Source: Salvelinus alpinus
Lineage: Eukaryota; Chordata; Actinopteri; Salmoniformes; Salmonidae
Length of the DNA stretch: 64,000 bases
NCBI RefSeq assembly: GCF_045679555.1
Contig: NC_092096.1
Coordinates: forward strand, 28,714,364-28,778,363
Reading direction: 5' to 3'
Shown: one piece after another, positions 1 through 64,000 of the stretch
Layout of the letters: each line of letters opens with the position of its first letter
Position numbering within the stretch: the stretch's first letter is position 1
Position numbers and translations under genes: made by a program
Notes under the pieces: generated by a model
Told to the model about the DNA's origin: nothing
What the model saw: only the letters and a program-made list of their open reading frames with translations
Databases searched by the model: none

Positions 1-739
1 AGAAATAAATGAAGCGACATGGGACAATAGTTTGTCATACATATACAAGGTGGCTGCAAAAACAAATGTTTGACAGAAACATTCAATTTATCAGCCTACT
101 CAACTGGCCTAACTTACTGACTTGCCTAGTTGAATAAAAAAACTGAGAAGACAAACATTTACAGTGGTGTTATAGTGTACATGGGCCTATCAGTGAGTTA
201 TATATGAAAGTTATTGATAATACATTTTTTTCCATCAGAATGACAGTCATACCATGAAGATGTTACATGTTTGTTCTCACTAGGCCTCAGACATAATTCA
301 CAAAAAACAGACTTTGCAGCTAGTCCACCTCCAGGCATGTAATTATTATGTATTTTGTTTGTTTAACCTTTTATTTAACTGCAATAGAATGTATCCTATG
401 AGCTCTTAGCTGAGGATCTAAAGCACTGCGTGAGTGACCATTTTGTGCTCTTGAAAGAGACAAGACAGAAGTGAATGTTCATTGTCCCTAAAAAGTTCAG
501 AAACAGAATGTCAAACCTGATCTTGAATGCATGGATGGCTGTCCTTGCACCAAAACATAGTTGTCCAAAACCTTGGTAACTATTGACCCTGACCTGACAT
601 CTGGTTGTTGGTGCTAATCTGTCTTGCTACATCTGTGTCGCATTCTCCTTGAGACAATTTAAACTGGGTTCACTTCAAACATGACACGTTTCTGTCTATC
701 TACCTGCATGTCTCGATCTGTATCTCTGTCCGTGTTCAG
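1..739 (+). other. upstream intron of ube2n, no exon seen
   Basis: No convincing exon is visible here. The short first coding exon expected for ube2n (about ten codons, ending in Lys) was looked for upstream of the acceptor at 738-739 and not found, so it probably lies left of the window. The sequence is AT-rich and intron-like, with a pyrimidine-rich stretch ending in TTCAG just before position 740. Confidence 0.6.
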
Positions 740-1579
740 GAGACTCAGCGTTTGTTGGCCGAACCCGTTCCTGGAATAAAGGCAGAGCCTGATGAGGCGA
801 ATGCACGTTACTTCCATGTGGTGATTTCAGGGCCCCAGGACTCCCCTTTCGAAGGAGGCACCTTTAAACTTGAACTCTTTCTGCCAGAAGAATATCCCAT
901 GGCAGCTCCCAAAGTGCGATTCATGACCAAAATCTACCACCCCAATGTGGACAAGCTGGGTAGGATATGCCTAGACATCTTGAAAGGTGAGTTATCCAGA
1001 TTCACAATTATCATTAGTCACAGTCATGTCCTGACTCAAAGTATGACTCCTTCCTCCACCATTTTCTTTTTCTCTCACAGATAAGTGGTCCCCAGCTTTG
1101 CAGATCCGCACAGTGCTGCTATCAATCCAAGCATTATTAAGTGCTCCTAACCCTGATGACCCACTTGCAAACGATGTTGCAGAGCAGTGGAAATCAAACG
1201 AAGCCCAAGCCATTGAGACAGGTGAGACAGCGCACGCATGTGTCATGTTCATGTTTAAAGTGAACCCAGTTTAAATTCTCACCCCTTGGCACGTAAATTA
1301 TTTTGCATCCTCTGATCAAGAGTACCTATCGCTGAATGTGAACAAAGCCTGATTTTAAACAGAGGCAGTGAGTGTGAGAAGGAACCAATTACTTACTGCT
1401 CTTGTAGTGCTCTTCACTTCAGCCTCCTAAAGTGCCACTGCAGGTCAAATCAATTCAGAGATAGCAAGACATTCCTTCAAGAAGAATGCTGATACCTGTA
1501 GTTAATGAACCCCCTCTCTGTGCACCTTGCAGCTCGGACATGGACCAGGCTTTATGCGGGAAACAGCATTGAGGTATAG
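740..1579 (+). CDS. ube2n: ubiquitin-conjugating enzyme E2 N (Ubc13), exons 2-4, 5'-partial
   Basis: Exons are 740-986, 1081-1221 and 1533-1579, all with GT-AG borders and matching phases. They give 144 residues, and the missing first exon should add about ten, close to the 152-residue human protein. Ubc13 pairs with a UEV partner (Mms2/Uev1A) to build Lys63-linked ubiquitin chains in NF-kB signalling and DNA damage tolerance. The UBC fold is nearly identical to human. It includes the HPN motif (YHPNVDKLG) and the active-site cysteine in GRICLDILK (codon 968-970, Cys87 in human numbering). The C-terminus reads [10 protein letters not shown] rather than the human RLYAMNNI, so this may be one of several fish paralogues. 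The stop is TAG at 1577-1579. The identification is very secure; only the paralogue is uncertain. Confidence 0.95.
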
Positions 1580-3017
1580 AAGAAAACAGACGGGCACTGG
1601 ATGTTAACACAACCAAGATGATCTCCTTTATTTGCATTTAAAGGACAGTCTTAGACAAAAAAAACAAGATAAAAGCAAGCAAAAAAAATGGTAAAGAATA
1701 TATTTACGAAACTACTGCAGCCCTCTGATTTTATGGCACATAGCAATGTGTTTTGTCTTTGTCCTGGCTCACTGCTCGAATGCATGGACAGAGGCTGATG
1801 CCCAACCACAGCTTTCTGTTTCTCCGGGGGGGGGGGGGGGGTGAACGACAAGTCTCTGTGCACCACCGAGGGGTTACAAACATAGGACATCGCCCTGGAC
1901 CCACAGTCATACAATGGGTCAGTTTAGTCAAAGATCAATAAACTGAGGGAGTTTGTGACACCAAATACCCACCCATTTGAAAATGTCCACTTGAGGTTAT
2001 GCTGCCTAGCCTCTTGTTGAATTTAGAGTAAACTTTGTTTCCCTCAGACAGTTGAAGTTGTGGGTTCGGAAGTCTTGTGTTTGCAAGCCCTTGGCAGAAG
2101 CTCAGATTAGGGAGGTGAGGGTGTCGGTTACGACGTCCTTCTGGGGAGAAAGGCGTTCTTTTCATTTTATTTTAATGTTATTTTAATTTATTTTTTCTCC
2201 TATGATACTTCATTAAAAGCATGTACTTACCCAAGCCCAGGACATGACTGTTCTAACAAGTTAGATCCGTATTGATACTGAGAAGTATCACTTTCGGGGT
2301 GTTGATGGGGGGGAAATGTACACCCAATTCTGACATGAAACAACGAGGCATGAAATGCTATCATTGTCACTTCATTGCTGAGATCCACACAAGACTTGTT
2401 GCTTCTGTACTTATTTTCTGTAAATGTTATGTTGTAGTAAAAATATTTTTGTTATGCCATTTTGTTTGATCTCTTTCTTGCTAGCACTACCTACATATTC
2501 TGGTAGGTGGTGTTTCATTGCTTTTTCCCATACTCTGTCCTCACTCTTGTCTTTTCCACAATTCTCTACTGCAAGTGTATCCAGCGTTTAGTTCAACCAA
2601 CATCCTGAAAGAGGGGAGAAAGTCAGAGAATGTTCTAATTTATTTATCTTTTTCTAAGGGATTTAGAATTAAATATCAATGATGATTCATCATCCAAGCG
2701 TCTGGCCTTTAGATTGAGAATGGCTTCCACGTCTCTGGTTAGTCCACTCATGTGAAAAAGGCAAAGAGAATCGTGTATTACCGGTGTCTGAAATGATATG
2801 GGAAAATAAACCAATGCATTAGCATTTGTGGCTCCTGTAAATAAAATAAGTTGAGTAAGACTCCTGTGAATGTGTCTGTGTGCTGTTGTGTATCTGGGTA
2901 AGGGGATGTGACTCACTTGTTTTGTTTATTGACACACTTGCTCTGTCTGAGTAGATGGGTACCTGTATGTCAGGGCCATGCTTGTCTTTAGGGGCCAGTA
3001 TGTCACAATGGTTTTAT
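1580..3017 (+). other. ube2n 3' UTR and intergenic sequence
   Basis: The ube2n 3' UTR should begin here. A canonical AATAAA lies at 1937-1942, and further AATAAA-like words occur near 2803 and 2838, so the end of the transcript cannot be fixed. A run of 15 or more G sits near 1827-1841. I see no other gene. Confidence 0.45.
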
Positions 3018-3452
3018 TGTCCTGTCTTTGTTTACATGGCAACAGTGAGCCACTCAGTGGGGGTCATTCTATGAAAATCAATCTACATTGATGAGGATAA
3101 AAATGTAATCAATCCATTTTAGAATAAGGCTGTAACCTAACAAAATGTGGAAAAAGTCAAGGGGTCTGAACACTTTCCGAACGCACTGTATATACTGTCT
3201 ATTAACACAAAGCACTTCAATTAAAACAAACATTTTGTGTCATCTGACACTTGTGTTTTCCCTAGTGGTTAAGGCGGGGAAAGGAAAGCCACAATTTTCA
3301 TAGAATGACCCATGTGCCAATCCTCGGAATGTAAATGCAGGAAATGATTCCTTGTATTATGGTCCTGTCTTCGTTTATATGGCAACAGTGAGTCACTCAG
3401 TGTAGGAACTAATCCTCAGAATATAAATGCAGGATATTATTCCTTGTATTAT
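3018..3452. repeat. local direct repeats with an 18-bp inverted repeat and a Tc1 terminus remnant
   Basis: Two imperfect 42-bp copies containing GGCAACAGTGAG occur at 3018-3059 and 3360-3402. A second pair containing AATGCAGGA occurs at 3318-3363 and 3408-3452. An 18-bp perfect inverted repeat starting GGGTCATTCT lies at 3061-3078 and 3294-3311. Between its arms, around 3100-3190, is a degraded Tc1-like 3' terminus (ending near GAACGCACTGTA). The whole looks like an old MITE within a locally duplicated segment. Confidence 0.5.
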
Positions 3453-4684
3453 CTTTTAGACACTCAACATTAACTAACCTCAAAGCAATAAAGATTTGTC
3501 AGTGAAATTAGTCCATCACTTTATTTTTTATTTGTACATTTTAGTCAGTTAGCAGCCACTCTTAACCACACCGACTTACAGTTAGTGCATTCATCTTAAG
3601 ATGGCTAGGTGGGACAACCACATCCCAGTCATAGTAAGTACATTTTTCCTCAAAGTAAGATGTGGGGGTTGGGCTATTAGATTATCCATTGTTACAGGGT
3701 GACTTACTGCTGACAGCTCAGAAACGTCCAAATATAAACAGAACATTTGTGACAGGCATTGATTTATTGACCTGACAGGTGAACATTACTCATCACCAGG
3801 TGCTTACGGCACAGGGTAGGACACTGTCTGGCCACTCACAGTAGAGAGTATGTTTTGGATGTCGCGTCATCAATGTGTCACGGAAATATAACACTCTGCT
3901 TGTTCACTAGTAGAAATACATTATTTGTGGTGTGATTCTCTAGTCTTAGTGGTTGCATGGTAATAACTGTTTTTGATCTGACGTCGTTATGAAGTATTTG
4001 TTTGTTGTGATGGGATTCCTCTCCTTCTGCAGTCAGTATGAGAGTGAATTGTGACTATGAATATCTGCACTGCCTGGAGATCCACTCTCCACAAGACAGG
4101 GAGGGGTGGGTGGGGGGGATCTCTTCCTGTGAATATTTCATCTGCAGTGGGAAAACAGACTGTGCTGTGCCAGGCTTCTCCTTCGCTGACCTTTACATAT
4201 AACCAGCCACCGAGGTGGAGACTGCAGGGAAAGGGGTGGTAGTGCATGGCCTCCAAGAGTGCTGTATGGAGTAATGGTGTAAGATGTCTTATTTTGGTGT
4301 TGGTGTGACAAGATAGGAGGATGACATGGGTGTGATGCAGTATGAACAGTGATCCACTGCATTATATTATCAGAATGTACAGCAGACACAAACAAAGGTA
4401 CAGAAGAAGCACACACACACAATTGTGTTAGATGCCAATGATTAATATCCTCTATTCATGTAGATATTGTACGTTTTGAAATTAGGTTGTGAAATACTGG
4501 GTGTGTTATCAGGAAGAAAACAAGCCACAGCTCAGTGGTAAAACCATGTCAAATATGTCTAGATTCAGAGTTTTTAATGTACATGTACAGGTGTGACATG
4601 TACAGGCTCTGAGCTCCAAAATGCAGGACTAGTGAAATAAAATAATGAAAATGGTCATTAAAACCATAGAAATAGCACTATATA
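3453..4684. other. intergenic, no gene seen
   Basis: Open frames of 60-94 codons occur around 3.99-4.42 kb on both strands, but none has a recognisable domain or coherent splice structure. A short CA run lies near 4410-4420. Confidence 0.4.
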
Positions 4685-6304
<1,620 letters not shown>

Positions 6305-6773
6305 TACATCATAACAACTGTGGCAGTGATGAGTTACCTTTCCTGTTACATTCAAATAGAATTGATTACTTTATTTCATCTAGACTTACTGATTGCATGG
6401 GTTGGGCATTTAGGGTCAAAGTGTTGTGACATCTATTGGAATAAAATATTACTCAGTAGGTGAGCTTTGTGAGTGATTTAGATAATAGCTATATGACACT
6501 ATTTGAATATGTTGTATATCAGTGCTTGAGGAACACCCAAACCCAGTCCACAAGTGTCAGAGGACAGAGATTAGGTAGCTAGTATGGGTGACATTGCCCA
6601 ACAATGTCAACAGAGGAGGAATAATCTGCTTTAAAAGTGGAGAGAAATTAGTATGACTCTTAGCTAATTGCTAGCAACACACAACCAATGCTAGGATATG
6701 TTGGGAGCAAGACAGATTTAGAAACTGCGGTGAATTCCTGTTTTCCGACTGCCCATTTTAACACGGTTAGTGC

Positions 6774-6923
6774 TATCCTGTATCCTTGGGAAGTCCCCGT
6801 CCTAAACCATAACCCCTAACCTTAATCATAACCCTTGCCGAACCCTAATCCTAACCTTTACCCTTACCTTAACCATTTAAAATGCCAATTTCAATAGGGT
6901 AGGGATGTCCCAAGGATTCCAGA
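6774..6923. mobile_element. short inverted-repeat element with a telomere-like CCTAA core
   Basis: The left arm (ATCCTTGGGAAGTCCC) and right arm (GGGATGTCCCAAGGATTCC) are near-perfect inverted repeats. The interior is a degenerate run of CCTAAC/CCTTAAC units resembling an interstitial telomeric array. This matches a widespread fish MITE-like repeat that I recognise but cannot name with certainty. Confidence 0.55.
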
Positions 6924-7626
6924 TATCAAGGACCCCTTTTACACTTCCAAATCCAGAACTGAGTCCACATCTCATTTCCCAGCAGGCTGATGTTGATTTA
7001 TGAATGGGGCATTACATAAGTAGCAAGGTACTCTGAACACTAGAGGGAGGGCTACAATTCATGTCATGGAGCCTCTTATATTGTCATCTCTTCATCTTGC
7101 GAGTTCTGTGGCCGGCCAGGCAGGCAGGCCTGCAGACAGTCCCTTTGAGAGCACTCCGTACCGAGGTCAAATTGAGTCACAATGGTGGAAAATATTACTC
7201 TTAGATGGATGATGCTGTCCTTCAGGTGTATCATCTGTTCACTCAGGCTTTTAGCCACAGTGTACTGCGCTCTAATATAAACTGCTCAAGATTCCACTGT
7301 CCTTCTAAACCCCCTCTGCAGTTACATTTGATGTGTCATTCTGGTTAGTGTTATTCGTGGTAAAATTTGTCATAGATTGAAACTAATTTCTGTTTAGTTG
7401 GATTTTTTTAAGGCTATAAAGCCAGGTTAAAGCCATTGTGTCAGCACGGGGAGAGAAGTGCTTCCACTGACCAGATCTAGGCTTCCACTACAGAGGCTCA
7501 TGAGACAGGGTACATTCAAAACAAAATAGCTTTATTGCCTACGAAGTTTACAACCTAAAGAATCAATAATGAATAAAACGTAAATGTTCAAACAGAGCTA
7601 CCTGCTCTCAGTCCTCTCCTCTAAAT
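6924..7626. other. intergenic, no gene seen
   Basis: A short open frame on the minus strand (7076-7258) has no recognisable features. Nothing else stands out. Confidence 0.4.
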
Positions 7627-7804
7627 CATTTTTTCCCGACTTGTCCTCTAGTACCCTCAACAGCTCACATTTTTTGTGAGCACACCTGATCAACTTGTCA
7701 ACTAATCATCAAGCCCTCAATGAGTTGAAAGGTGAGTTTGTCTGTGGCTACAACAGAAATCTGTGCTGTTGGTGGTACTGGAGGACTGGAGTTGGTATAC
7801 ACTG
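7627..7804. mobile_element. hAT-type MITE
   Basis: The element is 178 bp with inverted ends (left CATTTTTTCCCGACTTG; right complement CAGTGTATACCAACTCC) and internal inverted arms around GTCCTC(T/C)AGTACC. Flanking 8-bp sequences CTCTAAAT and CTCAAAAT match at 7 of 8 positions, as expected for a hAT target-site duplication. Confidence 0.6.
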
Positions 7805-8029
7805 CTCAAAATGAAGGAGGCAGCCACTGATAATGGGTTGTGTCCAAATAACATCTCCTTTCTCCCAAAGTGTGGACTTATTCACTTCCTTTCGTGGATT
7901 TGAAAGGAAATTACTGTTGAATGTAAACTCCTCTAGCCCATGCCTACACCAATCCAATGCTTTTAAACTTATGGAGAACAGTGAATGAGTGCACAAATGA
8001 GTAGGAAGGAGAGATTATGGGGACGTAAC

Positions 8030-8110
8030 CCATGGTGTGGTGGCTGACTGAGCTGTGAGCCACACCCTTAAAACACCATAGAGTCGATGTTCGAGCCCCC
8101 GCAGAAATAT
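8030..8110 (+). repeat. possible tRNA-derived SINE head
   Basis: TGGCTGACTGAG resembles a pol III A box, and GATGTTCGAGCCCC about 45 bases later resembles a B box. The segment does not fold obviously into a functional tRNA. It could be a degraded SINE head, and the downstream sequence was not matched to a known SINE body. Confidence 0.25.
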
Positions 8111-9069
8111 AATTAGCGTAATAAAAAATTCCCATAAAATCTGTTACTTTAAGAGAGATCTGTTTTTTTGCATTGGATGCGTCTCTATCTGCTGATTTCG
8201 CACTTCCGCATCTGCGGTGAAAGGTGACAGAGCTAGAGTGGTGTTTGTCAGACCGTGAGACATACCGAAAATCGGTCTTCTCACGAAATCTTCTGTAGAG
8301 TCCAAACGGTTTGGCGTACAAACTATTATGATCTCACGAACACGTACTGTACATTTCAGTTTGCTGTAGGACACCCACAGGCCTCACAAGACTCGTCTGA
8401 AGGACCCCGGTACCAGTTGAAAATATTGAAGTATATATGGAGAATGTTTCGTGACAAAAATAAGGGGTATCTTTCAGATATAGGACAGACACTTCAGAAC
8501 AAACTTCCTTAAAAAAAAGGAAGGGGGGCTATCTGTTGTTCCATGCAGGGTATCTGTTATTCAATGCGTTTGTATGGGCTAATAGCTGTAAGGCCTAAAC
8601 ATTTTTTTCATCCCAAAAAATTTTATACTTCAAGGAGCCTTAAAGGAGCCTTCTTTAAAAAAATCCATATAGCTTAGTAGACTCCCCCAGCATGAGCGTT
8701 CCAGGCTGACTACATGTCTAAAGTTACCCGTTAAGTTTCTACTCCTCAAGGCACCACACCATGAAGGTTGCTTTTTCAGTTCAGTCTACTTCAGAAGCCC
8801 TAAGTATAATAAAACACATATTAACCCAATGCCCATTCAAAGAATGAAGTGAACTGCATTTGTCTTCCTTGCAAAATACCTGGAGGAGGTCAGACTGTTC
8901 TCCACAATATCCATGCTGTGTATTTTGATTAAGAGAACTTTCCCACAATCTAGCAATTACACTGTCGCTCCCTGGCCTTGTTTATGTCTCAGCACACTGT
9001 TCTTCCCATGATTACAGCATGTCCATGTTTGTTCCAGCTCAAGGAGACAGTGCTATCATCGTGAGTGCA
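8111..9069. other. intergenic, no gene seen
   Basis: Overlapping open frames near 8144-8512 on both strands show no domain or splice logic. An A/G-rich run lies near 8510-8530. Confidence 0.4.
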
Positions 9070-9136
9070 ACACAACGGAGGACTAGATTGTTTTCCTCAT
9101 GGGGAGGTGAAACAGGTCTATAGGTAACTGTAGTTG
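9070..9136 (+). repeat. 67-bp source copy of a local duplication
   Basis: This 67-bp sequence, starting ACACAACGGAGG and ending AACTGTAGTTG, is repeated without a mismatch at 10231-10297, where it sits inside a LINE tail. Confidence 0.9.
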
Positions 9137-9150
9137 GTAATATAATACCA

Positions 9151-9256
9151 TTACACACACACACACACACACACTCACTCACTCACTCACTCACTCACTC
9201 ACTCACTCACTCACTCACTCACTCACTCACTCACTCACTCACCCACCCACCCACCC
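9151..9256. repeat. compound microsatellite (AC)n-(ACTC)n-(ACCC)n
   Basis: About 24 bp of AC dinucleotides pass into about 68 bp of ACTC tetranucleotides and then a few ACCC units. Further impure CA/GA sequence continues to about 9330. Predicted short proteins here are repeat artefacts. Confidence 0.95.
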
Positions 9257-9330
9257 AGAGACACCCACAGAGAGGCAGTGAGGCACACAAACACACACAT
9301 ACCCACACAGAGAGACACACACACAACCCT

Positions 9331-10104
9331 ATAATAGCGTAGCTTATAATGTCAGGTGGTCCGTGTCTAAGTGATGTTTTCCCTATCCTAATGAAAGGCC
9401 ATGAGAAAGATCTGGCCGTGATAAACACCCATTGTTAGTCTTATGTCTTTAAGAGCAGGTTATTGTGATGATATAATAATTGTGAAAGCTGTGTTTACTT
9501 ATGGCCTCATTCCCTGTCACAATAGTTTCTCTGTTTCCTTCACCTTGTGACATGCCCTAATGCTATCATTTTGTTTGTTTGCTTGTTTGACCCTTCAATT
9601 TATAGGGTTAGGGTCAGAGGGCAATGTACTATTGACCTGAGGGTCAGGGAAGAAATAAAATAGATATCAAATTAAGCCAACAGCCATTTGTTTGGTTGGG
9701 TATAGTATATCTACCAGGTTTCCTGGTGATCAGTTATGACAATTACTGTGAGTACATGTGTACAAATGTTTCATGTAATGCTTATAAAGGCTTCATAAAA
9801 GCCTTACAAGGTAACCTAGAATGACGCTGCATGATTTTGCTCTTTGTGGTTCTATTTTTGGGTCACTGATCATTCATTGGTAAATACTGATATGGAGACA
9901 GAGGATTCTGTTTCACACAGATAGAGGGGAGTTATATATTCAATAGTGACAACAGCAACATTAGATCCATCATGGCCGTCGAAGCAGACGGTCAGAGTTC
10001 ACTTCATCATCTGTTATTTGTCTCTCAATGAGGACACACTGTCAGAGTATGACATCAAGAAAAACTGGCAACAGGTGGATGGATACCTATTATTGCTCAG
10101 GAAT
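9331..10104. other. intergenic, no gene seen
   Basis: AT-rich sequence without coherent exons. A weak open frame starting at 9946 runs into the LINE tail downstream. Confidence 0.4.
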
Positions 10105-10335
10105 AGCCTCACTATTGCTATTTTACTACTGCTCTTTAATTATTTGTTACTTTTATTTCTTATTCTTATTTTTTTTTAAACTGCATTGATGGTTAAGGGC
10201 TTGTAAGTAAGCATTTCACTGTAAGGTTGTACACAACGGAGGACTAGATTGTTTTCCTCATGGGGAGGTGAAACAGGTCTATAGGTAACTGTAGTTGTTG
10301 TATTCGGCGCTTGTAACAAATAAAATTGGATTTGA
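10105..10335 (+). mobile_element. LINE 3' tail fragment carrying a 67-bp insertion
   Basis: The sequence around TTGTAAGTAAGCATTTCACTG and the end GTATTCGGCGC...ATAAAATTGGATTTGATTT match the 3' end of the LINE seen complete at about 59.9-60.03 kb. Between GTAAGGT and GTTGTATTCGG, where that copy has only a few bases, this copy contains the 67-bp sequence duplicated from 9070-9136. Confidence 0.75.
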
Positions 10336-10499
10336 TTTCTCTAGAGAGAAAAAACACATTGGTCTCAACATTAAAACGTAAAAATATTTTAAAGAACCGA
10401 TATAACAATTACATTTGGATTACTATTAATATTCTTTGTAGTAATGGTGGTAGTATTGCACATTACACACACTTCAAATATCTAGATGTACGCATGATA

Positions 10500-10850
10500 T
10501 ATAGTTTCAATTTCAAGTTTGACGTTTTTATTAGTCGTATGTAGAGGATACACATGGTATACACTGTCCAATAAAATGCTTACTTGCAGTTTCCTTCTCG
10601 ACAATCAACAACAATAATAAATAATAGAAGATGAGAATAGGAACATAAAGTAAATGACTCAGTAGAATATAATAGACATTTTAGCATAAGTATAATACAG
10701 GAAGGCACAATTTATAGTCCAACATTTACACATTTATCAGAGAAGGGAGCATTGGGGGACAAGTGTTTAAATTTAGCAGTATTAGCAATAGTAAATAAGG
10801 GTCTGGTTGCAGCAGTTGTTTTTGTGCTTGCGTGTGTGTGTGCGTGCGTG
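10500..10850 (-). repeat. probable antisense LINE-derived repeat
   Basis: The order of motifs (AAAATGCTTACTTGCAG, then an AATAATAAATAATAG-rich stretch, then TTTACACATTTATCAGAG) resembles an inverted LINE 3' region of the kind at 35.7 kb. Similarity is loose and the borders are uncertain. Confidence 0.35.
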
Positions 10851-12269
10851 CCTGCGTGTGTGAGAGAGAGTGTGGATGTGTGATATAGGATAAATTATGC
10901 TTGCAGGACCATTAGCTTTCGCTAAACCCATCCAGGCAGTAATAGTGACCTATACATTACACCCATGCTGCTCAACAAGCCATATATAAATATCCTAATA
11001 TGACATTTTAGGGAAAGGTTTATGGGTCGTGGTGGGGGCTGTGCTATTGCCGCTCAAGAGCTTGCTGCTCTTAGAATTAACTGGCAATGGGCCATGCCCT
11101 CATGATTCTGGGAGATTCAAAGACCAAAGCACCTCCCCTTTAATACTGTCTAAAAGGGACTTACAGCAAGTGACTTGATCATCTCAAACTCTACTTGGCA
11201 CATAGGGCAATCCGAGCCGGCTGTGCTGAGAGAGTGGATCATTAGCAAACGAGGAAAGTGACAGAATAGATGAAGAACAGTCGGATTAGCCTAGCTGTGT
11301 GTGTTCTGTGTGTGTTTTGAGATTGCCTTGGCGATGGCAGAGAACAAATGTGTTAGACTGCGGCTCTATCATTAGAATGGTTACAGGAATGAGCAGAGGT
11401 TCAAATCTGGTGACTTCATACACATCTTTCTGTCATCCTTAAAGCATGTGAAATCAAATCCCCCTTCTCCCTCTCACTTGGACTGCAGCTAATATTATGG
11501 GCTGTTGATATCCTTTCTACTTTGGGCAAGATGATGCTGTAGATGACTGCTTTTGGGTTAGATGACGATATTGACTTTTTGTATAGAAGTTTCTGCAGGT
11601 CTATTCTTTGGGAGTGTTGACGTTTGAGACCCTGTCTATTCTAAGATATTGACAGAGATATACAGTACTTTGTGTAAGAGAAGGAGGTAGAAATAAGTTA
11701 TTATTTTGGTAAAAGGGATTTTAGAGACCAATTCAAGTTATGGAAAGATGGTAGATGGTAGAGATCCATTGAGACAGGGAAGATAACATCGAGGCATATG
11801 TTATTTTGGTGTTCCACAGCACAGTCTGACATCTTTGCAATTCCGCTCATATGAGATTTTTACACATCAAAGGCTACCCCATTGCCTTTCGTCACTCCTA
11901 CACAACGCTCGTCGCTCAGTGCAGGCGGAATCATTGCGCTATCTGACGTAAGACACTGATAAGATTTTGATTAGTCATTTCAAACTGTAACGATCAATTA
12001 TGTTAAGAAAAAGCAGGCTATCTCACCTCATGACCTAATCAATTTTTCTCTCTTTAAGTTCAGTCCATCCTCTCTTAAAAACAATCACATCATGATACAC
12101 TGGTTGTCTGTTCCAAAACTCTGATACTCTGTGAGTGACAATCTCTTTGATGAAGAGTGTGAGGTAGGATGCTTGTCCTGCTGGCATCCAGTTAGAAAAG
12201 TAAATCAAGTTAACAGCTCTTTTGATTCAGTCATCGAATTCCAATTTTGACGAGAACACAGGTTGACAG
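10851..12269. other. intergenic, no gene seen
   Basis: Starts with a GT-rich stretch and then unique-looking sequence. I find no exon-like segment with splice signals. Confidence 0.4.
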
Positions 12270-12276
12270 ATGACTA

Positions 12277-13182
12277 TCGCTATACACCAAGTCACTTGGC
12301 TCTGTCATATCCTCACATGGTCTCTCCTATCATTGCTATGCAGACGACACACAATTAATCTTCTCCTTTCCCCCCTCTGATAACCAGGTGGTGAATCGCA
12401 TCTCTGCATGTCTGGCAGACATATCAGTGTGGATGACGGATCACCACCTCAAGCTGAACCTCGGCAAGACGGAGCTGCTCTTCCTCCCGGGGAAGGACTG
12501 CCCGTTCCATGATCTCGCCATCACGGTTGACAACTCCATTGTGTCCTCCTCCCAGAGTGCTAAGAACCTTGGCGTGATCCTGGACAACACCCTGTCGTTC
12601 TCAACTAACATCAAGGCGGTGACCCGTTCCTGTAGGTTCATGCTCTACAACATTCGCAGAGTACGACCCTGCCTCACGCAGGAAGCGGCGCAGGTCCTAA
12701 TCCAGGCACTTGTCATCTCCCGTCTGGATTACTGCAACTCGCTGTTGGCTGGGCTCCCTGCCTGTGCCATTAAACCCCTACAACTCATCCAGAACGCCGC
12801 AGCCCGTCTGGTGTTCAACTTTCCCAAGTTCTCTCACGTCACCCCGCTCCTCCGCTCTCTCCACTGGCTTCCAGTTGAAGCTCGCATCCGCTACAAGACC
12901 ATGGTGCTTGCCTACGGAGCTGTGAGGGGAACGGCACCTCCGTACCTTCAGGCTCTGATCAGGCCCTACACCCAAACAAGGGCACTGCGTTCATCCACCT
13001 CTGGCCTGCTCGCCTCCCTACCTCTGAGGAAGTACAGTTCCCGCTCAGCCCAGTCAAAACTGTTCGCTGCTCTGGCACCCCAATGGTGGAACAAACTCCC
13101 TCACGACGCCAGGTCAGCGGAGTCAATCACCACCTTCCGGAGACACCTGAAACCCCACCTCTTTAAGGAATACCTAGGATAG
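12277..13182 (+). CDS. C-terminal fragment of L2 LINE ORF2 (reverse transcriptase end)
   Basis: A single frame is open from the truncation point to the TAG at 13180-13182, about 301 codons. It contains the catalytic YADD motif (12337-12348), then the thumb and C-terminal region with NLGVILD, SRLDYCNSLLAGLP, LHWLPVEARI and APQWWNKLP, all typical of fish L2/CR1-type ORF2 proteins. The endonuclease and most of the polymerase are missing, so the product cannot retrotranspose. No host function is implied. A start codon is absent at the truncated 5' end. Confidence 0.88.
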   Translation, partial: SLYTKSLGSVISSHGLSYHCYADDTQLIFSFPPSDNQVVNRISACLADISVWMTDHHLKLNLGKTELLFLPGKDCPFHDLAITVDNSIVSSSQSAKNLGVILDNTLSFSTNIKAVTRSCRFMLYNIRRVRPCLTQEAAQVLIQALVISRLDYCNSLLAGLPACAIKPLQLIQNAAARLVFNFPKFSHVTPLLRSLHWLPVEARIRYKTMVLAYGAVRGTAPPYLQALIRPYTQTRALRSSTSGLLASLPLRKYSSRSAQSKLFAALAPQWWNKLPHDARSAESITTFRRHLKPHLFKEYLG

Positions 13183-13330
13183 GATAAAGTAATCCTTCTA
13201 ACCCCCCCCCCCCCTTAAAAGAGTTAGATGCACTATTGTAAAGTGGTTGTTCCACTGGATATCATAAGGTGAATGCACCAATTTGTAAGTCGCTCTGGAT
13301 AAGAGCGTCTGCTAAATGACTTAAATGTAA
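12277..13330 (+). mobile_element. L2-type non-LTR retrotransposon, 5'-truncated, young
   Basis: The insertion is about 1.05 kb, flanked by the 7-bp direct repeat ATGACTA (12270-12276 and 13331-13337), consistent with a target-site duplication. It holds the 3' end of the reverse-transcriptase ORF and the 3' tail with CTCTGGATAAGAGCGTCTGC followed by AAATGTAAATG units. The C-run at 13201-13214 is in the 3' UTR. The open frame is undamaged, which indicates a recent insertion. Confidence 0.9.
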
Positions 13331-13337
13331 ATGACTA

Positions 13338-14978
13338 CACTGACCTTACTGGTATTTCAAAACCTTTAGAGGTGAAGGGTTAACACTTACAATTACATGC
13401 TTTTCTCGCTTATGGTGCAGAGAGTTACAGCACCAAAGCACAGGTGCAATGAATGAACTCAGAGGTGTGTATATATACCATATATGTGGATGTTTGTGTG
13501 AATCTCACTTTGTCTTGACAAAGGTCTCTTACCGAAACATTGATAATAGATTCTGCAGAGGGAAAAACAGGAGACTTTGTATTTTAATACCAACTAAAGG
13601 GTCCCTATACCAGTAATGACAAATATAATATTCAGGTTCCGGTAGAGATGTTGTTGAATGTATAGTCTGTACAATTTCTCTACTGCTATGCAATACTAGT
13701 TTCAGTAAGTAACAAAACATAGTTGCATTTACAGTTGCTAAAACATTGGCTCAATAATAAACTGTTTTCTACTTTGACAACACCCTCAGCAAATACTTGT
13801 CACATGCTTCGTAAACAACAGCTGTAGACTAACAGTGAAATGCAGTGACTAAGATAGAGGAACTCCTATACAGAATGTCTTTGGTATGTGTATACACTTA
13901 AAAAAGAAGGGTTATATCGCTTGCTTCATCTATGGAACCCCCAAAAGGTTCTATATAGAACCTTTTTCTATGAGGGGAAGGTAGGTGTGACCTGTCTTAT
14001 ATAGCATAAAAGCTATACATTAACACACAAAACTAGACATCTTCAAGTAGGCCCACCTTCCTTTATAGGCTATAAACAGAACAAACCTAGACTAGGCCTA
14101 TATCCCCAACTTGCTTTCAGTCAATAGCATGAATAGTCATCACAGAGTAGCTAAGGTTGACAGTGCTAAGATTGACAGTGCTTTATTTGTGAAATTCTTT
14201 TTTAAATTTTTATGATGTGAATAAAGAAAAAGTGGAAGGTCAGAAACCCTCTTTTCCACCACCCCCAATCCCAAGACAGTGGTTAACAGTGGAGGAGTCT
14301 TTTAAAGACCTTGGCTACTGACATTTCAGGGCAATATGTCACATTACATTTTATATTGAGAAAATACTCTTATAGGCTTAAGGGTTAAAAATTGTAACCT
14401 TACTATTTTTCTAGATTGCTTATTCATATGGATGGGCCTATGGAACAAACAGGACAGGCTACTTTTCAAGAAAGCATAAAGTCAGACGGAGTGAGCACTG
14501 CATAGATGTTCAATCACAGCTAGATTTTTCCTACATTTTTATCCTATCCTCATCAGACGTATGGTGACGTGCGTAACAGTTGCCTTCTGTCTATTGACAG
14601 TCAGCGACTGCGCAAAGCCTACCTTGTAGTCTACTACCTAAGGTGGGAGGACTTCGGAGGAGGATACAGTATTGACAATCTCTACTTAAATAAGAGATTG
14701 CACATAGAAGTGGAGGGTATGGGGGACTGAACTGCATCCATTAACCCAACATCACGGAGGGAATTCCCTGACAAAACCGCACTAAACGCAATTGGAGTGA
14801 ATGGGAAAATACACCGTCGATGGGTAGTTTGCCGGTATATCGCGTTATTGGACCTCAGTGATACACATATGCCAGTTTTCTCTTCGCCATCCAGAACCTT
14901 GGTTTGGTGACTCACTCTTCGTTCGTTCATTTTCTGGATTTCGTTGCCTGCCCGGTGAGGAGAGTAGTAACCTACATA
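13338..14978. other. intergenic sequence and nudt4 5' flank/5' UTR
   Basis: A 55-bp antisense LINE-tail remnant (CACATGCTTCGTAAACAACAG...) lies at 13799-13850. The last 200-300 bases before 14979 should hold the nudt4 promoter and 5' UTR. No TATA box is obvious. Confidence 0.4.
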
Positions 14979-17900
14979 ATGAAGTTCAAGCCGAACCAGA
15001 CCAGAACTTATGATGGCGAGGGCTTCAAGAAACGAGCGGCATGCTTGTGCTTCAAGAACGACCGTGAAGAAGAGGTATAACGTTAACGTTAGATGGTTAT
15101 ATTTCTCATTGACAGTTCAGGGGACCGATGCTGTCCTGTCTTTAAACCAAACCACTGTTCTCGGCTATATCCTACACTTGTTAATATTTTATCTTTAATT
15201 GCCTATTGTAATAGACTTAAATAGGTTTTCATTTTGGTTTTACCACTTAATTCATCAGAAAATGTCGATGTGCGGGGGCTGTCTTGCGGTGTCTGAAAGA
15301 AATGCTTCGGCGGGTTTTTAAAACCTAATGATTAGAGATGTAGGCTTGATGTTAAACAAAAAAAACAGGAGTGTTATAGTATATTTATACGCCCTTTATT
15401 GGCCTACGTTCCATAGCTTTAGTAATACATCCTTAGTGGTGTTGTGTGACTGCCCGCGGCTATCCAGTTTGGGCTAGTTTGAGAGCAAAGCGAGGGGGGC
15501 GAGGCGCTCTGTTGCATGTTTCATTTGACGGGCGGGACATCAGTCCAGCCATTGCTACATTGTATGACGATACCACTGTACCAATGCATACGAGTTTAAA
15601 TACTAATAGTAACAATATCACCGTTATCATTTTACACGTTATAATCTCTGCTGCCTCATAACATTGAAATGAAAATGCGTTATTGATGAAGTGGCCATTT
15701 TGTAAGACGGTTTCAGTATCCTAGGCTAAAACCAAAGGTAGCCTACTGAAAAGTAGTCTCAATCAATGCTTTGTTTTTATATTTCTGGTTTGTGAGAATA
15801 TCTTTAACAAATTGCTGTAGTCCTAGACATATTCCTCGTAATAGTTTTGGGGTTTTAACGGGCTTCACGGTGATAGCCTACGCACCACCATGATGCAAGC
15901 GTCCACAGTCTGTTTTAACAAAATGGACTATCTACCCAAGTCAATTTCCCCGAAATTACAACAACATATAGGACTCGTTCCACACATTTTTTAAAAACAT
16001 TTTATTAAATGGGAAGCAATTATTTCCATGAAATAGGCTATATTGTTGTGCATGTGTCATTTCAGTCAATATAGCATGCTCCAATTGTTTCTGCCAAGAT
16101 CTATTTAATTGTTTAAAGCCACCATTTATACAGATATGACTTAGACCTACTACCGTAACAAGTTAAATAGGCCCACTTTATCATAACCAAAATCTAAGGA
16201 CCTATTCCATTGTTATGTGTTACTATTTAATTTCACGGTAAAGTCTACACCAGTTGTATTCTACGCATGTGACAAATACAATTTGATTGATTTGATTTGT
16301 TGTCATAGGAGACTTAGTAAGCAAATTATGTCATTTTTCAGTGCATGAACTAAAGTCGAGAAGACTTAAGGTTGGTTATTAATGTAAAAGTGGCGATGCT
16401 TTTAATTTCTTGAGCCACACGCCTTGTTTATGAACAGCTCCTACATTTGGATTTGTACTGTCTGATAGAAATCCAAATTTGTATCAGACAGTTCAAGACA
16501 CTGCAGCCTCTGACTTCCCTGCACCACTGTTATGCAATGTATAAGCTGCAGACTTTATCTGTCTGTCATTAAGAACTCTATCAGAGCACTCAAGTATTTG
16601 TACGAGATATATATATATATGGCTTGAGGGAGAAACTGTTGTCCCTTAAGACTGTGGGGGCCTTGTTCTCTCCCTCAGCCGGTTCTTTCAGGAACAAGGA
16701 ATAGAGATATATCAGTTTGCTGTGTGTCAGTGTGTCCGTGCCAAAGGCACATTGCATTGTGGTAGAGCAGCTGGAAGGCTTTCTCACTGAGTTATATTAA
16801 TGAGACTGCCCAATCTCAGTCTCAATGCTGCATCCCAATCTCCCCTTTGATTTTTACTTGTGAAGTATTTATTAACATTAGTAATTACCTACACATACAA
16901 TCTTGTTGCTGACATTTCATATGTAATGCTATAAAACAAGTAAACCTTTGTGTAATATCTTAGCTTGTTTTAATATTTAAGATACCTGTGGTGGAACAAA
17001 TGGAGACCATCTTCAATCACCCACCTGTGTCTCTGGTCAAGGGTATTGTTAGATCAAGAAATGCTTCGCCTGTGTCTGTTCAACTGTTACTGAGCGGTTG
17101 TAATGTATAGAGCCCATCCCCAGGAACATATTTACAGAGTTTGCTCTGGGACTGTCCAGCTACTCTGTCATACTTGCATGCACTCATTAAGGCTGAACAG
17201 GAGAAAAGCCTCTGTGGCTCCTGCGTGGCCAATACTGTCTTTGCCAATGCCACCTCTTTGTGCCAATCCCATGCTGTTGAATCCCTGAAGGATTGTGGCC
17301 TATCTGTATCTGAAGACCTTGTCTCAACCTGCTTTGGTTAGATCTCAGCAATCAAATCTCAGTCCCCTTTGTGGAGATGGAACAAAAATGTAGCTTCTCC
17401 TGCACACCCCACACACACACGCACAAACACACACGACATGTTAGACATGATCCCCCCATTGAGAGGGCCTGAGTAGGTTAATAGGAACTCTGTGTGATGT
17501 CAGAGACTTTGTTTAAGGAATGGAAAAGGAGAAAGAGGAACCCTCTGGGTCAGGTGTTCAGTGACAAGGTTTAAAGTCCTTCAAGGGAAAACAGGAACAT
17601 TACATCCCTCAGGGCCAGTGGGTGGGTCATTTGCCTCCAACAACAGTAGAGACTAGAGGTCGACCGATTATGATTTTTCAACGGCGTTACCGATACCGAT
17701 TATTGGATGACCAAAAAAAGCCGATACCGAATAATCGGCCGATTTTCTAAATTGATTTGTAATAATGACAATTACAACAATACTGAATGAACACTTATTT
17801 TAACTTAATATAGTACATCAATAAAATCAATTTAGCCTCAAATAAATAATGAAACATGTTCAATTTGGTTTTAATAATGCAAAAACAAAGTGTTGGAGAA

Positions 17901-20900
17901 GAAAGTAAAAGTGCAATATGTGCCATGTAAGAAAGCTAACGTTTAAGTTCCTTGCTCAGAACATGAGAACATATGAAAGCTGGTGGTTCCTTTTAACATG
18001 AGTCTTCAATATTCCCAGGTAAGAAGTTTTAGGTTGTAGGAATTATAGGACTATTTCTCTCTATACGATTTGTATTCCATATACCTTTGACTATTGGATG
18101 TTCTTATAGGCACTTTAGTATTGCCAGTGTAACAGTATAGCTTCCGTCCCTCTTCTCGCTCCTACCTGGGCTCGAACCAGGAACACATCGACAACAGCCA
18201 CCCCCGAAGCAGCGTTACCCATGCAGAGCAAGGGGAACAACTACTCCAAGTCTCAGAGCGAGTGACGTTTGAAACGCTATTAGCGCGCACCCCGCTAACT
18301 AGCTAGCCATTTCACATCAGTTACACCAACCTAATCTCGGGAGTTGATAGGCTTGAAGTCATAAACAGCGCAATGCTTGAAGCATTGCGAAGAGCTGCTG
18401 GCTAAACGCACGAAACTGCTGTTTGAATGAATGCTTACGAGCCTGCTGCTGCCAACCACCGCTCAGTCAGACCGCTCTATCAAATCATAGACTTAATTAT
18501 AACACACAGAAATACGAGTTTTGGGTCATTAATATGGTCGAATCCGGAAACTATAATCTCGAAAACAAAACGTTTATTCTTTCAGTGAAATACGGAACCG
18601 TTCCTTATTTTATCTAACGGGTGGCATCCATAAGTCTAAATATACCTGTTACATTGCACAACCTTCAATGTTATGTCATAATTACGTAAAATTCTGGCAA
18701 AATAGTTTGCAACAAGCCAGGCGGCCCAAACTGTTGCATATACCCTGACTCTGCGTGCAATGAACGCAAGAGAAGTGACACAATTTCACCTGGTTAATAT
18801 TGCCTGCTAACCTTTGTTTCTTTTAGCTAAATATGCAGGTTTAAAAGTATATACTTGTGTATTGATTTTAAGAAAGGCATTGATGTTTATGGTTAGGTAC
18901 ACGTTGGAGCAACGACCGTCCTTTTTCGCGAATGCGCCCCGCATCGATTATATGCAACGCAGGACACGCTAGATAAACTAGTAATATCATCAACCATGTG
19001 TAGTTAACTAGTGATTATGATTGATTGATTGATTGTTTTTTATAAGATAAGTTTAATGCTAGCTAGCAATTTAGCTTGGCTTCTTACTGCATTCGCGTAA
19101 TAGGCAGGCTCCTCGTGGAGTGCAATGTAAAGCAGGTGGTTAGAGCGTTGGACTAGTTAACCGTAAGGTTGCAAGATTGAAACCCCAAGCTGACAAGGTA
19201 AAAATCTGTCGTTCTGCCCCTGAACAAGGCAGTTAACCCGCCGTCATTGAAAATAAGAATGTGTTCTTAACTGACTTGCCTAGTTAAATAAAGGTGTAAA
19301 ATCGGTGTCCAAAAATACCGATTTCCGATTGTTATGAAAACTTGAATTCGGCCCTAATTAATTTGCCATTCCGATTAATCAGTCGACATCTAGTAGAGAC
19401 TAGAAGAGCGTTCATGCCGGAGGGTAGGAGCAATCTGTTATGGGTGCCTTCATCCAGCAATAGGTGTCTCCCTGAGACTGTATTTATAGTACATTGTGTC
19501 TTTTCAGTCCACTGTGTCGCTACAAGACTAAGGGGTTGTTGACATTTGGTAAAGTTGAAGTACGGTTTATTGTTGGTCTGGATGGACTGAAGGGTGGCCT
19601 ATTACTAGGCAAATGATGTTGCCCTACTTGTACATTTCTAGATAGGAGTTAAAGCTGTATTGAATGTGTGTGGTCTGGAATTGGCATATAGTTGGGCTTT
19701 GTTTTCTTATATCGACTAGGCTGAAAGTAGGTGTATTTGGTATAAAACAAGGGGCAGCAAACTTCATAGGTCATGACTAACCACTCTCCTAATGCATTAA
19801 AATACTCCAGTCTAAAACTTCAAACCTCCGTAGGCTGGCATGTGGGAGACTGGTTTATTTGACAGCCACAGGCGTGTTGCTCGTGCTGCTCCTCCGAGAA
19901 AGTAGGTGTTTATTTCCCCCCTGAGATTCCTGGCCCGTTTAGCAGGCTTACAAAACGCACTGGAATCTCGCTGGGAGACGCTGCTCTATTCCCTTTGGGC
20001 CCCCCCCCTCCATCTGCACCTGACCTTTGACCTATCTAATATGTTGGTGTGGCGTTTTGCTCCTCACTGTGCCGAGTGTTCCTCAGTGCCATGATTTTTC
20101 AGTGGGACATACCTTGTTAGCCTAAGCTGTTGACATAAATGACATGAACAATGTTTTGTATATTGCATGAATTTGTATGAGGTGCTGACAAGCTTTAGGT
20201 CTTTCCTGGAATGAGTTGAAATTCGTAACAGTTCATATCCAACCACATTTTGAGCAAGAAATAGAAAAGATAGGACTTAAAATGAAGCAAAAATAACACT
20301 GGCAAGATGTAGTCTAGCTAGCTTTGTTTTGTAAACTCCACGGTAGACACTGTCAAATGCAGTGACATCCCTGAGCTGCTTAAAGCCTTGCCCCCAAAAA
20401 CATATTTGCAAAAGGCCCACAGCGGTGCCCCACCCCCATATATAAACACAGACAGTAACCCCCCAACACACACACACACACACTTGTGTACACACACGTA
20501 CACTCACATTCTGAAGCGCTAGCAGTCTGTTATAAATAGGTTAGTAGGTTCATTCTATCTCCATGGTTTATGGCTTTATAATGTAGGGTACTAAGCAGAC
20601 AGTCTGGTCTACCCCGCTGCTTCAGTTGGATCCCCTCAACTGTATGTGGCGCCCGTAAATATAGCTAACCGTCCCACTCCCTGTTCACCCTCCATCCCCT
20701 CTTAGCCCGGGATGAGCCTGATGAGATGTCGGCTCAGTTAAGGTCCAGGAACATGACGTGGTGACCCAGAGTGGAAGGGTGACACGTGCCGTATCCACTG
20801 TGTGGCCTCTCTTGGCCACTTGACTTGTCACTACCTGGCTCCTGGCTCAGACAGCAACGGGTCTGCTCCAGCAATCCCATTAGAGCAGCACAGAGGAGTG

Positions 20901-22678
20901 TCAAAGCCGAGCTGCTAGCTGATATTACATGGTTGTCAGGCTGACACACTTGTCCCGTATAGAGGGGTCTGGATGGGGAAAAGATGGAAGATGAAAGCCA
21001 CACAAGCTGCTTCTGACGCTGCATCACTGTCGTATGTCGTATTCGACTGACTTGAGTTGGATGTTTCCTCAGCATGGTGAAAGAGACAACTGAGCAACTA
21101 TGAGCCCCATAGGTCATGAGTGCGCGTGTGTAGGTCGTGTGTGTGTGTGTGTGTATTGCATCATGAAAATGCAGATACATGCTCATTCAATCTGTACGGA
21201 TCATTGTACATGGCAGACTGTGGTGTAATTTAAGCTCAGGCACCTGCTTCGATGCGCCCAAAAGGACCTGGTCTGGGTCAATCGATCAGCCAAGGTGGAG
21301 CAGAGGGCCCTGTGGTGGAGCAGAGGGCCCTGTGGTGGAGCAGAGGGCCCTGTGGTGGAGCAGAGGGCCCTGTGGTGTAGCAGAGGGCCCTGTGGTGGAG
21401 CTGGACTCACAGAACTATTGTGTTTTCTCTTCCAGGTGTTGCTGGTGAGCAGCAGTCGGCATCCGGACCAGTGGATCGTCCCAGGTGGAGGGATGGAGCC
21501 GGAGGAGGAGCCCTGTGGCGCAGCGGTCAGAGAGGTGTTTGAAGAGGTGAGTTCACCTGTCATCATCATCATATAAAGGAAAGATCCAATCGTTCTGAAT
21601 GTTATATTGTTTTTGTGCATCTCTGAGTGATGTTCTATCAATTCCCGGGGTCATTTCATGTTTTCATATGATGCAAAACCTTTTCAGATGCACATAAAAA
21701 TTAAAGAATGACCTGGGAGTTGATAGAGCATCGCTCAGAGATGCACAAAAACAATATCACATTCAGAATGATTGGATCTGTACTTTAATCCAATCCAATC
21801 ATCACCATAATCATCAGTGATGATGAAATTGAAATGAATCACAAAGTGGGTGTGTAACTAATAGCTATATGCACACACAAAACACACATTGATCTGATGG
21901 TCATTCATTGATTTGTCTGTAAAGAACATGCCTTTTAGTGATGGGTGAGACTATTGTAATGTGTTAGTTGGAAACTCTGGCTTCAAGTCATGTAGTGATC
22001 ATGTCATCTATATGAGTATCAAACTCTGGCCCCTGATTGGTCATTTAAAGGCAACGTGCAGGAATGTCTGTAGGCCCTAAATATTCTCATATACACTGAG
22101 ATAGATAGAGACACCCTCTATAATTCACCACTGCCTGCCTTGTGGCATGAGACTGACCTTGTCGATCTCCTGGGATGTCTCAATGGCACTTCACAGCATG
22201 TTTTCTCCAAAGTGGCTTCACCGCTAAAGGGTTCAGCTCTGAGAGACGTGATGTATGCAATGATTGTGGGTGACGGGAACTCACTTATGACATGACAGAA
22301 TTGGGAGGTACATTTTGGTGGGTCCAAGGTGGGTTTGTAGAGAAAGGGGTCAGAAGGATTTGGTTCGGGTAGTGACTGAGGAGCTTGTGGTATTCCAAAG
22401 GTCCAGCTGGTGGGAAACCGAACGTACTTGGGTACGTCAGCAGGCTAAACTTGGCTCCCTGCTGGATTCCAGCACATCCACAGGTCCTAAAGCCTGTCCA
22501 GTGGACATGGGCAGATTCTTTGTGAAGCTTGATAAAGGGGAAGGAAGGGGAATAGGGGGTGGATCATGTGTCTTTTTGGAAACCGTAACCTCTCTGATTT
22601 TGACCTCTAAATATACAGCAGGACTGGGTGGGTTTGTGTTGTGATATTCAATCACATTATATTGGTCAACGTTCTGAT

Positions 22679-22748
<70 letters not shown>

Positions 22749-24831
22749 ACTCCAGTCGAAGGTTTTCATACTAAAACCCCCACACAGTATTGTCAAGAAT
22801 TGGGATTTCTCTACTTTCCTTTTTAATCTAACACAAGTGTTTTGGTTTGTCAAATTGCCATAGGCCCAATACTGTCATCTCACATCCCCCTAATGCCTCT
22901 CTTCTCTCCCCCACCAGGCAGGAGTGAAAGGCAAGTTGGGACGTCTCCTAGGTGTGTTTGAGGTAAGGCGTGACTCTGGGCTGACAGTAATTATAAGACA
23001 GTTACATTTTTACTCCCTGAAAAACTGTCATTGCTATCTTAGTGTAAATTGTCACATGAATGAAATTCAAGAATAGAAAATGAGTGGATTTGGTTGATGC
23101 CTAGTAAAGGGTTGACAAACTACCCTAAAGCATGTGCACCCTCTGAAAGCAGCTGTTTTTTCTTGAGGTGCCACAGGTAGAGGTTCTTCCAACCTGCATT
23201 TTGAAATGTAGTTTTCTTTTTAACTTCACAGCAGAATCAAGACCGAAAGCACCGAACGTATGTTTACGTATTGACTGTGACGGAGACATTGGAAGCATGG
23301 GAGGACTCGGTTAACATAGGTGAGTTTATGGTCACATGACATCAGGACTTCAATGTCTAGTATAATAATCTGTTTTTCCAGGAAGGATGTTGCCAGTATC
23401 AACAGGCCTCACAGACTAAATAATGAAATCCCACTCACTGACTAAAAGGACTGGGATTGCAGAAAACAAGCAACAAACAAGTTCAATATTTGTCCAATAA
23501 TATCCGGCTTCACCTAATCTAAAGTTTGGAGTCATAACACATCAATTCCAAAGTGGCTGATTAGGACTCAACTTATGCTGCTAACAGCTAAATTACACCA
23601 GCCTGCTGGCTTTGGAGAGGTGGACTAAAGTAGCTGGTAAAAGGTAGAGTAAAATGTGAATGTGCGATTGGATTACTGAGCAGGTCATCTATCCCAGTCC
23701 TTCCCAAACAGACCGTGACTCACCACTGACTGCACCGAACAATGTGACCTGACCTCTGAAATCCATTAAACATCCTTTAGACTTCATCAGTCTTTTTCCT
23801 GAGTGGCTGGAGCTTTTAGTCCTTATAGATCTTACAGTAGGCAGTATATCAGTCTCAAGTCTTTCTTTCGTTTTTGTTTACGGACTTAACCGCACCAATA
23901 TTTGTTCCTGTGCACTAATAATCATCATTCCTGTTAACACACAGGATTACCAAACATGGGCTACAACTTGTTCCTCAAAAATAATGTTGTGAAAGCATGC
24001 CACTGTGATTGACCTTTCCTTTAAATGAGCTCATGTCTATTGCCTCATCTTCACGCAATAACACTGTAGCTGTTGTTAGAGATAATCAATATATTCTGAT
24101 AACATCTATTCTGGAAACATGTATTCAAAATGGCTATTAGCACCCTTCACAAGACTTTAGGTAGGCTGAAATTAATAGGGGCATTTTGAATGTTTAGATG
24201 ACAAACGTTGGGCGTGTTTGCAGATTGGTATGGTGATACCAGAATATTTTATTGACAATGACACATGGGGTTGATCCAGATCCCATTTCTTTGTGAGAAG
24301 ATCCCCACCCCTCAAAGGGCAAATGTCACACTAAGTTCATGTGGAAAACCCCAGTAGTTCTGAATGCTGACTGGTTATTGGTAGTGTATTAAAAACATGA
24401 TCTGGAACTAGCAAGTATTAAGCGCTTTGGGCCAGTAACCAAAAGGTCTCTGGTTCAAATAACTTTTATGAAACCCTTAACAATATTAAATTTCAAAATG
24501 ACTCAGGACAATGACGCCTTCAGGTGGTTGGTGTATAACGTCCACTACTCGCCCCCCCCCCCCCCCCCCCTGGTGGTCAATAGAAGGAGTGATTCACACT
24601 CTGTCTCTGTCTCCCCCTGCAGGTCGTAAACGGGAGTGGTTTACAGTGGACGAAGCCATCAAAGTCCTGCAGCACCACAAGCCGGACCACGCTGAGTACT
24701 TGAAGCGGCTTCATCTCAGCTGCTCTCCAACTAATGGGAACTCCCTGCTCCCCAGCCAGCCCCCTAATGACAACTTCCCCCGCTACGGCCCCCCCACCAC
24801 AGGATCTGTTCTGGGCCCCTCGCGCAGATAG
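14979..24831 (+). CDS. nudt4: diphosphoinositol polyphosphate phosphohydrolase 2 (nudix hydrolase 4), complete
   Basis: Exons are 14979-15074, 21436-21546, 22918-22962, 23235-23319 and 24623-24831. All have GT-AG borders and phases agree, giving 181 residues against 180 in human NUDT4-alpha. The enzyme removes the beta-phosphate of diphosphoinositol polyphosphates (InsP7, InsP8) and also cleaves diadenosine polyphosphates. It starts MKFKPNQTRTYDGEGF. The Nudix box spans residues 50-72 (G50, E56, R64-E65, E68-E69, G71), so all metal-binding residues are present. The stop is TAG at 24829-24831. It is distinguished from nudt3 by the Gln-rich and Asn/Pro-rich C-terminal tail and by linkage to ube2n. 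Exon 4 has a tandem acceptor (see 23229-23234). Intron 1 is 6.4 kb and contains a hAT-like element. Confidence 0.95.
15075..17653 (+). other. nudt4 intron 1, first part
   Basis: Intronic sequence without further exons. A LINE-tail remnant (GTCTACACCAGTTGTATTC...CATGTGACAAATACAATT) lies at about 16245-16300, and a short AT run at 16605-16621. Open frames near 17.1-17.3 kb overlap in two frames and show no domain. Confidence 0.5.
17654..19392. mobile_element. hAT-like non-autonomous DNA transposon with SINE-like interior
   Basis: The element is 1739 bp with inverted ends (left TAGAGGTCGACCGATTA; right complement TAGATGTCGACTGATTA) fitting the TA(G)NG start of hAT elements. A perfect 8-bp target duplication GTAGAGAC lies at 17646-17653 and 19393-19400. 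No transposase is visible. The interior includes an antisense tRNA-like segment around 18135-18270 (CTGGGCTCGAACCAGG, the complement of a B box) and a SINE-derived stretch near the right end. Confidence 0.75.
19135..19303 (+). repeat. HpaI-type tRNA-derived SINE, partial, inside the hAT-like element
   Basis: It contains GTGGTTAGAGCGTTGGACTA, GGTTGCAAGATTGAAACCCC (a mutated B box), CTGTCGTTCTGCCCCTGAAC and the tail GACTTGCCTAGTTAAATAAA. Relative to the copy at 47.8 kb it lacks the CACTGTTCCTAGG segment and has a damaged 5' end. Confidence 0.75.
19401..21292 (+). other. nudt4 intron 1, last part
   Basis: No exon is seen. Short CA/GT runs occur at about 20466-20481 and 21138-21154. A minus-strand open frame at 20734-21186 (150 codons) has low complexity and no recognisable domain. 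Confidence 0.45.
21293..21400 (+). repeat. 20-bp minisatellite, five copies, just upstream of nudt4 exon 2
   Basis: The unit CAGAGGGCCCTGTGGTGGAG is repeated at 21301, 21321, 21341, 21361 and 21381, with one G-to-T change in the fourth copy. It ends about 35 bp before the exon 2 acceptor. The long open frames across it on both strands are artefacts of the repeat. Confidence 0.95.
22681..22745. repeat. (CA)n microsatellite
   Basis: About 32 uninterrupted CA dinucleotides in nudt4 intron 2. Confidence 0.97.
23229..23234 (+). promoter_or_regulatory. tandem NAGNAG splice acceptor of nudt4 exon 4
   Basis: The sequence CACAGCAG immediately before AATCAAGAC offers two acceptors three bases apart. 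Use of the upstream AG (exon from 23232) inserts one Gln between the Glu ending exon 3 and the Asn-Gln-Asp of exon 4. Use of the downstream AG (exon from 23235) omits it. The extra residue would be number 85 here, equivalent to the Gln86 that distinguishes human DIPP2-beta from DIPP2-alpha. Confidence 0.75.
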
Positions 24832-27191
24832 GACTGGCCCCTTCCCACGCCTATGAACTATCTTCTACCTGTACAGATACACTGAAAACTGACATTTTGC
24901 ATGAATATACGAATCCTCAGAGTCACGGCTCACGCAACATGTATGTAAATTACTGTATACTTGGACAAACCAAAGCCATACTTGGAACTGTGTCTGGATG
25001 ATTCAGTTAAGGAATGCCTTTCAGTAACTTCTTTAAGAATGTTCTATTGGGGTCAATTGTATTATTATTTTCTTCCATAATTAAGAAAATCACACAACAT
25101 GGCTACCACAGAAAAAGAGTCATTGGCTGACAATAGGATGGAAAATGGCAGTGTCATTGGACTTTGGGAGCTGGCGCAGTATTGACAACAAAGAGATGCT
25201 ACCTCAGTTGGACGAGCACTGGAAGGATGTCTTAGCACGGTGTCGGATTCCTTTTGGCTGGTGTTTAACCTGTACAAACAAACTACAGCTCAAAAATACA
25301 ACTGTTTATCTACTTCAAGTAGTACCATAATGTGTGGACAGAAGACAAGGGCTCACTATTGTCCCTCCCCTTCACCTCAGTAATTGGTGCCCTTCTTCAA
25401 GTTTAGTTGTAAAAACAACACATTTTGTATTTCTTATATGGAGCATTTCACATTTAATTGCCTTTAATTGTGTTGCCTTGATTGTCATCAGTTTTTTTCT
25501 CCATCTAGCATGATCATGAATAACAATAATTTGATATACTAATTTAATTATTAACGCCCGCCCCATATATGATCTGGTCAGTCTTCATAAGAGTATCTTT
25601 ACTACGTAGTTGAAGGCAGGCCCTCTTTAATATAATAATATCTATATTTCATTTAATTGCCACAAATGATGTCTCCTCAATGCTGAGATAATGTACCTTA
25701 ATCCACACTTGAGCATCTTGTCTGACCACTGAATGAGGATTGAACCGCCCCACACAGGGGACATGTAAATACTTTGCAGCAGAGAAGTGTAGAGTTATGT
25801 GTCTGGTTAACAGAAATGCAACCATATTAACTTTTCTTCTCCATATTTGCGATTGTTTTTCTAATGATGTAAAAAAAATAATTGCTGTACCATGTAGTGA
25901 AGGTGTGACGGTAAAAAATGTCCTCCTTTCAGTTCCACCTGAGAACAGAGATGAGATGACATGGAACAACGAATAGGGAAGTTGTCTGAAAGAGAAAGGG
26001 AATGGATGGAAATGAGTGCTTTCCGTGTTAGATTTATGGTGGAACGACACTGGCGGTTAGGCTGAACATGGAAATGTTCTTACGATGGACATGGATGTGA
26101 GATATTATAGTTGAGAACACACTTGTAAATTGTAGTGCTTTACTGGAGATTACACAAACATAAGTGGTTTCACTTTTTAATCTCAACCACTATCTCACCC
26201 AGACTCCCAGCATTCATTTTATCACAAGAATACCCCTCTGAGGCAGACATTGTCAAATACATACCAGTATGTCAACTTTCAAATACTTGAGGTATTGTAG
26301 GGTGGGCGGAGTTTGTACTTTTGGGATTATTCCACTGGTTCCATTTTACTAGGCAAGCAAAATCAAGTGCACTGTATTTTACATGTGTACTTGACCAAGG
26401 TCTGCCATTGTGGATAATGCTTGTTTTAATTTGTGCTCATGCTTCATCAAAGCAGTTTTTTGGGAGGGAGTGTTTAGGAGCCAGTAAAGAACCGAAGAAA
26501 GGGTTAAAAGATGAAGGTGGGATCTATTGTGAGTTTGATATTGACCCTTCTTAAAATCTGTTGCATGAAAAGATTTCACCGGCCTGTCTGATTGGACAGT
26601 CATCACCTTTAACCAGTTGTATTTTTTATGGATATAACAATTTATGGAGATTGGATTGATGCATACTGGTACACTACATTCAGGAAGGAAAGTAAGGACA
26701 TTAATGCTATTTGTTCTGAATTGCAAGGACCTTTTTTTAAATGTATTGCTGGAAAAAAGTGGCAAATGTACAGCAGCTGTAGTTTTATTTTGAATGAATT
26801 ACCCCCATGGACCCTTATTACTGACACGAAACAGTCCCTGTATAATGAATGGGTGGGGGACTGCTGTGAATGTGTGCTGATCAACTTTGTTCCAGGCACT
26901 CTCTCACTAGGGTGTCTTGAAGCACTCACTAGTTTATCAATGCAAACAGAATTTCCTTTATGATCATATGAACAGTGAAATTGGATAAAGTGGATTGAAG
27001 ACTATTCTGTTTGGAATAATAATTAATTAAAAGGGAATTACTTGACTCCAGCCTGTCTGTAATGTCTGTACTGTATCTACTCATTTTGTTCAGTGTTTCT
27101 CCAGTCTTTTGGTACATTGTTGGTGCATGGTTGTGTGAGGGGGGTGTTAGTGGGTGGGTCAGGTGCTACTTTGTGTTCGTTTTCCAATAAA
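24832..27191 (+). other. probable nudt4 3' UTR
   Basis: About 2.35 kb of AT-rich sequence follows the nudt4 stop with no new exon. It ends with AATAAA at 27186-27191, a plausible polyadenylation signal. The short open frames on both strands lack domains. Human NUDT4 also has a long 3' UTR. Confidence 0.5.
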
Positions 27192-27359
27192 AAGACAGTA
27201 TAGAACCGGAAGTCCACAAGGATGCTGCATGGAAACAGACACAAGATGACTGCTCCAGGGCACTTAGGAGGGGTGCATGAGACTCACTGGCCTTCAATAT
27301 TTTTAAGGTTGTTGAAAAAATGATAGGCTGGAGCCCAATGAACTGAAAATTAAGTTGGA

Positions 27360-27430
27360 AAAAAGTCAATCAAATTGTACTTATAAAGCCCTTTTTACAT
27401 CAGACATCACAAAGTGCTTTATAGTAAGGT
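27360..27430 (+). repeat. fragment of an abundant fish repeat (TTATAAAGCCCTTTTTACATC)
   Basis: The sequence ATAAAGCCCTTTTTACATCA followed by CACAAAGTGCTTTATAG recurs in longer form at 48.93-49.03 kb. I recognise it as a common interspersed repeat but cannot name the family. Confidence 0.6.
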
Positions 27431-27484
27431 GTCTGCTCATGTAACTACCATGTACACTGAGGAAAAATATAAACAAAACATGTA

Positions 27485-29046
27485 CAGTCGTGGCCAAAAG
27501 TTTTGAGAATGACACAAATATTAATTTTCACAGTCTGCTGCCTCAGTTTGTATGATGGCAATTTGCATATACTCCAGAATGTTATGAAGAGTGCTCAGAT
27601 GAATTGCAATTAATTGCAAAGTCCCTCTTTGCCATGCAAATAAACTGAATCCCCCCAAAACATTTCCACTGCATTTCAGCCCTGCCACAAAAGGACCAGC
27701 TGACATCATGTCAGTGATTCTCTCGTTAACACAGGTGTGAGTGTTGACGAGTACAAGGCTGGAGATCACTCTGTCATGCAGATTGAGTTTGAATAACAGA
27801 CTGGAAGCTTCAAAAGGAGGGTGGTGCTTGGAATCATTGTTCTTCCTCTGTCAAGCATGGTTACCTGCAAGGAAACACGTGCCGTCATCATTGCTTTGCA
27901 CAAAAAGGGCTTCACAGGCAAGGATATTGCTGCCAGTAAGATTGCACCTAAATCAACCATTTATCGGATCATCAAGAACTTCAAGGAGAGCGGTTCAATT
28001 GTTGTGAAGAAGGCTTCGGGGCGCCCAAGAAAGTCCAGCAAGCGCCAGGACCGTCTCCTAAAGTTGATTCAGCTGCGGGATCGGGGCACCACCAGTACAG
28101 TGCTTGCTCAGGAATGGCAGCAGGCAGGTGTGAGTGCATCTGCACGCACAGTGAGGTGAAGACTTTTGGAGGATGGCCTGGTGTCAAGAAGAGCAGCAAA
28201 GAAGCCACTTCTCTCCAGGAAAAACATCAGCGACAGACATATTCTGCAAAAGGTACAGGGATTGGACTGCTGAGGACTGGGGTAAAGTGATTTTCTCTGA
28301 TGAATCCCCTTTTTATTGTTTGGGGCATCCGGAAAAAAGCTTGTCCAGGGAAGACAAGGTGAGCGCTACCATCAGTCCTGTATCACGCCAACAGTAAAGC
28401 ATCCTGAGACCATTCATGTGTGGGCTTGCTTCTCAGCCAAGGGAGTGGGCTCACTCACAATTGTGCCTAAGAACACAGCCATGAATAAAGAATGGTACCA
28501 ACACATCCTTTGAGAGCAACTTCTCCCAACCATCCAGGAACAGTTTGGTGACGAACAATGCTTTTTCCAGCATGATGGAGCACCTTGCCATAAGGCAAAA
28601 GTGATAATTAAGTGTCTCGGGGAACAAAACATCGATATTTTGGGTCCATGGCCAGGAAACTCCCCAGACCTTAATCCCATTGAGAACTTGTGGTCAATCC
28701 TCAAGAGGCGGGTGGACAAACAAAACCCCACAAATTCTAACAAACTCCAAGCATTGATTATGCAAGAATGGGCTGCCATCAGTCAGGATGTGGCCCAGAA
28801 CTTAATTGACAGCATGCCAGAGCGGATTGCAGAGGTCTTGAAAAAGAAGGGTCAACACGGCAAATATTGACTCTTTGCATCAACTTCATGTAATTGTCAA
28901 TAAAAGCCTTTGACACTTATGAAATGCTTGTAATTGTACTTCCGTATTCCATACTAACATCTGACAAAAATATCTAAAGACACTGAGGCAGCAAACTTTG
29001 TGAAAATTTATATTTGTGTCATTCTCAAAACTTTTGGCCACGACTG
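27485..29046 (+). mobile_element. second Tc1-like transposon, full-length, nested
   Basis: The element is 1562 bp with inverted ends CAGTCGTGGCCAAAAGTTTT and its complement, flanked by TA at 27483-27484 and 29047-29048. The termini differ from the CAGTTGAAGTCGG family, so this is a separate Tc1 lineage. It interrupts the left terminal region of the outer element and is therefore the younger insertion. Confidence 0.92.
27855..28870 (+). pseudogene. transposase of the nested Tc1-like element, inactivated
   Basis: From ATG at 27855 the frame encodes the N-terminal DNA-binding domain (KGFTGKDIAASK, STIYRIIKNFKESG, GRPRKSS) until a TGA at about 28157-28159 in VR*RLLEDG. That TGA replaces an expected CGA arginine. 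Frames then shift around 28240-28400, and another TGA in HIL*EQLLP (about 28511-28513) again fits CGA decay. The C-terminal part from 28601 is open with [13 protein letters not shown], holding the last catalytic acidic residue, and ends TGA at 28868-28870. Confidence 0.88.
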
Positions 29047-29378
29047 TAGTGTTGGTCCCATGTTTCATGAACCGAAAAAATATCCAAGAAATGTTCCATA
29101 CGCACAAAAAGCTAACATCCCTGTTAGTGACCATTTCTCCTTTGCCAAGATAATCCATCCACCTAACAGGTGTGGCATATCAAGAACTGATTAAACAGAA
29201 TGATCATTACACAGCTGCACCTTGTGCCGGGGACAATAAAAAGCCACTCTAAAATGTGCAGTTTTGTCACACAACACAATGCCATAGATGTCTCAAGTTT
29301 TGAAGGAGCGTGCAATTGGCATGCTGACTGCAGGAATGTACACCAGAGCTGTTGCCAGAGAATTTAATGTGCCCCTTT

Positions 29379-29757
29379 GGGAGCCTCCTGAGTGGCGCAG
29401 CGGTCTTTGGCGTCACTACAGACCCGGGTTCGATACCAGGCTGTGTCACAGCTGACCGTGACTGGGAGACCCATGAGGCGGCACACACAATTGGCTCAGC
29501 ATCGTCCGGGTTAGGAGAGGGTTTGGCATGCCGAGATGTCCTTGTCCCATTGCGCTCTAGCGACTCCTGTGGCAGGCTGGGCGCATGCACGCTGACACGG
29601 TCGCCAGGTGTACCGTGTTTCCTCTGACACATTGGTGCTTCCGGGTTAATCGGGCATTGTGTCAAAAAGCAGTGCGGCTTGGCTGGGTCGTGTTTCGGAG
29701 GACGCACGGCTCTCAATCTCGCCTCTTGGGGAGATAAAATGGATTAAAAAAATATAT
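29379..29757 (+). mobile_element. tRNA-derived SINE
   Basis: The head GAGTGGCGCAGCGGTC (A box) and GGGTTCGATACCAGGCTGTG (B box) are tRNA-like. The body includes GGCGGCACACACAATTGGCTCAG-type sequence and GTGCTTCCGGGTTAATCG. It ends in an AT-rich tail that passes into an (AT)n run at about 29753-29775. It lies inside the outer Tc1-like element. Confidence 0.8.
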
Positions 29758-30429
29758 ATATATATATATATATTTTTTATGTCTCTCGGGCCAGATTGAA
29801 GTACTTTGCGACCCCTTGGGTTAGGGTATGGGCAGGGATAAGCTACGGACAATGAACATAATTGCATTTTATCGCCATTCATCTGCTGCCATCACCTCAT
29901 GTTTCAGCATTATAATACACAGCCCCATGTCGCAAGGATCTGTACTTAATTCCTGGAAGCTGAAAATGGTCCAGTTCTTCCATGGCCTGCATACTCAGCA
30001 GACATGTCACCCATTGAGCACGTTTGGGATGCTCTGGATCAACATGTATGACAGCGTATTCCAGTTTCTGCCAATATCCAGCAACTTCGCACAGCCATTG
30101 AAGAGGAGTGAGGCAACGTTCCACAGGCCATAATCAACAGCCTGATCAACTCTATGCAAAGGAGTTGTCACACTGCATGAGGCAAATGGTGGTCATACCA
30201 GATACTGACTGGTTTTCTAATCCACAGCCCTACTTTTTTTTAAGGTATCTGTGACCAACAGATGCATATCTGTATTCCCAGTCATGTGAAATCCATAGAT
30301 GTAGGGCCTAATGAATTTATTTCAATTGACTGATATCCTGATATGAACTGTAACTCAGTAAAATCTTTGAAATTGTTGCATGTTGCATTTATATTTTTGT
30401 TCAGTATGGATAACCTGAAGGCTACCTAC

Positions 30430-30550
30430 CTCTGTTTAGGTGTCCCAGGTGTCTTTGATGCTGTAGCAGTGTCTTCAGGTGCTCAGGGTCAGAGACAGAC
30501 TGAACACACTCCTCCAGGTCAGAGAAGGCAAGGCTGAGACAAGATGCTGT
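30430..30550 (-). CDS. exon of a TINF2_N-type domain gene (downstream of the two)
   Basis: On the minus strand CCCTCAG precedes position 30550 and GTAGGT follows 30430. The 121-nt exon is open in phase 0 and ends in phase 1, encoding TASCLSLAFSDLEECVQS, then DPEHLKTLLQHQRHLGHL. Phase and direction fit the exon at 30729-30839. The sequence resembles the segment after the TIN2-like helical region found in fish TINF2 or in fish zinc-finger proteins carrying a TINF2_N domain. No following exon is present between here and the transposon cluster that begins at 30404, so the gene may be broken. Confidence 0.5.
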
Positions 30551-30728
30551 CTGAGGGTGAGATGGAAAAGGAGAGTGCAGTCCACTCCCAAATCAACCCA
30601 TATCTCCTACCCACTGGAAACATATCGATGTTCAGTCCATTTATTCATTTATTAAATTCATTCATAACTGTAAACGCAACATTTTTCACATTTAAATTGA
30701 TAGGATGAAGATGCAGTCATATCAGTAC

Positions 30729-30839
30729 CTGTGTAAAGCTGGGCACCGGCGGCAGCTCCTCCAATCTGGAGAAGAACTCCCACAACAGAATCTGCAGTGC
30801 TGTGTCATACTTAGTACCGTACTGCACTGGGAACACCTC
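30729..30839 (-). CDS. exon of a TINF2_N-type domain gene (upstream of the two)
   Basis: On the minus strand TTAATTAAAG precedes 30839 and GTACTG follows 30729. The 111-nt exon is open for 37 codons (phase 0 to phase 0). It reads EVFPVQYGTKYDTALQILL, then WEFFSRLEELPPVPSF. From memory this resembles the human TIN2 stretch around EYGEPFLAAMEKLLFEYL, which belongs to the shelterin-associated TINF2_N domain; the same domain heads many fish C2H2 zinc-finger genes, so either is possible. No upstream exon is evident between 30840 and the transposons from 31201. Confidence 0.55.
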
Positions 30840-31200
30840 CTTTAATTAAAATGTAGAGAGCCATTACACAGTTAGGTGAATGGTCTTGGCTGTAACACGT
30901 GTTATCATCAATAAGCATTAGTTTAATAAAATACTTGTTTTATCCATTTGCATTAATATTCTTGATATTTGTCACAGTACCCAATTTGACACACAACACA
31001 CACATCACATGCTTGGAAACATTACATTCAATTATTACACAGAACTACCCAACTGTCGTATAGAAATCATAAAGTGTGACTTTGTGAGATTCAAATGGTA
31101 TTAGTAATTGACAGGTGTGATACAGGTGTTGTATATTAGAAATGATTGGATAGTACATGGAATCAATGGCAAAAAAAAAAACTTTTCCAGAAATTCTGCA
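30840..31200. other. AT-rich spacer, no gene seen
   Basis: This region was searched on the minus strand for a preceding TINF2_N-type exon and none was found. Confidence 0.4.
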
Positions 31201-31386
31201 TAATTGGTTCCCAACCAGGGGTACAATGAGCCCTGGGGGTACTTGGCCTATCCACAGGGGGTACTTGAGAATACTCAGAGACCATAGGCCTACTGGTAAA
31301 ATGCACGAGGGGGTACTTCAGGGGTATTCCGGGCACAGCAAAATTCAGTTGGTGGTACAGTAACCGAAAAAGGATGGGAACCAGCT
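31201..31386. mobile_element. hAT-type MITE with GGGGTACTT repeats
   Basis: The left end TTGGTTCCCAACCAGGGGTA and right end GGATGGGAACCAG are inverted. The interior repeats GGGGGTACTT three times. It belongs to the same broad group as the hAT element at 53.8 kb, whose ends also carry GGGGTAC. The exact target duplication is not clear. Confidence 0.55.
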
Positions 31387-31394
31387 ATCTACAA

Positions 31395-32553
31395 CAGGGA
31401 TGGGCAATGTTGATGGGGGTGGGGGCCCCCAAAAAAATGAATAAATAAATTTGGCACTCATGTGGGGCCGCAGTGGTTTGACAACCCACAAGTGCAGTCA
31501 GTGCCGGCCCTAGCAATTTGGGGGTCTTAAGTGAAGTTGTCCCCCCCACCTGGCAAGCAAAACATTTTAGCAGCCCCCCCCCCCCCCCCCCCTTGACAGC
31601 AAAGAGAAAATTAAAGTTTGAGTTAATTTCCTGCAATTCTACACATTTTGCCATGGGCCAGAGAGAAGATTTTGCAATTGAATAACACATTTCATGCAAT
31701 TCTGCTCATTTTTTAAATGGAGCAGCCTGGTCTCAGGCTAGATGTAACATAGTGAATGTAAATCTGAGGCACTCAAATAAGTATGATATGTTATATTTGG
31801 TATGGTATGATTATATAAGACAGGCTACTTAAGACAAGAACAAAAGGAGGGTGGTTGGTCGGGGTGGATGGGTGGGCGTATAACTTTAGCAACTTTTCAA
31901 CTACTTTGCATGTTAGCTAACCCTTCCGCTAACCCCTAGCCTCGCTAGTGTGATCCACCTAGTTAGCATCAGCCAGGAATGCGTAACATACCATAAGTTT
32001 AGCAAATTAGTTTCATACGAATTGTCATTCGTAACATATACAAAATGGATGATGGACATCCACAAGTTAATACATACCATACTAAACATAACATATCATA
32101 ATAAATGGAACGTCTCGAATTTACATACATAATAATACAAAATGCTCTGAGACCAGGTTGGGCAGAGAGAAACATTTACAGTTTTACAGACAATTTCCTG
32201 CAATGTTTTTACATTTTGCCATAGGGTGGAGACATGTTTGAAGTTTTTATATGATATCTGATGATCAATGGGGGCCTGTCATAATTCGACCATGATTAGA
32301 TAGCTGGGCGCTAGACTAACTAACCAATCTAAAAAAGTTTTCCTGACATGAACTAACTGAGTGACAGTCAGTAACTGACATAAGAGAAAAACTGCTGATG
32401 CACAACCAAATTTCGAAATAGCACCTTGTGTATTCTACTAGTCCAACTATCAACAGTAAATTGAGACCCTGACAGTTCCTTTAAAAAAAAATGTGGTTGG
32501 GGGAGACATATCCGCGGGCCTATAATCTGGAGGGCGCCAGTTGCCCATCCCGG
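31395..32553. mobile_element. hAT-like non-autonomous transposon
   Basis: The ends CAGGGATGGGCAATG and (complement) CCGGGATGGGCAACTGG are inverted repeats. The 8-bp flanks ATCTACAA (31387-31394) and ATCTAGAA (32554-32561) match at 7 of 8. There is no transposase ORF. A C-run of 21 or more bases lies at about 31567-31592, within GGGGG/CCCCC-rich DNA. Confidence 0.6.
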
Positions 32554-32561
32554 ATCTAGAA

Positions 32562-32866
32562 GGGTTGCTATTTGCCAGAGAATTGGCCTTGTAGCCTATC
32601 AACGATAATATTTTGGCATTCTTCCCAGCGTGTCCTCGCTTCCTTATTTGTAAAATGATATTACAGGTGTCGACTATACAGACCACACCCCAGTGGCAAT
32701 GAACTCAACTGTCCCGCTTGCACCAGAACGGACTCACCCGAAATACTTCACTGTTCGGGAACACCGAGTCACTGTGTAGGAACGGATCGGGAAAGGACGA
32801 TAGTGACACTTTTTATGAATCTGCGGGCTATTTTATGGAATTACACTTTTGGAGAGCTACGGAATC
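32562..32866 (+). promoter_or_regulatory. pkp2 5' flank and 5' UTR
   Basis: About 300 bp separate the hAT-like element from the pkp2 ATG. The last 170 bp are moderately GC-rich (GAACGGACTCACCC, GGAACACCGAGTC, GGAACGGATCGGG). No TATA box stands out. The placement of a transposon this close to the gene means any longer promoter would lie in or beyond it. Confidence 0.4.
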
Positions 32867-35800
32867 ATGGAAGCGCCGCCATTTATGAAGTCAGTTTTAC
32901 CTGCGCTAGACTCATTCACACTTGACGCAGATGACACGAGTTTGGCATTACCACCGGAGGATAATACAAAGACTCATTCAACCGACCGGGGTTTTCGTGT
33001 TCAGCAACAAGTGCAGCTCACACTTGCTCGTAAGGGTAAAAAGACAACGTCCAATGGTAAAATAGTAGTTTTTCATTGAGTCTGCACGAATAAAACGAGG
33101 TCTGTAAGATTAGCCTATTGAAATCGGCAAGGGAATTTGTCGACAAGGGGGGGCTGTTTAGACATAGTCTACCAGGAAATACAGGACGGGTCGAAACCAG
33201 ATGCAACCGAATGGACATGCAGGCCTAGTCATTTGTGTCAAATTCTTAGTGACATTGTACTTGTCATGATGTTTGAATATAATCGTTTTCTAACATGCTT
33301 GCAATCTCCTCTAGCCTACTGTATTTGTGGTCCTCTCCATTTACCTTTCCAATAGGAGAGGGCGTGTGTCCAGATGGTAATTAGGGAATTGGTGCGATGG
33401 CATGATCCTTCAGAACACATGTGGTGTATCTTTCAGGTAGTCTTCATCTATCCAGAAAGCCATCAATTATCACCGGTTCCAGAGATGGAACCTTGAATAA
33501 CATGAAGGTAAGGCCTGTCCAATAATACACAACCCACTATCCACAGTCACAGGTGCTTTAGCCTCCCTAAAGTTAACCAGAGAGCCTGAATGTTAGAAAT
33601 AACAGCTACGTGATTCAAATCCGGAGCAAGGGACTTCACCCTGCATGGCAGTCAAGTGCAATGTGTCTGGAGGATATGTGAAGTAAAAAATGTAAAAACA
33701 CTTGAATTCCATATTTAGTGTGTCACTGAGGTGATAAACTTCACAAGAAACAGCAGGAAAATGAGATGGTATCTATTTGCCCCTAAAATAAACTGTAGGC
33801 TGCATTGGTTTTGAATGTACTGCCCATATGGTTTGAATAAAAACAAATTGGATAGTCTCAGGGATGTGCAGCTATTGTAAGCCCCAAGCCCATAGGGCAG
33901 AGAGTGTTAGATACCCATATCTCAAAAATGTGACAGATAAAGCCTTTCCTACTGGCACACTTGACATATTTATCGCCCCTTTGTCTGTTCTACCAAACGC
34001 TGAAATTCTATCATCTCACATAGACAATTTGAATTGAACTGCAGTTTTATTGAATAATATCTTCATGATTCCTAAAGGAAACATTACAGGCTGACTACAC
34101 CACTCGCGTTGCAAAATACATTTAGAAATCTATATTATTCAATTATTACACCACACTGCTCGCGCGCACCAACGAGCGTCTGCGTTGCCAAGAGCTAAAA
34201 TAGAAGTCAGTTCTATTTCTGACGCAGATCGCGCTGCAAGTCCTGCCTCTCCCATCTCCTCATTGGTTTATAGAAGCAGGTACCCACGTGCCATCTCCTC
34301 ATTGGTTATATGAGGCCAGTGGCGGTAATTCACCTAATTTATGAAAGTTGCCAATCGTAATATAAAGTCAAGAGAAGAAAAAGCCTAGAAGGAGGAGGGA
34401 TGACTAGAAACGATTCGGTTGACCGTTTTATGTGTGAATTAATTGTCGGAGTAGAGGACCTTGTGCATTTCAGGTAAAATAACAACTCAATGTTTATATC
34501 CCAGGACAAATTAGCTAGCAACAGCAAGCTAGCTAAATAGGACAAATTAGCTAGCTAGCTAAATTGCCATAAATGTTTAATGCTTTTTGACCTGTCCCCA
34601 AATTAATGTAATTGGTTCAGAGTTTGTTTTGATATTTTAACCTGCGTGTCGTGATCGCGTTTGGTGTGGGGGGACAAAATAAATGTATGCACGATGGCGC
34701 ACGCGCGCAGCCGGTTTGGGTTCCTTGTAAGTTGTGGCTTTAAAACACACAATACAGGATGATACAACAATACAAACAGAACAGTGGTTATTCAGACATC
34801 AGAGAGAGCATTTTGTATGATCTTTTTCCCTAAACCTTTTGTGTTGCTTTGAGTCATCACGACTGTGTCCAATTATATGCAACTGCTTTACAGATGTTTT
34901 AGCATTATTACCAGAAATGTCTATGGTTGATTCAGTTGTAAGCCTTCTGAAACGTGGCAACCACTGCTTTTCACCTTTCCATGTAGACACACTCATCTTT
35001 GGGTCAGATCGGAGGCAGGGACTTCAGCAGCCTGTCGTCTTTGAAGGAGAATAGAAGAAGTCCGTCTAAGAGGGTGGATTTGACCCCAGTCACCAGCCCT
35101 GAGTTACCTCGCTCCCGTCTGGCCTATGGGACACTCCGTTTCGGAACCTACACCCTCCCCGGCCCTAGCCAGCCGCCCATGATGGGAACTTCAGAGGAGC
35201 GGTCTTATGGGACAGACTTGATGCGGCGTTATGCCCATTCAGAAATGGCCCGTAGCACAAGGACACACGCCATAGCTAACGGCGGCAACTACCACTGGAG
35301 CCAGTCCCTCAGACAGACTCGAGGTCCTCAGCCCCTCTCTGCAGACCACTCATTCCTGTGCAGCAGCCCTGCGATTCGCACCAACAACAGCCCCTACCTG
35401 ATGGAGGTTCAAAAGGGGGCGAGGAGACAAACAGGCTACGGGTCATTCAATGCTACCCAGAGAACAGAGGGCCTGGCCTGGCTGGGCCAGGTGGGGAAGG
35501 AGAGCCAGGGGCATGTGGGAGCCAAATGGCCTCCCTCGTACCCAGCCTCACTGGTCAGCATGGAGGTGGACATGGGCCAGATGAGGGCGGCGGCGGAGCC
35601 AGAGATCCAGCAGACAGACGTGAATGAAGTCACCGCGGTGTAAGACGGCTTATGTGTTCTATACAAACCTGAAGTTGATTAGATCTGGCAATTAATTTAG
35701 TTCTCAACATCTCAAATCAAATGTTATGTCACATGCTTCGTAAACAACAGGTGTAGACTAACAGTGAAATGCTTACTTACAGGCCCTTCCCAACAATGCA

Positions 35801-38800
35801 GAGAGAGAGAAAATAGAGAAATAATAGAAAAGTAATAACAAGTAATAATAAATGCACAATGAGTAAGGATAACTTGGCTATATACTCAAGGTACCAGTAC
35901 CGAATTGATTTGCAAGGGTACAAGGTAATTGAAGTAGATATGTACATACTGTATAACTAGGAATAAAGTGACTAGGATAGATAATAAACAGGATAGATTA
36001 TCAACAGCAGCAAAAAGGTTCAATGCAGTCTAGGTAGCTATTTGGTTAACTGTAACTAGCTATTTAGCAGTTTTATGACTTAGGGGTAGAAGCTGGTTCC
36101 AGATTTCGGTGGCTTATCTAGGCTGGCACTAAAGCTATTGTAAAAGAGTCTTCCAGAGAATTATTGGTGGTTCAGTTGCTTATCTGTCGTTTCAGGTCAA
36201 TGATTTACCCAGATTTTGTAATAGGTGTATATAATGAATATAATGGAAAGTGTTGTGAGGATGAGAAATTGGATTAATCAGAATTTGGGATTGATAAAGT
36301 GAGTGAGTGTGTGTGTGTTTGTCAATGACAGGAATTTCCTCTTCAATGCTCTCTCCCATACACAGGAAGCCAGAGAGCAAGGTGCCTGAGCTGACATTGG
36401 AGAGGGCAGTGAACCTGCTGGGCCAAGAGAATGAGGAGATGCAGATCACTGCTGCCAGCTTTATTCAAAACCAATGTTTCAACAGCGCTGACGCTAAGAA
36501 GATGGTGAGCTGGGGCCCATCTCTACTACTGTTGACTTGGCCGGTCAATTAAGGTTAAAGGCTTCCAGGCTGTAGGCCTACAATACAGCTGATGTTGACA
36601 ATACAGTATGTGCCATTTTCAAATAATTGGATTGGTAGGGGTATTTTCCCTTCAATTTATATTGAGATTGTGGGCGATTCGCATGAAAATTCAAGTTGAG
36701 CTCACTCTTCATAGGAACAAGGGTAGATGAAGATCTCTGCCTGTCTGTCCCCAGGTGTTCTACCTCCACGGTATACCCAGGCTGATCAAACTGCTGCAGA
36801 GCGACAGCGAGGAGCTGGAGCGCATAGCGGCGGGGGCGCTCCGAAACGTCGTCTTCGAGAGCAGCGAGAACAAGATGGAGGTGAAGGACAACGAGGGCGT
36901 GGCCCCTACACTGCGTCTGCTCAGGAGAAGTCGCGACATAGAGACCCGGCGGCAGCTCACTGGTTAGTTTGAGCACCTGCTCGTGTAGATCTGAAGGAAA
37001 TCGTCGTAGCACTTTATTAATGACCAGGGCGCGTATTCACAAAGTGCCTCAGAGCAGGAGAGCTGATCTAGGATCAGTTTATCCTTTTAAATCATAATGA
37101 ATGAGGGGGGGCTGATCCTAGATCAGCACTCCTATTCTGAGATGCTTTGTGAATATGTGATTTACATGAACTTACATGGTAAAATGGTAATGACACAGTA
37201 GTAACCTAAGAATGAAACATGTTCCACAGGGCTGTTGTGGAACCTATCCTCCCATGACCTGCTGAAGGAGCATCTCTCCAAAGAGGCCCTGGAGATCCTG
37301 ACCACGTCTGTGCTGGTGCCCTGCTCAGGCCTGTTTGAGGGGGAGAACCCCAAAGATGGCATGCTGGCTGACCCAGACACCTTTTACAACGCCACTGGCT
37401 GCCTCCGGTAGGTCGTCTGGTCTGGACAAAGGCGTTTATTGGCCATTTGTGTGTTTGGCACTGACCTATGTAGTATCTGTGGTCAAGTATTTCTAGGGAT
37501 CCATCTTAGGGCAGCCTGGGATAGACACTAGGCAGTGGGATGCAGAAAGCGGTATAGTAGTTATGTTTGGAATGATCATGAAATAATTTATTGATTGATG
37601 CTAAATGGTGTACAGTGCCTTCAGAAGGTATTCACACTCCTTGACTTTTTCCACTTTATGTTGTGTTACAAAGTGGGATTAAAATGGACGTCTTTAATTT
37701 TTTTATGTGGAAGATAAAAAATATATAATATTACACTATAAAACACTAATAGATTTGAAGTCGGAAGTTTACATTCACTTAGGTTGGAGTTATTAAAACT
37801 CGTTTTTCAATCACTCCACAAATTTCTTGTTAACAAACTATAGTTTTGGCAAGTCGGTTAGGACATCTACTTTGTGCATGACACAAGTATTTTTTCCAAC
37901 AATTGTTTACAGACAGATTATTTCACTTAATTCACTGTATCACAATTCCAGTGGGTCAGAAGTTTGCATACACTAAGTTGACTGTGCCTTTAAACAGCTT
38001 GGAAAATTCCAGAAAATGATGTCATGGCTTTAGAAGCTTCTGATAGGCTAATTGACATAATTTGAGTCAATTGGAGGTGTATCTGTGGATGTATTTCAAG
38101 GCCTACCTTCAAACTCAGTGCCTCTTTGCTTGACATCATGTGGAAAATCTAAAGAAATCAGCCAAGACCTCAGAAAAAAAATTATAGACCCCCACAAGTC
38201 AGGTTCATCCTTGGGTGCGATTTCCAAACGCCTGAAGGTACCACGTTCATCTGTACAAACAATAGTACACAAGTATAAACACCATGGGACCACGCAGCTG
38301 TCATACCGCTCAGGAAGGAGACACATTCTTTGGTGCGAAAAGTGCAAATCAATCCCAGAACAACAGCAAAGGACCTTGTGAAGATGCTGGAAGAAACAGG
38401 TATAACAGTATCTATATCCACACAAAAAAATTCCCTAGTCCTTACAAATGACAAGCATACCCATAAGATGATGCTGCCACCACCATGCTTGAAAATATGA
38501 AGAGAGGTACTCGGAGAGTTTGATTTGCTTTGTATTCAGGACAAAAAGTGAATTTCTTTGCCACATTTTTTGCAGTTTTACTTTAGTGCCCTGAGCGGTT
38601 TCCTTCCTCTCTGGGAACTGAGTTAGGAATGGTGACTGTATCTTTGTAGTGACTGGGTGTATTGACACACCATCCAAAGTATAATTAATAACTTCAACAT
38701 GCTCAAAGTGATATTCAATGTTTTTTTTTACCCATCTACCTCTTCGCCTCTTCGTGAGGCATTGGCAACAAAAAACAACCTTCCTGGTCTTTTTTGTTCA

Positions 38801-41800
38801 ATCTTTAAAATTCTCTGTTCAACTGCAAGACCATACAGATAATTGCATGTGTGGGGTACAGAGAAGGTGTAGTCATTTCAAAAATCATGTTAATCAATAT
38901 TATTGCACACAGTGAGTCGATGCTACTTTATTATGTGACTTAAGCACATTTGTACTCTAAAAGGGTTGAATACTTATTGACACAAGGCATTTCAGCTTTT
39001 CATTTGAATTCCTTTGTAAACACTGCTAAAAACATAAGTCCACTTTAACATTACGGGGTATTGTGTGTAGATCAGTGACAATCTCAATTGAATTAATTTT
39101 AAATTTAGTCTGTAACGCAACAAAATGTGGAAAGAGTGAAGGGGTGTGAATACTTTCTGAAGGCGCTGATTATTATACGGTGACCCAGTCGGTTCATGTG
39201 CAATCATCTCTCACCACAGTGTTACATCTCACAGGGCTTTGTCAAGCATATTATATTTATCTCTGACAGCCTCCTCGCCATGAGTGAGAACTGTGAGGTT
39301 CCTCAAAGGCCATCGTCATCCTGTTACTCCTTTCTACCTGGCAAAACAGGCATGATGACTTCTGCCTAGGCAGCATCACCTCGATGGAACAGCAATGCGC
39401 TGGAAACAATATCCTGCATACCTTGTGTTCCTGTTGAACCGACAGCCATTGGTTTGGCACAGATATACCACATGACAAACACAACATGGTATAACAAGGA
39501 GTGTTTTGCTTTTGCCTAGCAACCGATACAACTGAAAACAGTCAGGGACTAAATTATTAATGGAGCCCTCTCCCTCTTAGTGGCTCTAGTAGAATTGAAA
39601 CCTCTGAATCCATATTGGCTGGTGCTATCAAGCCCTGGCAACCATTGACTTGTGTAACTCTGAGGAATTCCTCAGTCTTTGGCCTGATTTTAAAACGAAA
39701 ACACATAACACTCCAACTCACAGCCATAACCTTGGGTCATCACTAATGTTACTGTATTTGGCTTGACGTTAACAAAAAGGCTGCAGAATTTTTAGGAATA
39801 AATAATTACCATTTGGTCACGTGTATTGAGGCAACTGTCATGTGTTTTTGCTTGACTTCATCTAAAAGGAAGTGGAACAGTTGACTCATTGACAAGTGGT
39901 TGAAATTAAAGTGAAAGATTAACTCATGTTGCTCATTTGCTTACGTTTTCCTTTGTGGTTGAAACACGTTGCTATCTCTCAACACAGAGACATGTTATTA
40001 CAATGACCTATTGTAATGGCTTTATCTGCAGATAACAGAAAACCTTTTTTTTTTAAAAGTACACCAAATATCTCTGCTACAAACATTTGGCTCATCCGGC
40101 AAACAGCTAGGATAGATATTTAGCCAGTCTGGCCAATGTCTAGAATGTAAAGAATGCTTTTGCTGTTGCTGCCTAGTGGCGATAATGACAACCTGTCATT
40201 GTTGTTGTCAGAAACATAAGCTCGGCTGGTCCAGAAGGGAGAAAAGCCATGCGGCAGTGTGAGAACCTTATTGACTCACTGGTATACTACATCCGCGGGA
40301 CCATAGCTGACTACAAGCCCGATGACAAGGTACTGCATGTGAATGACTAAAGTAACATTTACTAAACTTTTGTGCAAAATGTTCACTTGTTTTTATTTCG
40401 TACAAGCATTACTAAACATTTGTAGGTGGAATAAATATTGACACAGGGAAATGAAATAAGACTGTTTTTGTCTATATTTGATCAATTTATGTCTCTCGAA
40501 CAACTTATTAATCACGCCTTTAGTGTTAAATATTGAGAAAACATCATGAACCAGCTCTGTTCTCCAATTTTTATATATTTTTTACAAAAGACATTGCAGA
40601 ATGTTTGATATTAAAATCATAGTCCCCTGAACAGAACCACTTCTCTCCTTCACAGTCCACAGAGAACTGTGTGTGCATCCTACATAACCTCTCCTACCAG
40701 ATGGAGGTGGAACTTCCACAGAAGTACTCCAGCGAGCTCCATGAGTCTCGACTCAACCTGAATCCAAAGACCAAGACCCCCGGCTGTTTCGGTTCTCGCA
40801 GTGCCAAAATCATCCAGGTGGGCTCCCATCACCTCTGTTGTGTTTGTTATCATCGTTGTTGCCCTTTTGTACTTGACATGCACTGTTTATATCTGGTTAT
40901 AAATAAGTTATTACCACTAAAGTAAATTGGCAATGCCTATGTTATGGATAAGCCGCCTTGGTAAGTGGTAAAGCATACATTTTGAACTAACTCTTTAAGC
41001 CCGGTTTTCTTTGACAAATGTAATTGTTAAAAGCCTTATACACATTAATTGAAAATTAATGTGAAACCTGGTATCTGGGAGTTAACTTTGAATTAAAGGG
41101 CCTCCTGTTTTCTGGTTGTTTTGGTCCTATAGCGTCTTGAACCAAAGCGCCCTCTGCTGGAGGAGAAGGGTAGTCCATGTGGAATAGAGTGGCTGTGGAG
41201 CGCCATCACAGTGCGCATGTACCTGTCAATCATGGCCCGCAGCATCCGTCCCTACACCCAGGAGACTGCCATCGGAGCCCTGCAGAACATCACAGCTGGG
41301 AACGGCCTGGTAAGGCTATATCACAGATCTATGATCTTATTTCTATGGGCTATGTACTGTTCTGGGAGTGTGGAATTCCAATCAAACCCATGGGCAAATC
41401 AATAACTACAATACAGCCATCTATTATGTTGTCATGACTTGACTGTATAGTAAGTATTACATTGATGTGACTACTATATTATGCATTACTATATTGACTG
41501 TCAGTTGGTGATGTTGGGCTCATGGCTCTGTATGGGCAGGTATCCCAGGCCATCGCCCACACCATAGTACAGCGGGAGAATGGTTTACTCCAGGCCATGA
41601 AGATGCTCCAGGAAGGAGGGATGGATGTGAAGAAGACTGCTGTGTCCCTGCTATGTAACATCTCACGCTACAGAGAGCTTCACGCTCACATTGGTGAGCT
41701 GTGAATTGACTCATCAACCGCAATGTTTTAGTCCTACATAAGTCCCACAAAGTATTTTCCTTTGGACTTGTAAGTGTATGTAAATGCACAGAAGCATAAA

Positions 41801-42660
41801 AACCTGCCACTGTAGAAAATCAAACAATCTCTCACAAAGCGTTCCATTCTCTCTGTAGTCAATTTGTAAGTCGCTCTGGATAAGAGCGTCTGCTAAATGA
41901 CTTAAATGTAAATGTAGTCAAACAGGTGTTGCCACAGCTGGTGGTCATGTTACCCAACTCGGACACGAGCACAGACCTGCCTACAGAGGTGACTGTGTCC
42001 CTGTGCCACATCCTCATCAACCTGAGCCAGGATGAAACGCAGCACGTCAGGGCCATCGTCAACCACGGGGCGCTGCCCAAGATCATCAACATCAGCGCAA
42101 AGGACAACGGGTCAGTGGGTAGCTTCTGAAGACCATGGCTGCGTTCCAGGCTGACTACATTGCCTGGATTTAACATGTCAACTAACCACATCATGATATA
42201 CTGCACGTAGCAATCTGATGCCCAACTGCACAGTCGATGTGGCACTGTTGGTTGATGCTATGCAAAGACTGTAGATGGCCTTAAAATGCACTGTATTATT
42301 CCTGAACATTGTGAGTTGGATTGGAGGGAATTTATTTGAATCTGTTTAACCTCTTCCCTTGCTTTATACTGTTCCTTTTATGTCCAATGACAGTAACCTT
42401 GTGTCCCTTTAGGTTTGGTCCCACCAGGGCTGGCCAGGCAGCCTGCATCCTACTACACAGTATGTGGAGCCACTCAGAGCTCCACAGGGCCTATAGGAAG
42501 GTAAGGCCCCTACACAGTATAACCTCAAAGGATAAGAAACATTTGGTGTGGTGACAATAGTTTTTAATTAATCTGTGTTGCTTTTCCTCTCATCATTTGG
42601 TAGGCTGGATATAGGAAAGCAGACTTCGTCAACAGCAGGACATCAAAGGCTGTACATTAA
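32867..42660 (+). CDS. pkp2: plakophilin-2, complete, 13 exons
   Basis: Exons: 32867-33056, 33437-33507, 34987-35639, 36366-36504, 36755-36962, 37230-37407, 40212-40329, 40656-40817, 41133-41309, 41540-41693, 41918-42110, 42413-42500 and 42604-42660. All have GT-AG borders and the phases are consistent, giving 795 residues. Plakophilin-2 is the desmosomal armadillo protein that links cadherins to desmoplakin, important in heart. The N-terminal head has the conserved [14 protein letters not shown] segment. The armadillo region starts near residue 310 ([11 protein letters not shown]) and includes [25 protein letters not shown] and [14 protein letters not shown]. The C-terminus is [12 protein letters not shown], a few residues shorter than human. 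The ATG has a good context (A at -3, G at +4). An L2 insertion has duplicated the exon 11 acceptor, so splicing there may be compromised. Confidence 0.93.
34085..34725 (+). repeat. abundant salmonid interspersed repeat in pkp2 intron 2
   Basis: I recognise the block around AATTTATGAAAGTTGCCAAT, ACGATTCGGTTGACCG, repeated GACAAATTAGCTAGC and GATGGCGCACGCGCGCAGCC as a repeat seen very often in salmonid genomes. It has CpG-rich ends and no coding capacity. The family name and exact borders are uncertain. Confidence 0.5.
35712..36180 (-). mobile_element. antisense LINE 3' fragment in pkp2 intron 3
   Basis: Reading on the minus strand gives the tail seen at 63.4-63.57 kb: TGCATTGTTGGGAAGGGCC, GTAAGTAAGCATTTCACTGT, TAGTCTACACCTGTTG, CGAAGCATGTGACATAAC. 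The 5' side continues into sequence like that at 48.0-48.3 kb (GATAGATAATAAACAG; TTAGGGGTAGAAGCTG). Confidence 0.75.
37613..39168 (+). mobile_element. Tc1-like element with CAGTGCCTTCAGAAGG ends, partly replaced
   Basis: The left end CAGTGCCTTCAGAAGGTATT is the inverse of the right end AATACTTTCTGAAGGCGCTG. The right half at 38435-39168 is this family, while 37755-38430 is a foreign Tc1 fragment. The expected TA on the right is now AT. It lies in pkp2 intron 6. Confidence 0.75.
37755..38430 (+). mobile_element. 5' half of a CAGTTGAAGTCGG-type Tc1 inside another Tc1-like element
   Basis: It runs from a mutated left terminus (GATTTGAAGTCGGAAGTTTA) through the first third of the transposase gene ([20 protein letters not shown]) and stops near 38430 after GATGCTGGAAGAAACAGG. 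No right terminus of this family is present. The coding part has indels and a shift near 38320. Confidence 0.85.
39169..40211 (+). other. pkp2 intron 6, remainder
   Basis: No exon or obvious mobile element is seen. The region ends in the exon 7 acceptor TTGTTGTCAG. Confidence 0.6.
41854..41921 (+). mobile_element. L2 LINE tail fragment inserted at the pkp2 exon 11 acceptor
   Basis: The segment CAATTTGTAAGTCGCTCTGG through AATGACTTAAATGTAAATGTA matches the L2 3' tail at 13.28-13.33 kb. It is flanked by the 9-bp direct repeat TGTAGTCAA (41854-41862 and 41913-41921). Exact borders are ambiguous because L2 itself starts with CAA and ends with ATGTA here. The duplication places an AG|TC acceptor on each side: AG at 41857-41858 after a strong pyrimidine tract, and AG at 41916-41917 after an A/T-rich tract. 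Confidence 0.88.
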
Positions 42661-44230
42661 ATACGGGACTAAGCGGTCGATCACAAAGCATTGTGCTGAT
42701 TGAGGCAATAGTGTAGTTTCTCTTCTGTGTGGACTTGGATGACTCAATCCACTGCTTTATAAAATACTTGTTTTGTGTGTCGACTTCTCCACTGTGTGAG
42801 GTGTTACATTTACGTGTGTGTGTGTCTGTTCCAGTAACAACAATTGCTGCAAGCTCTTGGTAGCAGACCAAGTTCTCTACAATGGAAAAAAAAAAAAAAA
42901 AAAATGATTAAAAACAAAACTGATGGAGGATCAGCAATGACTTGAATTCCATTTGAAGGAAGGATTTTGAGGAAGAAAATGAATCAGCATAAAGTGGAAG
43001 ACAAGATAAGGTTAACATTATGAAGTATGTTAGTCTAATGAATGTCATAACTGAAGTTGTAAAATATAGTTTTGATGTTAACATAGTTGGGGTTGTAAAC
43101 AATATTAAATTACTACCTGTAGGTCTATTAAAAAGGTCCACAATCATGGATTCACATTTTGGGGGGTCAATCAAAAACAGTACCACGAACGTCGCAGATA
43201 GACATGGTTTCTTATTCTACATGTCACAGGTCAAGTTTGTTCTACATAGCAGATTTCTATCTGAATGTAACAATGTTGCGTCCTGCTGAAAGAACCCCTG
43301 GTTTGATATCTCCGTTTGTAATGCAAATAATCACTATAAACTAGAGGGTTGCAGAGTGCTGAAAAAAATGCCTAAAAGCCACAAAATATTTTAGAAATCT
43401 GAAGTTGATAGATGTGCTCCAGTTTTAGAGTAAATATTTGTATATACATATTTGTTAGCCTACACAATGCACTCTCGATTACTTGGGAACTGCATGGGTT
43501 GGTAGGTGTTGAATCGTTTTGTTACTACAATGTTTTACTACTTTGCTTAAAAGAAAAAACAATTATGGTTTAATCATTAAGGTTGAATGATTATTTTGTG
43601 GTGGTAGTCTTGACAGCAAAGACGCAGCACTTTATACACCCGTCCACCTTTCAACTGCATCTCTATGGCTAGCTGGAACGTTGATCGGCTGCGCTTGTAT
43701 GTCATCCCCGGCAAACGTCAGATCCATTTAGGCCTAAAGAGGACTTCTCATTTCTATTTTTGGCTCTTAGCCAGACTACTTATCATGTTTTCCATGATTG
43801 TCATTGAGTGGATGGATGTAAGGGACAAATCAGGGCCTCGCGCTATACATACATGACAACGGCAAAGACACTCACGAACTACTCTATACATACGGGTTGC
43901 CTGCCACAATGTTACCAATGGGCAGATTCGATTATGCTGAACCGCGTCACGTCATTGGGCGAAAACGGGGAGGGAGGCGCTCCCTTCTCGAATTGAATAG
44001 TAATCTGCACCACTCGGTCATTTTGTCAACAAGGCATCGTCCACAAACATAAAAAAATGTATCCATAAAATGTTAGAATTTTCTAACTAGTTTTCATTGG
44101 AATGACATGCACATTTATCAAAAACAATCTATTTTTCATGAGTAAACACAGAATCGTAGTTATTAGCTACTATACGTGCTTAATTAGGCCTACGTCAATT
44201 TTGTTTTGAGCCGATTTCGCCCTGGCCTTT
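42661..44230 (+). other. pkp2 3' UTR and intergenic sequence
   Basis: An 18-bp A-run lies at about 42886-42903 followed by GATTAAA. No canonical AATAAA is evident near the stop, and the variant ATTAAA occurs at about 42908. Open frames near 43.0-43.3 kb and 43.67-44.0 kb have no recognisable domain. Confidence 0.45.
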
Positions 44231-44298
44231 AAACGGGGCACCTGGTTCACGCCCGGGAGGCAGCCCGGTTCCAAATCGAATGCAATAAACTTTCAGCC

Positions 44299-44308
44299 GA
44301 AACGAAAC
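44299..44308 (+). promoter_or_regulatory. candidate IRF-type element upstream of the TRIM-like gene
   Basis: GAAACGAAAC contains AANNGAAA, the core bound by interferon regulatory factors. It lies about 240 bp before the start codon. It is not a full ISRE (spacing is one base short). Its function is inferred only from position and motif. Confidence 0.3.
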
Positions 44309-44545
44309 ACGCCTACACGGGCGCCCGGACGGGATGAATCGAACCCCTCAATGTTCCGGCATAGCGGACACGTCTGGGATTTCCGAGATTACCCACGACC
44401 CAACCCAAACAGGAAGTGTAAACACTTCTCACGTAACAGCAGCGCATGTGATAGCCCTTCTCTTCGACTCCTCGGCATTCACCACTTGGGACTCTGATAC
44501 TGTTTTGCTCAGTTGGTTGGTGTGTGCACCAGGATAGTCGAGGCC

Positions 44546-47500
44546 ATGGACTCGATCAGTTGTTCGATCTGCCTGGATCTACTGAAGGATCCAGTGACTA
44601 TTCCCTGTGGACACAGCTACTGTAAAGGCTGTATCAAGGGATATTGGAGTCTTGATGACCAAAAGGGAATTCACAGCTGCCCCCAGTGCCGACAAACCTT
44701 CACCCCAAGACCTGCTCTGAACAGAAACATTCTGCTGGCTGAGTTGGTAGAGAAATTGAAGACAGATTTCAAAACGGTTCCCTCTGCTTCTTGTTTCTTT
44801 GGACCTGAAGATGTGAAGTATGATCGTGATGACTCAGCCGCAGCAGCAGAGAGGAAGGAGAAACAGGTAGGCCTAAGGATCTGGAACATTATACTGCCAT
44901 CTATAATGTATTATATTTAGAGATCAGCTTCATTATTGCTGACTGTTTTGCCAGAAACTGGAAGAGCAGGAAATTCCAGCAAACTCCAAAGTTGAGCTGT
45001 TCCAGTGACACACACTCTGGGTTCAGTATCACATAATCCACAATTAGGTTCTTATTTGTAAATTCTCTATTCTGCTTCCAAATTGACTGATGATAGAGTC
45101 AAAAACCAACTCTGTTAGACAAAATAGGCTGTCACAACAAAAACACTTTAAAACAAACAAAGGATGGAGTAGATTACAGTAAACAGCAGGATGGGCCAGA
45201 ACATCCAGACCGAATCCTCAAAAGTCAAAGGTCACTCATTTACATACACTGCAGAGGCATGAACTCTGAACTATTGTAACCTTTTTGTCTTGAAGGCACT
45301 CATTTATCATTTAATTTAGTCTAACTGATTTGTTTAGCATAATCATGTTTTTGCCATATGACAAGTGTAGTTCAATAACTATTTCCCCACTCAAAAACAT
45401 AACTTGGTCGATTATGAAAACTGTTGTCATTTTGGTAGTCATTTGAAAATGTTATTCTCTACAGGGGCAGCTGAGGGAGAAACGGCAGCATGTCGGGCTG
45501 ACAATCTGTGTGAGAGAGAAGGAGATGCAGGACATAAGACAGGCGTTGATGTCCCTTTCAGTGAGTATTTATTAACCATTTAGAGTATGTACATTTATTT
45601 TGCAAAAGGTTGAGTACTATTTCTAAACTAAAACCAGGGAGGAGCCTAATAGCACTGGGACACACTATAGGGAACAGATCGGTTGTCTGGGGTCTAGGCA
45701 TAGAGAATGATAGAGGCCTCTAGTGGCCAAAAGGCCATATTAGCATGTAGAGGGCTTCTACCATTTTAATTTAGTCATCTGGGTGGGACTTCAAACTTCA
45801 TTGGCTGATCCCTCCTGGTGACCTTGTTGGAGTCATGTCCAACCGGGTCATCAGGAGGGATCAGCCAATTATGAGGAAGAAAATGTACTATGTCAAAATG
45901 GAGACCGCCTCAATTGCGCTGGCCATGCTGTCACAGATGCTATAATGACACAATGCAAAGAGGAGTTATCTATCTATGGGTCTAGGTGAGTGCAGAGTGA
46001 ATGTGCTGGTTAAAATGGCCCCCCTCCCTTCTCTCTTCTTCTCTCGTAACAGCTTTCAGCACAGGCAGCAGTGGAGCACTGTGAGCTGGTCTTTGCTGAG
46101 CTGATCCGCTCCATTGAGAGAAGGCGCTGGGAGGTGAAGGAGCTGATCAGCACCCACCAGAGGGCGTCAGTAAGCCAGACTGAAGGACTCCTGGTGCGAA
46201 TGGAGCAGGAGATAGCTGAGCTGAAGAGGAGAGACAAGGAGCTGGAGCAGCTCGCACAAACAGAGGATAACATTAATTTCCTCAAGGTGACATCACTCTT
46301 TCTATCCACAGTGGCAGGGTGGTGTTCAGAGCTAGGCACGAAACTACCTGAGCTTGTTCAATAAGAATGTTTATTTTTGTTTCATAATATGTTCCCTGTT
46401 TGTGCCCATCGAACATGACCCAGGATTCCTTACTACTACACAACATATAACCTCTGAGCTCCAGAATTCTGCATATTTTCTTATTGTCTATTCTTCCTCC
46501 CTCTCTCTCTCTCGCTCGCTGTAGACATTCCAGTCTCTTTGTGTGGCTCCTGGATCTGAGCTCTTACCCTATATCACTGCCAACCAACACTTCTCCTTTG
46601 AGGAAGTGAAGAGCTCCATCTCTGGAATGATGGAGCGACTGGAGGATGTATTGAAGGAGGAAATGGTCCAGATACCTGGAAAAGGTAAGTGTTACAGATA
46701 TAGTGAAGATAACCAAATATTTTTACTTTCTGTTAAATGCGTTGATTATAAATGAATACATCCATTTGTCTGCATATATACAATATAGTAACGGCTGTCT
46801 CCGAAGTCTATGTCCTCAGCCCAAGACCAGAATGTGAGTAATACACACACACACACACAATGAGTGAATATTTCATCTTGGTTTAATTTCGTATATATTT
46901 GTATTGAATGCTTCTTAATTAAACATGGATTACTCAATGTATCTCCCTACTCTATATAGTAATGGCTGCTGCTGAAGTACATTTTCATCATGAGCCCAAG
47001 ACCAGAGTGGAGTTCTTGGAGAGTAAGTAATACCGTCACACACACACACACACACACAGACCTTATCACGAATGCATATTTCACCTTCATTAAATTTTTT
47101 CACTTTCTTAGACTACTGCCATCTCACGTTGGATCCCAACTCGGCATATCAACACCTGCGTCTGTCTGAGTGCAATAGAGAAGTGTCATGGAGTGACAAG
47201 GCTCTGTCTTATTCTGACCATCCAGACAGATTCACAGACCACTACCAGGTGTTGTGTAAAGAGGATCTGTCTGGAACCCACTACTGTGAGGTGGATAGGA
47301 GGGGGGAATGTGAGGTAGCCATCACATACAGAAGCATCAGCAGGAAAGGCGGATTGGAATGTTGCTTTGGTTCCAATGATCAGTCCTGGAGTTTGGTGTG
47401 TCGCAACTCGAGTTGTTCCTATTGGCACAATAAGAATAGGACTGATATCCCTGTCCCCTGCTCCACCAGAGTAGGAGTGTATCTGGACAGCAGGGCAGGG

Positions 47501-47629
47501 ACTCTGGCCTTCTACAGCGTCTCGGATACAATGACCCTCCTCCACAGAGTCCAGACCACATTCACTGATGACCTCTGTGCTGGGTTTTGGGTTGGTCCTG
47601 GTTGTGGATCATCTGTGGCTCTGTGTTGA
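44546..47629 (+). CDS. RING/coiled-coil/PRY-SPRY protein (fish TRIM family, B-box missing)
   Basis: Exons: 44546-44866, 45465-45560, 46053-46286, 46525-46684, 46789-46833, 46960-47022 and 47112-47629. Phases agree, giving 478 residues. The N-terminal C3HC4 RING has C6, C9, C21, H23, C26, C29, C45 and C48, the signature of a ubiquitin E3 ligase. Residues about 95-215 form a coiled coil (EIAELKRRDKELEQLA). The PRY-SPRY domain covers about 307-478 (LTLDPNSAYQHLRLSE, FGSNDQSWSLVC, RVGVYLDSRAGTLAFYS). Related fish TRIMs act in antiviral and inflammatory signalling. No B-box cysteines or histidines exist between the RING and the SAAAAERKEKQ segment, where relatives have one. The 45-nt exon 5 looks like a degenerate duplicate of exon 6 and may be skipped without a frame change. 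Confidence 0.85.
46789..47022 (+). repeat. tandem duplicated mini-exon of the TRIM-like gene
   Basis: Exon 5 (46789-46833) and exon 6 (46960-47022) both follow TATATAG, both begin TAA(C/T)GGCTG, and both contain AGCCCAAGACCAGA. Their introns start alike (GTGAGTAATAC / GTAAGTAATAC) and continue into CA runs and then AATATTTCA- and CATATTTCA-type sequence. The unit is about 170 bp. Exon 5 has lost four bases relative to exon 6 and ends earlier at its own GTGAGT donor. Confidence 0.7.
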
Positions 47630-47654
47630 CTGAACGTCATAGAATCAAGTGTAT

Positions 47655-48480
47655 TTCAAATCAAATTGTATTTCTCAAATGCGCCGAATACAACAGGTGT
47701 AGGCTTTACTGTGCTTACTTACGAGCCCTTTCCCAACAATACCTAGTTAAAAAGTAGGAAAAAAATTAAGGAAACAGTAAGACAATAAAATGAGGAGGTT
47801 ATATACAAGGAGTACCTGTAGCCTAGTAGTTAGTGTTGGACTAGTAACCGAAAGGTTGCAAGATCGAATCCCCGAGCTGACAAGGTACAAATCTGTCGTT
47901 CTGCCCCTGAACAAGGCAGTTAACCCACTGTTCCTAGGCCGTCATTGAAAATAAGAATTTGTTCTTAACTGACTTGCCTAGTTAAATAAAGGTAAAATAA
48001 ATAAAAAAAACTGCCTCAATATGCAGGGGTACGAGGTAATATGTATATGTAGGGAAGGGTAAAAGTGACTAGGCAATCAGGATAGATAATAAACAGAGTA
48101 GCAGCAGTGTATGCGAAGAGTGTGAAAGTGTGTCTGTGTGAGTGTGTGGCATCAATATGCGTGTGTGTGTTGGAGTGTCAGTGTAGTATGTGTGAGTGTG
48201 TGGGTAGAGTCCAGTGAGAGCCAGTGTGCTATGCACAAGGGGGTCAATGAAAATAGTCCGGGTAGCCATTTGATTAATTGTTCAGCAGTCTTATGGCTTC
48301 GGGGTAGAAGCTGTTCAGGTGCCCTTTGGTCCCAGACTTGGCACTCCTGTACCTCTTGTTGTGTGGTAGCAGAGAGAACAGTCTATGACATGGGTGGCTG
48401 GAGTCTTTGAAAATGTTTAGGGCATTCCTCTGACACCGCCTGGTATAGAGATCCTGGATGGCAGGGAGCTCGGCCCCAGT
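47655..48480 (-). mobile_element. antisense LINE 3' region downstream of the TRIM-like gene
   Basis: On the plus strand it starts AATCAAATTGTATTTCTCAAATGCGCCGAATACAACAGG, the complement of the LINE tail at about 59.98 kb. It continues through GATAGATAATAAACAGAGTAG and TCAGCAGTCTTATGGCTTCG to GACACCGCCTGG, the complement of the LINE 3' coding end at about 59.55-59.7 kb. A SINE interrupts it. Confidence 0.85.
47815..48003 (+). mobile_element. HpaI-type tRNA-derived SINE
   Basis: It contains GTAGCCTAGTAGTTAG (A box region), GGTTGCAAGATCGAATCCCC (B box), CTGTCGTTCTGCCCCTGAAC, CACTGTTCCTAGGCCGTC and the tail TTGCCTAGTTAAATAAAGG. It is inserted in the antisense LINE. Confidence 0.92.
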
Positions 48481-49918
48481 GACAAATAGGAAGGAAATAT
48501 AAGACCAATCACTTGGGAAAGTTGGAGGAAGTTGATTTGCTTAAGATCGTGACCTGGATGAAGGGAGTTGACCCTTCATTTAGGAGTCCCGCTGCGAAGC
48601 CGCTCTTTATCTACAATGTTTGATTCCAGCTTTACTAACGGGGAGAGGTGGGGCCATTGTTTTAAAGATTACAATAAATAAAATAAATCATTTTTGTTTG
48701 TAGTATCATTTCTAACTTGATAAAATAAAGAACAAAACTAAGTTCCTGAGAGGGGGGTTAGAGTTAGTATTGGGGAGTTGTTGTTTTGTTACGTGAGAAA
48801 AACCAGGAGATGGAATTTGGATGATTGATGTGGTGGGGAACAGCTCTAGATCCACTTACACTGTTGTAGTGCTTCCCCTCGACCCTGTTCCATCCCCTGT
48901 GTTTTTGTCTTGGTTTGGTTCAATCAATTAATCAAATGTGTTTATAAAGCCCTTTTTACATCAGCAGATGTCACAAAGTGCTATACAGAAACCCAGCCTA
49001 AAACCCCAAACAGCAAGCAATGCAGATGTTTGGGGTTGTTTGGGGTCACCTTGACCTTGTCAGTTGACTCTCTTTTTTAATTACATGGAATGCTTTTCGA
49101 TAAAGAACAGGTTTTAGTAAGACCTTTTACTGAGAATAATACATTTGAATTTCTTACACCTCTTTGACCTGGAGGAAAATAAAATACATCCCAACTTGCA
49201 ACCTGCAACCTTTAAAAAAATATATATATAAAAAAAAAATTTCTTCCGTTTATCCAATTGAGTAATGTTGACATTTGTGACCATTTAACCATGTACAATG
49301 TATTTAAACAGGCAACCAACAGGCAACCAATAGATGCCAAAGCTGACAGTACAGCGGATCTTCTGTAAAATAGATCTAATGAAACTGTAGGAGGACAGAT
49401 GAAGATTAGAGTGGGGCTCTGTTTCTGCTGCTTGCCCAAGGTGGTTTCAGTCTCATGTCTGTAGTCCTTGGAGAGTCATGTGCCTGTGCAGCAGTAGCTA
49501 CCTCTTGACTTTCATGCATCTAAGCAGTGATAACCCTGTTGTGGTGTGGAGTGTAGCTGCAGTGCGGTACTGCTGGAGGGGGGAGGCGCAGGGGGGCTGA
49601 GGGCCAAGGAACATCATTCCTCCTACACAGGGCTGACACACAACACACACAGAAACCATATGTTTACTGTACTCTGAGTAATGGTCATCCCACTCGGCAC
49701 ACACTGGTTAAATAAACATTGTTTCCACTTCATTTCAGTTAAATAAACATTGAATTTATATCTGTGCCCAGTGGGATGTTACTAACACTGACTTTGAATT
49801 GTCCCCTACTGAATCATATAGTTTCTCTATCCACAAAATTACCGGTTACATTGTTCAGTGTCAGCAGCAAAAAAAAAATTGCATGTGTAATATTTACATA
49901 CCCCTGCTGATTGAACAG
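48481..49918. other. intergenic; one common repeat, no clear gene
   Basis: The stretch 48930-49030 is the abundant repeat TTTATAAAGCCCTTTTTACATC...CCCAAACAGCAAGCAATGCAG, also seen at 27.36 kb. A minus-strand open frame at 49498-49704 (68 codons) is compositionally protein-like but unidentified. Confidence 0.4.
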
Positions 49919-51224
49919 GCCCTCCCCCCACTCCAGTCCGCTGGGAACGTAGGGTGGCAGGTCTTCTGGCCTGGACTCCGGCTGCATGTGATGGTACACA
50001 CATAGTTTGACTTTGAGAACCATACTATGATACACTTATCTCTCAAGTTCAATGTGTCACGCGTTCTAAATTCAATTAAGGAATCAGAAAAAAAAGGAAT
50101 TAAATTCAATGACGGAGTAAGAGTTCTGACTTTAACTATGGAGGTCTGTACCGGTGTGTGGCCTTGCAGGGTTGCTCTGCGGCTGGGCCCGGAAGTCTAG
50201 CAGAGGGGAAGCAGGAAGGATGGTTTATGGATGAAGGGTTCTGGGACCACGGACTGTGGCACACCCTAAACACATGCTTCTTCCTGTAGGAAAATTAAAC
50301 CACTAGCATTAAATAAATAGTATCACTTTATGTGATGCTTCAATCAATTCTTATTCTAATGGTACCTCAACAGAGCATGACTTGAATGTTTCATTTGAAT
50401 ACACAAATGACCTTTTAATCAGAAGAAAGGGTGTGTTGTCAGGGCAGTTGATCTCTGTAGCAGGGATGCTTTCCTCTTCACAGGACAAAGTGTCCTCTCT
50501 GCAGCTCTCCACGTTTTCATGATGCTCAGCCCAGGCCTGGTGTGGCTTTATCCCAGTACAGCGTGCAGGTGTGTACCATGCTATGGCCTAGCCACCCACC
50601 AGAGTATGCAGATCATCATATGTTATGTATACAGCACATTCAATGCTAACATACAAGTACTAACATATAGAGAGACTTGCAGGACATTTATTGTTTACAA
50701 TAATTATGTGATAAAGGGCAAATAATGTAGTCCTGGATCAATTATATACTATCAGTCACTCAATCATCCTTCACCCCTCAGTGTTCTCACTTGGCCATTG
50801 TCTTTGCATAGGACTGTGGTGCACTCTGGTCCCAACATGATGCGCTCCAACCCAACCCAAAGGAAGTCCCCTGGCCTCGGTTTCTTCCTTCCAGAGGCTT
50901 CAGACCAAACCTTACAGTACAGTACAAACCACATTCAAAAATGAGTCGACTTCACAAAACCTCTGTCAAAGCATAAACCACCTCCTAGAATGATTGACTA
51001 AATGAGGCTTTTTTTGTAAACAAAAGATGACACTATGACAACCTATACCAATGTTCACTGAAAGATTAATGTCTGTGTTTTCATCACAGGCCTGCCGTAA
51101 CAGAGCTAGCTGGCTGGAGGAGTGTTCTGGGAGGGAAGCGGAACTCTGCGATGGGACGTCCTGCTGGAGACGGAACCCCCCCGATGTCCTGCTCTCTCTG
51201 GGAGGAGTTCCCCAGCCTCACTAA
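49919..51224 (+). CDS. candidate five-exon gene end, unrecognised
   Basis: I do not recognise this protein. Five segments could be exons: 49919-49993, 50170-50285, 50484-50568, 50812-50916 and 51090-51224. Each follows a reasonable acceptor (for example CTTCACAG and TTTGCATAG), is followed by GT, and is open in a phase that joins the next. Together they give about 171 codons ending at TAA 51222-51224. Sample stretches are WFMDEGFWDHGLWHTLN, CPLCSSPRFHDA and REAELCDGTSCWRRNP. Three donors are weak (ATG|GTACAC, CCT|GTAGGA, ACA|GTACAG). The opposite strand is also open over much of the same DNA, so the strand itself is uncertain. No upstream exons were found. Confidence 0.3.
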
Positions 51225-51305
51225 CAGACCCTGCAGCTGGACATCTGTGATCCGCACACTGCCTGAGGCACTATGGCACAGCGCCGCAGTCAACATCACT
51301 ATCGT

Positions 51306-51375
51306 TTCCATCATCATCTCCATCATCATCCTCATCCTCTCCATCACCATCACCATCTTAATCATCATCATCACA
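51306..51375. repeat. impure (ATC)n microsatellite
   Basis: ATC triplets with occasional CTC, ACC and TTA variants. Read through, it encodes isoleucine-rich or methionine-rich artefacts on the two strands. Confidence 0.9.
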
Positions 51376-51750
51376 GTAGGCCAGCACCACAGTCACCTTG
51401 GCATGACTTGACACTTTCCTACTCCCAAACTGATTGTGTTCAAGGGTCATACCTGGAGTATTCATGCCTGTGTTGCCTGGCTGTCTTTCACACACACTCG
51501 GTTTAGGTATTGAAAGCAGAAGAACAATGTATAGAAACTAAACCTATAGTTTGTTATAATATGACAGTACTTGACTTGTTGCCTGAATGTTTTAGTCTAC
51601 TTCTCTATACCTATATTCAAATGTAAAAATACATACTGCTATCTACTCCCTGATGCAGTTTTCTGGAGTAGATGTCTGCAGCTGTAAAAGTTCTCTTCGC
51701 ATGGGCCTGTCTTTGGGGATGGACCAGGTGGAAAACTTGAAACTTTGTTG
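51376..51750. other. intergenic, no gene seen
   Basis: Nothing recognisable beyond the end of the ATC repeat. Confidence 0.4.
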
Positions 51751-52090
51751 TCACGCCCAGACCTTAGAGAGACGTTTTATTTCTCTATTTGGTTAGGTCA
51801 GGGTGTGATTAGGGTGGGCATTCTATGTTTCCTATTTCTTTGTTTTTGGCCGAGTGTGGTTCCCAATCAGAGGCAGCTGTCTTTGTCTCTGATTGGGAAT
51901 CATACTTAGGTAGCCTTTTTCCCACCTGTGTTTTGTGGGTAGTTATTTTCTGTTTAGTCTCTGTTACGTGACAGAACTGTTCGCTTTTGTTTTGTTACTT
52001 TGTTTGAGTGTTTTTTGATAATAAATAAAATCATGAACACTTACCACGCTGCGCTTTGGTCCACTCCTTTCCGACGACAGGCGTTACATT
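51751..52090 (+). repeat. abundant salmonid repeat with internal hairpin
   Basis: It starts near TTGTCACGCCCAGACC and ends near CCGACGACAGGCGTTACA. It includes a perfect 13-bp inverted repeat TTCCCAATCAGAG (51860-51872) with CTCTGATTGGGAA (51887-51899), and AATAAATAAAATCATGAACACTTACC. I recognise the pattern as very common in salmonid genomes but cannot assign a class. Confidence 0.65.
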
Positions 52091-52739
52091 TGTACACACA
52101 TACAAATACACATACATCTTTATATGTTATGTGGCCAGTCTTTCCTACCTGGGGACCAATGCTGAAGTCCCATGGGTATCCCAGGACACCTTCCACATTG
52201 CCTGTGTGGAAGAGATTATATTCCATCTATATACTGAAATAGGTCTGCTACAGTAAAAACAAATCCTTGATAAGACAAACACTTCTCTCAAATACTGTAT
52301 GTCAACTTGATTTAATGTGTATCAGTAAGGCCTAGTTCAGAAAGGCAACACCATGTGTCCGTTTAACCATTTAATTATATATTAGAAAAAAGTACAATGC
52401 ATTGTCTTGGCATTGGGCTCTGCTCCTTCAGGGTAGCTCACTGCCAGAGTGAAGCGTCATATAAAGATGATCAAATAACTACAGGTAGTGAGCACGATAT
52501 GCTATACCAAATCCCCTGAATGAAGAAACACAGAACCCTGGGATATCAGAAAACAGCAAGCATAGCGAGTAACAGCTAGTTATAGCAACAAGAGACACCA
52601 GCACATGCACATGCGACATCCGGCATCGAGGTAGCATGTGTAGAACTGGTCAGTTTACATGGACGGCATATAAGTAGAGTGCGAATCCAATTGATGCAAT
52701 ATTCTCTGATGTAACAGCTGGTGCGCAATGTGTAATGCT
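52091..52739. other. intergenic, no gene seen
   Basis: Short open frames only, no features recognised. Confidence 0.4.
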
Positions 52740-52859
52740 AAAGAAGTCTCGAGGTATTGTTCGCCTGAGGTAGAGTACCTTAGGATAAGCTGTAGACCAC
52801 ACTATCTACCAAGAGTTCTCATCTATATTATTCGTAGCCGTCTATTTACCACCACAAAC

Positions 52860-53758
52860 CAACGCTGGCACTAAGACCGCACTCAACCAACTCTATAAGG
52901 CCATAAGCAAACAATAAAATGCTCATCCAGAAGCAGCGCTCCTAGTGGCCGGGGACTTTAATGCAGGCAAACTTAAATCAGTTTTTCCAAATTTTTACCA
53001 GCATGTCACATGTGCAACCAGAGGGAAAAAACTCTAGACCACCTTTACTCCACACACAGAGATGCATACAAAGCTCTACCACGCCCTCCATTTGGCAAAT
53101 CTGACCATAATTCTATCCTCCTGTTTACAAGAAAAAACTAAAGCAGGAAATACCAGTGGCTCGCTCAATACGGAAGTGGTTGGATGATGCGGATGCTACG
53201 CTACAGGACTGTTTTGCTAGCACAGACTGGAATATGTTCTGGGATTCATCCAATGGCATTGAGGAGTATACCACCTCAGTCATCGGCTTCATCAATAAGT
53301 GCATCGACAACGTCGTCCCCACAGTGACCGTACATACCCCAACCAGAAGCCATGGATTACAGGCAACATCCGCATCAAGCTAAAGGCTAGAGCTGCCGCT
53401 TTCAAGAAGTGGGACACTAATCCGGACGCTTATAAGAAATCCCGCTATGCCCTCAGACGAACCATCAAACAAGCAAAGCATCAATACAGGATTAAGATTG
53501 GATTGGATTACCAGGACGTGTACCCAAAGCATGTGTGGACCAACTGGCAAGTGTCTTCACTGACATTTTCAACCTCTCCCTGACTGAGTCTGTAATACCT
53601 ACATGTTTCAAGCAGACCACCATAGTCCCTGCGGCCAAAGAAGCGAAGGTAACCTGCCTAAATGATTACCGCCCCGTAGCACTCACGTCGGTAGCCATGA
53701 AGTGCTTGAAAGGCTGGTCATGGCTCACATCAACAGCATCCTCCCGGATACCCTAGAC
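52860..53758 (+). pseudogene. LINE ORF2, endonuclease end and start of RT, broken
   Basis: Frames change at about 53035, 53155, 53340 and 53510. Recognisable pieces are ASTDWNMFWDSSNGIEEY (53156-53383), then NQKPWITGNIRIKLKARAA and [19 protein letters not shown], then [18 protein letters not shown] and [16 protein letters not shown], the start of the RT domain. The piece between HQYRIKIG and DYQDVYPKH is missing relative to intact copies as I know them. It ends at the target duplication of a hAT insertion. Confidence 0.8.
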
Positions 53759-56403
53759 CAGGTATTCCCAAACTGGGGTACACGTACCCCCAGGGGTACG
53801 CACAATGCCATCAGGGGTACGCCAAATAAAATTGTGATTCACATAAAAACATATATTTAAAAAAATATATGTATTCTTAACATTTTCAAACAGTCCATTT
53901 ATATTTTACAACTGGTCGGGGTTTTTTCTCGCCTGAGTAGCCTTGTTTCACTGCCAAAAATAAAATTAAACCATCTAGTGTTCAGCGAAATAACAACACA
54001 ATGTCAAATACAGGTAGGCAAGTCAAATAAGTAACATCCAATCACATTAACCGTTACTCTCTCGCGGGAATTCCACTAACGGTCCGTATGTAGCCAAACG
54101 TAGCTGCTGCTCATTCTGTTTGCTCGAAAATTGATAAATGGTTAAAAAAAATGTATGCCCGCATCCATAGAGACACATACCAGCTCTACTGGTAGTACTG
54201 CTACTACCAACACTACTACACCTGCACCTGTCGACGACACAAGTTGTTCTGCTTCCACGAGCACATCCAATGTTAGAATCAGTAATTCTACATTTGTTGT
54301 TAGCCCAGCTAGCATGGACACAGACAGTTGGGAATCTGATGCAGCTGAAGAGCTACTGCCCCCTTACCTGGGAAAGCACCGAACAAGAGACAGGGACGTT
54401 GGACCATCGAAGAGGGACAAATATGATGAAAACTTAATTGATTTGGAGTTCACTTATATTGGGAGTAGTGCCTTTCCTCAGCCATAGTGTGTTATATGTG
54501 CCAAAGTACTATCTCACAACTCGATGAAACCATCAATCTTGCGCAGACATTTAGAAACGTCAATTTGAAAAATAAGTCAGGAGTTTTTTGAGCGAGAATT
54601 AAGACAATTTTCGAGTAGTAAGACATGTTTAAACGCAACAGATACCATTAATAACAAGGGGCTATAAGCATCTTATATGGTGAGCTACCGAGTGGCTAGG
54701 ACAGGCAAGCCCCATAGTATTGTGGAGGACTTAATTCTTCCTGCTGCCGTGGATATGGCTGGGACAATGCTGGGGGAAAAGGCCAAAGAAACTATACAGA
54801 CAATGCCTTCATCGAACAACACTGTTTCACGACGCATCAGTGACATGGCAGGAGATGTTTTGAAACAATTACTGCTTTGCATTCAAGCCAGTGAATTCTA
54901 TGCATTACAGCTGGCAGGCCTGGCACAGCTCCTGGTATATGTCTGTTACGTTTATGGGGGGTCAATTAAGGAAGCCATCCTCTTCTGGAAACCAGGAAAA
55001 AAGGAGAGGATATTTTTAAAGTACTGGACAGCTAGCTATGTGACATTAAATGGACTTTGGTGGTCAAGATGTGTTGGTATCTGTACTGATGGCGCAAAAG
55101 CCATGACAGGGAGACATAGTGGAGTGGTAATGCGCGTGCAAGCAGTTGCTCCTGACGCCACTTGGGTACACTGCAGCATCCACCGAGAGGCTCTTGCTGC
55201 CAAGGGAATGCCTGACAGCTTGAAAGACGTTTTGGACACTACAGTAAAAATGGTTAACTTTCTTAAAGCAAGGCCCCTGAACACTCGTGTATTTTCTACA
55301 TTATGCAATGATATGGGCAGCGACCATATAATGCTTTTACAATATACAGAAGTGCGCTGGTTATCAAGGGACAAAGTATTGACACGTTTTTTTAAAAATT
55401 GAGAGACGAGCTTAAAGTTTTCTTTACTGACCATCATTTCACTTGTCTGACCGCTTGCATGATGACGAGTTTCTCAAACGACTGGCCTATCTGGGTGATG
55501 TTTTTTCTCGCCTGAATGATCTGAATCTAGGATTATAGGGACTCTCCGCAACTATATTCAATGTGCGGGACAAAATTGAGGCTATGATTAAGAAGTTGGA
55601 GCTCTTCTCTGTCTGCATTAACAAGGACAACACACAGGTGTTTCCATCATTGTATGATTTTTTGTGTGCAAATTAACTCAAGCTTACGGACAATGTCAAA
55701 TGTGATATGGCGAAGCACCTGAGTGAGTTGGGTGCGCAAGTACTTTCTGATATCTGAACAAGAGAGCCTCATCACAATTGCAACAAGCGGTTCTGAGAAA
55801 ATTGAATTTAATCAGAAGCCACTGCCAGATTTCTGGATTGGGCTGGGCTCAGAGTATCCTGCCTTGGCAAATTGCACTGTTAAGACACTGATGCCCTTTA
55901 AACCACGTACCTATGTGAGAGTGGATTCTCGGCCCTCACTAGCATGAAAACTAAACACAGGCACAGACTGTGTGTGAAAAATGATTTAAGACTGAGACTC
56001 TCTCCAATACAACTCAACATTGCAGAGTTATGTACGCGCGTCCTTTCCAGCATAACCTTCTCATTAGCCTGTGGTGAGTTATTCACAATTTTTGATTAAC
56101 AAATAAGGTTTTATATGTAAGATGGTTAAATAAAGAGCAAAATTATTGATTATTATTATATAATGATTTGTGCTCTGGTCCTATAAGAGCTCTTTGTCAC
56201 TTCCCACGAGCCGGGTTGTGACAAAAACTCCCACTCATTCTTATGTTTAGTAAATGTATCGCATAGTGTGTGTGTGGCAGGCTTACAATGATGGCAAAAA
56301 AAACAAATTTGAGAGTGCGCTGACCCTGGTGCTAGAGGGGGTATGCAGCTGGAGGTTGAATGTTTGAAGGGGTACGGAACTATAAAAAGTTTGGGAACCA
56401 CTG
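53759..56403 (+). mobile_element. hAT transposon (ZBED/SCAND3-like transposase), full-length, inactive
   Basis: The element is 2645 bp. Its ends CAGGTATTCCCAAACT and (complement) CAGTGGTTCCCAAACT are inverted, with GGGGTAC repeats just inside. The flanking 8-bp sequences CCCTAGAC (53751-53758) and CCCTACAC (56404-56411) match at 7 of 8. It lies within the RT domain of the LINE. Confidence 0.88.
54155..55960 (+). pseudogene. hAT-family transposase, multiply disrupted
   Basis: An N-terminal open frame (54155-54487) is followed by a BED-type zinc-finger remnant (VCYMCQ-like, HLETS-like) with stops near 54488-54665. The longest piece is 54677-55402, with VGICTDGAKAMTGRHSGVV, VHCSIHREALAAK and TEVRWLSRDKVLTRF, typical of the hAT RNase H-like core. 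The segment ALQL|AGLAQLLVYV at 54902-54942 lacks the six residues DESTDV that relatives carry there, including a catalytic aspartate. Later pieces (KIEFNQKPLPDFWIGL; a KTKHRHRLCV-like end) are separated by stops. The protein would end near 55960 or later. Confidence 0.85.
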
Positions 56404-57293
56404 CCCTACACCCCCTCCAATTCGCATACCGCCCCAACAGATCCACAGATGACGCAATCCACACTGCCTTTCCCACCTGGACAAAAGGAACACTTATGTG
56501 AGAATGCTGTTCATTGACTACAGCTCAGTGTTCAACACCATAGTGCCCTCAAAGCTCATCACTAAGCTAAGGACCCTGGGACTAAACACCTTTCTCTGCA
56601 ACTGGATCCTGGACTTACTGACGACGGGCTGTCTCCAGATGGTAAGGGTAGGCAACAAAACGTCTGCCACGCTGATCCTCAACACTGGGGCCCCTCAGAG
56701 GTGCGCACTTAATCCCATCCTGTACTTCCTGTTCACCCACGACTGCGTGGTCAAACAAGACTCCAACACCATCATTAAGTTTGTTGACGACACAACAGTG
56801 GTAGGCCTGATCACCGACAACGATGAGACAGCCTATAGGGAGGAGGTCAGAGACCTGGCAGTGTGATGCCAGGACAATAACCTCTCCCTCAATGTGATCA
56901 AGACAAAGGAGCTGATCGTGGACTACATTAAAGGGCTGGCCAAAAAGGCCCCCATTAACATCAACGGGGCTATAATAGAGTGGGTCGAGAGTTTCAAGTT
57001 CCTTGGTGTCCACATTACCAACAAATTATCATGGTCCAAACACACCAAGACAGTCGTGAAGAGGGCAAGACAAAACGTTTTCTCCCTCAGGAGACTAAAA
57101 AGATTTGGCATGGGTCCCCAGATCCTCAAAAAGTTCTACAGCTGCACCATCGAGAGCATCCTGACCGGTTGCATCACCGCCTGACCGGTTGCATCACCGC
57201 CTGGTATGGCAACTGCTCGGCATCTGACCGTAAGGCGCTACAGAGGGTAGTGCGTACGGCCCAGTACAAGCTTCCTACCATCCAGGACCTACA
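56404..57293 (+). pseudogene. LINE ORF2, RT core and C-terminal part, broken
   Basis: The frame 56498-56866 has [38 protein letters not shown] and the active-site motif [10 protein letters not shown] at about 56781-56810. A TGA at 56864-56866 (probably from TGG) ends it. The frame then continues as 56894-57184 with FKFLGVHITNKLSWSKHTK and RLKRFGMGPQIL. A 20-bp tandem duplication at 57161-57200 shifts the frame. The copy stops at a second Tc1-like insertion. Confidence 0.85.
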
Positions 57294-57907
57294 GTGGGGA
57301 GAACAAGTATTTGATACACTGCCGATTTTGCAGGTTTTCCTACTTACAAAGCATGTAGAGGTCTGTAATTTCTATCATGGGTACACTTCAACTATGAGAG
57401 ACGGAATCTAAAACAAAAATCCAGAAAATCACATTGTATGATTTTTAAGTAATTAATTTGCATTTTATTGCATGACATAAGTATTTGATACATCAGAAAA
57501 GCAGATCTTAATATTTGGTACAGAAACCTTTGTTTGCAATTACAGAGATCATACGTTTCCTGTAGTTCTTGACCAGGTTTGCACACACTGCAGCAGGGAT
57601 TTTGGCCCACTCCTCCATACAGATCTTCTCCAGATCCTTCAGGTTTCGGGGCTGTCGCGGGGCTATACGGACTTTCAGCTCCCTCCAAAGATTTTCTATT
57701 GGGTTCAGGTCTGGAGACTGGCTAGGCCACTCCAGGACCTTGAGATGCTTCTTACGGCGCCACTCCTTAGTTGCCCTGGCTGTGTGTTTCGGGTCGTTGT
57801 CATGCTGGAAGACCCAGCCACGACCCATCTTCAATGCTCTTACTGAGGGAAGGAGGTTGTTGGCCAAGATCTCGCGATACATGGCCCCATCCATCCTCCC
57901 CTCAATA
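57294..57907 (-). mobile_element. Tc1-like transposon of a third type, right half only
   Basis: On the plus strand the terminus is CAGTGGGGAGAACAAGTATT at about 57294. The other end is missing: the element breaks at 57905 where a CAGTTGAAGTC-type Tc1 begins, and LINE sequence resumes directly after that Tc1. The remaining part holds the 3' end of a minus-strand transposase gene. Confidence 0.8.
57508..57894 (-). pseudogene. C-terminal third of a Tc1-like transposase, 5' part lost
   Basis: This frame is undamaged for 128 codons. It contains [18 protein letters not shown] and [15 protein letters not shown] with the second and third catalytic acidic residues, then RNYRKRM-type sequence ([15 protein letters not shown]) to the stop. 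The N-terminal DNA-binding domain and the first catalytic Asp are missing because the element is truncated. Confidence 0.88.
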
Positions 57908-59542
<1,635 letters not shown>

Positions 59543-60026
59543 TAATAGGCGGTGTCAGAGGAAAGCCCATTAAATTGCCAGAGACTCCAGTCACCCAAGT
59601 CATAGACTGTTTTCTCAGCTACCGCATGGCAAGCGTACCGGAGCGCCAAGTATAGGACCAAAAGGCTCCTTAACAGCTTCTACCCCCAAGCCATAAGACT
59701 GCTGAACAATTAATCAAATGGCCACCATTTGTTTTCTACACTGCTGCTACTCGCTGTTTTTTATCTATGCATAGTCACTTCACCCCTATGTACCAATTAC
59801 CTAACTAACCTGTACCCCCGCACAGTGACTTGGTACCGGTACCCCTGTATATAGCCTCGTTATTGTTATGTTATTGTGTTACTTCTTATTTTTTACTTTA
59901 GTTTATTTGGTAAATATTTTCCTAACTCTTCTTGAACTGTACTGTTGGTTAAGGGCTTGTAAGTAAGCATTTCACGGTAAGGTCTACACTTGTTATATTC
60001 GGCGCATGTGACAAAGTTTGATTTGG

Positions 60027-60655
60027 TGCCACCACACTCGGCTTTCCTTTCTAAACTGGCTTCGCTTTATTTATTTGTTCAAATTCACTTCAAAAGACCA
60101 AGCTGGAGCATCAACAGAAACAGTCATACAGCTAATACAGTATTCCTTTAAAAAGATTATGAAACTTCCTTTTAGTTTGGAGATCTGGACATAGAAATGT
60201 AACATGCAGAACTGACACAATGATATTTTTCTAGTCAGGCATTCCTAGATATCAGGCATTCCTAAATATTTCCTACAGAGGGCAATGTTGCAACAATAAT
60301 ATACACTGCCACTTAACATCAGCATCTGTGCCTTGAACCGTTTTACAAAGCAAAACAACACAACTCATTTTGGTAAACTTTAGGGTGGGCTAATTACTTT
60401 ATCACCACCTATCATTCTTCCAATCAAATAAGGTGTTATCTTGTTTTATCATTCCTCAGAAAGTGATACATTATTTAGGCTACAGACATATGTTCCTTGA
60501 GGTTAATGTCTAACCCCTGTAATCATTCCACATAGCTCTAAATGGATTGATCTGTATTGACTGATGTAATCTAATACAATTAGCCGACAACGTTACCTCA
60601 CCAACTGCATGAGCACACTCGGGACCTTTACGTTTATTCAGTCACATCCCCATTG
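60027..60655. other. intergenic, no gene seen
   Basis: AT-rich sequence between LINE and SINE, nothing recognised. Confidence 0.4.
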
Positions 60656-60849
60656 GTGCGGCAGGTAGCCTAGTGGTTAGAGTGTTGGACTAGTAACCGA
60701 AAGGTTGCAAGATTGAATCCCCGAGCTGACAAGGTAAAAATCTGTCGTTCTGCCCCTGAACAAGGCAGTAAACCCACTGTTCCTAAGTCATCATTGTAAA
60801 TAAGAATTGTTTCTAAAAGGACTTGCCTAGTAAGGTACAAAATAAATCA
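60656..60849 (+). mobile_element. HpaI-type tRNA-derived SINE
   Basis: The A box region is GGTAGCCTAGTGGTTAGAG and the B box GGTTGCAAGATTGAATCC. The body has CTGTCGTTCTGCCCCTGAAC and CACTGTTCCTAAG, and the tail TTGCCTAGTAAGGTACAAAA. It is slightly more diverged than the copy at 47.8 kb. Confidence 0.92.
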
Positions 60850-61313
60850 AATGCTCTTGCAGGCACTTTTCTAGTATCTACATACCTATAACACCAAACC
60901 TTTGATATCATGCTCAAGTTATACTTTAAAGTCAACTCTCATTTGACTTGTTACTGATACCACAATGAATGTGTTCATTTGATGCTCCAATTTGGATGTT
61001 CTAAGAACTTTTGGAACGTGAAGAGCAGTCTTTGTGTTTGGCTAGTTAATGTTGTGCAGTAGCCTACTGTGTCTATATCCATTACATGACTGAAAGCATT
61101 CCATGAACATGTGCTTGACTTGACTATGCGAGAAGTGATGTAAACACAACCATTATGTTGAAGCATTACTTCACATCTCTAAGGTCAACAACTTGTCATA
61201 ACTGGCACTCCCTCAAGATGTCTACATTAAATAAGCGCCAGATGTTTTCAGTCAAGTATCTAGTGGGTATCTAGTTTGCTTGGGTGGAGCACTGTCTTTG
61301 TAGCAGTGGTGTA
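60850..61313. other. intergenic, no gene seen
   Basis: Nothing recognised apart from the target duplication CTTTGTAG at 61306-61313. Confidence 0.4.
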
Positions 61314-61881
61314 AACATTTTTTAAAGTAATACATAAGTAGTTTTTGTGGGTATCTGTACTTTACTATTTATATTTTTTACAACTTTTACTTTTACTGCA
61401 CTACATTCCAAAATAAAATAATGTACTTTTTACTCTATACATTTCCCCTGACACCCAAAAGTACTTGATACATTTTGAATGCTTAGCAGGACAGAAAAAT
61501 TGTCCAATTCACGCACTTCTCAAGAGAACATCCCTGGTCATCCTTCTGCCTCTGATCTGGCGGACTCACTAAACACACATGCTTTGTTTGGAAATTATAT
61601 CTGAGTGTTGGAGTGTACTCCTAGCTATCTGTAAATAAATAAAAAAACAAGAAAATGGTGCCGTCAAGTTTGCTTAATATAAGGAATTTGAAATGATTTC
61701 TACTTTTACTTTTGATACTTAAGTATATTATCGTAATTACTGTACACTTACTTTTGATGCTTTAAGTATATTTAAAACCAAATACTTTTAGAATGCTACT
61801 ACTCAAGTAGTATTTTACTGGGTCATTTTCTATTAAGGTATGTTTACTAAGTATGACAGTTGGGTACTTTTTCCACCCCTG
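61314..61881. mobile_element. hAT-type non-autonomous element with perfect target duplication
   Basis: The element is 568 bp. The ends CAGTGGTGTAAACATTT and (complement) CAGGGGTGGAAAAAGTACCC are inverted, with alternating TACTTTTACTT motifs inside. A perfect 8-bp duplication CTTTGTAG lies at 61306-61313 and 61882-61889. No transposase. Confidence 0.8.
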
Positions 61882-61889
61882 CTTTGTAG

Positions 61890-63354
<1,465 letters not shown>

Positions 63355-63575
63355 ATCGACTCCGTAATGGTACCTTGTGTACATAGACAAGTTATCGTTA
63401 CTCATTGTGTATTTATTATTACTTTTACTATTACGTGTTATTACATTTCTATTATCTAGCTATTTTCTTTCTCTCTGCATTGTTGGGAAGAAACTTCAAG
63501 TATGCATTTCACTGTTAGTCTACAACTGTTTTTTACGAAGTATGTGACAAATACAATTTTATTTGATTGAAAGAC
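63355..63575 (+). mobile_element. LINE 3' tail fragment
   Basis: It contains CTCTCTGCATTGTTGGGAAG, GCATTTCACTGTTAGTCTAC and TATGTGACAAATACAATTTT, ending in the oligo(T/A) tail TATTTGATTG. It matches the antisense fragment at 35.7 kb. Confidence 0.8.
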
Positions 63576-64000
63576 TGGCGTAATTTAAAATGACCAGGTA
63601 ATTGATAAGAGGTATTTAAGTCTCGAGTAGTCCGTTATTTTGCAACATTGACTAAATACTGAAAGCTGTAGACAAACATCTGTCAAAGATCCTAGAGGCT
63701 TCATCTGGTTAGGCATGAAGGTCAGAACATGGAGCATTTTAATTCCTGAAGGTTTGTGTATGTCTGTAAGTTGTTGTTCGTTTAAAAAAATAAAATGTAA
63801 AACATTTTTAAAAAGTAAATATCATTCCCCCAGTTTTTTATATTTTTTATATATGTATTGTCCTGTGTAATATATTGATTTCCTCCAAGTGCTCTTAATC
63901 ACCACAGCATACTCCCACACCCTCTCTTTCTCTGCTTACGCATGTATAGGGAGTGGGCTGGATGAGCGGAAATGAGGGTAGCGAGAGAAGTGATTAGGGA
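63576..64000. other. intergenic, no gene seen
   Basis: AT-rich sequence to the end of the window, with no recognisable features. Confidence 0.4.

Follow-up and report, generated by a model that had tools for sequence, protein, structure and literature searches.

Introners are transposons that make introns. Such mobile elements bring splice signals with them (PMC9860276). In merle PMEL, a SINE stands at the intron 10/exon 11 boundary; its target repeat is 15 bp long, and a cryptic acceptor that is in frame gives an addition of 52 residues (PMC7349775). For PKP2 itself, a report on mice with the IVS10-1G>C change describes use of an upstream site, an addition of 54 bp, low protein and heart disease (PMC11357983), and a further report links truncating PKP2 variants to cardiomyopathy in people (PMC10400759). 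The canine merle SINE is the closest precedent that we found for the pkp2 locus described here.

The window, which is the whole stretch of 64,000 nucleotides of Salvelinus alpinus DNA that was analysed, contains a pkp2 gene that looks complete by its sequence (Table 1). The predicted protein of 795 residues, obtained from the ancestral exon 10-11 join, has Arm repeats (Pfam PF00514), and a PDB search with it finds both plakophilin 1 (1xm9) and plakophilin 2 (3tt9). Over the same stretch of the ARM domain, identity is 128 of 226 columns with PKP2 (3tt9) versus 104 of 223 with PKP1 (1xm9). On this comparison with PKP1 and PKP2, we assign the gene to pkp2, its ARM domain being nearer PKP2 than PKP1. 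The end of exon 10 in phase 1, at CACATTG, which a preliminary description had reported, is borne out by the exon model. Exon 2 was located by a scan for phase 1-to-0 exons and matches at 71 of 71 positions in a second pkp2 copy on another contig, C37. The AG and GT borders are intact at the other pkp2 exons, and skipping of exon 11 (193 nt) would shift the frame. A pseudogene with other damage was considered and rejected; the 13 modelled exons have no stop or frameshift.

Table 1. Positions of the features discussed, counted from the first base of the window.
Feature	Positions	Strand	Remarks
pkp2 coding span	32867-42660	+	13 coding exons; plakophilin PDB matches and exons aligned in C37 copy
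pkp2 exons 1-5	32867-33056, 33437-33507, 34987-35639, 36366-36504, 36755-36962	+	
pkp2 exons 6-10	37230-37407, 40212-40329, 40656-40817, 41133-41309, 41540-41693	+	
pkp2 exons 11-13	41918-42110, 42413-42500, 42604-42660	+	
pkp2 exon 10	41540-41693	+	phase 1 end, CACATTG/gtgagc
pkp2 exon 11 proper	41918-42110	+	193 nt, 99.5% identity with C37 copy
Candidate branch point CTCAC (A at 41834)	41831-41835	+	motif match only
Pyrimidine-rich tract of old acceptor	41840-41856	+	retained by AG1
AG1, upstream acceptor copy	41857-41858	+	splice at 41859 gives I-V-N-L-stop, 686 residues
TAA stop after AG1 splicing	41867-41869	+	
AG2	41869-41870	+	stop after 691 residues
AG3, in-frame cryptic acceptor inside L2 tail	41883-41884	+	11 L2-encoded residues added, 806 in total
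AG4	41885-41886	+	stop after 687 residues
AG5, downstream acceptor copy	41916-41917	+	splice at 41918 gives ancestral join, I-V-K-Q-V-L-P, 795 residues
AG6, old exonic AG	41924-41925	+	frameshift, stop after 719 residues
L2 3' tail in pkp2	41860-41914	+	55/55 identity with 13279-13333; absent from C37 copy
Predicted hairpin	41857-41902	+	AG1-AG4 in stems, AG5 outside; -17.2 kcal/mol at 37 C for 41855-41904
L2-type LINE 3' part	12274-13333	+	open frame 12274-13182 (302 codons), tail 13279-13333

At the intron 10/exon 11 boundary TGTAGTCAA is present twice, at 41854-41862 and 41913-41921, which are 59 nt apart, and the duplication around a 59-nt insertion is thus found just as it had been described. 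Removal of these 59 nt in any of ten registers (start 41854 to 41863) gives an identical empty site. Specifically, the L2 identity runs from CAA (41860) to ATG (41914) and overlaps the target repeat at both ends; because the match starts and ends inside the repeat copies, there are ten registers and the target-site duplication is anywhere from 4 nt (TAGT) to 9 nt (TGTAGTCAA) depending on the register. The 32-nt core of the L2 tail occurs 2 times in the window versus 0 times in 100 shuffles, and this shuffle test, along with the empty site in the C37 copy, indicates that the match is not due to chance. The earlier assignment of the insert to an L2 tail also stands on its identity with the LINE tail and on that empty site. 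The absence of differences in 55 sites places the divergence of the two tails at about 5% or less (95% bound), and their identity is a weak sign that the insertion is young. The LINE, which we take to belong to the L2 clade, has a tail identical to the pkp2 insertion and is possibly a member of a recently active family. The inserted tail may instead derive from a SINE that shares the same tail rather than from a LINE. A literature search that used sequence words of the tail found no paper. The acceptor AG stands on both sides of the insert, as AG1 and AG5. Overall, these alignments show that a strongly 5'-truncated L2 retroposon, apparently the last 55 nt or so, duplicated the acceptor by way of its target repeat.

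The genome (2.37 Gb, 928 contigs) contains the window copy of pkp2 on C11 and the second copy on C37. A search with 41500-42120, with 40 of 761 candidates scored, yielded one further pkp2 locus, on the minus strand at C37:16983258-16983818, which matches the query at positions 1-363 with 94% and at 414-621 with 100% identity, the 50 bases between being missing; the other matches among these 40 are short (about 60-85 nt) and lie over the L2 tail. A protein search with 490 residues, in which 87 of 127 candidates were scored with 62 matches, gave exon-by-exon matches of at least 73% identity on C11 and C37 only, and the remaining loci scored are at 50% identity or less. The 13 pkp2 exons align in the C37 copy at 91-100% identity within a 30 kb region, and its frame is open over 793 residues. 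Two further features of the C37 copy are a 6-nt deletion in exon 8, by which the residues ME are lost, and, in the exon 4 acceptor (acaaag), an A in place of C at position -3, which lowers the acceptor's score from 4.61 to -0.49. No paper on salmon pkp2 paralogues was among the literature matches listed.

The C37 copy lacks the insertion and reads TTTGTAG followed by TCAAACAG, which we infer to be the ancestral acceptor. This acceptor, with CTCTCACGAAGCGTTCCACTTTCTTTGTAG before and TCAAACAGTTG after the splice, has 5 substitutions in the 50 bases compared relative to the window sequence minus its 59 nt. The empty site therefore indicates that the insertion is real and that it is on the C11 copy, and the simplest reading is that it postdates the parting of the two copies. 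The start of exon 11 in this related locus, where a different start was looked for, is identical to the one that the preliminary description had proposed as ancestral. The two copies are part of a colinear block that joins window positions 24018-51710 with C37:16972001-17002000 (minus), reaches the limit of the compared C37 stretch, includes pkp2 and the adjoining RING gene and exhibits 83-97% identity in pieces of at least 200 nt, with gaps of hundreds of bases in one or the other copy of the block. Such a block is as expected for a whole-genome-duplication pair, which would here be the salmonid duplication. Note that the RING finger gene (Pfam) at 44498-47629, directly downstream of pkp2 and presumably TRIM-like, has a RING region that is 96% identical in the C37 block. 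A Tc1-like DNA transposon at 27797-28870, broken over frames and with a last piece of 118 residues that matches PF13358 (DDE_3), falls in 27488-29048, where there is no plus-strand match longer than 80 nt in the C37 block.

When the coding sequences of the two copies are compared, the dN/dS ratio is 0.29 for the whole and 0.14 for the ARM part. The ARM part has 9 amino-acid events between the copies, 5 of which were polarised by eye against 1xm9/3tt9 (2 on the window copy, 3 on C37) and 4 of which were not. The window copy thus has no visible faster decay, as would be the case if the insertion were young, but equally if this copy were still functional. We considered and dropped gene conversion of the 3' end; synonymous changes are 1 in 75.8 sites in exons 11-13 versus 18 in 264.8 sites in exons 4-10 (Fisher p 0.087), and the introns in that part diverge as they do in the rest.

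In addition to the AG kept upstream at 41857-58, the insertion adds AGs at 41869-70, 41883-84, 41885-86 and 41916-17. Translation reproduces exactly the V-N-L-stop that had been described for the upstream AG, with its TAA and 686 residues, and gives 795 residues through V-K-Q-V-L-P for the downstream AG, which had been said to restore the frame. The preliminary description treated the choice as one between these two acceptors only. This part did not hold, as the choice is not binary because AG3 is also in frame and would provide a third outcome with 11 added residues. Judged by reading frame, acceptor choice in the C11 copy is at least three-way. The observation made in the preliminary description is therefore confirmed and its interpretation partly supported.

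We compared the strength of the acceptors with two matrices, one for vertebrates and the other built from the ten other pkp2 acceptors. With the vertebrate matrix, which is not fitted to fish, AG1 scores 3.28 bits, AG3 -5.67 and AG5 -9.78 relative to a range of 0.05 to 6.94 for the ten other pkp2 acceptors, and among 4067 plus-strand AGs AG1 is at the 97th and AG5 at the 18.5th percentile. With the ten-acceptor matrix the scores are 3.24 for AG1, -0.93 for AG6, -4.45 for AG5 and -7.80 for AG3; the ten acceptors themselves, scored leave-one-out, range from -2.04 to 2.53, a range of real sites within which AG6 falls. The acceptor of the C37 copy scores 2.95. Thus AG1 scores like the other pkp2 acceptors, and AG5 and AG3 do not. 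The 20 bases before AG1 contain 13 pyrimidines and those before AG5 contain 7, in agreement, along with both AG5 scores, with the weak downstream context claimed earlier. A poor tract alone cannot rule out a site, because pyrimidines number 8 of 20 at the exon 6 acceptor and 10 of 20 at that of exon 10. Regarding the branch point, CTCAC is a full match to yUnAy located 24 nt before AG1, 50 nt before AG3 and 83 nt before AG5, and in the C37 copy it again precedes the AG by 24 nt. The C37 stretch alone has another full match, CTGAC at 47 nt, and weaker branch-point-like motifs that agree at 3 of 4 consensus positions are inside the L2 tail, 12-21 nt before AG5.

The explanation toward which we lean is that AG1 is mostly used, that the message decays and that a weak or null copy is tolerated thanks to the open C37 copy. 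Specifically, the L2 tail entered one pkp2 copy at its intron 10/exon 11 boundary after the copies parted, and the spliceosome would most likely pick AG1, which still has the old branch point and pyrimidine tract in front of it and comes first among the well-placed AGs, the AG at 41838-39 being too close to the branch point. Splicing at AG1 leads to a stop with 241 nt of exon 11 still to follow, and nonsense-mediated decay is therefore expected. The AG1 message would thus most likely be degraded or, alternatively, would code for a 686-residue protein whose ARM domain lacks its last part. AG5 or AG3 may be the joining site in a minority of messages. The open C37 copy would cover the need for the protein, leaving the C11 copy free to be weak or null.

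Use of AG1 would be less dominant if the predicted hairpin at 41857-41902 hid AG1-AG4, brought AG5, otherwise 83 nt away from the branch point, to a distance of about 37 nt and left the old tract to recruit U2AF, so that AG5 would be used enough for a working copy; we consider this unlikely, though it is the strongest of the rivals. In the outer stem of the hairpin, AGTCA at the target junction is base-paired to the L2-tail sequence TGACT. The segment 41859-41917 folds at -12.9 kcal/mol (z -2.18, with 8 of 200 shuffles as good), and at 37 C the G is unpaired with a probability of 0.00-0.02 for AG1-AG4 versus 0.64-0.69 for AG5 in three contexts of up to 161 nt. The branch-point-like motifs in the L2 tail and the lack of an excess of changes on the window copy also favour AG5, as does a precedent from yeasts, where folding is reported to shorten the distance from branch point to acceptor (PMC9508853). 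However, the controls weaken this reading. At intact pkp2 acceptors, 6 of 11 have the G of their AG unpaired at 0.14 or less at 37 C, making folding a poor predictor here, and when the L2 tail is placed at the 11 intact acceptors the upstream AG is hidden (at most 0.05) in 4 and the downstream AG open (at least 0.6) in 1. Shuffled inserts hide AG1 too in 62 of 300 cases, and 31 of the 300 also leave AG5 open. The hairpin has a probability of 0.64-0.68 in a 261-nt context at 37 C but of 0.13 or less in 361- and 417-nt contexts, where AG5 is paired too, and the 20 bases before AG5 include just 7 pyrimidines. Given these controls, a hairpin that hides AG1-AG4 and favours AG5 is no more than possible. 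An inverted repeat between 41851-41861 and 41978-41988 (10 of 11 nt, 91%) joins the acceptor region with exon 11 and could be one competing pairing in the pre-mRNA. In the cold the isolated stem is more stable, at -29.8 kcal/mol (10 C) versus -17.2 kcal/mol (37 C), and at 10 C the G of AG5 is unpaired at 0.34, 0.22 and 0.06 in contexts of 131, 161 and 261 nt. As cold also pairs AG5 in contexts of at least 131 nt, a temperature effect could run either way in these models.

Nothing would follow for the species if the insertion were an assembly error, or an allele that is rare or restricted to the animal sequenced. One assembly was examined, which leaves room for this reading, but retroposition rather than misassembly would be expected to leave an L2 tail flanked on both sides by a target repeat, and the left junction of the insertion occurs once in the genome; we regard it as improbable. 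Exonization through AG3, by which 11 residues would be added in frame at the exon 10/11 join in the ARM domain, has an open frame in phase and two in-frame precedents (52 residues in merle PMEL, PMC7349775; 54 bp in mouse PKP2, PMC11357983), but with scores of -5.67 and -7.80, an A at -3 and a place within the predicted hairpin stem it seems very improbable. L2 elements carry a 3'-end hairpin for their own copying. One could imagine this hairpin as an RNA switch that when folded hides AG1 and brings AG5 near, and when unfolded leads to AG1 and destruction of the message, which in a cold-blooded animal could make C11 pkp2 output dependent on temperature; we give this the least credence of all, the more so as AG5 is predicted to pair in the cold in longer contexts.

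This locus would show in what way a duplicated genome can tolerate a retroposon insertion in a cardiomyopathy-linked gene. The two nearly identical copies, one with an intact acceptor and the other with acceptors doubled 59 nt apart, provide an internal control for RNA-seq, and the pair could reveal rules of acceptor choice, namely the roles of the first AG, the pyrimidine tract, RNA folding and distance.

There are several likenesses to and differences from the known systems. Introners make new introns, whereas in pkp2 an existing acceptor is doubled and no new intron is made. The PKP2 IVS10-1G>C change differs in being a point mutation rather than an insertion and, going by its coordinates, we take the human change to fall in the intron preceding fish intron 10. 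The likeness is that in the same gene, in human and mouse, the normal acceptor is lost and an alternative acceptor is used (c.2146-1G>C; PMC11357983). The likeness to merle PMEL extends to a retroposon at an acceptor with a target-site duplication and to competition of the original with a cryptic in-insert acceptor, with in-frame exonization possible (PMC7349775). The merle insert is a reverse-oriented SINE of tRNA origin that has a poly(T) tract, in contrast to the 55-nt sense L2 tail without a pyrimidine tract in pkp2, and unlike in merle the stronger duplicate AG of pkp2 is the upstream one, from which splicing runs into a stop. By analogy, then, what happened to the C11 pkp2 copy is an event like the canine merle SINE insertion; it makes a good natural experiment but is not new in kind. 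What is particular to it is that the stronger of the duplicate AGs is the poisonous one and that an undisturbed sister gene is present in the same genome as a control.
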